Shown here piece after piece: positions 1 to 64,000 of a stretch of DNA of 64,000 nucleotides; the stretch's first letter is position 1, and each line of letters opens with the position of its first letter. Below the pieces are notes generated by a model. It was given only the letters and a program-made list of their open reading frames with translations, had not been told where the DNA came from and did not search any database. Source of the DNA: Lentilactobacillus laojiaonis (GTDB lineage Bacteria > Bacillota > Bacilli > Lactobacillales > Lactobacillaceae). Location: assembly GCF_020616595.1 (NCBI RefSeq), contig NZ_CP085278.1:806001-870000 (forward strand), read 5' to 3'. Position numbers and translations under genes: made by a program.

Positions 1-582
<582 letters not shown>

Positions 583-1125
583 TTAATTTAATAAAAGTTG
601 TTTAACTTTATTAATTCGAGTTTTAATACTTCCATCAATAGTTGTATCATCAGACTTCATAATGACACCGCCGATAATTGAACTATCAACTTTAGTTTTT
701 AAAATCACTTTATTAGCTCCAACACGTTTTTCAAAAGCTTTAGCTAAACGATTTTTTTGATCATCATTAAGTTCAGTAGCCGAAGTTACTTCTGCATGAA
801 CGATCTTCATTTTATCGTTATAAACTTTTTCAAACTGATCAATAATTAGAACTAAATCATTAAATCTACTATTTTTATCAATAATATTTAAAAAGTTTTT
901 CGTAAAATCTGAAGCATTATCTAAGATAGGCTTTAGAAGTGAAGCTTTAAAATTATTATCAATTGATTGATCATTCAAAATTTCTGATAATTGTGAATTT
1001 TCAGTAAAAATTGTTTTTAATGACTGTAGTTCTTCCAATCCATCAGTTAGTTGATTATTCTCTTGTAGAACTTCAAACATAGCTTTTGCATACTTATCTG
1101 CTGCAATTACATTATCTTGATTCAT
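583..1125 (-). CDS. atpH: ATP synthase F1 subunit delta
   Basis: This 180-residue subunit is the OSCP-like link between the top of the F1 head and the peripheral stalk. The start at 1125 ([21 protein letters not shown]) matches the family N terminus. A longer reading frame open to 1236 lies wholly inside atpF and is not needed. The conserved C-terminal region is visible as [23 protein letters not shown] read in parts: the IIGG and DGS elements sit near residues 148-165. It overlaps the end of atpF by 14 bases, which suggests translational coupling. Confidence 0.95.
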
Positions 1126-1630
1126 TTTGCTTTCCCAACCCTTCGATATAAGAATCAACGAGTGCTTGTTGATCAGTTTCATTAATTTCTTTTGAAATGA
1201 TCTTGGATGCAATATCAATAGATAGTGATGCAACATCTTTTCGAGAATTAGCCAACGCTTCTTGTCGTTGTTGCTCGATATCTTTTTCAGCTGTTGCTTT
1301 CATATTGGTAACTTCTTCATGAGCCTTACCAATAATTTGATCACGTTGCTGTTGCCCAGATTCTTTAGCGTCATTAATAATTCCGCTAACTTCATTACGA
1401 GTGTTATCTAACTCTGCTTGACGCTTTTGAGCTAGTTCATTCGCTTGAGTACGGGCTTGTTCTGCAGAATCAATATCACTGGAAATTTTGTTTGCACGAT
1501 CATTCATCATCTTAGTAATTGGTTTCCAAGCCACTAGGCTAATAAGAAATACTAAGACTACGAAACTGAGCATAACAAAAATCATATCACCAGTATAAAG
1601 TTCAGCTCCAACTACAGAATAAGAAAACAT
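1112..1630 (-). CDS. atpF: ATP synthase Fo subunit b
   Basis: This 172-residue subunit forms the peripheral stalk that holds F1 to the Fo membrane sector. One N-terminal membrane segment (about residues 15-36, rich in Val, Leu and Phe) is followed by a long charged coiled-coil helix heavy in Gln, Ala, Glu and Arg. This is the standard subunit b layout and length. A perfect AGGAGG lies 8 bases before the ATG. Its 3' end overlaps atpH. Confidence 0.96.
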
Positions 1631-1684
1631 CTATTGGCACCTCCTTCTCAAAACTTAGTTATTAAATTGTTTTATTAGTTTTAA

Positions 1685-1897
1685 TTATTTGTTCATTACT
1701 AATAAAGCAACAACGAAGGCGATAATAGGCATAGCTTCAATAAGACCTACACCAATAAACATGTTAGTACGTAATTGACCTGATAATTCAGGTTGGCGTG
1801 CCATACCTTCTAACATTTTTGAAATAACCATTCCATCACCAAGTGAGGCACCAATAGCGGCACCTGCCATACAAATACCTGCAGCAATTGCTCCCAT
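1685..1897 (-). CDS. atpE: ATP synthase Fo subunit c (rotor ring)
   Basis: This 70-residue two-helix proteolipid builds the proton-carrying c ring. Helix 1 is Gly/Ala-rich ([11 protein letters not shown]). The polar loop holds RQPE (residues 34-37), which contacts gamma and epsilon. Helix 2 carries the proton-binding Glu54 in GLIEAMP. The length is typical. AAGGAGG precedes the ATG. It lies between atpB and atpF with short gaps on both sides. Confidence 0.97.
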
Positions 1898-1921
1898 AAT
1901 AAAAATTCCTCCTTAAATATA

Positions 1922-2635
1922 TTATTCCTCGAGTTCTATTTTTCGAGAAATATAAACTGATGCTAGTGTTACAAAAACATAGGCTTGAATACAACCAAGG
2001 AAAACTGAGAATGCTTGCCATGCCATTTCGACAGGAAACATTACTACCCACATCAATGGGCCGCCTTTAACCGCCATGCTTGTAATCATTGATAATAACA
2101 TTTCACCAGAAAAAATATTACCAAATAAACGAAGTCCTAATGTTAAGAAATTAGTGAATTCTTCGAATATGTTTACAATAATAAATGGCTTAAATGGTTT
2201 AAGGTAATTAGTGAAATGACCCTTATAACCTAAGCTCTCAATTCCCAAGAATTGCGCTCCTGTTAAAGTTAGCAACGAAAGAGTTAAAGTAACTACTGGG
2301 TCAGCAGTTGGACTCTTTACGTATGTAACTCCTGAAATATCAACATGCAGGAATAAACCAAGCAAGTTAGATATTAAAATAAATAGGAATAACGAAAATG
2401 CCCACAATCCTAAACTTTTACTTGCTTCACCAGGTATTGAGCTTTTGACAATACCATTTGTGAAATCAACGATAGCTTCTAGAACATTTTGTCCCTTACC
2501 AGGTCGCATGCTTATATGCCTAGAAAGTCCAAAGACTAATAAAAAAACAATTAAGCAAGCAACTAATACTGAAATTATATTTGCTAAGTTAAACGTTAAT
2601 CCTAGGAATTGAAAAGTAGAAGTAGGCTGTCCCAC
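1922..2635 (-). CDS. atpB: ATP synthase Fo subunit a
   Basis: This 237-residue integral membrane subunit forms the proton half-channels against the c ring. Several hydrophobic helices are evident, and the conserved Arg lies in LTLGLRLFGNIFSGE (residues about 165-180). The start codon is GTG at 2635, preceded by AGAGGTGAG. No ATG in frame gives a better start. It is the first certain gene of the atp operon. Upstream lie only a leader of about 215 bases and the promoter after upp. Confidence 0.95.
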   Translation of the reverse strand: MGQPTSTFQFLGLTFNLANIISVLVACLIVFLLVFGLSRHISMRPGKGQNVLEAIVDFTNGIVKSSIPGEASKSLGLWAFSLFLFILISNLLGLFLHVDISGVTYVKSPTADPVVTLTLSLLTLTGAQFLGIESLGYKGHFTNYLKPFKPFIIVNIFEEFTNFLTLGLRLFGNIFSGEMLLSMITSMAVKGGPLMWVVMFPVEMAWQAFSVFLGCIQAYVFVTLASVYISRKIELEE

Positions 2636-2908
2636 TTGTTCTCACCTCTTTCCACATTAAAGTTTCCGCAACAACCCACCAGAATTAGGTTTTTATCCCG
2701 AATTCGAAGTATTGCGATGGTAATGAACACAGAGGTTAAAATGCGTCCAAATACAATTGAAATAATACCACCAATTGAACTAAATTTCAAAAGAAAATAT
2801 TAAATTTTATGTTAATTAAAAATGTTGCTATGAATAGGTTTTTATTAATTTATTTTAATTAAAATTTTGATTGAAATTTATTGTCAAAATTAAAATTAAA
2901 TAAAATAA
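2636..2908 (-). other. atp operon leader, no convincing gene
   Basis: Between atpB and the upp terminator there are about 270 AT-rich bases. A TTG-initiated frame of 62 codons (2602-2790, minus) has a hydrophobic first half and could be a remnant of atpI. It has no ribosome binding site, overlaps atpB by 34 bases and is not called. The stretch is read as the 5' leader of the atp operon. Confidence 0.5.
2858..2887 (-). promoter_or_regulatory. probable atp operon promoter
   Basis: On the minus strand a perfect TTGACA (2887-2882) is followed after 18 bases by TTTAAT (2863-2858). It lies just downstream of the upp terminator and upstream of atpB, so the atp operon can be expressed independently of upp. 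Confidence 0.6.
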
Positions 2909-2935
2909 AAAAAGGCTAAAATTAGCCTTTTAATT
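2909..2935 (-). terminator. upp terminator
   Basis: A hairpin with AAAGGCTAA pairing to TTAGCCTTT ends in a T-rich run when read on the minus strand, directly after the upp stop codon. Confidence 0.8.
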
Positions 2936-2940
2936 TTTTA

Positions 2941-3570
2941 CTATTTAGTACCAAATAATCGATCTCCGGCATCCCCTAAACCTGGGATAATATAACCGTC
3001 TTCATTTAATCCTTCATCTAAAGCAGCAGTATAGATATCAATATCTGGATGTGCATTTCGTAATGCTTCTACTCCTTCAGGAGCGGCTACTAAACAAACA
3101 AATTTAATATTATTAGCACCACGGCGTTTTAAAGCATCAATTGCCATAATTGCTGATCCACCAGTTGCAAGCATTGGATCGACTACGAAAACTTGGCGCT
3201 GATCAATATCTGATGGTAATTTCACAAAATATTCATGTGGTTCAAAAGATTCTTCATCACGATACATACCAATATGTCCGACTTTGGCTGCTGGAATTAA
3301 GTTTAAAATTCCATCAACCATTCCAATTCCAGCTCTTAAAATTGGAACAACTGCAACTTTCTTACCAGAAATTTGTTTGGCATGTGCAATTCCTTCAGGA
3401 GTTTGAACGTCAACATCCTCAAGAGGCATGTCTCTTGAAACATCAAAAGCCATTAAAGTTGCAATTTCATCAACAATTTCTCTAAATTCTTTAGTACCAC
3501 AATCCTTATTTCTGATCATTGTTAATTTGTGTTGAATCAAAGGATGATCCATTACTTGAAATTTACCCAT
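2941..3570 (-). CDS. upp: uracil phosphoribosyltransferase
   Basis: Converts uracil and PRPP to UMP in pyrimidine salvage. The 209-residue product has the PRPP-binding signature [11 protein letters not shown] and the C-terminal uracil-binding loop [18 protein letters not shown]. Both are diagnostic and the length is standard. The start [16 protein letters not shown] is the usual one. It lies between glyA and the atp operon, as in many lactobacilli, and is flanked by its own terminator. Confidence 0.98.
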
Positions 3571-3634
3571 ATAGTCTTACACTCCTTTTTATATCCAAAA
3601 TATTGTATCACAAATTTAAACCGTTGACCTAAAA

Positions 3635-3670
3635 AAATAAGATAAAGTAAACATTTACTTTATCTTATTT
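3635..3670 (-). terminator. glyA terminator
   Basis: A 17-bp perfect stem (3635-3651 with 3654-3670) and a 2-base loop are followed by a T run on the minus strand, 5 bases after the glyA stop. Confidence 0.85.
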
Positions 3671-3674
3671 TTAT

Positions 3675-4913
3675 TTATCCAATAGGATGCTTAGTAGTAA
3701 GCTCATTCACCCGTTGTTTTACATCAGCTAAGTTATCCGAGTTATTAGGATTATCAATAACTTGTAAGATTAATTTTGCAACCAATCGACAATCGTCTTC
3801 TTTAAACCCGCGAGTAGTAATCGCCGGAGTTCCAATTCTTAAACCACTAGTTTTAGTGGGTGGAAGAGGATCATTAGGAATCGATTCTTTATTAGTAGTT
3901 ATATTAACCGTTTCTAATATATTTTGTAATTCCATACCATTTAATGAAGTCTTAGTTAAGTCTAAGCTCATAAGATGGTTATCAGTTCCACCAGTTAATA
4001 CTGATACATTGCTTGAATTATTAAAAACTTCTGCCATTGCCTTAGCATTTTTAATAATTTGACTAGCATAATCTTTAAATTCCGGTCTTAAATCTTCATA
4101 AAATGCGGCAGCTTTTCCAGCTATTACATGTTCTAGCGGGCCACCTTGGCTGCCGGGAAATACAGCAGAGTTAATTTTTTTAGCATATTCACTTTTTGCT
4201 AAAATTAAGCCACCTCTAGGTCCTCTTAGTGTTTTATGAGTGGTAGTAGTAACTACATCAGCATATTCAACTGGGTTGGGATGTAATTTAGCTGCAACCA
4301 GCCCAGCAATATGTGCCATATCAACCATAAGATAGGCGCCAACTTCATCAGCAATTTCTCTAAATTTACGCCAATCGATAATTCGACTATAGGCGGATGC
4401 TCCGGCTACAATTAAATTAGGTTTAACCTCTTTAGCGATTCGCATAATTTCTTCATAATCTAATAGCTGAGTATCAGGATCTAGGCCATATGAGTATGAA
4501 TTATAAATTTTACCTGAAAAACTGACTTTAGAACCATGAGTTAAATGTCCCCCTGCATCCATACCCATTCCTAAAATTTTGTCGCCAGGTTTTAAAAAGG
4601 CAGCATAAACTGCCTGATTTGCTTGAGAGCCTGAATGAGGTTGAACATTAGCATATTCAGCATCAAATAATTCCTTAGCTCGATTAATTGCCAAATTTTC
4701 TACAACATCAATATATTCACAACCACCATAATAGCGATGGCCTGGGTATCCTTCAGCGTATTTATTAGTTAATACTGAGCCTTGAGCGGCCATGACTGCA
4801 TTAGAAACAATATTTTCTGATGCAATTAATTCAATATTTTGTTCTTGGCGTCGTTGTTCATTGTCAATAGCGTTCCATAATTCTGGATCTTCAGATTGAT
4901 AATTGTAATTCAT
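3675..4913 (-). CDS. glyA: serine hydroxymethyltransferase
   Basis: A PLP enzyme that interconverts serine and glycine and charges tetrahydrofolate with a one-carbon unit. It has 412 residues, the standard length. The cofactor lysine is K227 in [16 protein letters not shown], and the N-terminal [11 protein letters not shown] and [14 protein letters not shown] motifs are intact. AAGGAG precedes the ATG. It follows the threonylcarbamoyl-AMP synthase gene by 28 bases, so the two are likely cotranscribed. A strong terminator follows. Confidence 0.98.
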
Positions 4914-4941
4914 ATACCATTCACTCCTTATCTAGTACTAC

Positions 4942-5967
4942 TTATAATTGATCAAAGTACATTTTTCCTGCGGATTTATTTAAACGATTCATATACGCTT
5001 CACCTAAATCCTTAGAAACTACTCCCTGAGTAAATATAATTTCAAATTCCGGTTGGCTATCAAAATCTCTTAGTAATTTAAATAATAAACGACTAGCAGA
5101 ATTAACATCGCTTCCTAGTGATTTTAACATGACATTTTCTGGCCACTTAAAATTAGCAATATCTTGATCAAATGCCATTATTCCAACTGGTTTTTGATAA
5201 TTATTTTTAATCCATTTAATTACATCATCCCAATTATCTTCTGGTTTGACAATATATACTTGTGCATTAGGAGCATAATGCTTATATTTCATTCCTGGAG
5301 CTTTTGGAGTTTCACTAATACCAACATGATGAAATTCATCATTAACTTCTTTTCCTAAAACTTCCTCAAGATCCCTTTTTGTAACGGCACCTGGTCTTAA
5401 AATAGTCGGTGTATCAACTGACATATCCAAAACTGTAGATTCAACCCCTACTTTGGTCGATCCATCATCTAAAATACCAGCGATTTTATCATTTAAATCA
5501 TGATAAACATGTTCCGGTGAAGTAGGACTAGGTTTTCCAGAAGTATTAGCCGAGGGGCCTACTAATGGTTTTTCAGCTAGTTGAATAAGATCCAAAGTCA
5601 ATTGATTTTTAGGAAATCTAAACGCTGCTGTGTCCAAACCACCAGTTACCGTTTTTGATAAAGCATTTGGTTTGATTTTGAAAATCAATGTTAATGACCC
5701 AGGCCAAAATTTTTCAATTAATTTTCGGCTATCAGTATTAAGTTCACCAACATATTTTTCTACCATATTAATACTATTCACATGGACAATTAATGGATTA
5801 TCACTTGGTCGGCCTTTAGCTTGATAGACTTTTTTTACAGCCTCTTCATTAGTTGCATCGGCCCCTAAACCATAAACCGTTTCTGTCGGAAAAGCTACCA
5901 ATTCTCCTTGCCGTATTAATTGGGCTGCCTGTTTCAATTGATCTGCTTTAATTATTTTAGTTTTCAT
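4942..5967 (-). CDS. L-threonylcarbamoyladenylate synthase (Sua5/YwlC type)
   Basis: Makes threonylcarbamoyl-AMP from threonine, bicarbonate and ATP, the first step of t6A37 tRNA modification. The N-terminal YrdC domain (residues about 5-200) has FPTETVYGLGADA and KGRPSDNPLIVHV. The C-terminal Sua5 domain is joined by a linker containing APGMKYKHYAP. About 341 residues is the normal Sua5 length. ATG codons occur at 5973 and 5967. The AAGAGGT site is well spaced only for 5967, so that start is chosen. Its partner gene tsaE lies at 49420 in this window. Confidence 0.93.
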   Translation of the reverse strand: MKTKIIKADQLKQAAQLIRQGELVAFPTETVYGLGADATNEEAVKKVYQAKGRPSDNPLIVHVNSINMVEKYVGELNTDSRKLIEKFWPGSLTLIFKIKPNALSKTVTGGLDTAAFRFPKNQLTLDLIQLAEKPLVGPSANTSGKPSPTSPEHVYHDLNDKIAGILDDGSTKVGVESTVLDMSVDTPTILRPGAVTKRDLEEVLGKEVNDEFHHVGISETPKAPGMKYKHYAPNAQVYIVKPEDNWDDVIKWIKNNYQKPVGIMAFDQDIANFKWPENVMLKSLGSDVNSASRLLFKLLRDFDSQPEFEIIFTQGVVSKDLGEAYMNRLNKSAGKMYFDQL

Positions 5968-5972
5968 TATCA

Positions 5973-6830
5973 TTACCTCTTAAGTCGAATCATCCTATCG
6001 TTTCCGGTAATATCTTGTTTTATTTCGACTTTACTATTAGGGAATTTATCTTGGAATAAACGTTGGACAGCTGGCCCTTGTTTGTAACCAATTTCCAAAT
6101 ATAAACTTGCCCTATTATTTAAATATTCATTAGCCTCATCAGCAATTGATTGATAAATTTTCAATCCATTATTAGCAGCAAATAGTGCTAAGGTGGGTTC
6201 ATATTCGAGCACTTTTTTATCCATTACATTTTTTTCATTGGCTGAAATGTAGGGTGGATTAGAAACAATTAAATCGAATTTACCATCGATATTATTAAAT
6301 AAATCGCTTAACACGAACTTAACATCTACCTGATTATTATCCGCATTATTTTTAGCAACTCTTAATGCTGCCGATGAAATATCTGATGCTACTAATTGCC
6401 AATTGGGACGATACTTTTTTAAAGTAACCGCAATAGCCCCACTACCAGTTCCAATATCTAAAACTCTTAACGGTTCGCCATTAATTGGAAAATCATCAAG
6501 AATTGCATCGATTAATTCTTCAGTTTCATTTCTAGGAATTAAGACATCTTCATTAACATAAAATTCGTTTCCATAAAAATCAGCTTTATTAACAATATAT
6601 TGTACTGGATACCCGGTTATTAATTTTTCAACATCCGTTTTAAACTGGTTCCAGTCGGCCAATTTCATTATTTTATGATTTCTTAATAATAATTCAGTGG
6701 TACTAATTGATTGTCGTTTAGTTATTAGTAAATCAATATCATATCTATCTATTTCTTCGATATTTTTAGTAAGCAAAGAAGCCCAGTTACGGGCTTCAAA
6801 ATAAGTTGGAATATTCATATTAGTATTCAT
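5973..6830 (-). CDS. prmC: peptide chain release factor N5-glutamine methyltransferase
   Basis: Methylates the Gln of the GGQ motif of release factors, using S-adenosylmethionine. The 285-residue protein has the SAM-binding motif [13 protein letters not shown] and the substrate motif SNPPYIS. It overlaps the 3' end of prfA, which encodes its substrate, by 11 bases, the usual arrangement. A second in-frame ATG at 6818 is possible because neither start has a clear ribosome binding site. Confidence 0.95.
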
Positions 6831-7911
6831 TATTGTTTAAGTTTTCTAACTTCTTAGCTTGGTCAGATAAGACTAAAGCATCAATAACATCTTCTAATTC
6901 ACCATTCATTACTCGATCTAATTTATTCAATGTTAGACCAATACGGTGATCCGTCACACGGTTTTGTGGGAAATTATAAGTTCGAATTCTTTCCGAACGG
7001 TCCCCTGTCCCTACCGCAGATTTTCTTTCAGAATTATATTGATCCTTTTCTTGTTGTAAGTAGTAATCATATACACGGTTCTTTAAAATTTGCATTGCTT
7101 TAGCACGATTTTGTTGTTGTGAACGTTCATCTTGCATTGCTACTACAATTCCAGTAGGTAAATGAGTCATTCTAACTGCAGATGAGGTTTTATTAATATG
7201 TTGTCCACCAGCTCCAGATGAACGATAAACGTCAGTACGAATATCTTTAGGATCGATTTCAATATCAACGTCTTCTTCTTCAGGCATAACTCCCACAGTA
7301 GCTGTAGAAGTGTGCACTCGACCTGCTGATTCAGTAACTGGAACTCGTTGTACTCGGTGAGCACCATTTTCGTATTTCAACTTAGAATATACATTATTAC
7401 CAGTTATCATTAATACGATTTCTTTGAAACCACCAACTTCAGTTTCATTACGATCAACGATTTCAATATTCCAACCTTGTTTTTCAGCATAGCGAGTATA
7501 CATATTAAACAAATCAGCAGCAAATAAACTACCTTCATCACCACCAGCAGCACCATGAATTTCCATAATAATATTCTTTTCATCATTAGGATCTTTAGGT
7601 AATAGCAAGATTTTCAATTGATCTTCTAACTCAGCCTTTTCGGTCTTAAAATCAGAAATTTCTTCCTTAACCATAGCTTCTAAATCACTATCGTCAATTT
7701 TAGAACGTAACATTTCTTCATCATCATTAAGCTGAGTAGTAACATCTTGATAATGGTTATATACACTAACTGTTTCTCTTAAATTAGCTTCTTCTTTAGA
7801 TAACTCTCTAAATCTTTTATTATCTGAAATAATTTCTGGATCACTAATTAATTCATTAACTTCATCATAGCGATCTACAACCGCTTGTAATTTTTCAAAA
7901 ACTTCATCCAT
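6820..7911 (-). CDS. prfA: peptide chain release factor 1
   Basis: Recognises UAA and UAG stop codons and triggers hydrolysis of peptidyl-tRNA. It has 363 residues, standard for RF1. The GGQ motif is in [17 protein letters not shown]. The RF1-type stop-codon recognition tripeptide is PVT in [10 protein letters not shown], which separates it from RF2 (SPF). The start at 7911 has GAGGAAA upstream. It sits 21 bases after tdk and overlaps prmC. Confidence 0.97.
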
Positions 7912-7932
7912 TAATTTAATTTCCTCGTTTCC

Positions 7933-8505
7933 TTATTTAATTGGTGGATTATTATAGTGGCGTCTGCAAACCGGATAGTATGATTCGTTGCCACCCATTT
8001 GAATTTGTTCGCCTTCATAAACTGGTTTACCATTACTAAAGCGAACATTCATTATTGCTTTTTTCTCACAGAACCAGCAAATTGTTTTCATTTCCTCAAT
8101 CTTATCAGCATATAGTAATAATGCTTCAGAACCTTCAAAAAGATGATTTTGGAAATCATTTTTTAACCCAAATGCCATAACAGGAATATTTAATTCATCA
8201 ACTATTTGAGATAGTTGGAGAACATGCTCTTTTTTTAAAAACTGGGCTTCATCAATCAAAATACAACTTGCATTAGGATTAACTTCTTGAACCTTATTAA
8301 AAACATTGGTATCGTCAAAAATTGGCACAGCTTTTCGATTAAGTCCCACTCTAGACTCAATCATTCCATGCTCTTCACGAGTATCGACGGCACTTGTCAT
8401 TATAATGACACTTTTATTTTGCTCTTCATAATTATGTGACACTTTAATAATTTCAATTGTCTTTCCACTATTCATTGCACCGTATCGATAAAATAATTGA
8501 GCCAT
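7933..8505 (-). CDS. tdk: thymidine kinase
   Basis: Phosphorylates thymidine to dTMP in nucleotide salvage. The 190-residue protein has a P-loop (GAMNSGKT), the ILIDEAQFL Walker B region and a C-terminal zinc site (CWFC, then CRRHY). These mark the type II, non-viral TK1-like family. An AAGGTGAG site precedes the ATG. It is the first gene of the tdk-prfA-prmC-sua5-glyA run and diverges from murT. Confidence 0.97.
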
Positions 8506-8624
8506 ATTCTCACCTTTTTCTTCAAATTATACTTTTTCATTATACAAAATTTTTTATACATTTTCGATAGGCATTATTAATTTAGCATTTGAAAACTTGT
8601 ATTTTTTAAAAAATAGATATAAGA

Positions 8625-8655
8625 TTGTCCATCAAATTAAAATATATGATAAAAT
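8625..8655 (+). promoter_or_regulatory. possible murT-gatD promoter
   Basis: TTGTCC (8625-8630) lies upstream of a TATGATAAAAT stretch (8645-8655) that offers several imperfect -10 boxes. It is about 50 bases before the murT ATG. The exact boxes are uncertain. Confidence 0.4.
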
Positions 8656-8701
8656 TTACTATTAATAAAAATCGATTTTAGATAATAGGAGCTAGGTAAA
8701 C

Positions 8702-10048
8702 ATGTCATTCAAAAGTACATTTGCAACCGCTGCAGGTAGATCTTCATACTGGTTTTTACACACTTTTATGAAAGGTGGAAGTTCTCTACCTGGCAAGATT
8801 ACCACCAAAATAGATCCAGATATTTTAGCAACCTTAGGAAAAAATTACGATGTAATTATTATTACTGGAACCAACGGAAAAACTTTGACAACTGCACTAA
8901 CTGTTCAAGTTTTGCGTGAAAAATATACCGATGTTTTAACTAATCCTACTGGGTCTAATATGGAACAAGGAATTGTAACTACCTTCTTGACTGCACCAAG
9001 TACTAAGGGAAAACGTCCTCTAGCTATCTTAGAAGTTGATGAAGCTAACATTATTAAAGTAACTAAATATATTCAACCAAAAGCGTTTGTATTTACTAAT
9101 ATTTTTAGAGATCAAATGGATCGATTCGGTGAAATTTACACAACTTATCAAAAAATTCTGGACGGTGTAGCATTAGCACCCAATGCTACAATTATTGCTA
9201 ATGGCGATGCCCCAATTTTTCATAGTAAAGATTTACCTAATCCTGTAATTTATTATGGATTTAATAATCAAAAAGATAGTGACATTAAAGCTAGTCCTAA
9301 TACCGATGGAGTATTATGTCCAGTTTGTCAGCACATTTTACATTATAACTTTATTACTTACTCAAACTTAGGTAAATATTTCTGTCCTCATTGTGGATAT
9401 AAACGTCCCGAATTAACTTATCAAGTAACTAACATTGATGACTTAAAACCAACTAACTCTACTTTTGATGTTGATAATTTCCAATTAAAAATTGGCATTG
9501 GTGGAGTTTATAATATCTATAACGCTTTGGCTGCCTATTCAGTTGGTCGTTTCTTAGGAGTTAGTCCTGAACAAATTAAACACGCCTTTGAAAAAGATGA
9601 ACATATTTTTGGCCGCCAAGAAGAAATTAATGTTGAAGACAAAAAAGTCACTTTAATTCTTGTTAAAAATCCCGTAGGTCTAAATCAAGTTATTGACATG
9701 ATTTCTACTGATCCAGATGAATTTTCATTTATTGGATTGTTAAACGCTAATTATGCCGACGGAATTGACACTAGTTGGATTTGGGACGGTGATTTTGAGC
9801 GATTACCACAAATGAATATTAAGCACTTTATTACTGGGGGAGAACGATATAAAGATATCACCTTTAGACTTAAAGTTGCTGGTGTTCCCGAAGAAAAACA
9901 TGATATAATTCCCGAATTAAATAAAGTAGTTGATGCTATTAAAAATCAACCAACTGAAAAAGTATATATTTTAGCTACCTATACAGCGATGATGCAATTA
10001 CGTAAAATGTTCGCTGAAAAAGGTTATATTAAAGGAGGCATTAATTAA
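8702..10048 (+). CDS. murT: lipid II isoglutaminyl synthase subunit MurT
   Basis: The Mur-ligase-like subunit that activates the alpha-carboxyl of D-Glu in lipid II so that GatD-derived ammonia can amidate it to D-isoglutamine. It has 448 residues. The ATP-binding motif GTNGKTLTT is at 56-64. A four-cysteine zinc ribbon (C206, C209, C228, C231) interrupts the middle domain, as in the family. A C-terminal DUF1727 region follows. The last base of its stop codon region overlaps the gatD ATG, so the two subunits are coupled. Confidence 0.96.
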   Translation: MSFKSTFATAAGRSSYWFLHTFMKGGSSLPGKITTKIDPDILATLGKNYDVIIITGTNGKTLTTALTVQVLREKYTDVLTNPTGSNMEQGIVTTFLTAPSTKGKRPLAILEVDEANIIKVTKYIQPKAFVFTNIFRDQMDRFGEIYTTYQKILDGVALAPNATIIANGDAPIFHSKDLPNPVIYYGFNNQKDSDIKASPNTDGVLCPVCQHILHYNFITYSNLGKYFCPHCGYKRPELTYQVTNIDDLKPTNSTFDVDNFQLKIGIGGVYNIYNALAAYSVGRFLGVSPEQIKHAFEKDEHIFGRQEEINVEDKKVTLILVKNPVGLNQVIDMISTDPDEFSFIGLLNANYADGIDTSWIWDGDFERLPQMNIKHFITGGERYKDITFRLKVAGVPEEKHDIIPELNKVVDAIKNQPTEKVYILATYTAMMQLRKMFAEKGYIKGGIN

Positions 10049-10752
10049 TGAAATACTCATTAAAAGTTGCACATCTATATGGTGATTTAATGAACCCTTA
10101 TGGAGATATGGGAAACGTATTGGTTTTGAAATATCTAGGCGCTAAGATGGATATTGATATTTCAGCTGAAGTAGTTAGTTTAGACCAACCATTTAACGCT
10201 GATGATTATGATATTGCCGTTTTTGGTGGTGGCCAAGATTTTGAGCAATCAATTGTTTCAAAAGATATTCAAAATAAAAAAACTGAATTAACCCGCTTTA
10301 TTGAAAATGATAAATCCTTACTAGCCATTTGTGGCGGATACCAATTATTAGGTCACTATTATGTCGATGCTGAAAATAATAAACTACCTGGAATTGGTGC
10401 TTTAGATCACTACACTGAAAAACAAGAAAATCATCGTTTTATTGGTGATATTATTATTGAAAATGAAGAAACTGGTGAACAATACCATGGTTTTGAAAAT
10501 CACCAAGGAATGACTTATCTAGGTAAAGGTGAACGTCCTTTAGGTAAGGTACTACAAGGTAACGGAAACAATGGTAGCGACCAATCAGAAGGGGTTATTT
10601 ATAAACACACTTACGGAACCTACTTCCATGGTCCAATTTTAGCTAGAAATCCACAAATTGCAAAACACCTATTAATTAACGCTTTGCAAAAGAAATATCC
10701 TGATACCGACTTCACAGAACAAAATAATTTAGTTGTTGAAGAAACCTTCTAA
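10048..10752 (+). CDS. gatD: lipid II isoglutaminyl synthase glutaminase subunit GatD
   Basis: A class I glutamine amidotransferase that supplies ammonia to MurT. The 234-residue protein has the nucleophile C95 in LAICGGYQLLG and the catalytic H194 in YGTYFHGP. Its ATG overlaps the murT stop by one base, and AAAGGAGG lies inside the end of murT. A strong terminator follows. Confidence 0.96.
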   Translation: MKYSLKVAHLYGDLMNPYGDMGNVLVLKYLGAKMDIDISAEVVSLDQPFNADDYDIAVFGGGQDFEQSIVSKDIQNKKTELTRFIENDKSLLAICGGYQLLGHYYVDAENNKLPGIGALDHYTEKQENHRFIGDIIIENEETGEQYHGFENHQGMTYLGKGERPLGKVLQGNGNNGSDQSEGVIYKHTYGTYFHGPILARNPQIAKHLLINALQKKYPDTDFTEQNNLVVEETF

Positions 10753-10754
10753 AT

Positions 10755-10785
10755 AAAAAGACTAGGAAAATTTCCTAGTCTTTTT
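10755..10785. terminator. bidirectional terminator, gatD and serine hydrolase
   Basis: A 15-bp perfect stem centred at 10770, with A and T runs on both sides, lies between convergent genes. The stop codon of the minus-strand gene (10784-10786) touches the stem. Confidence 0.85.
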
Positions 10786-11782
10786 ATTTTTCATTAATGA
10801 ATGTATCAATTAGAATTTGTCGTCTTATTAAAAATTCTTGGTTAGGCTCTGGATGAACTCGATTTGATAAAAAGATTAAGGAACGTTTTAATTCACGGCT
10901 AATAATCAAAATAGTTCCAGTAAACCCGGTATGTACAATATAGGGAACATTTTTAAAATTATATCGCAAATCCCAACCTAAGGAACGATTTTTTGATTTC
11001 ATCGGAGTCTGATCAACAAATAATTCATTTAAAAATTTACTTGAAACAACTTGATCATTGAATACTTGACCCATAATCCATTGGCTAAAAATAATTAAGT
11101 CATCTAACGTTGAAAATAATCCGGCTGCTCCACTATGTTCACCTAAAATATAAGTTTTAGGATCATGTACTTCTCCTCTAATCAAGCCACGGTCATTAGT
11201 AATTTCTGTTGGTACTGAATTAATTTTACTAGGAGTAAACGTCGTATGCTTTAAACCTAATGGATTAATTACTATATCAGTTATAGCTTTTTGAATAGAA
11301 ATACCTAGAATTTTTTCAGCAATCCATCCTAAAAAGATAAAATTAACATCTTGATATTTAATTTGTTTTGCGAAATTTTTTCCTACTTTTAAATTTAATA
11401 AGGCTTTTCTTAAATCATTTGGTGCCAATTTATTTCGATTTTCAATATATCCAACTATATCTGAAGTATGTGTAATTAAATTTATAATTTTAACTTGAGA
11501 ATCCTGCCATTCAGGTAAATACTTTTGAATTGGGTCGAATAAATTAAGCTTTTGCTCTTCAATTAATTTCATAATTACCGGTACGGTTCCAACTACTTTG
11601 GTCAAGGATGCTAAATCATATTGTAACTGGTCTGTTAATTTAACTTTATTAGGGGTTATTTCAGCTAAACCCATAATACGTTTATTGATCTGGTCGTGAT
11701 CAATAATTGCATAACTTACTCCTGGCATTAAGCCGTCACTTAACATGTCATTAATAATTTTTTCAGTTTTTTTAAAATGCAT
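10784..11782 (-). CDS. serine hydrolase of the beta-lactamase/PBP4* family
   Basis: A 332-residue protein of the class C beta-lactamase/esterase fold. It has the SxxK nucleophile motif in YDLASLTKVVG, a Tyr-containing second motif in YQDVNFIFLG, and the third-box equivalent HTGFTGT near residue 290. Family members are D-alanyl esterases, carboxypeptidases or esterases, and the exact substrate cannot be told. No signal peptide or membrane anchor is seen. The start at 11782 is chosen because AGGAGAGGTG lies just upstream. A longer frame to 11830 runs through that site and the neighbouring terminator. Confidence 0.85.
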   Translation of the reverse strand: MHFKKTEKIINDMLSDGLMPGVSYAIIDHDQINKRIMGLAEITPNKVKLTDQLQYDLASLTKVVGTVPVIMKLIEEQKLNLFDPIQKYLPEWQDSQVKIINLITHTSDIVGYIENRNKLAPNDLRKALLNLKVGKNFAKQIKYQDVNFIFLGWIAEKILGISIQKAITDIVINPLGLKHTTFTPSKINSVPTEITNDRGLIRGEVHDPKTYILGEHSGAAGLFSTLDDLIIFSQWIMGQVFNDQVVSSKFLNELFVDQTPMKSKNRSLGWDLRYNFKNVPYIVHTGFTGTILIISRELKRSLIFLSNRVHPEPNQEFLIRRQILIDTFINEK

Positions 11783-11809
11783 CAACTCACCTCTCCTATA
11801 TTCTATAAC

Positions 11810-11845
11810 AAAAAAGCGAAAGGAAATCATTCCTTTCGCTTTTTT
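11810..11845 (-). terminator. terminator of the ABC exporter operon
   Basis: A 15-bp perfect stem (11810-11824 with 11831-11845) and a 6-base loop are followed by a T-rich tail on the minus strand. The exporter stop codon lies at its edge. Confidence 0.8.
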
Positions 11846-13658
11846 ATGCTAAATCGTTACCAGCAAATTGTGAGTTATATAAGTCGGCATAAAAGCCTTC
11901 TTTTTCTAACAATTCATTATGGTTACCAGTTTCAATAATTTGTCCATGGTTCATAACAACAATGTTATTTGCACCTTGAATAGTCGATAGTCGATGCGCA
12001 ATTACAAAACTAGTTCTTCCTTGTGATAAGCGATCCATAGCATCTTGAATTAATTCTTCGGTTCTAGTATCAACTGAAGAAGTAGCTTCATCTAAAATTA
12101 AAACTTGTGGATTAGCAATAAACGCTCTTGCAATAGTTAGTAATTGACGTTGACCTTGTGAGATATTACTTGCATTTTCATTTAATATCGTATTGTATCC
12201 ATCAGGTAACTGGCGAATAAAAGTATCGGCATGTGCCATTTTAGCAGCTTCGTATACTTCTTCTTCACTAGCACTTTCCTTACCATACTTAATATTATCA
12301 AATATGGTACCTTTAAATAACCATGTGTCTTGTAGCACCATTGCCATGTGACTTCTAAGTTTTGGACGGGTTTCGTCTCTGGTATCTAAACCATCCATCT
12401 TAATAGAACCTGAATCAATATCATAGAAACGTTCTAATAAGTTAATAATTGTAGTTTTACCAGCTCCAGTTGGTCCAACAATCGCTACCATTTCACCAGG
12501 ATTTACAGATAAATTAAAATTCTTAATTAACTGACGATCAGGTACATACCCAAAGTTAACATTTTCAAAATGAATCTTAGCTTTGTCATTTTCGTCAAAC
12601 GGAACATCAGCCAATTCAGTCGACATTTCTGGTTCATCTAAAATCATAAAAATTCTTTCAGCAGAAGCAATTGTTGATTGGATGGTGTTAGTCAAACTTG
12701 CTAACTGTGTAATGGGTTGTGAAAACATATTAGTGTATTGTAAGAAAGCTTGGATGTTACCTAATGTAACTTGTCCATTAGTAACTTGAATACCACCAAT
12801 GATTGCTACAAACACGTAATCTAAATTCTTAATAAGGTTCATCAATGGGAAAACAAAACTTGATAAAAATTGGGCTTTCCAAGAAGCCTTGTAATATTTT
12901 TGATTACTTTCTTCAAAATCTTCAATCGTTACATTTTCGCGATTAAAAGTTTTAATAATACTTTGACCGGCATAATCTTCTTCAATCTTACCATTTAAAG
13001 TACCAAGTTCAGCTTGCTGAGCACCAAAAAGTTTTTGTGATTTAGGTGCGATAATCCCTACCACGATAGCACTTAATGGTAAAGTTGCTAAAGCTACAAG
13101 GGTTAGCTTCCAACTAATTGTAAGCATCATGATTAAAACCCCAAAAAATGTAAAGAAACTCGTAATCATTTGAGTCAAACTTGATTGAAGCATGGTATTG
13201 ATATTATCCATATCATTGACTGCTCGAGACATAATGTCACCATTTGAATTAGTATCATAAAATGAAATTGGTAAACGTCTCATTTTCGCTTTAAGATCTT
13301 TTCTTAATTGATAAACAATTTTTTGAGAAATTCTACTCATTACAATTTGTTGAATCAATTGAGCTAAACTGGCTAATAAGTAAAGCACTGCTACTTCTAA
13401 AATAATTATGCCAATTTTTTTGAAATCAATTGGGAAAGACTTAATTGCAATACCAGCTTTTAGCTGTGAAGTACCTGCCATTACTCCTTTAAAAATTTCA
13501 GTTGTTGCTTTACCTAAAATTTTAGGAGTTACAATTTGTAAAATAACGGCTCCAATGGCCATTACAATTGCTAACACAATACCCCGGATCCAATGTCTAG
13601 TGTATTTAATTAGCCTAGCAGAAGCCCGCCAAAAATTATCAGGACGCTTATTTTGCAT
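11844..13658 (-). CDS. heterodimeric ABC exporter subunit, catalytically complete half
   Basis: A multidrug or lipid type ABC exporter half-transporter of 604 residues, with an N-terminal six-helix membrane domain and a C-terminal ATPase. Walker A is GPTGAGKTT, the signature is ISQGQRQL, and Walker B is VLILDEATSSVD with the catalytic Glu present. It overlaps the preceding ABC gene by 11 bases, and together they look like an LmrCD/BmrCD-type heterodimer. A TTG at 13661 precedes the ATG. The ATG at 13658 is preferred because of spacing to the G-rich ribosome binding site. The substrate is unknown. Confidence 0.9.
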   Translation of the reverse strand: MQNKRPDNFWRASARLIKYTRHWIRGIVLAIVMAIGAVILQIVTPKILGKATTEIFKGVMAGTSQLKAGIAIKSFPIDFKKIGIIILEVAVLYLLASLAQLIQQIVMSRISQKIVYQLRKDLKAKMRRLPISFYDTNSNGDIMSRAVNDMDNINTMLQSSLTQMITSFFTFFGVLIMMLTISWKLTLVALATLPLSAIVVGIIAPKSQKLFGAQQAELGTLNGKIEEDYAGQSIIKTFNRENVTIEDFEESNQKYYKASWKAQFLSSFVFPLMNLIKNLDYVFVAIIGGIQVTNGQVTLGNIQAFLQYTNMFSQPITQLASLTNTIQSTIASAERIFMILDEPEMSTELADVPFDENDKAKIHFENVNFGYVPDRQLIKNFNLSVNPGEMVAIVGPTGAGKTTIINLLERFYDIDSGSIKMDGLDTRDETRPKLRSHMAMVLQDTWLFKGTIFDNIKYGKESASEEEVYEAAKMAHADTFIRQLPDGYNTILNENASNISQGQRQLLTIARAFIANPQVLILDEATSSVDTRTEELIQDAMDRLSQGRTSFVIAHRLSTIQGANNIVVMNHGQIIETGNHNELLEKEGFYADLYNSQFAGNDLA

Positions 13659-15402
13659 CAATAAGACCCCCCTCTTCTTTTTTAATTTGAGAATTCATAA
13701 TATCTTGATAAATTGGATTATTTTCAACAAGTTCTTGATGAGTTCCCTTACCAACTACTTGACCATTATCTAAAACTAAAATTAAATCTGCACTGGCAAC
13801 TGTTGAAATTCTTTGAGCAACAATTACACTAATTCCACGACTAACTTGTTCGTCATGATTTAAAGCCATTCGCAATTCAGAATCAGTTTTAAAATCTAGT
13901 GCTGAGAAAGAATCATCAAAAATATAAACATCCGCTGGTTTTAAAATAGTTCTAGCAATAACTAATCGTTGACGCTGTCCACCAGAGAAGTTTTCACCGT
14001 TTTGTTCAACAATATAGTCTAAGCCGGCATCTTTATCATTTTTAATAAAGTCTGAAGCTTGAGCCACATCTAATGCATGCCAAATTTCTTCATCAGTGGC
14101 ATCAGGTTTACTAAAAAGCATATTTTCTCGAATAGTACCTGAGAATAAAATAGCTTTTTGCTGTGTAATTGAGATCTGAGCGTGTAAATCATGCTGGGTC
14201 ATATCTTTAATATCTACACCATTTAATGAAATTTCACCACTTTCAGGATCGAATAGTCGTGGAATTAAGTTAACTAATGAAGATTTACCAGAACCAGTTC
14301 CCCCAATAATGGCCACCGTTTGACCACCCTTGGCTTCAAAATCAACATCTTCTAAAGCAAGTTTTTCCGCATTGGCATAACGGAAATTAACATGGTCAAA
14401 TTTCAAAGATGGTTGCTTAGTTTCGCTAGTTGTTGAAACCGGGTTTTTAGGATCTGTTATAGAATCTTTAACATCCAAAACTTCATTAATTCGGGCAGCT
14501 GATGCAGATGCTCGTGGAATAAATACAAAAATTAATGATAGCATCATAAAACTAATTAAAATTTGTGCTGAATAAGTAATGAAAGATAATAAGTTACCAA
14601 CTTGAAGGGCTTGGGCAGAAACTAATTTTCCACCTAACCAAATAATCCCTACGTTAGTAAAACTAAGTACCAATGTCATGATTGGCATAATAAATGAAAC
14701 AATTGTAAATACTCGCATACCAGTATTAGCAAAATCTTTATTGGCTTTGTCAAATCGTTCTTGTTCAAAGTCATCTTGATTAAATGCTCGAATTACTCTT
14801 ACTCCAGTTAAACCTTCTCTAAACACCAAGTTAATGTCATCAGTTTTCTTTTGTAAACTCTTAAAGAGTGGTACTGCAAAGAACATCACAATCATTACCG
14901 CTACTGCCAAAACTGGAATGGCAATGGCAAATGATGAAGTTAGTCGTGGACTTTTAATATATGCTAAAATTCCAGCGCCAATTAACATAATTGGTGACAT
15001 TAACATCATTCTTAAGATTTGAACCATTACATTTTGGATTTGAACCACATCGTTAGTAGTACGGGTATTTAATGAAGCTTCTCCAAATTTATCAATATCT
15101 TCGCTCGAAAAATTAATGACCTTTTTAAATAGATCAGATCTAATTTTTGCACCAAGTTTCATTGATTGAGTTGAAGCAAAATAAACATTTCCTGCCGCAG
15201 CAGCTACCCCTACGATAGAAACAATAATCATCATTATTCCTTGATTCCAAATATATCCTATGTTATTTTGTGCTATCCCCTTATCAACAATATTTGCTGT
15301 AACGGTTGGTAAAAATAAATCACAAGATACCTGAAGAATCATGAATAAAATTGCTCCAAGTACTGCCCCAAAAGACAGTCTTGATTTGGCTAATTTTATC
15401 AA
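13648..15402 (-). CDS. heterodimeric ABC exporter subunit, degenerate-site half
   Basis: The partner half-transporter, 584 residues, with six membrane helices followed by an ATPase domain. Walker A is GGTGSGKSS and the signature is the canonical FSGGQRQRL. Walker B reads VYIFDDSFSALD, so the usual catalytic Glu is Asp. In heterodimers such as LmrCD and BmrCD one half carries this change, giving one active and one non-hydrolysing site. It is the first gene of the two-gene operon. No regulator gene is adjacent. Confidence 0.9.
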   Translation of the reverse strand: MIKLAKSRLSFGAVLGAILFMILQVSCDLFLPTVTANIVDKGIAQNNIGYIWNQGIMMIIVSIVGVAAAAGNVYFASTQSMKLGAKIRSDLFKKVINFSSEDIDKFGEASLNTRTTNDVVQIQNVMVQILRMMLMSPIMLIGAGILAYIKSPRLTSSFAIAIPVLAVAVMIVMFFAVPLFKSLQKKTDDINLVFREGLTGVRVIRAFNQDDFEQERFDKANKDFANTGMRVFTIVSFIMPIMTLVLSFTNVGIIWLGGKLVSAQALQVGNLLSFITYSAQILISFMMLSLIFVFIPRASASAARINEVLDVKDSITDPKNPVSTTSETKQPSLKFDHVNFRYANAEKLALEDVDFEAKGGQTVAIIGGTGSGKSSLVNLIPRLFDPESGEISLNGVDIKDMTQHDLHAQISITQQKAILFSGTIRENMLFSKPDATDEEIWHALDVAQASDFIKNDKDAGLDYIVEQNGENFSGGQRQRLVIARTILKPADVYIFDDSFSALDFKTDSELRMALNHDEQVSRGISVIVAQRISTVASADLILVLDNGQVVGKGTHQELVENNPIYQDIMNSQIKKEEGGLIDAK

Positions 15403-15558
15403 TTACTTGACCTCCTAAATTCATAAATAAATATTAAAACAAGTTTTACCGAATAGGAATAATTATACGCTTTTTAACGATCTTTTCAAAACTTAATAAT
15501 AATTTATTACATAAATAAAATAATTTGGTAAAATTGCATTATAAAAGGAGGCAATCCT

Positions 15559-15888
15559 ATGCCAAGTAATTCAGATACGCTTTATCATGCTTTGTATTAC
15601 ATAAAAAATCATCCTTCAAAAATTGCATTTTCTCAGCAAAAATACAACAATGCACTTGAAATGTTTATTGATGACTCCGTACCCATGGGGAACGTCGAGT
15701 TGTATTTTCCAGATCAAAAATTAGCAGTTAATAAAATGTCTTCAGAATTCATTACCATGCATAATGATTTATTAGACTACTACTATAATATGACTAATCA
15801 AACCGATGCCAATTTTTCTGACGTTTGGATAACAAGTAGTCATTTAGTTAACCAACATAAATATTTAATAGATATATCCTTTGAATAA
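15559..15888 (+). CDS. hypothetical protein, 109 residues
   Basis: Not recognised. The product is soluble, acidic and rich in Tyr, Asn and Asp, with no signal peptide or membrane segment. Support for a real gene is good: a perfect AAAGGAGG lies 8 bases before the ATG, an extended -10 (TGGTAAAAT, 15526-15534) is upstream, and a strong terminator starts one base after the stop. It is monocistronic and diverges from the ABC exporter operon. Confidence 0.75.
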   Translation: MPSNSDTLYHALYYIKNHPSKIAFSQQKYNNALEMFIDDSVPMGNVELYFPDQKLAVNKMSSEFITMHNDLLDYYYNMTNQTDANFSDVWITSSHLVNQHKYLIDISFE

Positions 15889-15889
15889 C

Positions 15890-15921
15890 AAAAAAGTGTG
15901 CCCAAATGGGCACACTTTTTT
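15890..15921 (+). terminator. terminator of the 109-residue hypothetical gene
   Basis: A 15-bp perfect stem (GTGTGCCCA core) with a 2-base loop and A/T flanks directly follows the stop codon. Confidence 0.9.
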
Positions 15922-16203
15922 GTAGGTATGAAATTTGGTAATTGCCTGAAATTACCAAATGCAATTATACCATAAAGATAAAATAATAATAACTATTTTG
16001 TAATAACGGTTGATGTAGTTAACTAATTATAATCTTATTGCTAAGTTTACTAATATAAAATTGGAATAATAGAGTTAATTAAGTATTTTTTAATATAATA
16101 ACCAATTAAAATCTTTTTTAAAAAAAACACTTTCTTTTGATTATTTTTAATTTATACTATACTAAACGTATTAATGTTAATTACATACAACGGAGGTTAC
16201 CTA
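15922..16203. other. intergenic stretch with an 11-bp inverted repeat and a putative promoter
   Basis: No gene is seen in this AT-rich stretch. It holds a perfect inverted repeat, ATTTGGTAATT (15933-15943) and AATTACCAAAT (15950-15960), with a 6-base spacer and no T run. This looks more like an operator than a terminator. A -10-like TATACT (16158-16163) and a CGGAGG ribosome binding site just before 16204 serve the lipoprotein gene. Confidence 0.5.
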
Positions 16204-16863
16204 ATGAAAAAGGGAATTTTAATTGCATCATCTGCATTACTAGCTATTACTTTAGCTGGTTGTAGTAGTGGCAACTCATCAAAATCTAACGATAGCCAAG
16301 TAGCTACTTCTAAGCAAGCTAGCTCAAATTCATCAAATGATAACGCTAAAAATGACGATAGCCATAATACTAGTGATAATGGTTCAGATGATACTTCTAA
16401 TAACAATAATGAAAGTAACTCATCAGCTTCAACTGATACTAGCTCCGATAATACTGATACAAATAACAATTCCAACAGTAGCAGTGACTCTAATCAAATG
16501 AGTAACGATACCGATTCAAACGAAAATGATAGTAAAAATTCAAATGCTACTTCATCAACTACTGATACAAATGAATCTACCGATACTAATAAAAATACCG
16601 TTAACAAAGCTAATAGTACCGATAGTCAAGCAACTCAAGTTACATCAGTTAGCCAAGCTATCGATTTAGTAAAATCACAATATAACGGTTCCGACAAAAA
16701 TGTTACTTGGTCTGCTGGATCCAATGATCTAAGACAAGATGACAATGGAAAATCATATTATTGGATTAGAGGCCAACATACTACCTACTCAAATAATGGT
16801 ATGGGAAGCCACGGATTAAGTTACCATGTATATCAAGATGGTAAAATCGTTGAAGGCTGGTAA
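16204..16863 (+). CDS. lipoprotein with long Ser/Asn/Asp/Thr-rich linker
   Basis: A predicted membrane-anchored lipoprotein of 220 residues. The signal peptide ends in the lipobox LAGC with the lipidated Cys at 20. Residues 21-155 are a low-complexity, unstructured stretch of Ser, Asn, Asp and Thr that likely spans the cell wall. The last 70 residues form a compact domain rich in Tyr, Trp and Gly (for example YYWIRGQHTTYS and LSYHVYQDGK). No family is recognised. The start at 16204 is chosen over 16174 because ACGGAGG lies between them and the signal peptide starts there. It has its own terminator. Confidence 0.85.
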   Translation: MKKGILIASSALLAITLAGCSSGNSSKSNDSQVATSKQASSNSSNDNAKNDDSHNTSDNGSDDTSNNNNESNSSASTDTSSDNTDTNNNSNSSSDSNQMSNDTDSNENDSKNSNATSSTTDTNESTDTNKNTVNKANSTDSQATQVTSVSQAIDLVKSQYNGSDKNVTWSAGSNDLRQDDNGKSYYWIRGQHTTYSNNGMGSHGLSYHVYQDGKIVEGW

Positions 16864-16867
16864 GCCA

Positions 16868-16901
16868 AAAAAGAACCCTATTTATAAATAGAGTTCTTTT
16901 T
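16868..16901 (+). terminator. lipoprotein gene terminator
   Basis: A 17-bp stem with one mismatch (16868-16884 with 16885-16901) is followed by a T run. Confidence 0.8.
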
Positions 16902-16938
16902 AAATAAAATCTTTAATTTAACTAGTTGTTCGATAAAT

Positions 16939-17004
16939 TAAGCTCGTCATTGGTAGTAGTTATGTTTCGAAACGAGACAATACTCCTTTGATGAGCTTAT
17001 TTTT
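16939..17004 (+). promoter_or_regulatory. structured hairpin upstream of antiporter gene
   Basis: An 11-bp closing stem with one G-U pair (16939-16949 with 16989-16999) encloses a second imperfect stem (GGTAGTA with TACTCC) and an inner GTTTCGAAAC palindrome. It is followed by ATTTTTG. It could be a terminator-like attenuator or a small structured RNA in front of the antiporter gene 45 bases downstream. It matches no riboswitch class I can recall. Confidence 0.5.
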
Positions 17005-17049
17005 GTATTAAAATAATAGCATAACAATTCATATCGAGGTTAAAATATT

Positions 17050-19092
17050 ATGACAACTGCATTTTTTATAATTATTATCTTTTTGGGTATAATAACTTCA
17101 ATAATGATTCAACACCATCTATCAAAGCTTCCACTCCCGATTATATACATAGTAATGGGAGTTATTTTGTCAGTTATTCCACTATATCGGCATTTTACTT
17201 TCGACCCAAGTTTATTTTTGTTCATAATTGTTGCTCCCCTACTTTATAACGATGCTAAGTCTGCATCTCGTTATTGGATCGGACGAGGCTTTGTTAACAT
17301 CATTTCATTATCTATTGTTTTAGTTTTAATTACAGTAATTGGAGTTGGGACATTAATTCACGGAATTTTTCCAATTATTCCGCTATCCTTAGCAATAGCC
17401 ATAACAGCAATTGTAACTCCAACTGATGCCACCGCAGTCAGTGCTTTTTCTCACCCAAATAAGAATTTACAAATTCCCTACATTATTTTACAAAACGAAT
17501 CACTATTTAACGATGCTACAGGCTTTGTAACCTTAAACATTGCGCTGACAATGTATTTAAGTGGTACCTTCTCTATTGGCACAGCTGTATCTGAATTTCT
17601 TTTAGAATTTGGTGGTGGATTGCTATTTGGAATGATATTAGGTTTTATAGCTCATTTCCTAAGATCTATATTGTTTGCTATAGGAGATGATGAACCCTTA
17701 ATTATGGTAATCCTCGAAGTGTTAGTCCCTTTTATTGCATATTTTTTAGCTGATGAATTAAATCTATCGGGAATTTTAGCGGTAGTCGCTGCGGGACTAG
17801 TTCAGGGTGCTGAAAACGATAATCTACAACTAACTTCAAGCAAATTACAATTAGTGCAAGAAAATGCTTGGGAATTAGTAGAACAAATTTTAACCGGAGT
17901 AATTTTTTTAATTTTAGGAATTTCACTACCAACCATTATTAGTGAGATTCTAGATACCGGAGTTCAAAACATTTTTATTTTAATTTTAATTGGGTTAACT
18001 ATATACGTATTTAAATTTTTGATTCGCCTAATTTGGACTAGATACTTGGTTTGGATGCATTTAAAGCGTAGTAGTCGTTGGCATGATAGTTGGATAATGA
18101 GTTTTAGTGGTGCTAGTGGAACTATTTCTTTAGCATTGGCACTTTTATTGCCCAAGTCGATTAATCAAAATGCCATTATTAATCGTGATGCTTTAATTTT
18201 TATTGTCCTTACAATTATCATAATTAGTATGGTATTAGCAGCAATATTTGTTCCTAAACTAACTAAACCAAGTGATTCTGACGAAGAAGTTAAACCGTTT
18301 GATCAATGGTTTAGAGAAATGATCATGGTAGCCATGAACACCATTCAAAAAACAACTGATCATCGTCCAGAAGCCGAAATTGTTGTAGACACGCTTAGTC
18401 GACAATTACATTCTCATAAAATTGTAAATCATAAAAAACGTAATCAAATTTATCGACAAGCCTACGAAATTGAAAAACAAACTATCACTGAATTATTCAC
18501 TCTACAAAAAATTACTGAAGATGAGTATATTTACTATCTTGAATTCTTAAACCTTAGTTTAAAGACAGCTACAGGAAATCTATTAACTAACTTTATCTTA
18601 CGTTTAAAATTTGGATTGCATATTGGTAAATTATATCGTGATCTTGGAACCGTCCAAGATATGTTTCTAACCTCTCCGCAATTAGCGGAACAATTTTACT
18701 GGGTTAACCAATTTGAACTTCATAATGAAGATATTAAACCGATCGAAAATGCTGGCTTTAATCAAGTGATGAAGTACTTAAAAGAAATTTCTGATATTCA
18801 AGCTACAAGTATCGAATTACACGATGTCCGTAGTTTCTATCGAGACCGTCATCGCCGCATGCAACAGGCCAACCCAAATCCAAAAATATTTTATCAATTA
18901 TTCTTAGATGCTTTTAAGGCCGAATTTGAATTTTTGCAAAGGGCTATTCAAGATAATAAAATTGAAATGGATACTGCCGAATCTTTGCAAGAACATATTA
19001 TCTATGACCAAATGTCTATGATTAGAAATAGTTCAAATTACACCAAAAATTACTCCATCCAACGTTATGATAAAAATAGGTATACAGATTAA
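17050..19092 (+). CDS. Na+/H+ antiporter, CPA1 (NhaP/NHE) type
   Basis: A 680-residue cation/proton antiporter with about twelve membrane helices (residues 1-405) and a long soluble C-terminal tail of about 275 residues. Family motifs are TPTDATA at 123-129 and NESLFNDATG around 149-158. The Asn-Asp pair typical of electroneutral CPA1 exchangers is N154-D155. A paralogue with the same layout is at 44406. It is monocistronic, with a structured leader and a strong terminator. Whether it carries Na+ or K+ cannot be told. Confidence 0.92.
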   Translation: MTTAFFIIIIFLGIITSIMIQHHLSKLPLPIIYIVMGVILSVIPLYRHFTFDPSLFLFIIVAPLLYNDAKSASRYWIGRGFVNIISLSIVLVLITVIGVGTLIHGIFPIIPLSLAIAITAIVTPTDATAVSAFSHPNKNLQIPYIILQNESLFNDATGFVTLNIALTMYLSGTFSIGTAVSEFLLEFGGGLLFGMILGFIAHFLRSILFAIGDDEPLIMVILEVLVPFIAYFLADELNLSGILAVVAAGLVQGAENDNLQLTSSKLQLVQENAWELVEQILTGVIFLILGISLPTIISEILDTGVQNIFILILIGLTIYVFKFLIRLIWTRYLVWMHLKRSSRWHDSWIMSFSGASGTISLALALLLPKSINQNAIINRDALIFIVLTIIIISMVLAAIFVPKLTKPSDSDEEVKPFDQWFREMIMVAMNTIQKTTDHRPEAEIVVDTLSRQLHSHKIVNHKKRNQIYRQAYEIEKQTITELFTLQKITEDEYIYYLEFLNLSLKTATGNLLTNFILRLKFGLHIGKLYRDLGTVQDMFLTSPQLAEQFYWVNQFELHNEDIKPIENAGFNQVMKYLKEISDIQATSIELHDVRSFYRDRHRRMQQANPNPKIFYQLFLDAFKAEFEFLQRAIQDNKIEMDTAESLQEHIIYDQMSMIRNSSNYTKNYSIQRYDKNRYTD

Positions 19093-19115
19093 TGATCTAC
19101 CGTTAATAAAATCTT

Positions 19116-19153
19116 AAAAAAGCCCCCAACTTTAATTAGTTGGAGGCTTTTTT
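19116..19153 (+). terminator. antiporter gene terminator
   Basis: A 16-bp stem with one mismatch and a 6-base loop ends in a T run, 24 bases after the stop codon. Confidence 0.9.
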
Positions 19154-19193
19154 ATTGGAAAAATATTAAATTTAATTTTATAAAAAATTTGCC

Positions 19194-19223
19194 TTGCATG
19201 CTATATATAGTATGCAATAAAAT
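19194..19223 (+). promoter_or_regulatory. promoter overlapped by a 24-bp palindrome
   Basis: TTGCAT (19194-19199) and TAAAAT (19218-19223) are spaced by 18 bases. The palindrome 19194-19217 (TTGCATG, CTATATATAG, TATGCAA; one mismatched pair) covers the -35 box and the spacer, as a repressor operator would. It would drive the two small peptide genes that follow. Confidence 0.5.
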
Positions 19224-19234
19224 TATAGTCAAGC

Positions 19235-19288
19235 GAGGGAGTAACTACCTGAACGAAGCTTAGCAAGATAGGTGCATTCACACTCCTC
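19235..19288 (+). promoter_or_regulatory. structured 5' leader of the small peptide operon
   Basis: GAGGGAGT (19235-19242) can pair with ACTCCTC (19282-19288), and ACCT with AGGT inside it, giving a long stem-loop just upstream of the first peptide's ribosome binding site. Stable 5' structures are common in toxin mRNAs of type I systems. The assignment is inference. Confidence 0.4.
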
Positions 19289-19319
19289 AATCATTCTAGA
19301 CCAAAAAGAGGTGGTAAAC

Positions 19320-19448
19320 GTGACTATACTAGGAGAGGTTTTGCAGATTGTGAAGTATATCTTCATGATATTCCTATTATCTAGGGCCGTGATTAATTTC
19401 GCTAAAGCCTATCAAATAATAAAAAAAGCTAACCAAAAAGGAGTTTGA
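19320..19448 (+). CDS. small hydrophobic peptide 1 (42 residues), possible holin-like toxin
   Basis: The GTG start is preceded by GAGGTGG at good spacing. The peptide begins MTILGEVLQIVKYIFMIFLL and has one membrane segment (about residues 7-22) followed by a basic tail (KAYQIIKKANQKG). Length, the N-terminal pattern and the single helix resemble the short holin-like toxin peptides annotated in Firmicutes. Similarity is judged by eye only. The stop codon is 2 bases from the ATG of a second tiny peptide, and their reading is likely coupled. Confidence 0.55.
   Translation: MTILGEVLQIVKYIFMIFLLSRAVINFAKAYQIIKKANQKGV
19411..19441 (+). repeat. direct repeat copy A
   Basis: About 31 bases with the core AAAGCTAACCAA. 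They cover the end of peptide gene 1 and run into the AAGGAG ribosome binding site of peptide gene 2. Copy B is at 19570-19600 with about three differences. Confidence 0.85.
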
Positions 19449-19450
19449 CA

Positions 19451-19543
19451 ATGAAAAAAGAAACCGTACAAAAATTAACTATGTTGTTTTCGATTGTTGC
19501 ATTAATATTCTCGTTTTTATCATTTATTAAGGTGTGGTTTTAA
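19451..19543 (+). CDS. small hydrophobic peptide 2 (30 residues), possible type I toxin
   Basis: The ATG is preceded by AAAAAGGAG at 8-base spacing. The peptide has a charged start (MKKETVQKL) followed by one membrane helix (TMLFSIVALIFSFLSFI) and ends KVWF. This is the general plan of Fst-like and holin-like toxins of type I toxin-antitoxin systems. Its ribosome binding site lies in direct repeat copy A. The complement of that repeat would be present in any minus-strand RNA made over copy B, giving a route for antisense control. Confidence 0.6.
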   Translation: MKKETVQKLTMLFSIVALIFSFLSFIKVWF

Positions 19544-19569
19544 TATCTTAAATATTATGCTTTCTGAAA

Positions 19570-19600
19570 ATCAGATAATAAAAAAGCTAACCAATAAAGG
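19570..19600 (+). repeat. direct repeat copy B
   Basis: The second copy of the approximately 31-base repeat lies downstream of peptide gene 2. Its right half forms one arm of the minus-strand hairpin at 19585-19606. Confidence 0.85.
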
Positions 19601-19606
19601 TTAGCT
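19580..19606 (-). terminator. minus-strand terminator inside repeat copy B
   Basis: The AGCTAACC/GGTTAGCT stem with a 6-base loop is followed by TTTTTT only on the minus strand. It ends either an antisense RNA to the peptide operon or read-through from tRNA-Gln, or both. Confidence 0.7.
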
Positions 19607-19704
19607 AAACAGTAAAACAGTGCAATTTTATGAACACTGTACTTTTGTTAAACGTTGATATAACATCATTTAACTACTAATTAAAATGTATGAAATTCGT
19701 CTAT

Positions 19705-19776
19705 TGGGCATACTGGGCTCGAACCAGTAAATTACGGATTCAGAGTCCGCTGCCTTACCAATTTGGCGAATGCCCA
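19705..19776 (-). tRNA. tRNA-Gln (anticodon CUG)
   Basis: A full cloverleaf can be drawn on the minus strand: acceptor TGGGCAT with ATGCCCA, a D arm, an anticodon loop CTCTGAA giving CUG (reads CAG), and a TTCGAGC T loop. U1-A72 is typical of glutamine tRNAs. CCA is not encoded. Confidence 0.92.
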
Positions 19777-19792
19777 AAAATATTACATATTA

Positions 19793-19864
19793 ATGATATA
19801 TAGGGATAACAAATATGTCAATAATATTTTATAAATTGACAAACATATTTATATTTGATAAAGT
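19793..19864. promoter_or_regulatory. divergent promoters of the two tRNA genes
   Basis: Minus strand: TTGACA (19821-19816), 17 bases, TATCAT (19798-19793), for tRNA-Gln. Plus strand: TTGACA (19836-19841), 17 bases, TAAAGT (19859-19864), for tRNA-Glu. The two perfect -35 boxes lie back to back, 14 bases apart. Confidence 0.8.
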
Positions 19865-19879
19865 AATATTACAGTTTAT

Positions 19880-19953
19880 TGCCCGCTGGTCAAACTGGTT
19901 TAAGACGTCGCCCTCTCAAGGCGGAGTTACGGGTTCGAGCCCCGTGCGGGTGA
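19880..19953 (+). tRNA. tRNA-Glu (anticodon CUC)
   Basis: The cloverleaf has acceptor TGCCCGC with GCGGGTG, a D arm GTC/GAC, the anticodon loop CTCTCAA giving CUC (reads GAG), and T loop TTCGAGC. The body closely resembles bacterial glutamate tRNAs. The first two acceptor pairs are U-G and G-U wobbles, which is unusual. CCA is not encoded. Confidence 0.88.
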
Positions 19954-19968
19954 TTTAATACGATAAAT

Positions 19969-19999
19969 AAAACCGATAAGCAGATTGCTTATCGGTTTT
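19969..19999. terminator. bidirectional terminator, tRNA-Glu and phosphoesterase gene
   Basis: A 13-bp perfect stem (AAAACCGATAAGC) with a 5-base loop and A/T runs on both sides lies between convergent genes. Confidence 0.9.
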
Positions 20000-20007
20000 T
20001 TAATGTA

Positions 20008-21201
20008 TTAATAATTAAACAAGCGATCGCTACCCGCTCCATATCTAATCATTGTCATGGTTCGCTTACTATGATCAATAGTTATAACATCCCAAGCGTC
20101 TTCATTTTCTTGACCAATCTGTCGTCCATGAACTGCACCACGATCATATGCGCTACATAAACTTTCTATATATAACACATCATTAAATTTAACATCACGA
20201 TCAACATGGGCATGCCCGGACATTACTGCAATAACTCTACCACTTGGCTTATCAGAAAAGTCTACACTTACTTTTACTTTATAATTAGGATCATTTTCTG
20301 GTAGTGGAGCAATAGGATTGCCCCTTACGTCTTTTTTATTAGGTCCAAATCCACTGCCGGTATAACTAGTTGCTTGTTGGAAAGCTTCAATAATTCCAAC
20401 GATCACATTTCCGGCATGTTGAAAGTTAGCATGATTTTCGTCTTTCCAAATTCCTCTTAGTGAACTATGCGATTCAATCAAGACTTGTTTATCATTTGGA
20501 ACACTTTGTAAAGTATTGATAAACCAATCAACTTGTGCTTGGCGAAATTCTGAACGACCATGTGAAATATAAACTGATGTTAATCCTCTAGATATATATG
20601 GAACATCATATGAATTTAAAACAATTACTACTAAATTATCATTAGCTACATAATATCCATAAGGATTAGTAGGATCATTAGGATTGGTTTTTAGCCATTG
20701 ATTATATTGAGATAGCCTTATAGGATAAGCATCCTGATCATTAATTATTGCAGCAAATGAGCGATTATCCTGATCTCTAGAATAACCAGAATTATCATCA
20801 TGATTTCCTTGGGTAACAATAAAAGGCACCTTAGTTAATTGATGGGCTTCAATTCCCGCTTGAACATCTACTATCGAATCAGCTTTAGGCTTATTACCAT
20901 CCTCTAAATCCCCATTATTTAAAATAAAATCCAATCCATAAGTGTCAGCATAGTATGAAATTGCCTGAACATGTCGTAAGGCTCTTTTAGTTGCTTGAGT
21001 ACCATTTAAATCAATATGCGTATCCGTAATCATACCAAAGGTAGTAGTATTACTATTTTGATATTGTTTAACCTTATCATTGACGGATTGCATCCAATTT
21101 TTTTCATCATTCGAAGGATTAAAAGGATCTAGTCCATTCCCTAATTCTTTATTTTTTAAATAATTAGTGTGTAATTTTTGCAAACCAGATAAAAATCCCA
21201 T
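20008..21201 (-). CDS. calcineurin-like metallophosphoesterase
   Basis: A 397-residue dimetal phosphoesterase. The metal-binding motifs appear in order: DTHID (D60, H62), NNGDLEDG, TQGNHDD, an isolated His in IESHSS, and SGHAHVD. There is no signal peptide or membrane helix, so it is likely cytosolic. Family substrates vary from cyclic nucleotides to phosphodiesters, and none can be assigned here. A GAAGGCG site precedes the ATG. It is transcribed alone between two terminators. Confidence 0.88.
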   Translation of the reverse strand: MGFLSGLQKLHTNYLKNKELGNGLDPFNPSNDEKNWMQSVNDKVKQYQNSNTTTFGMITDTHIDLNGTQATKRALRHVQAISYYADTYGLDFILNNGDLEDGNKPKADSIVDVQAGIEAHQLTKVPFIVTQGNHDDNSGYSRDQDNRSFAAIINDQDAYPIRLSQYNQWLKTNPNDPTNPYGYYVANDNLVVIVLNSYDVPYISRGLTSVYISHGRSEFRQAQVDWFINTLQSVPNDKQVLIESHSSLRGIWKDENHANFQHAGNVIVGIIEAFQQATSYTGSGFGPNKKDVRGNPIAPLPENDPNYKVKVSVDFSDKPSGRVIAVMSGHAHVDRDVKFNDVLYIESLCSAYDRGAVHGRQIGQENEDAWDVITIDHSKRTMTMIRYGAGSDRLFNY

Positions 21202-21275
21202 TATTTCGCCTTCTTAATCTATATATTTTAGATTAATTATAGATTAATTTGGTTCAGTTAGTAAAAATTTTGACT

Positions 21276-21307
21276 AAAAAAGAGGCCAATCAATCGGCCT
21301 CTTTTTT
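21276..21307 (-). terminator. pgi terminator
   Basis: AAAAAAGAGGCC pairs with GGCCTCTTTTTT around an 8-base loop, directly abutting the pgi stop codon. Confidence 0.9.
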
Positions 21308-22644
21308 TATTTTAATCGTTCATTTAATTTTTTAGAAATTTCTTCATATCCAGGTTTACCTAATAAACCAAACATATTAGTTTTATAAGCTTCTACCCCT
21401 GGTTGATTAAATGGATTAATACCATTTAAGTATCCAGAAATTGCAACCGCAATTTCGAAGAAGTAAATTAAATATCCTAGAGAATATTCAGTTTGATCAG
21501 GTATATGAACTGTCATTACTGGTACTCCACCATCGGTATGAGCAATAACAACTCCTTCGTAAGCTTTAGTGTTAACCCAATCCAATGATTTACCTTGTAA
21601 ATATTCAAGACCATCTAAATTATTATCTTCGGATGGAATAGTAATGTCACTATTGGGATGATCTAACTTAACAACTGTTTCAAATAGGTTTCTTAAGCCT
21701 TCTTGAATATATTGACCTAATGAGTGCAAATCAGTAGTGAAGTTTGCTGATGATGGGTAGATTCCTTTTTGATCCTTACCTTCGGATTCACCCATTAATT
21801 GTTTCCACCATTCTGAAAGCATCTTCATATTTGGTTCATAGTTTTCAAGAATTTCGGTAGTATATCCCTTGCGATATAAAATATTTCTTAAGGCAGCGTA
21901 ACGATAAGCATCATTTTTAGATAAATCAGTATCAGTTAGTTCGTGTTGTGCATCACGAGCTCCTTCCATTAATTTATCAATATCACTACCGGAAACAGCA
22001 ATTGGTAAAAGACCAACCGCAGTCAATACGGAGTATCTACCACCAACACCATCAGGAATTACGAAACTTTCCCAACCATTGGCATCAGCTTCTTGTTTCA
22101 AAGCACCTTTATGGGCATCAGTAGTAGCATAAATACGTTTATTAGCTTCAGTTTCACCATATTTTGCAACTAAGATTTGTTTGAATACTCTAAAAGCTAC
22201 TGCTGGTTCAGTAGTTGTTCCTGATTTTGAAATTATGTTAATTGAGAAATCATCATCACCAATTTTTTTAATTAAATCTGATAAATAAGACGAACTTAAT
22301 GAGTTACCAGCAAATACTACTTGGGTTGCTTGGTTATCATCTTTATAGAAATTTGAGTGTAAGAAGTCAAGTGCCATTTGTGCACCAAGATAAGATCCAC
22401 CAATTCCAATAGTTACTAAGTACTTAGAATCACTTTGAATTTTGGCAGCTGCTTTTTTGATACGGTCAAATTCTTCATGATCGTAATTGGTTGGTAAATC
22501 TAACCAATCACGGAAATCACTTCCTGCTCCTGTACCATTTCTTAGTTCATCATTTGCGGCATTAACCATAGCTTGCATTTCTGGAACTTCATTATCATGA
22601 ACAAACTTAGATAATGCTGAATCATCAAAAGTAATATATGACAT
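21307..22644 (-). CDS. pgi: glucose-6-phosphate isomerase
   Basis: Interconverts glucose-6-phosphate and fructose-6-phosphate. The 445-residue protein has family signatures including [37 protein letters not shown] and the C-terminal [13 protein letters not shown]. The start at 22644 ([11 protein letters not shown]) is preferred over 22674 because a GAGGGA site precedes it and homologues start there. It lies just downstream of the sensor kinase gene but has its own ribosome binding site and terminator. Confidence 0.97.
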
Positions 22645-22680
22645 AATTATTCCCTCGCCTTTTTGGTGAATCAATTCACC

Positions 22681-24108
22681 TTATTCATCTGGAAAACATA
22701 TCGTAAATGTCGACCCTTTACCTGGTGTCGATTCAACTTTAATTTTACCATTATGTAAGTCAACAAGTTGATGAACAATCGCCAAGCCTAAACCTGATTC
22801 ACCAAATTTCTCGCTTCTGGAAGAATCAGCTTTATAGTATCTTTCAAAGATATTTTTAACCTGGTCCTCAGTCATCCCAATGCCTGAATCGGCAACCTTG
22901 TAAACGATTTTATTTTCAATTTGTTTTCCGGATATCACTATTGTACCATTTTCTGTGAACTGAATGGAATTAGTTATTATATTTACCATAATTTGTACAA
23001 ATCTATCATAATCAGCATTAATAAAAAGTTCTTCAGGGAAGTTCATTATGATTTTGTCATCATGCAATTGAGCCTTATTATTTAATTGTTCAACAACGTT
23101 CTTAATAGCTGAAACTGAATTAAATTTACTTTTTTGTAAATTAATCGAATTAGATCTAATCTTTTCATAGTCAAGATTTTCATTAACTAATCTAATTAAT
23201 CTTTGGGTTTCGTTCATCATCAATTCTAAGCTATGATCACGAGCATTATTAGGTATGACATCATACTTAAACCCCTCTAGTATTCCATTAATAGTGGTTA
23301 AAGGCGTACGCATCTCATGAGCCGCATTAGCTAAGAATTCTTCACGCCGTTCTTCTTGGCGTTTTATTTCTAAATCAGAACGATTAAGCGATGCGGTCAT
23401 TTCATTAAAATCATTAATTAAATCATCAATTTCATCTTTATTCTTACTTTTAAGCCTTACGGTATAATCGCCTGCTGAAACCTTATTGGCGCTATCACGT
23501 AATTTTTGAATTCGTTTGTTTAAACGATTAGCAAGTATAAAGCTAATAATCATCCCAACTATTACAGCTGCTAAAAATACCACTATTAATTGATCATTAA
23601 TCCGACTAATTTTATCATTTAGCTGTGAGGTAAACGTACTAGCGGAAACAACAGCGATTAATTTACCATTACTGTAATAAGGTTTTAATACCTCAATAAC
23701 ACTATCACTATCTTTTTTTAGATAGCTATCCTTGCTATCATTAGCTTTTTCAATAACTTTGCCCTGTTTTAATTGTTGCCAATTCTTTGAACTAATTTTA
23801 TTTTTACGGTCGTTATTTGAAGTATAAATAACATTTTTATCATTGTCATAAACTGTAAAATTAATTTTTTCGCTTCTAGCAAATTCATTGCTAGAACTTA
23901 AGCTATCTAAATTAAAATAAACATTTTTTCCATCTTCACTAATACTAGAAGCGCGCTTAATCGAAGTATTACTTAGATTTTCTAAATTATTCCATGCATC
24001 ATCGTAAATAAAATTTTTAGTTAATTGGCTAAAAGCGATACCTGAGATTGAAATAATAATAACGATAATGACAAAAAAGCCAATTAATTGTTGATAAATA
24101 ATTTTCAT
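22681..24108 (-). CDS. sensor histidine kinase
   Basis: A 475-residue membrane kinase. Helix 1 is at about 8-28, followed by an extracellular sensing domain of about 145 residues. Helix 2 is at about 173-193, with a HAMP segment behind it. The phospho-accepting His264 is in NAAHEMRTPLTT. The N box (NIITNSIQF), G1 (DSGIGM), F box (IFERYYKADSS) and G2 (GLGLAIV) are all complete. Its ATG overlaps the stop of the response regulator gene (TAATG). The signal is unknown. The adjacent degenerate C39-like gene is a possible partner. Confidence 0.93.
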   Translation of the reverse strand: MKIIYQQLIGFFVIIVIIISISGIAFSQLTKNFIYDDAWNNLENLSNTSIKRASSISEDGKNVYFNLDSLSSSNEFARSEKINFTVYDNDKNVIYTSNNDRKNKISSKNWQQLKQGKVIEKANDSKDSYLKKDSDSVIEVLKPYYSNGKLIAVVSASTFTSQLNDKISRINDQLIVVFLAAVIVGMIISFILANRLNKRIQKLRDSANKVSAGDYTVRLKSKNKDEIDDLINDFNEMTASLNRSDLEIKRQEERREEFLANAAHEMRTPLTTINGILEGFKYDVIPNNARDHSLELMMNETQRLIRLVNENLDYEKIRSNSINLQKSKFNSVSAIKNVVEQLNNKAQLHDDKIIMNFPEELFINADYDRFVQIMVNIITNSIQFTENGTIVISGKQIENKIVYKVADSGIGMTEDQVKNIFERYYKADSSRSEKFGESGLGLAIVHQLVDLHNGKIKVESTPGKGSTFTICFPDE

Positions 24109-24824
24109 TATTTATTAACCTCGCTATCATCAAACTTATAACCAACCCCCCACACGGTTTGGATTAATTGTGGCCCAACCTTTTCAATTTTTTGACGTAA
24201 TTTTTTTACATGAGCATCAACCGTTCGCTCATCTCCATAAAATTCATAATCCCAAACTAACCCTAACAACTGTTCTCTTGAGAATACCTGTCGAGGTTTT
24301 TTGGAAAGTGTCTTTAATAAATCAAATTCTTTTGGAGTAAGTCCTTCAATTAATTTTCCATTTAGATAGGCTTCTCTAGTGTTTGAGTTTAATTTAAAGT
24401 GTTCCGTTTCTACATCAAAATTATCAAATTCGTTATCCGAACTTGTTGATTGGTTAAGTTTTGATCTACGAATTAAAGCTTTCATTCTAGCAATTAAGGT
24501 GATAGGACTAAATGGTTTCGTTACATAATCATCCGCTCCTATGTCAAATCCTAACACCTGATCACTATCAGAATCACGAGCAGTTAGCATAATAATTGGA
24601 ACCGTTGGTGATAACTTTCTAATATCACTAGCTACTGCTAAGCCATCTTTTTTTGGCAAATTTAAATCTAACGTAATTAAATCCCAACTATCTGGCTCTG
24701 ATTTAAAATTCTCAATTGCTTCTTCACCGTCATATGCGTATACAACATCCCATTTTTCTCTATCAAAAAACATTGACATCATTTCAGATACCGACTTATT
24801 ATCTTCAACCATTAAAATTTTCAT
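24108..24824 (-). CDS. OmpR-family response regulator
   Basis: A 238-residue two-domain regulator. The receiver domain has the acidic pocket (E7, D8), phospho-acceptor D53 in LITLDLNLPKKDG, and K103 in YVTKPFSP. The C-terminal winged helix (about 140-235) has the typical LTPKEFDLL and DERTVDAHVKKLRQK elements. It precedes and overlaps the sensor kinase gene by one base. Target genes are not evident from this window. Confidence 0.95.
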   Translation of the reverse strand: MKILMVEDNKSVSEMMSMFFDREKWDVVYAYDGEEAIENFKSEPDSWDLITLDLNLPKKDGLAVASDIRKLSPTVPIIMLTARDSDSDQVLGFDIGADDYVTKPFSPITLIARMKALIRRSKLNQSTSSDNEFDNFDVETEHFKLNSNTREAYLNGKLIEGLTPKEFDLLKTLSKKPRQVFSREQLLGLVWDYEFYGDERTVDAHVKKLRQKIEKVGPQLIQTVWGVGYKFDDSEVNK

Positions 24825-24843
24825 TTTAATTTTCTTCCCACTT

Positions 24844-25542
24844 TCAGTAACTTATTGCTTCCAAATTTCCCTTTATCCATAATTTTTTTAACTGCTGTTG
24901 AGTTAAACTTTCTAAACTACCCGTCCAAGGATTATTAAAATAGTAAGTCTTATGATTAAATCCTACTATGATAATAATATTTGATTTTAAATTATTTAAT
25001 CCACTTGTTTTAATAACGATTGGCCGTTTTCTTAAAATTTGACGCTTAATCTGTTTAAAACTCATTTTACTTAAATCTTTGATTGAATCAGTTTCATTAA
25101 TAACTACTTGTCCTAAACTAAGCATATTGGATTGCTTTAAATCTAGTTTTAATATTTCATTTTTTAGTTGTGTTGGACTAATCGAACTTCCAGCATATCT
25201 TAACATCATTAGAAATGCTGCACATTCATTATCAATATCTGATTCCGAATTCTGCTTAATGGGTTCAATTGTTAACCTTCTAAAGTTATTTTTTAAATGC
25301 TTTTTTAAAAGCCAACCACTGATTGAACCATAATTAAAATGATACCAAATTTGATGATTAAAAATACTAATTTTATTAATTAAAATCTCTTTATTTTTTA
25401 ATGTATTTGGTAAATCAACTTTTACTAATTGATTAATTTCTGTACCATTTTCTTCGCTAAGATACCAATAATCCCTAGCCATTCTTCGGAGTCTAACATA
25501 AAACTCTCGTGTTTCCTCGTTTACAATGGTTTTACTCTTCAT
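24844..25542 (-). CDS. C39-like peptidase-fold protein with altered catalytic residues
   Basis: A 232-residue protein. The N-terminal part (about 10-85, ending GSISGWLLKKHLK) looks like a bacterial SH3-type module. The rest resembles the Peptidase_C39_2 fold. Cys107 is at the expected place (NECAAFLMMLRYAG). The His normally starting the strand before GY/GF is Asn188 (KSNIIIIVGFNHK), and the Asp of the NDP motif is Asn (FNNPWTG). It may therefore be a non-catalytic binding protein. There is no signal peptide. It lies 19 bases upstream of the response regulator, in the same direction. Confidence 0.6.
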   Translation of the reverse strand: MKSKTIVNEETREFYVRLRRMARDYWYLSEENGTEINQLVKVDLPNTLKNKEILINKISIFNHQIWYHFNYGSISGWLLKKHLKNNFRRLTIEPIKQNSESDIDNECAAFLMMLRYAGSSISPTQLKNEILKLDLKQSNMLSLGQVVINETDSIKDLSKMSFKQIKRQILRKRPIVIKTSGLNNLKSNIIIIVGFNHKTYYFNNPWTGSLESLTQQQLKKLWIKGNLEAISY

Positions 25543-25660
25543 CTAATCAACTCCATACTTTCCATTTTACCAAGAATTTATTTAATTGGGACTAAAAATT
25601 ACAAATTTAGTATGCTAAACTCTAGATAGATTTAAAATATCGTTCAAAGGGATGGTTATA

Positions 25661-26434
25661 ATGTATAAAGCAATCACATTTTTTGATCTTGACAATACCC
25701 TACTAAATGAGTTCACTCAAGTAGATACGGAAGTTGCTCAAGCAATGGATCAACTACGACAAAATAACATTTTACCAGTTATTGCCACTGGAAGAAATAT
25801 TTTTGAAATAACTAAAATTTTAGAAGATACTAAAATTGATACGGTTGTATCTGCCAATGGTGATTATGTTATCTACGAAGGCAAGCCAGTTTACAAAAGT
25901 GAAATGAGTAAAGAAGTCATTAGTGATTTAGCAAATTATGCCAAATCTTTTGGTGATTCGATAGCTGTCTTAAATGATAAAGATTCTAAAATTAATTTTA
26001 ATACTGATTTTACTAAAGGAGCATATGATTCCGTTAACAGTATTGTTCCCGCTCTAGGAGCTAAAGAATTCGCAGAAAATAATCCTATTTATATGATGAT
26101 TGTTTTAACAGTCGGTCACGATGAGGATTATCTTAATAGGTTTAAGGATACCCTAACCTTTTATAGAAATACTCCATTTAGTATGGATGTTATCAATACG
26201 GGAAATTCTAAACAACATGGTATTGAAGAACTCATAAAAAACGCTAACTTACAAGGAATTCCAACATATGCATTTGGCGACGGAAATAATGACGTTTCTA
26301 TGATAAATTTTGCAGATTATGGAATTTCAATGGGAAATGGTTTGCCACACGTTAAAGAAATTGCCGATTATGTTACTACTAACAACACTGATCATGGAAT
26401 CGTAAACGGATTAAAACATTATGGCTTAATTTAA
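25661..26434 (+). CDS. HAD-superfamily Cof-type phosphatase
   Basis: A 257-residue cytosolic phosphatase of the Cof/YidA group. The nucleophile motif is FFDLDNTLL. The second and third motifs (PVIATGRN) are present, and the C-terminal GDGNNDVSMI supplies metal ligands. Substrates in this group are usually sugar or nucleotide phosphates, and none can be assigned. The ATG at 25661 is preferred to 25652 because AAAGGGATGG is correctly spaced only from the second. Confidence 0.92.
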   Translation: MYKAITFFDLDNTLLNEFTQVDTEVAQAMDQLRQNNILPVIATGRNIFEITKILEDTKIDTVVSANGDYVIYEGKPVYKSEMSKEVISDLANYAKSFGDSIAVLNDKDSKINFNTDFTKGAYDSVNSIVPALGAKEFAENNPIYMMIVLTVGHDEDYLNRFKDTLTFYRNTPFSMDVINTGNSKQHGIEELIKNANLQGIPTYAFGDGNNDVSMINFADYGISMGNGLPHVKEIADYVTTNNTDHGIVNGLKHYGLI

Positions 26435-26483
26435 TCACATAGATTATTTAGTAATTATATGGTAGAATATAACCATATAATTT

Positions 26484-26851
26484 GGGGACGTTATGGATTC
26501 GACGGGTATAGGTCGAGCATAGATTGCGTTTCGTGCGACGTTCACGTTAATCCGTTCAGTTTTAAATTATAACTGCAAAAAATAATTCAAACTCTTACGC
26601 ATTAGCTGCCTAATAAGCGCTTAGCGTAGATCCAACTAACTTTGTCTGTGGGTTAGATCTGGGTCCTATAATAAGCAGACTCACGTGCTTAGCTCCCATC
26701 TGAAGTTAAGTAAAGAGAATAATCAGATTAGCCGTTTATGGTTGCCTTGATTTATGGCGTTTTAAACGGTGAAATTTAAATAATAAATCTATGAACGTAG
26801 AGGTTTATGCGGCGATATGCTCGGACGCGGGTTCAACTCCCGCCGTCTCCA
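26484..26851 (+). ncRNA. ssrA: transfer-messenger RNA (tmRNA)
   Basis: Rescues stalled ribosomes together with SmpB (52248 in this window) and tags nascent proteins for ClpXP (clpP is at 62380). The 5' end GGGGACGTTATGGATTCGAC pairs through GGGGACG with CGTCTCC at the 3' end, and the T arm GCGGGTTCAACTCCCGC is intact. The tag frame runs from the resume codon GCA at 26575 to TAA at 26611-26613 and encodes AKNNSNSYALAA. CCA is not encoded. A -10-like TAGAAT lies at 26463-26468. Confidence 0.98.
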
Positions 26852-26860
26852 TTGATTACT

Positions 26861-26911
26861 AAAAGCCTATGACGGTTAGCACTTAAAATGCTAATATCAT
26901 AGGCTTTTTAT
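26861..26911 (+). terminator. tmRNA terminator
   Basis: AAAAGCCTATGA (26861-26872) pairs with TCATAGGCTTTT (26897-26908), followed by a T run. A second short stem (TTAGCA/TGCTAA) sits inside the loop. Confidence 0.85.
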
Positions 26912-26984
26912 TTTTTAATATATTTATGAACAAAATTTTATAGAAAGTATTATTTAAAATAATTTAGATTGGTAAATGGATTTT

Positions 26985-27527
26985 ATGAAAAAGAAATTAA
27001 AAATATTTATTTTGGTATCAATTCCGTCGATAATCGTTTTAATTACTATTGTCGGACTCGGTATATATAAATTTAATAAGCAGCAGAGTGAATCAAAAAT
27101 CAAATTCACCTCTACCTCTAAATATGTATATAGTAAAAATATTGATTTTATTAACGGAACGAAAGTGGGTAAAACTGAAGATAGCAAGCATTATGCTTAT
27201 AAAGATGGTTATAATGGTGATAATTTATCCCTACCGCTTGAAGGTTTTAATCATGATTGGGCACGAGGATACCAAAGTGTAGTCAATCCTTCTTATAAAA
27301 AAGGACAGCTAACTGGTGGAAAAGTTAAAGGAACACGCGATGGTAAAAAAGCAGCCTCCCAAAATACAGTTACTGGTGAAGTTGGTGAAGATTGGAAAGA
27401 CTCCAATAACTTGTATGAAAGAACCTACTACAAATACTTTATCTATTACTTTAAAGAAAATGGTGGTTCCAATAAACTTCTTAAAGAGATTTTTAGTAAG
27501 AATCACACGACCTACGTTAATTTTTGA
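26985..27527 (+). CDS. membrane-anchored hypothetical protein
   Basis: Not recognised. The 180-residue product starts MKKKLKIFILVSIPSIIVLI and has one N-terminal membrane helix (about 6-28). An extracytoplasmic domain rich in Lys, Tyr, Asn and Gly follows, without cysteines or known motifs. An upstream ATG at 26976 is also possible, and neither start has a strong ribosome binding site. It stands alone between the tmRNA gene and a terminator. Confidence 0.6.
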   Translation: MKKKLKIFILVSIPSIIVLITIVGLGIYKFNKQQSESKIKFTSTSKYVYSKNIDFINGTKVGKTEDSKHYAYKDGYNGDNLSLPLEGFNHDWARGYQSVVNPSYKKGQLTGGKVKGTRDGKKAASQNTVTGEVGEDWKDSNNLYERTYYKYFIYYFKENGGSNKLLKEIFSKNHTTYVNF

Positions 27528-27602
27528 TGTCATCCCTACTTACAATAATTTTTATCGGTATCCAGATCCTTTAATGCATTCGACATAAATTTAATAATAC
27601 AC

Positions 27603-27635
27603 AAAACCACTACTTTTTAAGGTAGTGGTTTTTTA
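27603..27635 (+). terminator. terminator between convergent small genes
   Basis: AAAACCACTAC (27603-27613) pairs with GTAGTGGTTTT (27622-27632), followed by T residues on the plus strand. The last codons of the minus-strand small membrane gene lie in the stem. Confidence 0.8.
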
Positions 27636-27771
27636 CATAGTTTATAAATTGTTTATCTAAAACAAAACCAGTAACTAGGCAAATAATGCCTATAATTTTA
27701 ATTGGCCAAGTTGTCGCGTTTATCAAAATTAAAATTCCAATAACAAAAATTACTGTTGAAAATGCTTGCAC
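27610..27771 (-). CDS. small two-helix membrane protein, 53 residues
   Basis: Not recognised. The GTG start at 27771 has AAGGCGG 8 bases upstream. The product has two membrane helices (about 4-20 and 26-42: FSTVIFVIGILILIN, then IKIIGIICLVTGFVL) and a basic C terminus (VKNHYLKK). A proper ribosome binding site, a terminator at the 3' end and the hydrophobic pattern support it as a real gene. Its function is unknown. Confidence 0.5.
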   Translation of the reverse strand: MQAFSTVIFVIGILILINATTWPIKIIGIICLVTGFVLDKQFINYVKNHYLKK

Positions 27772-27867
27772 GTGATTACCGCCTTCCAATTATTGGTTTC
27801 ACTTATACCCGTTTTATACAATACTTTCTTGCGAACTAATGCCTATATAAAAATATTATTTATATAA

Positions 27868-28293
27868 TTAATTAAAATAACTTTTTTTAACTTTAGTGAG
27901 TAGCACAATTAGATTTGCTGATTCTTCATCCGTTAAATTTTCAGTTGTAATGTTTTCTATTTTGGATAATTCGCTTCTAATATCAATAGAAATATTAGCT
28001 CCCTTGGCAGTTAAATAAAGCTTATTAGATCTATCTTGTGATCCAACATTTGGTTTCTTTTCAACATAATCTCTAGATTCTAACTTACTTATAATAGCTG
28101 AGGTACTTGCATTACTCAATCCAAAATGGTCTGCAATCCTTTTTTGATTAGTTCCTGGAAATTCTTCAATGAAACCTAAAGTTTTTGCTTGAGACTCAGT
28201 TAGATTATATTGACTCGTTAATTTTCCAGATAAATAATGTTCTCTTACCTGAATGTCTCGCATCAAATAATTTATATCACTCGCTTGGCTCAT
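27868..28293 (-). CDS. MarR-family transcriptional regulator
   Basis: A 141-residue dimeric winged-helix regulator. The helix-turn-helix and wing are seen around 55-95 (NQKRIADHFGLSNASTSAIIS, then KKPNVGSQDRSNKLYLT read in parts). It is transcribed divergently from an MFS exporter, and two palindromic sites lie between them. This strongly suggests that it represses both itself and the exporter until a ligand binds. Confidence 0.92.
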   Translation of the reverse strand: MSQASDINYLMRDIQVREHYLSGKLTSQYNLTESQAKTLGFIEEFPGTNQKRIADHFGLSNASTSAIISKLESRDYVEKKPNVGSQDRSNKLYLTAKGANISIDIRSELSKIENITTENLTDEESANLIVLLTKVKKSYFN

Positions 28294-28329
28294 TCTATGC
28301 CTCCTTTAATTGAAATATTTATAAACTAC

Positions 28330-28424
28330 ATTATATCCTTTATTAACAATTTAGTTAACTTAATTGTTGACAATATTATATTATGTTATACAATAGTCAA
28401 CGTTCAATTTAGTTAACTAAATTG
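28330..28424. promoter_or_regulatory. divergent marR/MFS promoters with two palindromic operators
   Basis: Operator 1 (28345-28368) is two inverted 12-base arms with one mismatch. Operator 2 (28405-28424) is a perfect 20-bp palindrome, CAATTTAGTTAACTAAATTG. The MFS promoter is TTGACA (28367-28372), 16 bases, TACAAT (28389-28394), so one operator touches the -35 and the other lies downstream of the start point. The marR -10 is TATAAT at 28335-28330, with its -35 region inside operator 1. Confidence 0.85.
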
Positions 28425-28449
28425 TTAGATATTTTATTGGAGGAACATC

Positions 28450-29883
28450 ATGAAAAAGATAAGTTACAACCGAACTTTACTAGTATCAGTGGTTATCATA
28501 AGCGCATTTGTAGCTATGTTGAATCAAACCATATTAGCAGTTGCACAACCTGCAATTATGAAATCATTTAGTGTTTCCGTTTCAGACGTTAATTGGCTAT
28601 CTACCGGTTATTCATTAATCGGCGGGATTCTTATTCCCATATCTGCTTGGATGGCCGAAAAATTCAATACAAAAAAATTAGTTTCAACTGCCCTAACTAT
28701 TTTCTTAATAGGAACTGCAGTCTCTTTTATTTCCATGAACTTTTTAACTCTACTAGCTGGGCGTTTAATTCAAGCTATCGGGGCTGGAATTCTCTCAGGT
28801 TTATCAATGACAATTTTATTTTCAGTATTTGATAAATCTGAATCCGGAAAACCCACTATGGCATTAGGAATTGTTTTTGGACTATCACCAGCAATTGGAC
28901 CTACCTTAGGAGGTTACATTGTTGATCATATTGGTTGGCATTGGGTTTTTGGTATCACCGCTCCAATTATTGCGATTACTTTGATAATGTCTTTGTTATT
29001 TATGGCTGATGTAGTATCTCATAAATATACTAAACTTGATATATTATCAGTTATATTATCAACCCTAGGTTTTGGAGCTCTTCTTTATGGTATTTCGGAA
29101 ATTTCTAACAACAAATTAGATATGGATACCATTGCCCCAATTGTTATTGGTTTAATATTAATTATCGGTTGGATTTGGCGTCAATTAACTATTGAAGATC
29201 CAATGATTGAATTAAGAATTTTTTCAGTTAAAAACTTCACTTTAGCTTCTATTATTGGAGCCATTGCACAAATTTCTATGGTAGCGGTAGAATTTATTTT
29301 ACCATTATACTTACAAAATGTACGTGATTTAAATGCAATGCAATGTGGGTTATCATTATTACCAGGAGCCATTGTAATGTTCCTACTAGCACCGATCTCT
29401 GGGTCCCTAGTTGATAAAAATAAGGGTCGCCAAGCAATTATTTTCGGAATTACAATTATGTCCCTATCAACACTATTACTATCATTTATATCTTTAGACA
29501 CACCAATTTGGGAGATTATAACTTTATATGCTCTTCGTAACGTTGGTTTAGCATTTGCCATGATGCCAGCTGGAACAATGGCAATGAACTCCCTACCTAA
29601 ACAGTTAGTTTCTCACGGATCTGCTGGAAATAATGGTACTCGCCAAATAGGAGCAGCTATTGGTACTGCATCACTTATTTCAATCATGCAAAATGTTGCT
29701 ACTAATAGTTCGCCGGCAGCCGCTGAAGAAAAAATCAACTCTGTAAAATTTGCTACTGGAATGCATCTTGCATTAATTCATGGAGCCCAAGCCTCATTAT
29801 GGGTAGCTACAGGCATTGGTATTCTTGGAATTATTATCGCATTTATGTTAAAAAATACTGATGATAAAAAAATATTGAATTAA
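28450..29883 (+). CDS. MFS drug exporter, DHA2 (EmrB/QacA) family
   Basis: A 477-residue proton-driven exporter with about 14 membrane helices. Motif C is present as GLSPAIGPTLGGYIVD, and the N-terminal LNQTILAVAQPAI is typical of the DHA2 group. TTGGAGG precedes the ATG. It diverges from the marR gene, from which it is likely derepressed by a toxic compound. The substrate is unknown. Confidence 0.92.
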   Translation: MKKISYNRTLLVSVVIISAFVAMLNQTILAVAQPAIMKSFSVSVSDVNWLSTGYSLIGGILIPISAWMAEKFNTKKLVSTALTIFLIGTAVSFISMNFLTLLAGRLIQAIGAGILSGLSMTILFSVFDKSESGKPTMALGIVFGLSPAIGPTLGGYIVDHIGWHWVFGITAPIIAITLIMSLLFMADVVSHKYTKLDILSVILSTLGFGALLYGISEISNNKLDMDTIAPIVIGLILIIGWIWRQLTIEDPMIELRIFSVKNFTLASIIGAIAQISMVAVEFILPLYLQNVRDLNAMQCGLSLLPGAIVMFLLAPISGSLVDKNKGRQAIIFGITIMSLSTLLLSFISLDTPIWEIITLYALRNVGLAFAMMPAGTMAMNSLPKQLVSHGSAGNNGTRQIGAAIGTASLISIMQNVATNSSPAAAEEKINSVKFATGMHLALIHGAQASLWVATGIGILGIIIAFMLKNTDDKKILN

Positions 29884-29901
29884 AAAATAATAACAATTAA
29901 T

Positions 29902-29937
29902 AAAAACCCCTAATAATAAATATTATTAGGGGTTTTT
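29902..29937. terminator. terminator between MFS and NlpC/P60 genes
   Basis: A 17-bp perfect stem (AAAAACCCCTAATAATA) with a 2-base loop and a following T run lies between convergent genes. Confidence 0.9.
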
Positions 29938-29946
29938 TAGTTAATT

Positions 29947-30945
29947 TTAATTTAATGAAGCACCGTAAATCCAACCGATCACTTTACCATTGTATGAACA
30001 ACGGTAGTAATTAGTATTCCAGCCAAATTTAGTAGCTTGCATATCAACAGTTACTGTTTTGCCAGCGTAACTAGCACCAGCAGCTACTCGCTTAACTGAA
30101 TACTTACTATCAGTTACGTGATTGTAAAATGCTGAAGTTGGTGTATTACTTACTGTCATAGTACGTTGAACTTTTTGGTAAGAGATACTTGAGCATAATG
30201 ATGAACCTTTAATCCATCCAAGCAAAGTACCATTAGAATAACAACGATAATAAACATTACCATTAGCATCTGTAGCTTTCATATTAATAGTTACAGTTTT
30301 ACCTTTATATGCTGAACCATAATTTTTAAATTTTGCAGAGTACTTACTATCAGTTAAAACATGGTTGTAAAAATTATCTTTAGCTGAATTTTTGATTTCT
30401 TTTTGATCATTTACAGCAACATATTTTACTGAGCTAGTATCATTAGATACTACATTATTAGAGTTCATTGAACCAGAGTTACTGCTATTTAAGTTGGTTG
30501 GGCGTGAATATCCAACTTTATTCCACCATGCAGCATTGATATTTTCAATTACCACACCACGATTTTGAGCATCAATCATTTGGCCATTTCCAATATAAAT
30601 ACCAACGTGTGAGATGCTTGATTTACTACCACCAAAATATACTAAATCACCTTTTTGTAGGTTACTTGCTGAAACTTTTTGAGTAGTATTATATTGAGAT
30701 TGAGCAGTTCTTGATAGGTTCACTCCAATAGCCTTTTTGTAGACATATTGAGTATATCCAGAACAGTCAAAAGTATTAGGACCTACAGCTCCGTAAGTAT
30801 ATGGGTCACCTAATTTACTTTTAGCAACACTATATACGTCATCAAAACCACTAGCTTTAACATTTTTAGCAACCAATCCAGAAAAACCAATCATCGGGAC
30901 AGCCGCAATAACTAATAACATCTTTTTAATAATTTTAGAATTCAA
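29947..30945 (-). CDS. secreted NlpC/P60 endopeptidase with two GW-type modules
   Basis: A 332-residue peptidoglycan endopeptidase. The signal peptide spans about 1-31. The NlpC/P60 domain follows at 34-150 with catalytic C61 (NTFDCSGYTQ), H113 (SHVGIYIG) and the MIDAQN region. A Ser/Asn linker leads to two tandem GW/SH3-like wall-binding repeats of about 75 residues ending GTLLGWIKGSSL and GKVIGWIYGASL. Such modules bind teichoic acids. It is monocistronic and ends at a terminator shared with the MFS gene. Confidence 0.92.
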   Translation of the reverse strand: MNSKIIKKMLLVIAAVPMIGFSGLVAKNVKASGFDDVYSVAKSKLGDPYTYGAVGPNTFDCSGYTQYVYKKAIGVNLSRTAQSQYNTTQKVSASNLQKGDLVYFGGSKSSISHVGIYIGNGQMIDAQNRGVVIENINAAWWNKVGYSRPTNLNSSNSGSMNSNNVVSNDTSSVKYVAVNDQKEIKNSAKDNFYNHVLTDSKYSAKFKNYGSAYKGKTVTINMKATDANGNVYYRCYSNGTLLGWIKGSSLCSSISYQKVQRTMTVSNTPTSAFYNHVTDSKYSVKRVAAGASYAGKTVTVDMQATKFGWNTNYYRCSYNGKVIGWIYGASLN

Positions 30946-31184
30946 AACCTTACTTCCTTTTTATGTATAAAATTTATTTTTATTTATTTTTAATTTATTT
31001 AACATCAATTATGTTACTACATCAATAATTCAAGAGCTTATCAGTAGCTTTACAATTTGTAACAGCAAGTGAAATATATGTAATTTTATATAAAAAGATG
31101 ATAACTACGGCACATAACAACTAATTTAGCCAATAATTTGGTACAATTGGATTAGCTTAAAAAATTATTGAAGGAGATAATGTT

Positions 31185-31370
31185 ATGGATCAAAAAGGTA
31201 TTATTGATAAAGTTCAAGATTTAGTTAGAAATGGTGATGTTGATCAAGCCAAATCATTTATTGAAGATCACAAAGATGACCTAGGCGATTACTATCAACG
31301 TGCCAAAGATTTATTAGGCAATGATGGTTCTGGAATTACCGACAAAATTAAAAATATGTTTGGTAAATAA
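31185..31370 (+). CDS. small acidic helical protein, 61 residues
   Basis: The function is unknown. The product is soluble, highly charged and helix-prone (MDQKGIIDKVQDLVRNGDVDQ, then a second helix DDLGDYYQRAKDLLG). It resembles small uncharacterised proteins common in lactobacilli. A GAAGGAGA site precedes the ATG, TGGTACAAT at 31139-31147 could be an extended -10, and a terminator starts directly at the stop codon. Confidence 0.75.
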   Translation: MDQKGIIDKVQDLVRNGDVDQAKSFIEDHKDDLGDYYQRAKDLLGNDGSGITDKIKNMFGK

Positions 31371-31403
31371 AAAATAGGATTCTCGTAAAGAGAATCCTAT
31401 TTT
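31371..31403. terminator. bidirectional terminator
   Basis: A 14-bp perfect stem (31371-31384 with 31390-31403) lies between convergent genes. The DUF4231 gene's stop codon (31397-31399) lies inside the right arm. Confidence 0.9.
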
Positions 31404-31849
31404 CTTTTTCGATGCAATATTTTCAGTTTTTCATTATTCTGATTATGTTTAGTAATAATTTCTTCTACTCGTTCTACTAACAAAATATCATCATCATTTT
31501 TAGATCCAATGTATGGTTTAGCCTTCATCAAAAAATAGATTTTTTCTTGTTTTAATTGACCTAACATGATCGTATCATGATCAATCTTACTACTAATATT
31601 AGAATAAGAAGTAAGTCCAGAAATAATTGTAGTTATAGCACCAAACAATGAAATTATATGTAATATGTATAAATTACTTTCTACAAATGTTGATAGAACC
31701 GGAATTGATGAAGTTAAAACTAACTGTACAATTTTTGCTAGGTTTAATAAAAATTTCCACTTTTTAACTTGATTATCCAAATGATCAATTAGAGGGTCAA
31801 GTCGCTTTTCTATATAAATATTAATATCATATTTAGAATGTTCTGTCAT
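31397..31849 (-). CDS. DUF4231 (SLATT-like) membrane protein
   Basis: A 150-residue protein with two closely spaced membrane helices (about 35-52 and 60-80) between a basic N-terminal segment (YIEKRLDPLIDHLDNQ) and a charged helical tail. The layout matches the DUF4231/SLATT families, two-helix proteins sometimes predicted as membrane effectors in conflict systems. No nucleotide synthase, kinase or toxin partner is next to it, so a housekeeping role is equally possible. The assignment is by pattern. Confidence 0.6.
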   Translation of the reverse strand: MTEHSKYDINIYIEKRLDPLIDHLDNQVKKWKFLLNLAKIVQLVLTSSIPVLSTFVESNLYILHIISLFGAITTIISGLTSYSNISSKIDHDTIMLGQLKQEKIYFLMKAKPYIGSKNDDDILLVERVEEIITKHNQNNEKLKILHRKRK

Positions 31850-31878
31850 TTAATCCCCTCCTTTTAAATTATATAACA

Positions 31879-31913
31879 AAAAAGAGTTTAAAATAAAATT
31901 TTAAACTCTTTTT
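31879..31913 (-). terminator. aquaglyceroporin gene terminator
   Basis: A 16-bp perfect stem (AAAAAGAGTTTAAAAT) with a 3-base loop ends just before the gene's stop codon. Confidence 0.85.
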
Positions 31914-31915
31914 AA

Positions 31916-32623
31916 CTATACTAAAGTAGATAATCCGGCTCCCAAGATGGCACCAACAATTGGTCCAAAGAATGGAACCCAAGCATATTTCCAATCTGCA
32001 TTACCTTTATGAGGTACTGGTAAAATTGTATAGGCTAAACGAGGAGCAAAGTCACGAGCAGGATTCATAGCAAATGTAATATTTCCTAAACCTAATCCGA
32101 TAGCAATAATTAACATACCAACGATAAATGGTTTTAGACCTACTGTAAAATCGCCAAGATGAGTTAATACCAATACAAACGCAAAAGTTGCACCTGCTTC
32201 GGCGATGAAATCATGGATGGGACTTTTAATTGATGGTTCAGAACCAAAGATACTTACATTATTTCCTTCATCAGCATTAGTAATTTGGAAATTCTTATAA
32301 TATATAATAATAACAATAATTGCACCTAAAAATGCTCCAATGAATTGACCAGCTAAATATGGCAATACACTATGCCAAGGAAATAATCCACAAATAGCAA
32401 AAGCAATTGTTACGGCTGGATTTAAGTGTCCTGCTGAGCCGGCTGCAGATGCGGTATAAACTCCCATCGAAATTGCAAGCCCCCACGCAAAACAAACTAG
32501 TAACCAATTATTAGAAGTTCTAGAGTAAGTTTTTTTAAGACCTAATCCAGCACCGTTACCAATCCCAATTGCTACCATAATCATGGTACCTAATAATTCT
32601 CCAACAAAACCACTGTCTATCAT
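31916..32623 (-). CDS. glycerol facilitator/aquaglyceroporin
   Basis: A 235-residue channel of the MIP family with six helices. Both NPA boxes are intact: GHLNPAVT and NPARDFAPRL. The Asp in the second box marks glycerol-type rather than water-only channels. The start at 32623 (MIDSGFVGELLG) is preferred to 32635 because TGGAG lies between the two. A MarR-type gene lies upstream in the same direction but is separated by a terminator. Confidence 0.93.
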   Translation of the reverse strand: MIDSGFVGELLGTMIMVAIGIGNGAGLGLKKTYSRTSNNWLLVCFAWGLAISMGVYTASAAGSAGHLNPAVTIAFAICGLFPWHSVLPYLAGQFIGAFLGAIIVIIIYYKNFQITNADEGNNVSIFGSEPSIKSPIHDFIAEAGATFAFVLVLTHLGDFTVGLKPFIVGMLIIAIGLGLGNITFAMNPARDFAPRLAYTILPVPHKGNADWKYAWVPFFGPIVGAILGAGLSTLV

Positions 32624-32675
32624 GTAAATCTCCATTCGTATTATAATTAAATAATTTATTCAAAACGACATCAAA

Positions 32676-32703
32676 AATTCCGTTGGCAAATGTCAACGGA
32701 ATT
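32676..32703 (-). terminator. marR (second) terminator
   Basis: AATTCCGTTG pairs with CAACGGAATT around an 8-base loop, with TTTTT following on the minus strand. Confidence 0.8.
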
Positions 32704-32714
32704 AAATAGTTAAT

Positions 32715-33155
32715 CTAATTCAGTAATTGAGAGTTAGCAAAATCATGTATAAAATCAATAATTTCCCTAGCCTTATCTTTTCCATAATAATTAACCCACT
32801 TATCAAACCTATTAGCAGCTAATAAAGAAATATCTTTTTCAGCTTCAGCTCCATCGGCAGTTAAATGCAAATAAAATTTGCGTTTATCACTGGGTGATGG
32901 TTCTTGATAAATATAATTATGTTTGAGTAAAACTTTAATTTGTCTGGAAATTGCACTCCTAGTAACATTTCGCTCACTAGCAATGTCCATCAAAGTAACA
33001 TTTTTTTGTGTGGCAATTTTTCTTAAGATCAAAAATTGTTCAAAAGATAAGCCATACTTTTCAGCGGGTTCTGAAATATAATAGTTTAAGTACTTTAAAG
33101 ATGATAAATAAACATCAATTGCATCCTCTAACAATTCATCATTTTCTTCACTCAT
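32715..33155 (-). CDS. MarR-family transcriptional regulator
   Basis: A 146-residue winged-helix regulator. It has a typical HTH (LMDIASERNVTRSAISRQIKV read in parts) and the wing with SPSDKRKFYLHLT. The start at 33155 (MSEENDELLE) is used because AAGCGGTGAT precedes it. A longer frame to 33188 lacks a site. It stands alone, so its targets are not evident. Confidence 0.9.
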   Translation of the reverse strand: MSEENDELLEDAIDVYLSSLKYLNYYISEPAEKYGLSFEQFLILRKIATQKNVTLMDIASERNVTRSAISRQIKVLLKHNYIYQEPSPSDKRKFYLHLTADGAEAEKDISLLAANRFDKWVNYYGKDKAREIIDFIHDFANSQLLN

Positions 33156-33279
33156 TTTGATCACCGCTTCAATATAAATTATTTTCATTACTAATTATAT
33201 ATTCATATAGTTGTAATAACAATGATAATCTTCTAAACTAATGCTATAATTAAAAATTATTTATATTGGAGGTAAGCAA

Positions 33280-33591
33280 ATGTTTAGTTCTAATGCGCCT
33301 AGGTTTGCAAGTTACTCAATAATTTCATCACTTCCAGATCCTTTAATTGATGAATTTTGGTTTTTATTAGACCAAAATTTAAAAAATATCTTTCCTTTAT
33401 CAAATCTAGTAAAATTTGATCTGGTAAATAACAATCAAACCCTGTCATATGATTATATCAATGATAATAATGAACTAGTAGCTACATTCGATACTCCATT
33501 TCCTTATCGAAATAGTTATCCTAAATCAGCTGTAGTTTATGATAACGGTGAACAACAAATCATCGCTGAACCTAACGAATTAAACATATAA
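33280..33591 (+). CDS. DUF960-type protein
   Basis: A 103-residue soluble protein. The start MFSSNAPRFASYSIISSLP, the internal LDQNLKN and the final DTPFPYRN-type segment match the pattern of DUF960 proteins of Bacilli. No molecular function is established. A TTGGAGG site precedes the ATG, and a terminator begins at the stop codon. Confidence 0.7.
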   Translation: MFSSNAPRFASYSIISSLPDPLIDEFWFLLDQNLKNIFPLSNLVKFDLVNNNQTLSYDYINDNNELVATFDTPFPYRNSYPKSAVVYDNGEQQIIAEPNELNI

Positions 33592-33618
33592 AAAACCAGC
33601 CATCATTGGCTGGTTTTT
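33591..33618. terminator. bidirectional terminator
   Basis: A 12-bp perfect stem (AAAAACCAGCCA) with a 4-base loop lies between convergent genes. Confidence 0.9.
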
Positions 33619-33620
33619 AT

Positions 33621-33929
33621 TTATCCAATATGATTTTCCTTTAAGATTAAATCAATTTCTTTTTGCATTTCTTCGGTTTTTTGCCATTCTTCAAAGTGAT
33701 CCATTGATTCTGTAGGCATTTCATAATTTTCATTAATATAATTTTCATAATTTATAACATGGACTGAGTGTGGAATATTTAATTGTAATATCCGTACTTC
33801 TTTAATAAATTGACGTTCGGCCGCTAATTCTGCTCGACCATTTTGGACCATGTTACTAATTTCAATATATTTACTGCCATCATTTCTAGTAATTTCTTCA
33901 ATTAGAGTTAAAACTTCATGACTTTTCAA
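33621..33929 (-). CDS. hypothetical protein, 102 residues
   Basis: Not recognised. The product is soluble, acidic and probably helical, with no signal peptide (for example MVQNGRAELAAERQFIKEV, and an acidic C-terminal helix). The start would be TTG at 33929 with a weak AAGAAG site. It lies 61 bases upstream of the tagH stop, with a terminator on each side, so it is transcribed alone. Confidence 0.5.
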   Translation of the reverse strand: MKSHEVLTLIEEITRNDGSKYIEISNMVQNGRAELAAERQFIKEVRILQLNIPHSVHVINYENYINENYEMPTESMDHFEEWQKTEEMQKEIDLILKENHIG

Positions 33930-33955
33930 TTTAAATCAACTTCTTTCACCGCAAA

Positions 33956-33989
33956 AATAAACTAATAGCTAAATAGCCATTAGTTTATT
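33956..33989 (-). terminator. tagH terminator
   Basis: AATAAACTAAT pairs with ATTAGTTTATT, followed by T residues on the minus strand directly after tagH. Confidence 0.8.
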
Positions 33990-33990
33990 T

Positions 33991-35055
33991 TTATTTAATG
34001 TTTAAATGCATTTCCGGATGTAATAGTAAGCTAGGGTCACTTAGAACACTAGTCAAAGGATGACCTGAAACATTAACTAAACATACAAAAACTAAAGCTA
34101 CTAATACTAAGCCTGTAAAGATTTTAGTAATCATAGGCATCTTTTCGCTCAAAACATTACCATAAAATAATTTGTTAACTTTAGCTGGAATGTTTTTATC
34201 GTTAGGATTTTCAGCCATTTTTTCCTTAGTAACTTGTTCTTGATAGGCTTTAATATCAAAATTCTTTTGAATATTTTTTTGATCTTTTTGGAATTTCTTT
34301 TTCTCTTTTTTAGTCATTCCTTTAAACCACTTAGTAAATTTACGATACTCAGCCACTACTTCACTGGTTTCACCAATCATTTTTAATTGACCATAGTTAA
34401 TCCATGCGACTTTATCACACATAAGTTCAATTTGTTTTAATGAATGACTTACAAATATAATGGTTTTTCCAGCAGCTTTAAATTCGTTAATTTTTTCTAA
34501 ACAGCGTTCATAGAAAGTATCATCCCCAACTGATAAAGCTTCATCAATAATCAAAATATCAGGATTAATATGCACTGCAATAGCAAAACCTAAACGAGAT
34601 TTCATCCCACTTGAGTAGCTCTTTACTGGTTGATCAACAAAATCACCAATATCAGCAAATGAAATAATTTCCGGCATCATTTCATCAATTTCATGGTTAG
34701 TTAATCCTTGCATTAAGGATTTTAAACGAATATTTTCTCTTCCAGTTAAGTTTCCTCTTAACCCGGCACTAATGGCTACGATAGAAGTATCTCCACGAAC
34801 ATCTACTTTACCAGTAGTTTGAGGGATAATTCCTGAAATGATATTTGATAGAGTTGATTTACCTGAACCATTAACCCCAATTAAACCTAAAGTTTCACCA
34901 GGCATAACCTCGAGTGAAACCCCCATTAATGACCAAAAATGTGGAACTTTTTTATTTTTTATAGCAAAAAAGGATTTTAACTTTTCTGATTGTGTTTTAA
35001 ATAGTTCGTATTCTTTTGTTACATTTTCTACTTTTATTTTATAATCTTCTGACAT
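33991..35055 (-). CDS. tagH: teichoic acid export ATP-binding protein TagH
   Basis: The ATPase of the wall teichoic acid flippase TagGH. In 354 residues it has Walker A GVNGSGKST, the signature YSSGMKSRLGFA and Walker B ILIIDEALSVGD, all in the first 240 residues. A charged linker and one membrane helix near the C terminus (about 310-330) follow, as in TagH of Bacilli. The permease gene tagG is not adjacent, which is unusual. Neighbours are wall hydrolases, consistent with an envelope role. Confidence 0.9.
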   Translation of the reverse strand: MSEDYKIKVENVTKEYELFKTQSEKLKSFFAIKNKKVPHFWSLMGVSLEVMPGETLGLIGVNGSGKSTLSNIISGIIPQTTGKVDVRGDTSIVAISAGLRGNLTGRENIRLKSLMQGLTNHEIDEMMPEIISFADIGDFVDQPVKSYSSGMKSRLGFAIAVHINPDILIIDEALSVGDDTFYERCLEKINEFKAAGKTIIFVSHSLKQIELMCDKVAWINYGQLKMIGETSEVVAEYRKFTKWFKGMTKKEKKKFQKDQKNIQKNFDIKAYQEQVTKEKMAENPNDKNIPAKVNKLFYGNVLSEKMPMITKIFTGLVLVALVFVCLVNVSGHPLTSVLSDPSLLLHPEMHLNIK

Positions 35056-35130
35056 TACACTTCATCCTATAATAATGTTTTTTATTCAAAATTCAATACT
35101 TACCATTATACCAAACTTTTTAATAAAAAT

Positions 35131-35161
35131 AAGAGGTTGGTAAAATTCTTACCAACCTCTT
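35131..35161 (-). terminator. glucosaminidase gene terminator overlapping its stop codon
   Basis: A 13-bp perfect stem (35131-35143 with 35149-35161). The last four codons and TAA of the upstream gene form one arm. Confidence 0.9.
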
Positions 35162-35943
35162 AATAACCACGCTGAAGTTACATCACTAAGAACCCAAGTT
35201 AGATCCTTAGATGTTTTTTCTTTTTTATCCTTTAGCGAAATTAGTTTATATCCAGATACGTTCTTTAAAGAATTTGGGTGACTCTCGATAGAAGTATCTT
35301 CAGGAGTGCTTTCACTACTAGTCTTTTCGCTAGTAAATTGAGAATCTAGTCCCTTTTGAATTTGTTTATTAATGTTAGTAGTATCATTACCACTATCTAA
35401 TTTATCCAAATCATATTGTTCAATAATTCTAATGATTTTATAACCATACTCAATATCAGTAGCATATTTAACTGATAAAGCAATTGCTGCATCAGAATAA
35501 TTTAATGCATTTTCTTTCCAAGTTCCGGAATAATAATCATTATCGTAGCTAGGACCATTTCTTAGCAATTGAGCATTATCGTTAATTGATTGTTCAACAG
35601 AACCATATTTTTTAAAATCAGCGTCAATGGTGTATCGACTACCATCTGAATTTTCTTCATCTGTTTGCATAGTAACTGAGTTACCATTATAACTACCTTT
35701 AATACCAAAGTAGTTATTAGCATCTAATGATAGTTTGGAATTACCCCAATTGCTCTCAACAATCGCTTGAGCCATCATAACTGACGCATATAACCCATTT
35801 TCTTTACTAGCTTTTTTAACTGCGGGTGTTAACTTAGTAATAAAATCAGTATTGGTTGAGGCATTAGCCTGCATACAATTTCCTAAATTAATACCAACCA
35901 AAATCGCAAAAGTTAGTAAAAAAACATTTAAAATTTTTCTCAT
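35149..35943 (-). CDS. secreted GH73 N-acetylglucosaminidase
   Basis: A 264-residue wall hydrolase that cleaves glycan strands. The signal peptide (about 1-28) ends near QANAS. The GH73 (LytG-like) domain at about 35-185 has the catalytic Glu in AQAIVESNWGNSKL and the NNYFGIKGSYNG motif. The short C-terminal tail is Ser/Thr-rich and lacks wall-binding repeats. The start at 35943 follows a GGAGG site. A paralogue with GW modules lies immediately upstream at 36029. Confidence 0.9.
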   Translation of the reverse strand: MRKILNVFLLTFAILVGINLGNCMQANASTNTDFITKLTPAVKKASKENGLYASVMMAQAIVESNWGNSKLSLDANNYFGIKGSYNGNSVTMQTDEENSDGSRYTIDADFKKYGSVEQSINDNAQLLRNGPSYDNDYYSGTWKENALNYSDAAIALSVKYATDIEYGYKIIRIIEQYDLDKLDSGNDTTNINKQIQKGLDSQFTSEKTSSESTPEDTSIESHPNSLKNVSGYKLISLKDKKEKTSKDLTWVLSDVTSAWLLRGW

Positions 35944-36028
35944 TAAGTTTCGTTCCTCCACTTACATAAGACAACAGTAATGACTAGTATACGAAATTAA
36001 AAGAAAAAAATCAATATTCACTTAGTAA

Positions 36029-37408
36029 TTAAATAAACGCCTTAGAATATACCCAATAATTTCGATTATTTAAATTAATTCGGTACCAGGTTGTTTTAGT
36101 ATCTTCTTTGTAGCCCACTAAATTAATTTTTACTGTTAAACGATTAGTTAAGTTTAATTGACTCATCGAATAGGTTTTTATATTGGGGTAACTGCCTTTA
36201 ATATGATTATAAAGCTTATATTTAGTTGCTGGATTAATAGTTTTACTAAAATCAACTGGGGCATAAATTACGTTTTTCATAACTTGATTAACCGCTTCGG
36301 AGTTTATCCAGCCAGTAGTTTTTCCATTAACAATGCGGTACCAAACTATCGGTTGCTGATTTTGACTATCAATTTGGATGGCTAAATCATTAACTACGTA
36401 TTTTTGATTAATATTTAATTTTCCAGTTTTTTTAGCTAGATAATTAGAATTATATACATGATTGTAAATATTCAAATCAGCTTGCGGATTAATAGTGATA
36501 GTTTGAGTAGTTTTCTTATAAGTTATTGGAGAAAAACTCAAAGCATCTTTATAAACCCAATATTTCTTTGCATTTTTATTATTACTAAATCTAATTCGAT
36601 ACCAAGTAGTATTAGATTTAGTCTTCACACCTCGCATATCTAAATATACCGGTGTTTTAGCATTAACATTGAGCTTAGAAAATTTTGTCTTCGTTACATT
36701 TTTATAGGCGCCTTTTACATGATTATATAAATAATACTTATTATATTGTTTTGATAATGGGATACTTTCATTAGCATCACCAGCATAATATTTCACACTC
36801 GCCGGTACAAATGCATCATTACCACCACTAATATTATTTCCTAAATTATTGTTAGTATCACTAGCATCAACTATTTTATCTAAACCATATTGTTCGATTA
36901 CACTAACAATGGTATTACCGTAATTAGGGTCTGTTGCATACGTTCCTGTTAAAGCTTGGGCCGCTAATGAATATGTATTACTATTTTCTTTCCAGGTTCC
37001 AGAATAAATGGGATTATTTCTAAGTAGTTCAGCATTATCAACAAACGATTCATAGTCACTCGGATATTTTTTAAAATTAGCATTAGTGCTATATAACTTA
37101 CCATTTTCGTCATATTCAGTAGTTGGCATAGCTACCGAAGAGCCATTATAAGCTCCTTTAATTCCAAAAAAGTTATTAGCTTGAGTAGTTAATTGGCTTT
37201 GTCCCCAACCACTCTCAATAGCTGCCTGGCTCAGCATAACTGAACCATATAGATTATATTTATTTGATACTTTTTTAACATCATTACTATAATTATTAAT
37301 AAAATTATTTTGAATGGTTGCATCTGCATGTACTGAATTTTCCCCAAAAACAATACTTCCAAATAATATTCCAACCATAGTTAATAAATGCGTTACCTGT
37401 TTATTCAT
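36029..37408 (-). CDS. secreted GH73 N-acetylglucosaminidase with GW-type modules
   Basis: A 459-residue wall hydrolase. The signal peptide spans about 1-28. The GH73 domain at 30-180 has the catalytic Glu in SQAAIESGWGQSQL and NNFFGIKGAYNG. Three tandem SH3/GW-like repeats of about 75 residues follow (around 205-285, 290-375 and 380-459), with WYRI and GWIN/YWVY elements, to anchor it to wall or lipoteichoic acid. The catalytic domain is closely similar to that of the neighbouring gene at 35149, pointing to duplication. Confidence 0.9.
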   Translation of the reverse strand: MNKQVTHLLTMVGILFGSIVFGENSVHADATIQNNFINNYSNDVKKVSNKYNLYGSVMLSQAAIESGWGQSQLTTQANNFFGIKGAYNGSSVAMPTTEYDENGKLYSTNANFKKYPSDYESFVDNAELLRNNPIYSGTWKENSNTYSLAAQALTGTYATDPNYGNTIVSVIEQYGLDKIVDASDTNNNLGNNISGGNDAFVPASVKYYAGDANESIPLSKQYNKYYLYNHVKGAYKNVTKTKFSKLNVNAKTPVYLDMRGVKTKSNTTWYRIRFSNNKNAKKYWVYKDALSFSPITYKKTTQTITINPQADLNIYNHVYNSNYLAKKTGKLNINQKYVVNDLAIQIDSQNQQPIVWYRIVNGKTTGWINSEAVNQVMKNVIYAPVDFSKTINPATKYKLYNHIKGSYPNIKTYSMSQLNLTNRLTVKINLVGYKEDTKTTWYRINLNNRNYWVYSKAFI

Positions 37409-37511
37409 ATCGTATCCCCCCGTTGAATATACTTTTATGATAAATTAACAAGTAAGCTGATCAACCTTTTTAATTAAAATTTATACTATAATTATCAATT
37501 TGTTAAAAAAT

Positions 37512-37543
37512 AAAAAAGCGAAACTAATAAGTTTCGCTTTTTT
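37512..37543 (-). terminator. nagB terminator
   Basis: A 14-bp perfect stem (AAAAAAGCGAAACT) with a 4-base loop and a T run on the minus strand. Confidence 0.9.
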
Positions 37544-37546
37544 TAA

Positions 37547-38257
37547 TTAATTTAAGTTTAATTGAGCTGCGGAATCACGATCTAAAATTACTGTAATGTT
37601 AGGGTGTTTTTGTAAAACACTGGCTGGAACATCTTCGGTAACTGGTCCTTCTAACGCTGCTTTAATAATTTCTGCTTTTTGAGTACCGAAAGCTTCTAAT
37701 AAAATATGTTTAGCACCCATGATTGAAGCAATTCCCATTGAATATGCTTTTCTAGGTACATCGTTAATATTTTCAAAAAATCTAGCATTAGCTTCAATAG
37801 TAGATTCAGTTAAATTAATTTCATGAGTTAGTGAATCAAATGGTGTTCCAGGTTCATTAAATCCAATATGACCATTACGACCAATTCCTAAAATTTGTAA
37901 ATCAATTGGGTTTTGATTAATAATTTTTTCGTAATCTTCAGTTGCTTTGGCAGCATCTAAATTAGATCCATCAGGAACATATGATTTTTTAAATGGTTTC
38001 TTGTCAAATAAATGCTTTTGCATAAAGTAATGGTAACTTTGGGAGTCAGTTGATTTTAATCCAACATATTCATCCAGATTAATAGAAATACAATCGCTAA
38101 AATCTAAGTCACTATTTCCAATTGCATCGTATGTAGAAATTGGGGTACTTCCAGTTGCTAGTCCAAAAACTTTTGCTCCGTTATTTAATTCCTTTGCAAA
38201 TACATCTTTACCAGCTTGTCCAGCTTGAGCTAAATTATCAACAACAATAATGTTCAT
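37547..38257 (-). CDS. nagB: glucosamine-6-phosphate deaminase
   Basis: Converts glucosamine-6-phosphate to fructose-6-phosphate and ammonia, the reverse direction of GlmS. The 236-residue protein has the signature [15 protein letters not shown] and the N-terminal LATGSTPI. The length fits the short Gram-positive form. It lies just downstream of glmS but behind its own terminator, so both directions of the amino-sugar branch point are encoded side by side. Confidence 0.97.
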
Positions 38258-38324
38258 TTTTACTCACCCTCCATTTTGGTATAGTCCAATTGTAAAACAC
38301 ATTCTTAAATTTTGCAAATAAACT

Positions 38325-38360
38325 AAAAAACGTCTTTCTCAAATGAGAAAGACGTTTTTT
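38325..38360 (-). terminator. glmS terminator
   Basis: A 16-bp perfect stem (AAAAAACGTCTTTCTC) with a 4-base loop. Confidence 0.9.
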
Positions 38361-38363
38361 AAA

Positions 38364-40178
38364 TTATTCTACGGTTACACTTTTAGCCAAGTTTCTTGGA
38401 CGATCAACATCTAATCCCTTGTTTAGACTAGTGTAATAAGCAATTAACTGTGTGGGAACAACACTAACTAATGGAGATAATAATTCATCAACTGTTGGAA
38501 TGACAATATTATCATCTGATTTTGCTAAATCCTCAGATACAATAGTTAAAATATTTGCTCCTCTAGAAAGGGTCTCTTGCAAATTACTTCTAGTCAATCC
38601 GGCAGTTTTATGTTGAGTAATTATTCCTACTACTGGAGTATCTTCTTCGATTAATGCAATTGTACCGTGTTTCAATTCACCTGATGCAAATCCTTCGGCA
38701 TGCACATAAGAGATTTCCTTAAGTTTCAAAGCTGCCTCTAAGGAAACAAAGTAGTCAATTCCTCGTCCTATATAAAAGGCTTTATCAGCTTTTACAAAGT
38801 ACTGTTTAGCCAACTCCTCAATAGAATCTTTTTCATCAATAATGGCTTGCATAGCAGTAGCTACTAATCCCAATTGTTGACGAACATTAAATTCATCAGC
38901 AACAATTTGACCCTTAGCCATTCCAACTGCTTTAGCTAAAATAGCCTCCACTGCAATTTGGGCAGTATAAGCTTTGGTAGAAGCCACAGAAATTTCAGGT
39001 CCGGCATTAAGCAATAAAGTAAAATCTGCTTCTCTAGATAGAGTAGAATTCTGCACATTTGTAATGGTTAAGCTATGATAGCCTTGCTCATTAACATTCA
39101 CTAGCACTTCACGACTATCTGCAGTTTCACCACTTTGAGTTAAGAATATAAAGAATGGTTTCTTACTTAGTAATGGTTCATCATAAGCATATTCAGAAGC
39201 AACATGTACATCGGTTGGAATATTGGTTAATTTTTCAAATAAAGCTTTACCTACTAATCCAGCATGATAACTAGTTCCTGCCCCCACAATATGAATGTGG
39301 TCGGATTCTTTAATTGCTTTAATTAAGTTCTCATCAATATTTGGCATGTCGTTATCTGATAAATATTTTTGAGCTAGATTACGCATAACGTTAGGTTGTT
39401 CATCAATTTCCTTTAACATATAGTAAGGATAAGTTCCCTTGTCGGTATCTTGAGAATCCATTTCAACATAGAATGGATCACGATTAATAATATTTCCAGA
39501 TTGATCTTCAATGACAACTTTGTCGGGAGTAATGGTTACAATTTCACCATCTTTTAATTCTAAGAAATTGTGGGTTGATGAAATCATTGCCAAAGCATCT
39601 GAACAAACTACGTTAAAATTATCGCCCACGCCCACTAATAACGGACTTTTGTTTTTAGCAACATATAAAGTATCAGGATTTTGACTATCCATTAATAAAA
39701 ATCCATAAGAAGAGCCTTTTAATAAACCAATGGTTTTCACAAAAGCTTCTTTAGTACTTAATCCTTCATTAACGAATTTATCAACCAATTGAACTACAAC
39801 TTCTGTATCAGTTTGGCTAGTAAAGGTGGTTCCGGTTAAATAATCGGATTTCAATTCCTTAAAGTTTTCAATCACCCCATTATGCACGAGATAAAAACGG
39901 TGATCTTGGGAGTATTGTGGATGAGCATTTTCAACGCTAACTCCGCCATGAGTGGCCCAGCGAGTATGACCAATACCAGTAGAACCATGTACTTCTGGTC
40001 CAACTGCTTTTTCAAGTTCAGAAATTCGACCCTTTTCTTTAATTAAATAGTCTTCACCGGTTTGATCATTAACATAAATACCTGCTGAATCATAGCCTCG
40101 ATATTCTAGTTTTTCTAGACCTTCTAATAAAATTTTTACAGCATTATCATTTCCAGTAACTCCAACTATTCCGCACAT
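38364..40178 (-). CDS. glmS: glutamine-fructose-6-phosphate aminotransferase (isomerizing)
   Basis: Makes glucosamine-6-phosphate, the entry step to UDP-GlcNAc. It has 604 residues. The glutaminase domain begins MCGIVGV with the nucleophile Cys right after Met1. Two SIS domains follow (GTSYHAG, FLTQSGETADS, and SVASTKAYTAQ), and the C terminus is DRPRNLAKSVTVE. The promoter leaves a leader of only about 75 bases, too short for a glmS ribozyme. Confidence 0.97.
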   Translation of the reverse strand: MCGIVGVTGNDNAVKILLEGLEKLEYRGYDSAGIYVNDQTGEDYLIKEKGRISELEKAVGPEVHGSTGIGHTRWATHGGVSVENAHPQYSQDHRFYLVHNGVIENFKELKSDYLTGTTFTSQTDTEVVVQLVDKFVNEGLSTKEAFVKTIGLLKGSSYGFLLMDSQNPDTLYVAKNKSPLLVGVGDNFNVVCSDALAMISSTHNFLELKDGEIVTITPDKVVIEDQSGNIINRDPFYVEMDSQDTDKGTYPYYMLKEIDEQPNVMRNLAQKYLSDNDMPNIDENLIKAIKESDHIHIVGAGTSYHAGLVGKALFEKLTNIPTDVHVASEYAYDEPLLSKKPFFIFLTQSGETADSREVLVNVNEQGYHSLTITNVQNSTLSREADFTLLLNAGPEISVASTKAYTAQIAVEAILAKAVGMAKGQIVADEFNVRQQLGLVATAMQAIIDEKDSIEELAKQYFVKADKAFYIGRGIDYFVSLEAALKLKEISYVHAEGFASGELKHGTIALIEEDTPVVGIITQHKTAGLTRSNLQETLSRGANILTIVSEDLAKSDDNIVIPTVDELLSPLVSVVPTQLIAYYTSLNKGLDVDRPRNLAKSVTVE

Positions 40179-40261
40179 AATAAAATCCCCCTATCAAAAT
40201 TGGTATATACATTTATAATTTTCTAATATAATTTTTAAATCACTTATTTAACAACACATAT

Positions 40262-40290
40262 AATGTATATTATTTAAATGCATTTGTCAA
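40262..40290 (-). promoter_or_regulatory. glmS promoter
   Basis: TTGACA (40290-40285), 17 bases, TACATT (40267-40262) on the minus strand, between the glmM terminator and glmS. Confidence 0.7.
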
Positions 40291-40315
40291 TTATATTAAC
40301 TGGTATACCCCAATA

Positions 40316-40348
40316 AAAAAGAAGGGATTAATTTCATCCCTTCTTTTT
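40316..40348 (-). terminator. glmM (cda operon) terminator
   Basis: A 13-bp perfect stem (AAAAAGAAGGGAT) with a T run on the minus strand just after glmM. Confidence 0.9.
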
Positions 40349-40349
40349 G

Positions 40350-41705
40350 CTAATCTATTCCAATTTCATCTTTAACTACATCAGCAATAGTTTGAGTGTA
40401 TCTATCGACAAGTTCCTGAGTAGGAGCTTCAGTCATTACTCTAAGTAACGGTTCGGTTCCGCTAGGTCGTACCAATACTCGACCGTCGCCGTTCATTTCC
40501 TTTTCTACTTCAGCAATAACTTTAGCGATATTATCATTATCCATTGCATGATTTTTATCTTCATTTTTAACCTTTACGTTAATTAATCTTTGTGGATAAA
40601 CTTTAACTTCACTAGCTAGTTCAGATAGTTTTTTACCAGTAGCCTTCATAATTGATAACAATTGAAGACTAGTAAGCATTCCATCACCAGTTGTATTAAA
40701 GTCTAAAAATACAATATGACCAGATTGTTCGCCACCTAGGTTATAACCTTCTTCGTTCATCTTTTCAACAACGTAGCGATCACCAACTTTAGTTTTTACA
40801 CTAACTAGGCCTTGTTTTTCCATAGCTTTATACATTCCCAAATTACTCATTACAGTAGTTACAATGGTATTTTGACGTAATTTACCATGTTCTGACATAT
40901 ATTTTCCACATATGTACATAATAGTATCACCATCAACGATATTTCCGTTTTCATCTACAGCAATACAACGATCTCCGTCACCATCAAAGGCAATTCCTGC
41001 TTGGGCATTTTCTTCAACAACCATTTTTTGTAAAGCCTCTGGATGCGTAGAACCAACATGATCATTAATGTTTAAACCATCGGGATTAGTTGCCATTGTT
41101 TTAAAATCAATTCCTAAATCAGCGTATAAATTGGTAACTAATTTACTACTTGCACCATTAGCAGCATCAACGCATATTTTTAGTCCTTCAAGATTATCGG
41201 AAATGGTTTGTTCTAAGAAATGGATATATTTTTGACTACCTTCGTAATAATCTCCTAAAGTACCTAAACCTTCAGCTGCTGGTTTGGGTAAATTATCAAT
41301 TGGATCTTCCAAAATAGCTTCAATTTCTTCTTCCATTTCATCAGACAATTTATAACCATCAGCACCAAAGAATTTAATACCATTATATTCTACTGGATTA
41401 TGTGATGCAGTAATCATTACTCCTGAATCAGCTTCTTGACTACGAACTAAGTAAGCCACACCCGGAGTAGTTACAATTCCTAAATCAAGCACTTCAATTC
41501 CGACTGATAATAATCCTGCAATTAAGGCTTCTTCTAGCATTTGACCAGAAATTCGAGTATCTCTAGCAACCAAAACTTGAGGTTGCTTTCTATCGGAATG
41601 ACGAGTTAAGACATATCCTCCTGCTCGTCCACATCTAAATGCTAGTTCTGGACTCAAATCCTTATTGGCAATTCCTCTAACGCCATCGGTACCAAAATAT
41701 TTCAT
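40350..41705 (-). CDS. glmM: phosphoglucosamine mutase
   Basis: Interconverts glucosamine-6-phosphate and glucosamine-1-phosphate. It has 451 residues. The phosphoserine is S101 in [13 protein letters not shown], the metal loop is FDGDGDR, the sugar-binding loop is GGEQSGHI, and the phosphate-binding [11 protein letters not shown] is near the C terminus. It is the last gene of cdaA-cdaR-glmM. GlmM is known to bind and restrain CdaA in several Firmicutes, so the operon links wall precursor supply to c-di-AMP. Confidence 0.98.
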
Positions 41706-41734
41706 TAGTTATTCCTCATTTCAATTAACAATCA

Positions 41735-42703
41735 TTAATTGTTATTCTTAATTTTTACATTTATGTTCTCGGGATCAAAGCCTTCTACATCATTAAGTTT
41801 AGCATCCAAATGAACCTTTTTTTCCTCGGTTTTATTCTTAAGCGAACTTGTATCAACATTAACTAAAACTTCATCAATTTTAGATAATTGCTTATCGGTG
41901 CCAAACACTTTGACTTTTTTAGTATCACTAGTTAGTGTGAATTCCCCATCATTTTCAACACCTTTAGGCTGTAATTTAATACCTACTTCTTTACTTTTTC
42001 CAGGTGTAATAGGCAAATTAACATTTACCGTTGAAGGAGTTGCTACTGCGTTTATAGTTTTATTGTTCTTATCTAGTACTTCTACAATCGCTTGATTATT
42101 AACAGTTGAGGTTGAATTTTGTGGGAAATTCAACTTAGCGACCACTTTAGAAATTCGATTTATTTGGTCTAACGAACCCGTAACTTGTACATTACGAGTA
42201 TCTGATGTAGCTTTACCTGCTTTATAACCGGGAGCAACATTATCTTTAGGATATTGGATATCTAAAGAATAATCAACTGTTTTTCTAGGTTGTATATCAA
42301 TATTTATTTTGCTTGGTATGATTTTATATCTTAACTCACTGTTTAATCCTTCTTGTTGTAACGTTACCGTGTGTTTACCAACTGATAACTTTGATAAATC
42401 AGCATACACACTAAAATTTTGTGTATTGGCAATTGTTGTAATTAACGCTGAAGGACCAGAAACTACCACTTTTACATTTCTAGGATAGCCCGTTACAAAA
42501 TATTTATTACTATTAACTGTAAGGGATAGCGGAACATTTAAAGTTTCAGTCTTAGTGGATGTTAACCTAATTGATTCATTTTTGCGTACATAGGGATTTC
42601 TAATTGTATCCATTTTGGTGCTACCCGCATAGAAGAAGAGCATTATTGCAAAAAATAGTGAGATTAACAAATAAAACCATCTCTTAGAAAAGAAATTTTT
42701 CAA
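41735..42703 (-). CDS. cdaR: CdaA regulator, YbbR-domain protein
   Basis: A 322-residue membrane-anchored protein that modulates the c-di-AMP cyclase. One N-terminal membrane helix (about 8-26) is followed by several tandem YbbR repeats outside the membrane (for example residues 50-130, 135-215 and 220-315). Its ATG overlaps the cdaA stop by 4 bases, and glmM follows 29 bases later. Confidence 0.94.
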   Translation of the reverse strand: MKNFFSKRWFYLLISLFFAIMLFFYAGSTKMDTIRNPYVRKNESIRLTSTKTETLNVPLSLTVNSNKYFVTGYPRNVKVVVSGPSALITTIANTQNFSVYADLSKLSVGKHTVTLQQEGLNSELRYKIIPSKINIDIQPRKTVDYSLDIQYPKDNVAPGYKAGKATSDTRNVQVTGSLDQINRISKVVAKLNFPQNSTSTVNNQAIVEVLDKNNKTINAVATPSTVNVNLPITPGKSKEVGIKLQPKGVENDGEFTLTSDTKKVKVFGTDKQLSKIDEVLVNVDTSSLKNKTEEKKVHLDAKLNDVEGFDPENINVKIKNNN

Positions 42704-43545
42704 TTTTGTTTTCTCCTTTTAAAATGTTTTTCAACATTAGTATATATTTTTTCAAATAAATTCTTTGATTTCTCTTGGTTTCCTTTAATTAACTGTCCTC
42801 GGAAATAATTTAAATAATCTTCCTGAGACATTCCTCTTAATAACTTATTATTTTGAGTTATTGAAACCTCACCAGTCTCTTCAGAAATTACTATCGTTAA
42901 AGCATCCGTAATTTCAGAAATACCAACCGCTGCACGATGTCTTGTTCCTAATTCCTTGGGAATCAGATTACTTTGAGAAAGTGGTAAATATGCCGCCGCA
43001 ACGGCAACTCGATTATCCTTAATAATTACAGCACCATCATGTAAAGGAGTATTAGGTATAAAGATATTAATTAACAATTCACCAGTTACATCGGCATCTA
43101 ATTTGATCCCGGTTTCAATATACTCTTCTAATCCAGTATTCATTTGGATAGTAATTAATGCCCCAATTCTACGTTTTGACATATATTGGATCGCTTTATC
43201 TAATGAATCAATTAACTGATTTGCCTCTTGATTTTGTTGATTGTTTCTGGAAAATAGCGATCCCCGGCCAATATGTTCCAAGGCCCTTCTAATTTCTGGT
43301 TGAAAAATTACAATTACCGCAATAACTCCCCAATTAATAACTTGGTCCATAATCCAGGAAACGGTTGATAATCCTACATACCAGCTCACTACTTTGATAA
43401 TTATAATGATGATAATTCCTCTAAGTAATTGAATTGCTTTAGTGCCCTTAACCATCATTAATATTTCATATACTAAAAACCAAACTACAACTATGTCTAT
43501 TAGATTAATAAACATGTGCCATGTAAATAAATTTGACCAATCCAT
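42700..43545 (-). CDS. cdaA: diadenylate cyclase (c-di-AMP synthase)
   Basis: Condenses two ATP into c-di-AMP, which controls potassium and osmolyte transport and wall homeostasis. It has 281 residues. Three N-terminal membrane helices are followed by the DAC domain. The active site motifs DGA (170-172) and RHR (202-204) are intact. It is the first gene of cdaA-cdaR-glmM, 23 bases behind a strong extended -10 element, so the mRNA has a very short leader. Confidence 0.97.
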   Translation of the reverse strand: MDWSNLFTWHMFINLIDIVVVWFLVYEILMMVKGTKAIQLLRGIIIIIIIKVVSWYVGLSTVSWIMDQVINWGVIAVIVIFQPEIRRALEHIGRGSLFSRNNQQNQEANQLIDSLDKAIQYMSKRRIGALITIQMNTGLEEYIETGIKLDADVTGELLINIFIPNTPLHDGAVIIKDNRVAVAAAYLPLSQSNLIPKELGTRHRAAVGISEITDALTIVISEETGEVSITQNNKLLRGMSQEDYLNYFRGQLIKGNQEKSKNLFEKIYTNVEKHFKRRKQN

Positions 43546-43574
43546 TACGCACCTCTTAATAATTACTTAATTTT

Positions 43575-43583
43575 ATTATAGCA
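43575..43583 (-). promoter_or_regulatory. extended -10 promoter element of the cda operon
   Basis: TGCTATAAT on the minus strand is a perfect TATAAT with the TGn extension. No good -35 box is seen, which is acceptable for extended -10 promoters. Confidence 0.6.
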
Positions 43584-43728
43584 TTGCCAGATAAAATATT
43601 TAAAAAATTAAACTAGGTTTTCTGCATTTTAATAAATTATAAAAATATAGTATAAATAATTCATTTTTATAGTATTTCTTGATTAATAATAGTTTAATAG
43701 TAATTGTAGAAAAAGGAGGAAAATTAGT

Positions 43729-44391
43729 TTGAGTAAGTTACATAAATGGCAAATTAGAATATTTTACATTATATGGATGTTAATATTAGTTTACTTTGCC
43801 AAACCACCATTTACATTTTTGTTATTAAACACCTTTCTAGCGTTTATTCCTATTGAATTGAGTTTCCATATCGATTCTAATAAACCTAAATCTTCCTTTT
43901 TGTTTTGGATTCTCATAATTATTTGGATGTTATTTTATCCAAACACCCCTTACCTATTAACCGATCTTTTTCATTTATCATTACTAAATCCATATGGCGC
44001 AGATGGTTTACTAAGGTTAAATAATTTTATGTGGTTAAACTTCACATTATTAATTATTAGCACCTTTGTAAGTGTCCTAATTGGGATGTGGGGATTAATA
44101 AAGGTAGCCAAATCAATCACAGATCGTTACAAATTAAATAAATTTTATAGCTATGTTATTGCTATAATTCTTACAATTCTTTCATCAATTGGAATATTTA
44201 TTGGTAGATTTTTACGAATTCACACGGTTTATTTATTTTTAACTCCAACCATTTTCATAAAACCATTTTTAAATATGTTAGGCAAAGATGCCTTCTTATT
44301 TATGGCCGTTTTAACATTTATTCAATTAATAATCCTATGGTTCCTCCATATCATTAGCCATCCAAATAATAATAAAAAAGAGACCAGTTAA
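43729..44391 (+). CDS. DUF1361 membrane protein
   Basis: A 220-residue integral membrane protein with about six helices. The conserved segment FYPNTPYLLTDLFHLS is typical of DUF1361, whose function is unknown. The start is TTG at 43729, supported by a perfect AAGGAGG 9 bases upstream, with no ATG nearby. It diverges from cdaA and converges with an antiporter gene. Confidence 0.85.
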   Translation: MSKLHKWQIRIFYIIWMLILVYFAKPPFTFLLLNTFLAFIPIELSFHIDSNKPKSSFLFWILIIIWMLFYPNTPYLLTDLFHLSLLNPYGADGLLRLNNFMWLNFTLLIISTFVSVLIGMWGLIKVAKSITDRYKLNKFYSYVIAIILTILSSIGIFIGRFLRIHTVYLFLTPTIFIKPFLNMLGKDAFLFMAVLTFIQLIILWFLHIISHPNNNKKETS

Positions 44392-44405
44392 ATCTGGTCT
44401 CTTTT
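44376..44405. terminator. bidirectional terminator
   Basis: A 12-bp perfect stem (AAAAGAGACCAG) with a 6-base loop lies between convergent genes. Confidence 0.9.
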
Positions 44406-46502
44406 CTATATATTTTCATCTTCAGTATTTAGTACCGTTTCAGAATAATTTACATATTGCCGTAATTTAGCAGACATTAATCCATCAATTTTTCCTTTTT
44501 GAACTAATTTTTGAATTCCATTTCGTTCTGCCGCTAAAGCAATTAATTTTAGATTATTTAAAATTTCATTATTACGATTATTCTTTCCATAAGGAAGCTT
44601 GGCTAGTTCAATTTGGTTACGGTAATGCACTATCAAATGATAAACCGATTGATTATTAAATTTATCTTTATTAATATCATTTCGATTTAAATAAGTTGAC
44701 AAAGCCCTAATAGCTCCATTTGCAGTTGCTTTTTGAATGGTTGGAAAATCTTTTTGAATTTCTTCATCATTTAATTGCTTATTTTTAAAATAAATAAGTG
44801 TGACTCGATCTTTAATTCTTCGAAGCCAAAATTTAAAACCATGGCTCACCTTGAAATTTGATTCACCCATACTCATTAAACGTTTTTCTTGTCTGTGTAA
44901 CGTTTCATTAGTAATTAAATATGAGTTCATAGAAATTTGTTTCTTGGCAACCAGGTCTTCTAAAGCCAAATGCTCCCCTGATAAAGCTACTCGCCTAAGA
45001 GCAATCTCATCTGACAAAATTTTATTAATTTTGGCTCGATCGCCCAATTTAAATTCTAGATTTCTAATTAAAAACTGATAATTAAATATTAAATCATAAG
45101 TTTCTCGACGATTGGAATCATTTTGATTCTTTTCTAAGGCTTTAACAGCCGACTGCATGATATATATTCGAGCTTGATCCTCAGAAATTAGTTTTGCTTG
45201 ATCAACTTGATTCGGAATTTCATCCAAAGTAGCTTGATCATCACTAGCACTAGCTCGAGTTAAAATTGGACCCTTATTTTTAGAAATTAATGGTAAAACT
45301 GCTACCGCAATTACTAAACTAATAATAATTACTAAAGCCGCTACAAACAGCATTAATGATCTCATCGGAAAAGGTCGATTGGAACTAATAACTAATGGCA
45401 CAGTTAAAACCCCTGCCATCGTAACGGCCCCTCTAACTCCAGAAAGTCCAGTTAGTAATGCAATTTTAAAATTAGATTTACCGTTAGTTTTATTAAATAC
45501 CTGATAAAAATAAATCCATAAAACTCGTACAATAAACAAGATTAACCAAACAATGAATGAAAGCAAAACTGCATATAATGTATTAAAATCATCACTTTTA
45601 ATTAATTCAGTAGTTGCAACCGGCAACTCAATTCCTAAAATAACAAAGACCAGTCCATTTAACGTATAGATAATAATATCCCAAGTTTTTTCACGAACTA
45701 AAATTAATTCAGGTTGGTTTGAAACCGGGGTTTTTCCATAAATTTGGACAATAATTCCGGCAGTTACTACTGCAATTACTCCCGAAGCATGAAAAACATC
45801 CTCAGCAATTAAATAAATTATAAATGGTGTAATAATTTGTAAAACGGTATTGAAAATTACATCATTAATTCCCTGACGATACAGCCAATCTTCTAAAATT
45901 TTAAACGAGATAATAATGATTGCGCCACTAATCAAACCAATTAAAGTTATATAAATAAAATCTCCAATTGCTGAGCGAATTGAGAAAATTCCCGTAACTG
46001 TAGCAGCAATTGCATATTTAAAGGCAATTAATCCACTAGCATCATTAATCAAGCTTTCACCACTAACCGCATGCAATACATTTTCAGGTAAATTAACTCG
46101 TTTAGAAATTGATTGTACTGCCACCGGATCCGTTGGCGATAAGATTGCAATCAAAGCAAAACTTACCGAAAGTGGCATTTTAGGAACAATCAAATGCAGG
46201 ATAAATCCTCCAATTACGGTGGTTAAAAATACTAATAAAATAGCATTAGCTAAAATTGGACCTCTTAATTTCCACAGCTCTTGTTTGGGAAATCTTCTAC
46301 CATCATTAAATAGTAAGGGAGCGATAAATAAAAGCAAAAACCAATCAGTTTCCAAAGGAATGGTCATCTTGGTAAGTAAGGTTAGCCCTAATCCCAATAA
46401 AATTTGAAATAAACTTACCGGAATATCTGGAATAAAATGATTTATTATATTCGATAATAAAACTAAGAACACTAATAAAATGACTGCTTCAATTATATGC
46501 AC
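44406..46502 (-). CDS. Na+/H+ antiporter, CPA1 (NhaP/NHE) type
   Basis: A 698-residue cation/proton antiporter with the same plan as the one at 17050: about twelve helices to residue 410 and a soluble tail of about 280 residues. Key motifs are LSPTDPVAV and GESLINDASGL, containing the Asn-Asp pair of electroneutral CPA1 proteins. It lies between a DUF1361 gene and murB. Substrate ion and regulation are not evident. Confidence 0.92.
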   Translation of the reverse strand: MHIIEAVILLVFLVLLSNIINHFIPDIPVSLFQILLGLGLTLLTKMTIPLETDWFLLLFIAPLLFNDGRRFPKQELWKLRGPILANAILLVFLTTVIGGFILHLIVPKMPLSVSFALIAILSPTDPVAVQSISKRVNLPENVLHAVSGESLINDASGLIAFKYAIAATVTGIFSIRSAIGDFIYITLIGLISGAIIIISFKILEDWLYRQGINDVIFNTVLQIITPFIIYLIAEDVFHASGVIAVVTAGIIVQIYGKTPVSNQPELILVREKTWDIIIYTLNGLVFVILGIELPVATTELIKSDDFNTLYAVLLSFIVWLILFIVRVLWIYFYQVFNKTNGKSNFKIALLTGLSGVRGAVTMAGVLTVPLVISSNRPFPMRSLMLFVAALVIIISLVIAVAVLPLISKNKGPILTRASASDDQATLDEIPNQVDQAKLISEDQARIYIMQSAVKALEKNQNDSNRRETYDLIFNYQFLIRNLEFKLGDRAKINKILSDEIALRRVALSGEHLALEDLVAKKQISMNSYLITNETLHRQEKRLMSMGESNFKVSHGFKFWLRRIKDRVTLIYFKNKQLNDEEIQKDFPTIQKATANGAIRALSTYLNRNDINKDKFNNQSVYHLIVHYRNQIELAKLPYGKNNRNNEILNNLKLIALAAERNGIQKLVQKGKIDGLMSAKLRQYVNYSETVLNTEDENI

Positions 46503-46522
46503 TAAGTCATAACCCCCTAAAT

Positions 46523-47431
46523 TTAATTTTGCGGATCGTCTCCAATAATTCGTACTTCAGTTTCTAAGTGAATCCCAGAATCATTAAAAACAGTTTCTTG
46601 GACATGCTTAATAACATTTAAGTAGTCAGTTGCTGTAGCATGATCAACATTTACTATAAATCCGGCATGCTTAGTGGATACTTGAGCTCCACCAATTTGA
46701 AAACCTTGTAATCCGGAATCATGAATTAGTTTACCTGCAAAATGGCCTTCGGGACGTTTGAATACACTACCACATGATGGTAACTCTAGTGGTTGTTTTT
46801 GAGCTCTTAATTCATTTAGATGATCCATTTCCTCTTGAATTTTATTGGCAATTCCAACCTCTAAGTTGAATGTGGCTGATAAAACAATTTGGTCATTAGC
46901 TTGTACACTACTATGACGATAACCGAAATCCAATTCGTCATGATTTAAATAAATTACCTGGTTATCTCTAGTTAAGACTTCTGCCCCAAAGACTACATCC
47001 TTAATATCTCCACCATAGGCCCCGGCATTCATGAAAACAGCGCCCCCAACACTACCCGGAATTCCTGCAGCAAATTCTAAACCAGTTAATGAATTTTTTT
47101 GAGCAAACTTGGTTACTTCAATAATAGCTGCACCCGATTCAGCAACAATTTGGTTTTCATGGCGTTCCATTTTTTTCATTCTAGTTAAAATAAGTGTTAA
47201 CCCGCGAATTCCTCCGTCTTTAACAATTAAATTACTAGCATTTCCCAAAACGGTAACTGGAATTTCTAATTCGTTAGCTTTACTTAGTAAAGCCTGAGTT
47301 TGTCCTACTGACTTTGGAAATGCTAACGCATCCGCTGGACCTCCAGTTTTGGTATGGGTGTATTTTGATAATGGTTCATTTAGATAAATTTCGATTTCTG
47401 GTAAATCATCAACTAAAACTTGATAGTTCAT
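46523..47431 (-). CDS. murB: UDP-N-acetylenolpyruvoylglucosamine reductase
   Basis: A flavoenzyme that reduces UDP-GlcNAc-enolpyruvate to UDP-MurNAc in peptidoglycan synthesis. The 302-residue protein has the FAD-binding region ([16 protein letters not shown]), [16 protein letters not shown], and the catalytic Ser region [15 protein letters not shown]. The start at 47431 ([12 protein letters not shown]) is used. The longer frame begins inside the GGGAGG ribosome binding site. Confidence 0.96.
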
Positions 47432-47561
47432 AATTTTATAACCTCCCAATAATATAATTGGTTTAATTGTACCACGGATTATTACAAGTCGTTAAAACCC
47501 TTATTAACATTTTTCACTGATATAATTAGTTTAAATAATTAACTAATTAGGAGATCTTATT

Positions 47562-48317
47562 ATGAAATTTATTTCATGGAATGTTAATGGCATTAGAGCA
47601 GCTCTTAAACATAACTTTATGGATATATTTTCGGAATTAGATGCTGATATTTTCGCTATTCAAGATATTCGTGTTGATCCCAATGAAGTTAAACTAGAAT
47701 TGAAAGATTATTATCAATATTGGGATTATGCTACTGATAAAAATGGTTATGCCGGAACCGCCGTATTTTCAAAAATTAAACCCATTTCCGTACATAATGG
47801 ATTAACTTCAGATAGTGATAATGTCGAAGGTCGGGCAATTACTCTAGAATTTGATGATTTTTATTTTGTTAATGCATACGAGCCTACTTCTGGTGAAGGT
47901 CTAAAACGTTTGAATGATCATATTCAATGGAATCAAGACCTAACTAAATATATAAATCAATTAAAGCAAACTAAACCGGTTATTTTAGGTGCTGATATGA
48001 ATATTGCTAAATCTTCAATCGATCTAAAAAACCCTAGTAGTAATACTCATAAAGCTGGTTATACGGAACCAGAACGTCAAAGCTTTCAAGAATTATTATC
48101 TAATGGTTTTACAGATACTTTTAGATACTTACATCCCGATCAAGGTAATGCATATACTTGGTGGAGTTTTCGTGGTAATGCAAGAGCAAATAACTCTGGT
48201 TGGCGCCTAGATTACTTTATAGTTTCCGAAAAAATTGAATCAAAAATACAAAAAGCCGATATCCTTCCAAATATTAAAGGATCTGATCATTGTCCGATTG
48301 AATTAGTTCTGAACTAA
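47562..48317 (+). CDS. exodeoxyribonuclease III family AP endonuclease
   Basis: A 251-residue DNA repair nuclease of the ExoIII/ExoA fold. It has N7 in ISWNVNGIR, the D-x-N pair in GADMNIAK, WRLDYFIVS, and the final SDHCPIEL. The metal-binding Glu usually found in the LQE(T/I)K motif is Asp35 here (AIQDIRVD). This is conservative but unusual and may affect metal binding. AGGAG precedes the ATG. It diverges from murB. Confidence 0.9.
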   Translation: MKFISWNVNGIRAALKHNFMDIFSELDADIFAIQDIRVDPNEVKLELKDYYQYWDYATDKNGYAGTAVFSKIKPISVHNGLTSDSDNVEGRAITLEFDDFYFVNAYEPTSGEGLKRLNDHIQWNQDLTKYINQLKQTKPVILGADMNIAKSSIDLKNPSSNTHKAGYTEPERQSFQELLSNGFTDTFRYLHPDQGNAYTWWSFRGNARANNSGWRLDYFIVSEKIESKIQKADILPNIKGSDHCPIELVLN

Positions 48318-48381
48318 TTTGTTTTTTAACATTAGCCCTTGTATAATATACTAATTAATTATTTTAATGAGGGTAAATAAT

Positions 48382-48915
48382 ATGAATTTTATTGCAATGG
48401 ACTTTGAAACTGCCAACCAAAAAAGAGCCAGTGCTTGTTCACTAGCTTTAGTTATTGTTAACAACAATCAAGTTACTAAAGAACTTTACTCCTTAATTAA
48501 TCCAGAAGTTCCCTTTAGCTGGCGAAATACTAATATTCATGGAATTCATGAAGCTGACGTATTAGATGCTCCAACTTTCCCTGAATTATGGCAACATATT
48601 TCACCACTGTTTGTAAAAAATCATTTAGTAGTAGCCCATAACGCATCCTTTGATAATAGTGTTTTAAAAAATTCACTCTTACGTTATGATTTAGAACTAC
48701 CACACTATTTAACTTTAGATACTTTAAAAACTTCTAAAAACTTTTATCCAGACTTTAGTGATCATAAATTAAATACCTTATGTGATGAATTAAATATTAC
48801 TTTAAATCACCATCATAATGCTTTGGATGATAGTTTGGCATGTGCAAATATTTTAATTGCTCAACATGCTCAATTTGGAAATTCTGCTATTAAGGAATTT
48901 GTTAAGGCAATTTAA
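48382..48915 (+). CDS. DEDDh 3'-5' exonuclease (DnaQ-like)
   Basis: A 177-residue exonuclease of the DnaQ/Pol III epsilon fold. Exo I is MDFETA, Exo II is AHNASFDNSVL, and Exo III supplies the His and Asp in HNALDDSLACANIL. The start at 48382 follows GAGGG, whereas an ATG-like start at 48367 lies before that site. It follows the ExoIII-type gene in the same direction and may share its transcript. Confidence 0.9.
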   Translation: MNFIAMDFETANQKRASACSLALVIVNNNQVTKELYSLINPEVPFSWRNTNIHGIHEADVLDAPTFPELWQHISPLFVKNHLVVAHNASFDNSVLKNSLLRYDLELPHYLTLDTLKTSKNFYPDFSDHKLNTLCDELNITLNHHHNALDDSLACANILIAQHAQFGNSAIKEFVKAI

Positions 48916-48945
48916 AAAGCTACCTAATATATTAGGTAGCTTTTT
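48914..48945. terminator. bidirectional terminator
   Basis: A 15-bp perfect stem (AAAAAGCTACCTAAT) with a 2-base loop lies between convergent genes. The GNAT stop codon begins at its edge. Confidence 0.9.
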
Positions 48946-49418
48946 TATTTTGTATCTAACTCCATTTTAATTGAATTATCAGTTTCCCCGACTTCAACAA
49001 ATTTGAATTTTTTATATAGGTTAATAGCTGGAAGATTAGTCTTAAATACTTCCAAAAAAATTTGAGATAAATCGCTAACTTGAATTACCCAATCTAGAGT
49101 CATCTCCATTAAGTTAGTACCTAAATGGTAACCTTGAAATTCTTCCAAAATAGCAATTCCTAGCTCACCAATATTATCATCAATTTGATCAATTGTAGTT
49201 AAACCAATTAGTTGATTATCAAACTCAACAACTATTATGATGTTGGTCCTAGTTTGATTAATTAATTCAATTTGACGACTTTCAAGTTCACTAGTAATTT
49301 CGTCTAAATTAGAATCAACAATAAAATTATCGGATTCTTTTTGAAGTTGTCTCAACAATTCCAAAATATTTTTACCATCACGAGGTTCAGCGCGTCTTAA
49401 ATTAACTTCATCAGCCAT
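48945..49418 (-). CDS. GNAT-family N-acetyltransferase
   Basis: A 157-residue acetyl-CoA dependent acetyltransferase. The CoA-binding motif A region is visible as ILEEFQGYHLGTNLM, followed by LEVFKTNLPAINLYKKFKF. The substrate is unknown. Its position after tsaE recalls rimI in other bacteria, but the sequence is not clearly RimI. It starts one base after the tsaE stop. Confidence 0.88.
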   Translation of the reverse strand: MADEVNLRRAEPRDGKNILELLRQLQKESDNFIVDSNLDEITSELESRQIELINQTRTNIIIVVEFDNQLIGLTTIDQIDDNIGELGIAILEEFQGYHLGTNLMEMTLDWVIQVSDLSQIFLEVFKTNLPAINLYKKFKFVEVGETDNSIKMELDTK

Positions 49419-49419
49419 T

Positions 49420-49887
49420 TTAATCTCCTATTAATTCGTTAGCCACAGCTTCCATTTTCGGGGTACTGCCCTCAAATGTAATTTTTCGAAAGTCGCTATC
49501 TAACTCGTCTTCTCGATTAAAAATTATTCTTAAATAGTTATCAGGTAATAAGTCATCAATAAATTTAGACCACTCGATCACATTGATCCCATCACTATTA
49601 AAGTATTCGTCTAATCCCAATTCTTCAGCTCCACCATTTTCCAGTCGATAAATATCCATATGGTATAGTGGAATTCTTCCCTCTTTATATTCACGTATAA
49701 TCGTAAAAGTTGGACTTTTAATTGGTCGCTTAATTCCTAATCCGTTTGCTAAACCCTTAGTAAAGGTTGTTTTACCTGCCCCTAAATCGCCATCTAATAG
49801 AACTAAGTCGCCAGGATTTAATAAGCTGGCTAGTCTTTCGCCCAGATTCATGGTGTCTTGTGCAGATTTAACTTCAATTGTTTTCAT
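49420..49887 (-). CDS. tsaE: tRNA threonylcarbamoyladenosine biosynthesis ATPase TsaE
   Basis: The small ATPase of the TsaBDE complex that makes t6A37 in tRNA. The 155-residue protein has a P-loop (GDLGAGKTTFTKGL), the SPTFTIIREY switch and the HMDIYRL motif. It works downstream of the Sua5-type enzyme encoded at 4942. It lies between pta and a GNAT gene. Confidence 0.96.
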   Translation of the reverse strand: MKTIEVKSAQDTMNLGERLASLLNPGDLVLLDGDLGAGKTTFTKGLANGLGIKRPIKSPTFTIIREYKEGRIPLYHMDIYRLENGGAEELGLDEYFNSDGINVIEWSKFIDDLLPDNYLRIIFNREDELDSDFRKITFEGSTPKMEAVANELIGD

Positions 49888-49944
49888 ATTTAATCCATCC
49901 TAAATAAATAATCCAAACCCCATTAAGTGTTTGGATTACTAAAA

Positions 49945-50922
49945 TTAAGCTAAAGCTTGAGCAGCAGTAATAATTGCTACTTTATATACATCTTCTTCGT
50001 TACATCCGCGAGATAAATCAGATACTGGTTGATTAAGGCCTTGTAAAATTGGTCCAATAGCTTCAAAATCCCCTAAACGTTGAGCAATTTTGTATCCAAT
50101 ATTTCCTGATTGTAAGTCTGGAAATACAAATACGTTAGCATGGCCTGCCACTTTTGAATCGGGAGCTTTTTTCTCACCTACTGATGGTACGAAAGCAGCA
50201 TCAAATTGTAATTCCCCATCAATTGGAGTTTCTGGATCCATTTGTTGAGCTAAACGAGTGGCTTCTTGTACCTTATCAACTACTTCACCCTTGGCAGAGC
50301 CCTTAGTTGAGAAACTAAGCATAGCTACTTTTGGATCAATTCCAAAAATTTTGGCTGAGTTAGCACTTTGGACTGCGATTTCAGCCAGACTATTAGCATC
50401 AGGATCAATGTTTATGGCACAGTCTGCAAATAGATAGCGTTGATCGTCTTTTTGCATAATAAACGCACCACTAATTAATTTAACATTCGGCTTAGTTTTA
50501 ATAATTTGTAAAGCTGGTCTAACAGTATCACCAGTTGGATTATTAGCTCCCGAAACCATTCCATCTACTTTATTTAAGTAAACCATAGTGGTTCCAAAGT
50601 AATTAGGATCGGTTAACCATTGGCGAGCTTGTTCTTCGGAAGTTTTTCCCTTTCGACGATCAACAATTGCTGCTACCATTGAATCTATAATCTCTTTAGG
50701 TTGATTTTGATAATCTAAGATTTCTAATTCACTAACATCAATTTGGTGTTTGCTAGCCAACTGTTGGACTTCTTCAGGTTTTCCTAAAATAATTGGTTTT
50801 AATAAATCTTCATTAGCTAATCGAGCAGCTGCACCCAAAATGCGAATATCTTCACCTTCAGGGAATACAATTTTTACATTCTTACCTGAAACCTTGTCTT
50901 TTAAAATATCAAATAAATCCAT
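49945..50922 (-). CDS. pta: phosphate acetyltransferase
   Basis: Interconverts acetyl-CoA and acetyl phosphate. It has 325 residues, the short single-domain form. Visible motifs include KIVFPEGEDIRI at the N terminus and the GMVSGANNPTGDTVRPALQ region in the active site half. GGAGG precedes the ATG. It follows ung by 17 bases. A weak hairpin (49905-49937) follows, before tsaE. Confidence 0.96.
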   Translation of the reverse strand: MDLFDILKDKVSGKNVKIVFPEGEDIRILGAAARLANEDLLKPIILGKPEEVQQLASKHQIDVSELEILDYQNQPKEIIDSMVAAIVDRRKGKTSEEQARQWLTDPNYFGTTMVYLNKVDGMVSGANNPTGDTVRPALQIIKTKPNVKLISGAFIMQKDDQRYLFADCAINIDPDANSLAEIAVQSANSAKIFGIDPKVAMLSFSTKGSAKGEVVDKVQEATRLAQQMDPETPIDGELQFDAAFVPSVGEKKAPDSKVAGHANVFVFPDLQSGNIGYKIAQRLGDFEAIGPILQGLNQPVSDLSRGCNEEDVYKVAIITAAQALA

Positions 50923-50939
50923 AACAAATCCTCCAATAT

Positions 50940-51626
50940 TTAACCCATTGGTTGTTTAGGTAACTGCCAATTGATGGGAGTTTCTCCAAACAAAGCCAAT
51001 GCAGCATTAGTTTTTGAAAAAGGTTTAGAGCCAAAAAATCCACGATTTGCTGATAGCGGACTTGGATGAGGTGCCTTGATGATTACATTTTTGGTCGTAT
51101 CAATTAGTTTGATTTTAGCTTGAGCAGAGCGTCCCCATAAAATGAAAACTACGGGTTTATCTCGTTTGGATAAGGCTTTAATTGCATAATCAGTAACGTT
51201 TTCCCATCCCATATTTTGATGAGAGTTAGCCTGTCCATCGATGACAGTCAATACTGTATTTAACAACAAAACTCCTTGTTTAGCCCAATCAACTAAATAA
51301 CCATGATTAACTGGCGTAATTCCTAAATCTGAATTTAATTCTTGGTAAATATTTCTTAATGACGGTGGGATACTTATTCCCGGTTGCACTGAGAAACTCA
51401 AGCCATGCGCTTGATTAGGTCCATGATATGGATCTTGACCTAAGATAACCACCTTGGTATCAGCATACGAAGTTAAATTAAAAGCTTCAAATATATGATT
51501 CATATCTGGATGGATCACTTTCGTATTATATTCGTTAACTAAAAAATTATGTAGGTTACGATAAGATTCGGTCTCAAAAACTGGCTTTAATATATCCCAC
51601 CAATCATTATGAATAAATGGTTTCAT
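50940..51626 (-). CDS. ung: uracil-DNA glycosylase
   Basis: Removes uracil from DNA. It has 228 residues and belongs to family 1. The catalytic water-activating motif is [18 protein letters not shown] (D65, H68), and the DNA-intercalation loop is [13 protein letters not shown]. It is the first gene of ung-pta-tsaE-GNAT, an order common in lactobacilli. Confidence 0.97.
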
Positions 51627-51725
51627 TAATCAACACCTCACTAGTAATTTTAACATAACATATATATATTAACGATATTTACTTAAGAACATGTTAAAAT
51701 ATTCTAAACAAAGGGGGTTAACCTA

Positions 51726-52214
51726 ATGAGTCGGATTTTATTTTTTAACCAAGCCGAATTAGATCAATTTCAAAAAACTAGAATTATCGATGAATATAAA
51801 GATACTAAATATATCGTTACTGGAAATTGGGGAAATGTTGGTAATAAAATTTGTATTTACTCTATTAGAAATGAGACATTAGCCAAGATTGAGCAAGTTA
51901 CTAATGGTAATAATCCAAAATTTAACTTATTTTATAAAGATCAATTTATTGGTTCATCGGTGTTAAACACTTCCTTAATCCACTCATTTATCTATATTAA
52001 TGGAGTTAACTGGATAGTTTTAGGAAATAATCAATCTGATAAATTTATAATTCAAAGAGGCATTCACCAAATAGCTAAAATTTCTCCAGTTAGTTTTAGT
52101 AAAAATTCCGTTTATCAAATCACTAGTAATAAAATTAGCCAGGAACCGCTAATTATTGCAATCGTAACAATTATTCAGCATCAAATTAAACAACCAAATT
52201 TAAGTGCAATTTAA
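51726..52214 (+). CDS. hypothetical protein, possible tubby/LURP-one-like fold
   Basis: A 162-residue soluble protein. The alternating pattern of short beta strands (YIVTGNWGNVGNKICIYS, LAKIEQV, FNLFYKDQFIG) resembles LURP-one/YxjI proteins, but this is a judgement by eye. AAGGGGG precedes the ATG. It is transcribed alone, diverging from ung and converging on smpB. Confidence 0.6.
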   Translation: MSRILFFNQAELDQFQKTRIIDEYKDTKYIVTGNWGNVGNKICIYSIRNETLAKIEQVTNGNNPKFNLFYKDQFIGSSVLNTSLIHSFIYINGVNWIVLGNNQSDKFIIQRGIHQIAKISPVSFSKNSVYQITSNKISQEPLIIAIVTIIQHQIKQPNLSAI

Positions 52215-52245
52215 AAAGACCACCTCATTTTGAGGTGATCTTTTT
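52213..52245. terminator. bidirectional terminator
   Basis: A 15-bp stem with one mismatch (AAAAAGACCACCTCA) lies between convergent genes. Confidence 0.85.
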
Positions 52246-52247
52246 AT

Positions 52248-52721
52248 TTAGTAATGTTTCATAATACGATCTACTTGACGTTTTTCGTCACGCTCTTTAA
52301 TCGCTTGGCGCTTGTCATACTCATGTTTACCAGTAGCAACACCAATTAACACTTTAGCAAAACCATTTTTTAAATAGACTTTTAAAGGAACAATGGTTAC
52401 CCCTTTATCCTTAGTAGCTTGACCTAATTTTAAAATTTGTTTTTTGTGTAATAAAAGCTTTCGATTACGCAAAGGATCGTGATTAAACTGATTACCATAA
52501 TCATATTCACTAATATGAACATTCATTAGATAAGCTTGGCCTTTTCTAATCTGAACAAAGCCATCCTTTAGATTAATTCTACGATCGCGTATAGATTTTA
52601 TTTCAGTTCCCGTTAATACCATCCCTGCTTCAACGGTTTCTGAAATACTATAGTCATGGCGAGCTTTTTTATTTTGCGCCATTAAATTTTCATCATTTTT
52701 AGTTGGCTTTTTCTTAACCAT
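52248..52721 (-). CDS. smpB: SsrA-binding protein SmpB
   Basis: The tmRNA partner in ribosome rescue. The 157-residue protein has [21 protein letters not shown] at the start (read in parts), [11 protein letters not shown], and a basic C-terminal tail ([19 protein letters not shown]) that enters the mRNA channel. The start at 52721 is used because a GGTGAT site lies at the right distance. The longer frame starts inside that site. Confidence 0.97.
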
Positions 52722-52747
52722 TAAAATCACCAAACTTTCAATTTAAA

Positions 52748-55093
52748 CTAGTGGTTATTGTTTTGTTTGGAATTACTTTTGTGACTTGAATATTTACGAT
52801 TATTAGAGTGACCGTTGTTATTACGTTTACGATCATTATTGCTACGTTTATGGTCACCATTTTTGCTACCATTGCGGTTACCACGGCGCTTATTATTATG
52901 ACTTGGTTGCTTAGGTAACCAATCACTGGTTGGTGTGTCTTCCGGGTTAACTACTTCAAAATCTACGGCGCTTTGTTCAACGTCGACGTTCACTACCTTA
53001 ACCCGAATTGGTTGACCCATTTTGTAAGTTCGCTTAGTATTTTTACCTACTAAAGCCATAAACTTATCAACATATTCATAATAATCATCATTCATACGAC
53101 TAATATGAACTAATCCCTCAACCGTATTTGGTAATTCAACAAACATTCCGAATTTAAGAACTGAACTAATTACAGCTTCAAATTCCTCACCAACATGATC
53201 AGCCATGTATTCGGCTTTCTTCATTGCGTCAGTATCTCGTTCGGCATCAACTGCGCGACGTTCAGTTTCAGAAGAATGAATAGCGATTTCATCAAGCACA
53301 TCGGCATATTTTTTCTTACTTTCTGCGTTAATTCCATTATCATCATAATAATGAATTAGACGGTGAACGGTAGTATCTGGATAACGACGAATTGGTGAAG
53401 TGAAATGAGTGTAATAAGGGGCTGCTAACCCAAAGTGTCCTAATGATTGTTCAGAATACTTAGCTTGGGAAAGACTTCTTAGCATCATCACTGATACCAT
53501 GGTTTCTTCTGGTTGACCAGCTACTCGTTTCAAAATGTTTTGTAAGGTTTTAGGACTTACATGATCTGGATCACCCTTAACATTGATTCCGAAGGCTGTT
53601 AAGAATTCAAAAAAGTTCTTAATACGGTCAGCATCTGGTGATTCGTGAATACGATAAATAAATGGCACATTCTTTTCGTAATAATCTTGAGCAACTGTTT
53701 CATTAGCTGCTAACATAAATGATTCAATCATTTTTTCAGATAATCCACGAACACGTAGCTTGATATCAACGGCCTTACCATTTTCATCTACAATAATTTC
53801 TGCTTCATGATCATCAAAATCAATAGAACCATTTCGCTTACGATTCTTGTATAAAATACGGTGAAGTTCAGCCATGTCTTCAAACATTGGTACTAATTCT
53901 TTATATTGGGCTCTAGTATTTTCATCGTGTGCTTCTAAAATTTGGTTAACTGCTGTATAAGTCATTCGAGCTTTAGATTTCATTACACTAGGATGAATAC
54001 GGTGTTTAACGATATTTCCATCAGGATCAATTTCCATATCACAACTTACACAAAGTCTTAACACGCCTTCATTTAATGAACAAATTCCATTAGATAGGCG
54101 ACGAGGTAACATAGGAATAACTCGATCGGTTAAATAAACTGATGTACCACGTTTGTAAGCTTCCTTATCAATTACATTACCAGGAGTTACATAGTGACTA
54201 ACATCTGCAATATGAACTCCTAAATGATAGTTACCATTATCTAATTTCCAAACTGTAACTGCATCATCTAAATCCTTAGATGATTCACCATCAATAGTAA
54301 CTAGAGTTTGATTAGTTATATCTTCACGGCCCTGCATTTCTTCCTCAGTAACGTGATCAGGAATATTATCAGCGGCTTCCAATACTTCTTGTGGGAATTC
54401 AGATGGAATATCATGAGCGTATACAATTTGTAAAATATCAATTCCGGGATCATCAACTGAACCAATTACACTCTTGGCGATTCCGACCATGTAATCAGGA
54501 TGTTCCTTGCTTGGGTATTCAACAATCTCTGCAGTAATTACTTCACCAGTAGTAGGTTTTAGACCGACATCAGTAATATAAAATTTATACTTAGCAATTT
54601 TTTTGTCAGTTAATTTAACTTGGCCATAGTATCCCTTATCATCATCGGTTTGGGTAAAACCACCAACTACAGTTTGGTACTTTCGTTCGGTAATAGCAAC
54701 TACTTTACCTTCTGGTCCTCGATCGGATCCGGATTTTGCAGCCTTAACAATTTCAATTTCAACTGTATCACCGTTCAAAGCGTTCATAGTATTATCAGGT
54801 GCAATATAAGCATCTGGTAAAACTTCATCATAGGCTACAAATCCAAAGCCTTTATCATTGGCATGAAAAGTCCCAACTAATTTTTGTTTTTCAGGATTCA
54901 TTTTAAAATTATCATCTGAAACAGCAATAATTACTCCCTCCCGTTCTAAAACAGCTAATTCTTGAACAATTAACTTAAATGCAGCTGATCCATGATACTT
55001 TAATTCATCAGCAATATTTTCTACACTAAATTCTTTATCAGCGTTAGTTCGAAATAAACTTTCTATTTCGTTTTTCAAATCTAAATCTTGCAA
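52748..55093 (-). CDS. rnr: ribonuclease R
   Basis: A 3'-5' exoribonuclease that degrades structured RNA and acts with tmRNA/SmpB on stalled messages. The 781-residue protein has an N-terminal winged helix, cold-shock domains and the RNB catalytic domain (SSKDLDDAVTVWKLDNG). It ends with an S1 domain and a low-complexity basic tail of about 50 residues rich in Asn, Lys, Arg, Ser and His, which likely binds RNA or ribosomes. It is followed by smpB 26 bases later. Confidence 0.96.
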   Translation of the reverse strand: MQDLDLKNEIESLFRTNADKEFSVENIADELKYHGSAAFKLIVQELAVLEREGVIIAVSDDNFKMNPEKQKLVGTFHANDKGFGFVAYDEVLPDAYIAPDNTMNALNGDTVEIEIVKAAKSGSDRGPEGKVVAITERKYQTVVGGFTQTDDDKGYYGQVKLTDKKIAKYKFYITDVGLKPTTGEVITAEIVEYPSKEHPDYMVGIAKSVIGSVDDPGIDILQIVYAHDIPSEFPQEVLEAADNIPDHVTEEEMQGREDITNQTLVTIDGESSKDLDDAVTVWKLDNGNYHLGVHIADVSHYVTPGNVIDKEAYKRGTSVYLTDRVIPMLPRRLSNGICSLNEGVLRLCVSCDMEIDPDGNIVKHRIHPSVMKSKARMTYTAVNQILEAHDENTRAQYKELVPMFEDMAELHRILYKNRKRNGSIDFDDHEAEIIVDENGKAVDIKLRVRGLSEKMIESFMLAANETVAQDYYEKNVPFIYRIHESPDADRIKNFFEFLTAFGINVKGDPDHVSPKTLQNILKRVAGQPEETMVSVMMLRSLSQAKYSEQSLGHFGLAAPYYTHFTSPIRRYPDTTVHRLIHYYDDNGINAESKKKYADVLDEIAIHSSETERRAVDAERDTDAMKKAEYMADHVGEEFEAVISSVLKFGMFVELPNTVEGLVHISRMNDDYYEYVDKFMALVGKNTKRTYKMGQPIRVKVVNVDVEQSAVDFEVVNPEDTPTSDWLPKQPSHNNKRRGNRNGSKNGDHKRSNNDRKRNNNGHSNNRKYSSHKSNSKQNNNH

Positions 55094-55140
55094 TATATAT
55101 TCCTCTATTATTCTTAATTTTATTTATATTTAATTTTATA

Positions 55141-55174
55141 AAAAAAGCCCCCATGTATTAAACAGGGGGTTTTA
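55141..55174 (-). terminator. secG terminator
   Basis: A C5/G5 stem plus TGT/ACA with a one-base bulge ends in a T run on the minus strand. It separates secG from rnr. Confidence 0.75.
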
Positions 55175-55175
55175 T

Positions 55176-55412
55176 CTAATGAGATGATATCCAATATAGC
55201 ATTAAAGCTAAGGCAAAAAAGATAATTCCTAAAACAACAGTCACTTTTTGCATAAATGCCTCAAAGCCTCGTGGCTTTTGTTTGGCAAATAAATCATCTG
55301 CACCACCAGTTAATGCTGACATGGCATCATTAGTTTTTGAAGGTTGCATTAATACAGCAATAGTAATTAATACACAATCAATGATTAATAATGTTAATAA
55401 TAAATTATACAC
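55176..55412 (-). CDS. secG: preprotein translocase subunit SecG
   Basis: A 78-residue SecYEG component with two membrane helices (about 3-22 and 53-73) around the conserved loop with ALTGGADDLFAKQKPRGFE. The start is GTG at 55412, 7 bases after AGGAGG. A longer ATG frame from 55430 would begin upstream of that site and is rejected. Confidence 0.95.
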   Translation of the reverse strand: MYNLLLTLLIIDCVLITIAVLMQPSKTNDAMSALTGGADDLFAKQKPRGFEAFMQKVTVVLGIIFFALALMLYWISSH

Positions 55413-55483
55413 TTTATAGCCTCCTACCATTTCTTCGGCCCATGTTTACTAATATTAAATTTAACATAAATATATAAAATAAG

Positions 55484-56494
55484 CTACATTATTAATTTAA
55501 ATTTTAACATTCTGTATATTAGTAAAATTAACAAAATCATTGGATAAAAACTAAAATCAGGCTCCCCAGTTTTAGGTAAAGTGGTTTTAATCTGAGCGCT
55601 ATGTCGGCGTTTAATTCGACGGTAAAGTTGTTTTTTATTAGAATTAGCTCCTTTTACATATTTTAAGCTATTATTATTTGTCTGATGGGAAATTTTATAT
55701 TGCTTAAGGTTAGTTAAAGTAGTCTGTGAGTAATTAATTTCAGAATTAATATTTTTGGTATTAGTTACGTTACTTTTATCTACACTAATAGTATTTTCAG
55801 TATTGAAATAATTATTAGCTACATCATTGGTTTCATTGTGAATCGAAACATTATGTTCGGGATCCTTATTTGAATCTTCACCTGGATCAGGTTGTAATTG
55901 ACCATTGGGTTGATTTTCGCTAACTTCTGAATGATCCGGAATTTTCGGATTAGTTATGTCTGGTTTTTGATAATCAGGTACGGAAGCATCATTTGAATCT
56001 GTCACTCGATGATAGGTAATATAAACGTCTTGGACTTCATTAGTAATTAGTCCGGTTAGTTGGTCCTCTTGATTAAGTTTATAATCTTTGATTTCTAACG
56101 ATTCGGCAATATACTTCCCATAAATGCTTCCTTTAGTTAGGCTCTGGGTCTTAGCAATTTCTTGATTATTTAATTCATCGACATAGTGAATATTTACAAC
56201 GGCCATGTTGGCATAGTATTTAGGAAAAATACTAATGTCATTATCAATAGTCAATTGTGTATTTTGATGCTTAGTTGTGTAATGCTCATAGATAGGTAAA
56301 ACTAGTCGTTCTCCTAAATTGACTAACCGGTTTAACTGAACCTTCTTAGCATTTTTAACACCATTCGTATCATATTGATAAAAAGTTTGATTAATTGTTA
56401 CTTTACACTGGCTACTTGCCTGTGCTCTTATTGCATCACTTACCCATACTACAGTTACGAAACTCATCAATAAAATTAAAAATTTTTTTAACAA
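55484..56494 (-). CDS. LPXTG surface protein with MucBP-like domain
   Basis: A protein of about 336 residues. The signal peptide is at 1-26. An N-terminal domain and a MucBP-like repeat follow (VNIHYVDELNNQEIAKTQSL, then YKLNQEDQ and VYITYHRV, about residues 95-165). Next comes a long Asn/Ser/Thr-rich wall-spanning stretch. The sorting signal LPKTGE precedes a membrane helix and a basic end. Mucus or carbohydrate binding is suggested by the family. The likely start is TTG at 56494, spaced correctly from GGAGG. An ATG at 56509 overlaps that site. It is inserted between eno and secG. Confidence 0.85.
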   Translation of the reverse strand: MLKKFLILLMSFVTVVWVSDAIRAQASSQCKVTINQTFYQYDTNGVKNAKKVQLNRLVNLGERLVLPIYEHYTTKHQNTQLTIDNDISIFPKYYANMAVVNIHYVDELNNQEIAKTQSLTKGSIYGKYIAESLEIKDYKLNQEDQLTGLITNEVQDVYITYHRVTDSNDASVPDYQKPDITNPKIPDHSEVSENQPNGQLQPDPGEDSNKDPEHNVSIHNETNDVANNYFNTENTISVDKSNVTNTKNINSEINYSQTTLTNLKQYKISHQTNNNSLKYVKGANSNKKQLYRRIKRRHSAQIKTTLPKTGEPDFSFYPMILLILLIYRMLKFKLIM

Positions 56495-56556
56495 AATAGG
56501 AACCTCCATTTAAGTATTTACAAATAGTAAATACGCAATAGAGATTCCTATAAATT

Positions 56557-56583
56557 AAAAAGTTGCCTATTAGGCAACTTTTT
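56557..56583 (-). terminator. eno terminator
   Basis: A 13-bp perfect stem (AAAAAGTTGCCTA) with a single-base loop directly follows eno. It isolates the glycolytic genes from the LPKTG gene. Confidence 0.9.
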
Positions 56584-56589
56584 TAATTA

Positions 56590-57942
<1,353 letters not shown>

Positions 57943-58012
57943 TTAGAACAAGGCTCACCTTAATTTTATTAGTTTATTGGGAATATTTCAATAAAAATAT
58001 ATAAGTTTAGCG

Positions 58013-58771
58013 TTATTTTGTACTTAAATTGGCTAAATTGATGAAGGATTCTACATTTAGACTAGATCCCCCTGCCAAAACACCATCAATGTCTTTTCGA
58101 GATAGAATATCTTCAGCGTTTTCATCCGTAACGCTACCACCATATAGAACTCTAATTTCATTGGCAATATCGTCCGAATATAAATCAGCCATAGTTTGTC
58201 GAATTAAATAACAACCCTCTTCAGCTTCATCGGTACTAGCTGTTTGACCGGTCCCAATTGCCCAACTTGGTTCATAAGCAACGATGATATTTTTAGCATC
58301 ATCTGAACTAACTCCCTTTAATCCAGCAGTTACTTGACTAACTACCCAAGAAATTTTGGAATCAGATTCCCTTCTACCCATAGTTTCATCGCAACATAGT
58401 ATCGGAATCATATGATTTCTTAAAACTGCATGAATTTTCTTATTAATTATATCGTCTGTTTCATTAAAATATTTTCGGCGCTCTGAATGACCAATAATTA
58501 CATGAGTTACTCCCATTTCACTTAATGCCTTTGGACTAATCTCACCCGTAAAAGCGCCTTCATCTTCAAAGTAACAATTTTCAGCTGCAATAATTAACGG
58601 TTCTTCTCCCTTATTTTGAATCATCGATTCTAAAAATAGAGCCGAAGCCGCTATGGCCACCTGAGTTTTTTTAGGATCCGGTAAATTATTATTTAATTCC
58701 TTAACAAAAGTTACCGCATCGTTTAATGATAAATTCATTTTCCAATTTCCTGCAATAAACGGTTTGCGCAT
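58013..58771 (-). CDS. tpiA: triose-phosphate isomerase
   Basis: Interconverts dihydroxyacetone phosphate and glyceraldehyde-3-phosphate. The 252-residue protein has GNWKMN at the start, the catalytic His in VIIGHSERR, the catalytic Glu in [12 protein letters not shown] and [11 protein letters not shown]. It lies between pgk and eno, but a very strong hairpin separates it from pgk. Confidence 0.98.
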
Positions 58772-58819
58772 AATATCATTCCCCTTAGTTTATTATTCTT
58801 CAATTCTAAACTATATTAT

Positions 58820-58881
58820 GACAAATAGACAATAAAAAAGAACCTAGCCTTAGCTAGATTCTTTTTTATTGTCTATTTGTC
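58820..58881 (-). terminator. exceptionally long hairpin between pgk and tpiA
   Basis: Arms of 29 bases (58820-58848 and 58853-58881) pair with one mismatch around the loop CTTA. The pgk stop codon and last two codons lie inside one arm. A T run occurs within the arm on the minus strand, so it can act as a terminator or as a processing and mRNA-stability element inside the glycolytic operon. Confidence 0.85.
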
Positions 58882-60087
58882 GCTGATAGCAGCAATACCT
58901 GGTAAAGTTTTGCCTTCTAGATATTCTAGTGAGGCACCACCACCAGTTGAGATGTGGGTTAATTTATCAGAAACACCAAGTTGTTTAACCGCAGCGGTTG
59001 AATCACCACCACCAACAATGGTAGTTGCATTCTTAAGAGTTCCTAAGAATTCACCAATTGCTAAAGTACCTTTAGCATAGTTTGACATTTCAAATACACC
59101 CATTGGTCCATTCCAAACAACTGTTTTAGCATCTTTTAAAACATTTTCAAAGTCTTCAATTGACTTAGGTCCAATGTCAAGAGCCATGTAACCATCAGGA
59201 ATATCGCCTTCAACAACTTTGTGGTCAGCATCATTACTGAATGCATCAGCTACAACGTTATCAACTGGTAAGACAATTTTGTCGCCACCCTTTTCAAGGA
59301 TTTGTTTAGCAACATCAATCTTGTCATCTTCAACAAGTGAGTTACCAATTTTAATTCCTTTAGCAGCGTAGAAAGTATAAGTCATACCACCACCGATAAT
59401 AATCTTATCAGCTTTGTCTAAAAGATGTTCAATAACTCCAATTTTATCAGAAACCTTTGCACCACCTAAAATGGCAACAAATGGTCTTTGAGGATTATCA
59501 ACAGCATCCCCTAAGAACTTAATTTCTTTTTCCATTAAGTAACCAGCAGCAACTGGTTTGTCATTGTCACGCATAGCATCTGAAATACCAACGTTAGATG
59601 CATGTGCACGGTGAGCTGTACCAAAAGCATCGTTAATGAATTCATCACCTAATGATGCCCAGTATTCGCCAAGTTTAGCATCATTACCTGATTCACGTTT
59701 TACATATTCGCCGTTAACAACGTCTTCAAAACGAGTATTTTCAACAAGTAATACTTGACCTGGTTCCATTTTATTAATGGCATCTTCAAGTTGAGCACCT
59801 TCAGTAACAGGTACAAAAATTACTGGTTTGTTTAATAGGTTTGATAAACGTTCAGCAACTGGACGTAATGATAAACCATCTTTGTCTTCTTCTTTTTTAA
59901 TACGGCCAAGGTGAGAGAATAAAATAACCTTACCATTGTGGTCTAATACATAGTTAATAGTTGGTAGTGCAGCAACGATACGGTTATCATCACCAATCAC
60001 ACCATCTTTAATTGGAACATTAAAATCTACACGCATTAAAACTTTTTTACCATCAAGATCTAGATCTGAAACAGTTAATTTTGCCAT
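58873..60087 (-). CDS. pgk: phosphoglycerate kinase
   Basis: Transfers the acyl phosphate of 1,3-bisphosphoglycerate to ADP. The 404-residue protein has [17 protein letters not shown], the ATP-side GPMGVFEM and [10 protein letters not shown]. The start at 60087 ([15 protein letters not shown]) follows GGGAGG. A longer frame to 60153 reads through this site and is rejected. It lies 100 bases after gap. Confidence 0.98.
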
Positions 60088-60187
60088 TTTAATGACCTCC
60101 CAAGAAAAATATTTTTTCAAACAAAAAGCGAAGGAGTTTTCCTCCTCCGCCATTTCATTTAAACTATTTACAATTTAATTATTAATA

Positions 60188-61198
60188 TTAAAGAGTAGCA
60201 AATTTAAGCAAAGTACGAACCATGTTACAAGTGAAGCCCCATTCGTTATCGTACCAAGCAACAGTTTTAACTAATTGAGCATCACCGGCAGTAGTAACTT
60301 CAGTTTGAGTTGGGTCAAATACTGAACCGTGATCATCATCAATAATATCTGATGAAACGATTTCGTCTTCATTCCAACCAAATGCAGGGTTGTCTACAGT
60401 GTGTTTCTTGATTGCTGCATTAATTTCGTCAGCAGTAACTTTCTTGTCTAAGATAGATACTAATTCAGTTAATGAACCATCAACAACGGCAACACGTTGT
60501 GCATGTCCTTGTAATTTACCATCAAGTTCTGGAATTACTAAACCAATAGCTTTAGCAGCACCAGTTGAGTGAGGAATAGTATTAGCACTAGCAGTACGGT
60601 TTGAGCGTTTCTTCTTGCTCTTAGGACCATCAAGGATTTGTTGTGAAGCAGTGAAAGCATGAACAGTAGTCATAGTTCCGGCTTGAACACCAAATTCTTC
60701 ATTTAACCAGTAAGCCATTGGTGCTAAACAGTTGGTAGTACATGAACCAGCTGAAACAATAACATCACTTGAGTCTAATTGGTCTAAGTTAACACCAGGA
60801 ACAACAGTCTTAATTGCGCCAGCAGGAGCTGAGATTAAGACACGTTTTGCACCAGCATCGATGTGAGCTTGTGATTTTTCTTTTGAAGTGTAGAATCCAG
60901 TACATTCAAGTACAAAGTCTACGCCATCATTTTTAACCCATTGTAAGTTAGCAGCATCGCGTTCTGCATATACAGGGATTTCCTTACCGTCAACAATAAT
61001 AGCAGTATCAGTTGATGAAACTTCACCAGGGAAACGACCATGTGTTGAGTCATATTTTAATAAGTAAGCAAGCATTGAAGGAGTAGTTAAATCATTAATA
61101 GCAACAACTTCAATATCATTTGAGTTAAGTTGGTGAATACGTTTAAAAGCTAAACGACCAATTCGACCAAAACCGTTAATACCAATTTTTACAGTCAT
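60188..61198 (-). CDS. gap: glyceraldehyde-3-phosphate dehydrogenase
   Basis: The NAD-dependent glycolytic dehydrogenase. It has 336 residues. The Rossmann motif is INGFGRIGR, the catalytic Cys153 is in [12 protein letters not shown], and the phosphate-binding GAAKAIG and WYDNEWGF are present. AAAGGAGGAAA precedes the ATG. It is the first gene of the cluster. The cggR repressor gene, common upstream in other Bacilli, is absent. Confidence 0.98.
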
Positions 61199-61331
61199 AA
61201 TTGTGTTTCCTCCTTTAGGAAATTAAATAATTTGTCGTACTACAATAGTAATAATAACACTAAAATCAACATAAGTCAGCAAACTTTGTGAACATATAAT
61301 CAAGTATTTATTAACCTATTGCTATATTGAA

Positions 61332-61359
61332 ATTATAGCAGACAAATCATTAATTGCAA
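61332..61359 (-). promoter_or_regulatory. gap operon promoter
   Basis: TTGCAA (61359-61354), 16 bases, then TGC plus a perfect TATAAT (61337-61332) on the minus strand, giving a leader of about 125 bases. A weaker alternative is TTGCTG (61282-61277) with TGTTAT (61259-61254). Confidence 0.65.
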
Positions 61360-61407
61360 GGCTTCACGGCCTAAAATTAATTGAATCAACTAGGGTTATT
61401 CACTCAC

Positions 61408-61436
61408 TTGAATTAATTAAAAAAATCTTGTATATT
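61408..61436 (+). promoter_or_regulatory. tRNA-Arg promoter
   Basis: TTGAAT (61408-61413), 17 bases, TATATT (61431-61436), 17 bases before the tRNA. Confidence 0.65.
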
Positions 61437-61453
61437 TAGATGAGTATATTTTT

Positions 61454-61525
61454 TGCACCTGTAGTGTAATGGATCGCACGTAAGATTCCGGTTCTTGAGA
61501 TGGGGGTTCGATTCCCTCCAGGTGC
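61454..61525 (+). tRNA. tRNA-Arg (anticodon CCG)
   Basis: The cloverleaf has acceptor GCACCTG with CAGGTGC, a D arm GTG/CAC, the anticodon loop TTCCGGT giving CCG (reads CGG), a T stem with loop TTCGATT, and discriminator A. CCA is not encoded. Confidence 0.92.
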
Positions 61526-61610
61526 ACTTTATATTATGAGAAATTGTGAATTATTCAACCAATCATAGCTTAACTATGTTGGATTTGGCTACGTTTTCAT
61601 ATAAATAATT

Positions 61611-61652
61611 AAAAATAGATTAACCCCATAATATTGGGATTAATCTATTTTT
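61611..61652. terminator. bidirectional terminator
   Basis: A 13-bp AAAAATAGATTAA stem with a CCC/GGG extension and a one-base bulge. The stop codon of the minus-strand hypothetical gene (61645-61647) lies inside the right arm. Confidence 0.8.
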
Positions 61653-62187
61653 TTATAATTGCAATTAGATTAGGACTAGTTTTTAAACCCTTTTTAGTGG
61701 CATAGATATTAAATTTTTTGTTTCTACCCACTTCTTTAATCGGAATTTTAAAGGTAATCTCCGTTTTAAAATGACTCTTTAAAGTATAGGTTTTAATTCC
61801 CAAGGTTAATTTTACCAAACTATGTTTAGGAGTTTTAATCGTTAATTTCCAATAACGTTTTCCAAACACACTTTTCATAATTTCAGGAGTATCGGTGGCA
61901 TAATCATACTTAGAAATAATATGTTTAAAGTTTTCATTTTCAATCGAAAAATTTTTGTAACCTCTAAAAGGAAAATGATATGAAAAATATTTTTGATTTT
62001 GCTTTGTAGTTAATACATCTTGATCGTCATACTTTATTGTAATTGGTGAATTAGCATAGTTAATTCCCTTAAAATACAAGGTATGATTTTTAAATTTAAG
62101 TTTAGTAATTTCAATTGTTGGTTTAGGATCATCTATCAACTTAACGTTGTCTAAAATATCAGCATTACGTTCCACTTTTTCCATCAT
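61645..62187 (-). CDS. hypothetical protein, 180 residues
   Basis: Not recognised. The product is basic and probably rich in beta strands, without signal peptide, membrane helix or cysteine. Two similar-looking halves (about 25-90 and 100-175) contain alternating hydrophobic strands such as TLYFKGINYANSPITIKY and YWKLTIKTPKHSLVKLTL, which might be Ig-like folds. GGGAGGG precedes the start. ATG codons at 62187 and 62184 are both possible. It occupies the position upstream of gap where other Bacilli carry cggR, but shows no HTH. Confidence 0.6.
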   Translation of the reverse strand: MMEKVERNADILDNVKLIDDPKPTIEITKLKFKNHTLYFKGINYANSPITIKYDDQDVLTTKQNQKYFSYHFPFRGYKNFSIENENFKHIISKYDYATDTPEIMKSVFGKRYWKLTIKTPKHSLVKLTLGIKTYTLKSHFKTEITFKIPIKEVGRNKKFNIYATKKGLKTSPNLIAIIKK

Positions 62188-62296
62188 TTTCCCTCCCGTT
62201 ATTTCTTACTTACAGATTAACATTTTTAAGTTTTTAAACTAAAAATTATGCTTATAAAAACCTTAATATTTTTTTGTGAAATTTAAGAACAATTTA

Positions 62297-62326
62297 TTTG
62301 ACCTTTTTTGACCTTTCTAGTAAAAT
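62297..62326 (+). promoter_or_regulatory. clpP promoter with CtsR operator
   Basis: TTTGACCTTTTTTGACC (62297-62313) is, on the minus strand, GGTCAAAAAAGGTCAAA. This is a full match to the CtsR consensus of two GGTCAAA heptads spaced by three bases. It overlaps the -35 TTGACC (62298-62303), which is 17 bases from TAAAAT (62321-62326). Confidence 0.9.
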
Positions 62327-62379
62327 AGGCCCATAAGCTTGGAAGTTCCAAGTATATAAATCTTAAGGAGGCATCTCTA

Positions 62380-62973
62380 ATGAATTTAGTGCCAACTGTT
62401 ATTGAACAATCATCTAACGGTGAAAGAGCCTACGACATTTATTCTCGTTTGCTTAAAGATAGAATTATCATGCTATCTGGTGAAATCGAAGATAATATGG
62501 CAAATGCAATTATTGCCCAATTATTATTCTTAGATGCCCAAGACTCTGAAAAAGACATCTACCTTTACATCAATTCTCCCGGTGGAGTAATTACCTCAGG
62601 AATGGCAATTTACGATACTATGAATTTTATTAAATCTGATGTACAAACTATTGTTATTGGTATGGCAGCCTCAATGGCCAGTGTGCTAGCATCTTCCGGT
62701 GCTAAAGGCAAACGTTTTGCTTTACCACATTCAACAGTTCTTATTCACCAACCATTAGGTGGAGCTCAAGGTCAACAAACTGAAATTGAAATCGCTGCTC
62801 AAGAAATCTTAAAAGCACGTAAAATGATTACTGAAATTTTAGCTGAAAATTCAGGTCAAAGTGTTGAAAAAGTTAAATTAGATACTGAACGTGATAATTA
62901 TCTAACTGCTCAGGAAGCCGTAGATTATGGTTTACTTGATGGTATTTTAAATAGTACCGATGAAAAGAAATAG
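62380..62973 (+). CDS. clpP: ATP-dependent Clp protease proteolytic subunit
   Basis: The serine protease core that works with ClpX, ClpC and ClpE to degrade damaged or SsrA-tagged proteins. The 197-residue protein has the catalytic triad S98 (GMAASMAS), H123 (LIHQPLGG) and D172. The start follows AAGGAGG. It is controlled by a CtsR box and therefore heat-inducible. It faces whiA across a palindromic terminator. Confidence 0.98.
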
Positions 62974-63017
62974 AGCATAAAAAAAGACTTAGCAATTGCT
63001 AAGTCTTTTTTTATGCT
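62974..63017. terminator. 44-bp perfect palindrome, clpP/whiA terminator
   Basis: Two 22-base arms pair without mismatch or spacer, beginning one base after the clpP stop. The whiA stop codon (63011-63013) lies in the right arm. It works in both directions. Confidence 0.9.
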
Positions 63018-63934
63018 AATTTTTCAGCATATTCGTTAATTTTTCTTAAACGATGATTAACCCCCGACTTTGAAATCGGACCGCCACTAACAAGTTCTCC
63101 TAGTTCCTTTAGACTAACTTCTGGATGTTTTAGTCGAACATAAGCAACATCTTGCAACTTTTGCGGTAGTTGGTCAATACCAACCATTTCATCAATTAAT
63201 TTAATATTTTCAATCTGTTTAGTAGCTGCATTGGCAACTTTATTTAAATTAGCTGTCTCACAATTAACTAATCGGTTAACCGAATTACGCATATCTCTAA
63301 CGATTCTGACATCCTCAAATTTTAGCATGGAACTAGTAGCCCCAATTAATTGCAAGAAATCAGCTATCTTTTCCCCTTCTTTAAGGTAGGTAATATACCC
63401 ACTTCTTCTTTGGGTAGTACGAGCTTTTAACCCATATCGATTCATCATTTCAGCAACCATCTCATTGTGTTCTTCGTACAATGAGTAAATTTCTAAATGG
63501 TAGCGTGAAGTTTCTGGATTATTTACCGATCCACCAGCTAAAAAAGCTCCTCGTAAATATGATCTAACTTTATTATCATCACTTAATAGTTCATCAGGCA
63601 CCCGGTTAACTATTTCAGCGCCATCAAATATTTTTAGATCTTTTAATAAATCAGCAGCTCGATTTTTTACTTTTAAAATATATAAGTTATTTTTCTTTAA
63701 CTTCATTTTACGTCGCACACTTAATTCACTAGTTATTCCATAAAATTTGGATAGTAGTTTATACATTCTCCTAGCAATTGCTGGATTTTCTGATTGGACA
63801 TTTAAAACAAAGTGGTGATTAACTATTCCTAAATTTCCATTCATCCGAATTAAGGCCATTAATTCGGCTTTAGCATTTTCTTTGTGGACGCTTAATGAAG
63901 TTAGTTCTTTTTTTACTTCACTAGCGTAAGACAT
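63011..63934 (-). CDS. whiA: WhiA, DNA-binding protein linked to cell division
   Basis: A 307-residue protein with a degenerate LAGLIDADG endonuclease-like N-terminal domain (residues about 1-200, including [17 protein letters not shown]) and a C-terminal helix-turn-helix ([25 protein letters not shown] in parts). Homologues influence cell division and chromosome segregation in Firmicutes and sporulation in actinomycetes. It follows the end of yvcK by 17 bases, the conserved order. Confidence 0.96.
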
Positions 63935-63951
63935 TTCATTACCTCTTATCG

Positions 63952-64000
63952 TTAAATATTAGGTCGACCAATTAAATTAATTAATTCATCAACCACTTCT
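63952..64000 (-). CDS. C-terminal end of YvcK/GlmR-type protein (cut by window edge)
   Basis: The last 15 codons read [15 protein letters not shown], then TAA. Position immediately upstream of whiA, plus the spacing, makes this the end of the gluconeogenesis factor YvcK (GlmR). The fragment alone is too short to prove it. Confidence 0.6.

What the first reader, a model, noticed from the sequence alone, without database searches (positions are those of the whole stretch)
19411..19606. Direct repeat places an antisense RNA against the second peptide's ribosome binding site
Seen: about 31 bases at 19411-19441 recur at 19570-19600 with about three differences. Copy A runs into the AAGGAG site of peptide 2, and copy B carries a terminator that works only on the minus strand. 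Inference: a short minus-strand RNA ending in copy B would contain the complement of copy A and could block translation in trans. This is the logic of direct repeats in the Enterococcus par (Fst) locus. A possible minus-strand promoter (TTTAAC, 16 bases, TAAAAT) lies near 19627-19654.
Basis: partly seen in the sequence, partly recalled or inferred. Interest (0 to 1): 0.75.

Follow-up and report, generated by a model that had tools for sequence, protein, structure and literature searches.

The report
Displaced terminator of toxin antisense RNA
The repeated 31 letters are two copies of a stop signal for an antisense RNA that, in relatives, lies inside the last codons of a small unannotated toxin-like peptide gene; here the working copy lies further downstream and appears to end the transcript of a tRNA gene, which may have become the antisense RNA.

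Summary
The repeat is real: A (19411-19441) and B (19570-19600) share 29 of 32 aligned columns; 0 of 2000 shuffles score as high. Peptide 1 belongs to an unannotated family of short membrane-like peptides (C-terminus A.AY.IIKKAN) matching 87 of 397 sampled Lactobacillaceae genomes at E<=0.05. In 46 of 51 relative sites a strict script finds a minus-strand terminator inside the peptide's last codons, and in 46 of 51 the best minus-strand promoter has its -10 end 70-92 nt past the stop. That is par-like type I toxin-antitoxin anatomy with a non-Fst peptide. In the window, copy A is the coding copy with its hairpin broken at the junction to peptide 2; copy B is the intact terminator. The dedicated antisense promoter is missing; tRNA-Gln, whose own terminator has decayed, now reads into copy B. 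Most likely the minus-strand RNA is a ~125-nt tRNA-Gln trailer, fully complementary to the copy-B strand and pairing with copy A at -25 kcal/mol. Its existence and any antitoxin role are inferred.

The parts
19194..19223 (+). probable promoter of the two-peptide mRNA: TTGCAT, 18 bases, TAAAAT; overlaps a palindrome (arms 19194-19209 and 19202-19217)
   Evidence: read from the sequence, palindrome I4; relative L002 has TTGCAA-17-TATAAT before its module; inferred
19308..19322 (+). ribosome-binding site GAGGTGG and GTG start of peptide 1
19320..19448 (+). peptide 1, 42 aa, toxin-like family with C-terminus FAKAYQIIKKANQKGV
19411..19441 (+). repeat copy A: last codons of peptide 1; place of the antisense terminator in relatives, here with the hairpin broken (19405-19456 folds at -2.9 kcal/mol on the minus strand)
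19438..19443 (+). AAGGAG ribosome-binding site of peptide 2
19451..19543 (+). peptide 2, 30 aa, hydrophobic; one clear homologue (60%) in another genus, directly followed by a small regulator-like ORF; no peptide 1 was seen in the 1 kb of it that I read
19570..19600 (+). repeat copy B: duplicate of the peptide-1 C-terminal block; still reads QIIKKLTNKG-stop in one frame
   Evidence: frame read by eye
19585..19606 (-). intact minus-strand terminator in copy B (AGCTAACC-loop-GGTTAGCT, T tail); 19570-19615 folds at -12.0 kcal/mol
19641..19702 (-). probable decayed relic of the tRNA-Gln terminator; no hairpin with a T run was found here
19578..19702 (-). predicted tRNA-Gln 3' trailer ending at copy B, the candidate antisense RNA (fold z -3.57)
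   Evidence: existence of the RNA inferred
19703..19777 (-). tRNA-Gln (CTG)
19793..19821 (-). tRNA-Gln promoter TTGACA-17-TATCAT; best-scoring minus-strand promoter in 19607-19830 (10.3, next 7.7)

Best explanation
The locus is a rearranged member of a Lactobacillaceae-wide, par-like type I toxin-antitoxin module. In relatives the predicted antisense RNA (~100 nt) starts from a promoter 70-92 nt past the toxin stop and ends at a terminator encoded by the toxin's own last codons. In the window a second peptide ORF lies between the toxin and that terminator. Copy A is the coding remainder, with the hairpin broken at the junction; copy B is the intact terminator with a scrap of toxin C-terminus. 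The dedicated antisense promoter is missing, and the native terminator of the convergent tRNA-Gln has decayed. Transcripts from the tRNA-Gln promoter should therefore run to copy B and leave a ~125-nt trailer, perfectly complementary to the 3' part of the peptide mRNA (if the mRNA runs that far) and partly complementary to copy A, at the ribosome-binding site of peptide 2. Shown by sequence: repeat, family, terminator position, absence of the promoter and of a tRNA-Gln terminator. Inferred: the rearrangement history, that the trailer accumulates, and that it represses the peptides.
For: Homology: 87 of 397 family genomes match the peptide profile at E<=0.05, 55 of them at E<=1e-5 by my count of the table. 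46 of 51 non-window sites have the embedded minus terminator by a strict script; by eye the other five show the same hairpin with one mismatch or a GC-poor stem. Nearest relative L002 (Lentilactobacillus senioris): complete hairpin at the ORF end, no peptide 2. Hairpin on 36 of 53 rows: 97% of cells paired, covariation score 0.212 against 0.162, 0 of 500 shuffles. Antisense promoter at 70-92 nt in 46 of 51 sites; the window's best in the same search is the tRNA-Gln promoter, 192 nt away, and nothing above noise lies in 19607-19702. tRNA-Gln terminator: a hairpin with T run within about 75 nt (-14.5 to -27.6 kcal/mol) in 22 of 23 other genus genomes, none in the window (the exception has tRNA-Glu immediately downstream). 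Relic: the window trailer aligns without gaps to that of G002, z 5.4, 0 of 300 shuffles. Unfused contrast: L047, tRNA-Gln convergent on the toxin, with its own terminator and a separate antisense promoter by the score.
Against: No RNA data. One genome only (completeness 88.8%), so the rearrangement is not seen in a second strain. The relic alignment is strong with G002 (z 5.4) and G010 (z 3.4) but z is 2.0 or less in the other 21 of 23 rows. The relatives' antisense promoters rest on a loose score: 40 of 51 exceed their shuffles by z>1, and the stricter scans of L002 and L047 do not list them. The peptides are untested; 'toxin' is by architecture. The family's direct repeat is not found in the window and its 5'-3' pairing is weak there, which also fits decay of the whole module. 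The 5' leader of the window folds no better than shuffles (z 0.34).
Confidence: 0.7

Rival explanations
1. Decaying relic: the toxin-antitoxin module has lost its regulation; copy B survives only because it now serves as the tRNA-Gln terminator, and the trailer has no regulatory role. (This rival shares the anatomy of the best explanation and differs in function.)
For: Missing antisense promoter, missing direct repeat, broken hairpin at A, no plus-strand terminator found between 19543 and 20500, small genome of 1.24 Mb. A published Lacticaseibacillus Lpt-like2 locus also lacks an antitoxin promoter and was read as toxicity lost or differently controlled (PMC8003834, passages).
Against: Both peptide ORFs, their ribosome-binding sites and a likely mRNA promoter are intact, and the A/B similarity has been kept.
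Confidence: 0.4
2. One reading: a dedicated minus-strand RNA from TTTAAC-16-TAAAAT, some 40-50 nt long, ends at copy B and blocks translation of peptide 2 in trans through copy A, as in Enterococcus par.
For: Pairing to copy A is far beyond shuffles (-25.0 against a minimum of -14.2); copy A overlaps the peptide-2 ribosome-binding site.
Against: The promoter scores no better than shuffles (651 of 1000 as good) and is not at the family position; pairing to copy B itself is stronger (-42.7).
Confidence: 0.1
3. Copy B is simply the native tRNA-Gln terminator and its likeness to copy A is chance or convergence.
For: It is the first terminator that the script finds downstream of tRNA-Gln.
Against: tRNA-Gln terminators of relatives lie closer and look different, and a probable relic of one lies between tRNA and copy B. 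The likeness runs 15 nt beyond the hairpin into what is coding sequence in L002, and 0 of 2000 shuffles match it.
Confidence: 0.04

Closest known systems
Enterococcus par (Fst/RNA II) and the Fst/Ldr type I family
   Same: In the relatives: convergent mRNA and antisense promoters, direct repeats linking the ribosome-binding region to the antisense region, signs of 5'-3' pairing within the mRNA; par features as described in PMC7472228 (passages)
   Different: No Fst signature or model match; the minus terminator lies inside the toxin ORF and is not a shared bidirectional one; the window lacks the direct repeat and the antisense promoter
Bacillus subtilis txpA/RatA, bsrG/SR4 and yonT-yoyJ/SR6
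   Same: [quoted passage not shown] SR6 is one RNA for two toxin genes, at a 3' end and at a ribosome-binding site (PMC6562991, passages)
   Different: No library match links the peptides (no direct comparison made); in the window the only strong minus-strand promoter is that of a tRNA
Lpt/RNAII of Lacticaseibacillus plasmids
   Same: Short hydrophobic peptide with convergent antisense RNA in lactobacilli (PMC5608710, listing only; PMC8003834, passages)
   Different: Lpt is treated as an Fst/Ldr member with a PXXXG motif in PMC7472228 (passages); peptide 1 has no such motif
Regulatory RNAs cut from tRNA precursor trailers (3'ETS-leuZ in E. coli, recalled)
   Same: Trailer of a tRNA transcript pairing with another RNA (recalled)
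   Different: 3'ETS-leuZ is a sponge for small RNAs, not an antitoxin; recalled only, the one search for it listed no paper

Membership tests
Fst/Ldr (par) type I toxin-antitoxin | Fst-type toxin sequence (P/D/S/T-XXX-G signature; Fst_toxin model) | tested here: not met
   Peptide 1: no family at E<=1 in Pfam or NCBIfam, no P/D/S/T-XXX-G, Pfam Fst_toxin PF13955 finds nothing in the genome (the short model rings in only 1 of 14 control genomes and there below its cut-off); 20 aligned peptides, one of them twice: no toxin model
Fst/Ldr (par) type I toxin-antitoxin | convergent promoters for mRNA and antisense RNA | tested here: not met
   46 of 51 relative sites have their best minus promoter with the -10 end 70-92 nt past the stop; the window has none there, only the tRNA-Gln promoter further up
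Fst/Ldr (par) type I toxin-antitoxin | shared bidirectional terminator between the two genes | tested here: not met
   Copy B terminator is listed on the minus strand only; in relatives the minus terminator lies in the toxin ORF end, with a separate plus-strand terminator in the two scanned, L002 and L047
Fst/Ldr (par) type I toxin-antitoxin | direct repeats joining the toxin ribosome-binding site to the antisense region | tested here: inconclusive
   Met by 38 family sites as a set (19 of 38 at p<=0.05 singly), not by the window at peptide 1 (z 0.6); the A/B repeat touches the peptide-2 site instead
Fst/Ldr (par) type I toxin-antitoxin | 5' stem-loop hiding the ribosome-binding site | tested here: inconclusive
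   L002 leader z -1.72; window leader z 0.34; only these two folded
Fst/Ldr (par) type I toxin-antitoxin | toxicity neutralised by the antisense RNA | not testable with these tools
   needs expression
[quoted passage not shown]
   Promoter and terminator positions predict ~100 nt in relatives and ~125 nt in the window if tRNA-Gln read-through is the source; transcripts not seen
3'-overlapping Bacillus type I systems (txpA, bsrG, yonT) | related toxin peptide | tested here: inconclusive
   20 aligned peptides: best library E 0.025, to a transporter (Pfam), 0.083 (NCBIfam), 0.063 (PHROGs); whether these libraries hold txpA, bsrG or yonT models was not checked

The most novel reading that the evidence does not exclude
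A housekeeping tRNA precursor has become the antitoxin: having lost its own terminator and taken over the terminator of a toxin's antisense RNA, tRNA-Gln (CTG) makes with every transcript a trailer that silences two membrane peptides, so that toxin release is tied to tRNA transcription, for example at starvation.
Probability: 0.3. Interest if true: 0.82.

Novelty: new variant of a known kind. Interest (0 to 1): 0.6.

Why it matters
It points to a peptide family that I found in no library or paper searched, present in 14 to 22% of the sampled Lactobacillaceae genomes (55 of 397 at E<=1e-5 by my count, 87 of 397 at E<=0.05) and not annotated in the 13 plasmid records found, in which the antitoxin's terminator appears to constrain the toxin's own codons. 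The window shows how such a module can be rewired, and offers a clean test of whether a tRNA trailer can replace a dedicated antitoxin RNA.

Tried and rejected
Chance repeat: rejected. Rfam: only tRNA and tmRNA at gathering score in the window, one tmRNA in six relative loci; the 30 weak hits in 19100-19720 are all below their gathering scores. Peptide 1: nothing useful in Pfam, NCBIfam, PADLOC, PHROGs or PDB, no phage match. Peptide 2: two PHROG hits at E 0.016 and 0.046, NCBIfam 0.43, no plasmid or phage match; of the eight other genomes hit one is good (L013, 9.6e-7), the rest lie at E 0.003-0.03, mostly inside long frames.

mRNA 5'-3' pairing by whole-region duplex gave no clear signal: 0 of 52 loci beat all swapped partners, 11 of 52 had at most 5 of 102 swaps as good, window 95 of 102 (output cut in the middle). 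A helix score did better: 15 of 52 beat all 25 shuffles, mean z 1.77, window z 2.0 (1 of 25 as good) at an unusual place. A general antisense-to-5' test had 10 of 52 beating all 20 shuffles, the window among them, partly because tandem copies lie in the 5' stretch; by energy the window's trailer against its 5' region is not special (-33.7, shuffle mean -30.0, minimum -44.3).

Copy B as the start of a small regulator gene (MLSENQIIKKLTNKG) was considered and rejected by eye: its DNA is much closer to copy A and to the family terminator. Outside Lactobacillaceae: 2 of 398 genomes drawn from the class match, the window's own and one other Lactobacillaceae genome. Neighbour search: the upstream antiporter-like gene has relatives in all 24 genus genomes, used no further. 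The annotated plasmid context of two hits showed no gene under the match.

Full report
What was checked. The two 31-base copies are real and far beyond chance: 29 of 32 aligned columns identical, 0 of 2000 shuffles and 0 of 2052 31-mers of the same 64 kb as good. Copy A ends in the ribosome-binding site of peptide 2, and copy B carries a terminator listed on the minus strand only.

Where it comes from. The window lies in a 1.24-Mb genome. A DNA search of 60 relatives hit 7; the one long hit, 80% identity over 19216-19441, is in the L. senioris genome (locus L002). There the end of peptide 1 reads AATAAAAAAAGCTAACCTAAAAGGTTAGCCC: the last codons and the stop are themselves a minus-strand terminator, and no peptide 2 follows.

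The family. A profile of eight peptide-1 relatives matched 87 of 397 Lactobacillaceae genomes, the window's included, in 22 of 40 genera at E up to 0.05; by my count 55 of the 397 reach 1e-5, and some weak matches lie in long frames or hold stops. In 398 genomes drawn from the class it matched 2, both Lactobacillaceae. Thirteen Lactobacillus plasmid records carry it with no gene listed under the match (the PLSDB gene table is incomplete). No Pfam, NCBIfam, PADLOC, PHROG or PDB entry covers it; the best stray E is 0.025. Five motif words of the peptides occur in no paper of the library, and three further searches on type I systems listed Lpt, Fst and Bacillus work but nothing that I could tie to this family (listings; passages of PMC7472228, PMC8003834 and PMC6562991). 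Papers outside that library were not seen.

Terminator in the codons. In the window and the 82 loci then held, a motif scan found 52 non-identical sites, the window included. A strict script found the minus terminator over the ORF end in 46 of the other 51; by eye the remaining five show the same hairpin with one mismatch or a GC-poor stem. The window alone lacks it there. The scan motif covers the codons of one hairpin arm, so that arm is partly selected for; the other arm and the T run are not. Of 53 rows I aligned 36 (17 with other loop lengths were left out; both window copies were included, out of register): 97% of cells pair and the covariation score exceeds all 500 shuffles, but 9 of 10 double changes sit in one pair.

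Antisense promoter and other par-like features. The best minus-strand promoter has its -10 end 70-92 nt past the toxin stop in 46 of 51 sites; 40 of 51 beat their shuffles by z>1. The score is loose: stricter scans of L002 and L047 do not list these sites, so the constant distance is the main evidence. The ribosome-binding region is repeated in direct orientation past the stop: over 38 sites own mean 10.24, permuted maximum 8.89, singly p<=0.05 in 19 of 38; 13 entries had no recognisable site and were left out. Evidence for 5'-3' pairing within the mRNA is mixed.

What happened in the window. Copy A keeps the coding end of peptide 1, but its right hairpin arm is replaced by the start of the peptide-2 segment (AAAAAGG then AGTTTGACAATG). 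Copy B keeps the complete hairpin plus a scrap of coding sequence that reads QIIKKLTNKG-stop. Several loci hold two to four sites (L008, L026, L027, L082), so a second module cut down to its end is a plausible origin; this is inference. Peptide 2 has one good homologue among 397 genomes besides itself, directly before a small regulator-like ORF.

The tRNA. In 22 of 23 other genus genomes tRNA-Gln (CTG) has a hairpin with a T run within about 75 nt of its end; in the remaining one tRNA-Glu follows at once. The window has none. Its trailer is an ungapped, eroded match to that of G002 (z 5.4; G010 z 3.4; 21 other rows z 2.0 or less). The first terminator found on the way is copy B, and the strongest minus-strand promoter in 19607-19830 is that of tRNA-Gln, 10.3 against 7.7 for the next. 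L047, in another genus, shows an unfused state: tRNA-Gln (TTG) convergent on the toxin, its own terminator, then an antisense promoter by the score. Of 47 loci scanned, 8 hold a tRNA gene and one more a tmRNA gene, on either strand.

Mechanism. Most likely the minus-strand RNA is the tRNA-Gln trailer of about 125 nt. It is fully complementary to copy B in the peptide mRNA, if that mRNA runs so far; against copy A its last 29 bases reach -25.0 kcal/mol (60 shuffles, minimum -14.2), over the last codons of peptide 1 and the ribosome-binding site of peptide 2. Pairing at the 3' end with decay of the duplex, plus a block on peptide 2, would resemble the Bacillus yonT-yoyJ/SR6 case of one RNA for two toxins (PMC6562991, passages). 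That the RNA exists, accumulates and represses is not shown. The sober rival is that the module is decaying and copy B only ends the tRNA transcript.

Verdict. Observation confirmed; interpretation partly supported. A new variant of a known kind: a par-like type I module with a peptide family that I found described nowhere, in a rearranged form whose antisense RNA appears to be fused to a tRNA transcript.

Noticed in passing
family loci, e.g. L002, L027, L029, L045, L059, L076, L081: In 39 of 52 sites a recognisable ribosome-binding site and start codon sit 121-145 nt before the toxin stop, but the frame opened there relative to the toxin frame varies (0 in 5 sites, otherwise 1 or 2), and four toxin frames show no ATG, GTG or TTG at all. 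Toxin synthesis may use leader coupling, near-cognate starts or frameshifting.
   Followed up: partly
window 19194-19217; L002 about 1484-1500; L028 upstream of the module: Palindromes near the -35/-10 boxes of the toxin promoter (for the window, by eye in L002 and L028), and a small XRE-like ORF (by eye) behind the module in L002, 1840-2016: possible protein control of the toxin promoter.
   Followed up: no
L008, L027, L026, L082; genomes G278 and G331: Arrays of two to four toxin modules, some in opposite orientation.
   Followed up: no
L013 1240-1830: Peptide-2 homologue (30 aa, 60% identity) directly followed by a small regulator-like ORF, with a further short hydrophobic ORF and about three tandem copies of a 20-base unit upstream (by eye): perhaps another small membrane-peptide system.
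   Followed up: no
window 19543-19879, plus strand: No plus-strand terminator was found behind the two peptides, so their mRNA could run antisense through tRNA-Gln and on into tRNA-Glu.
   Followed up: no
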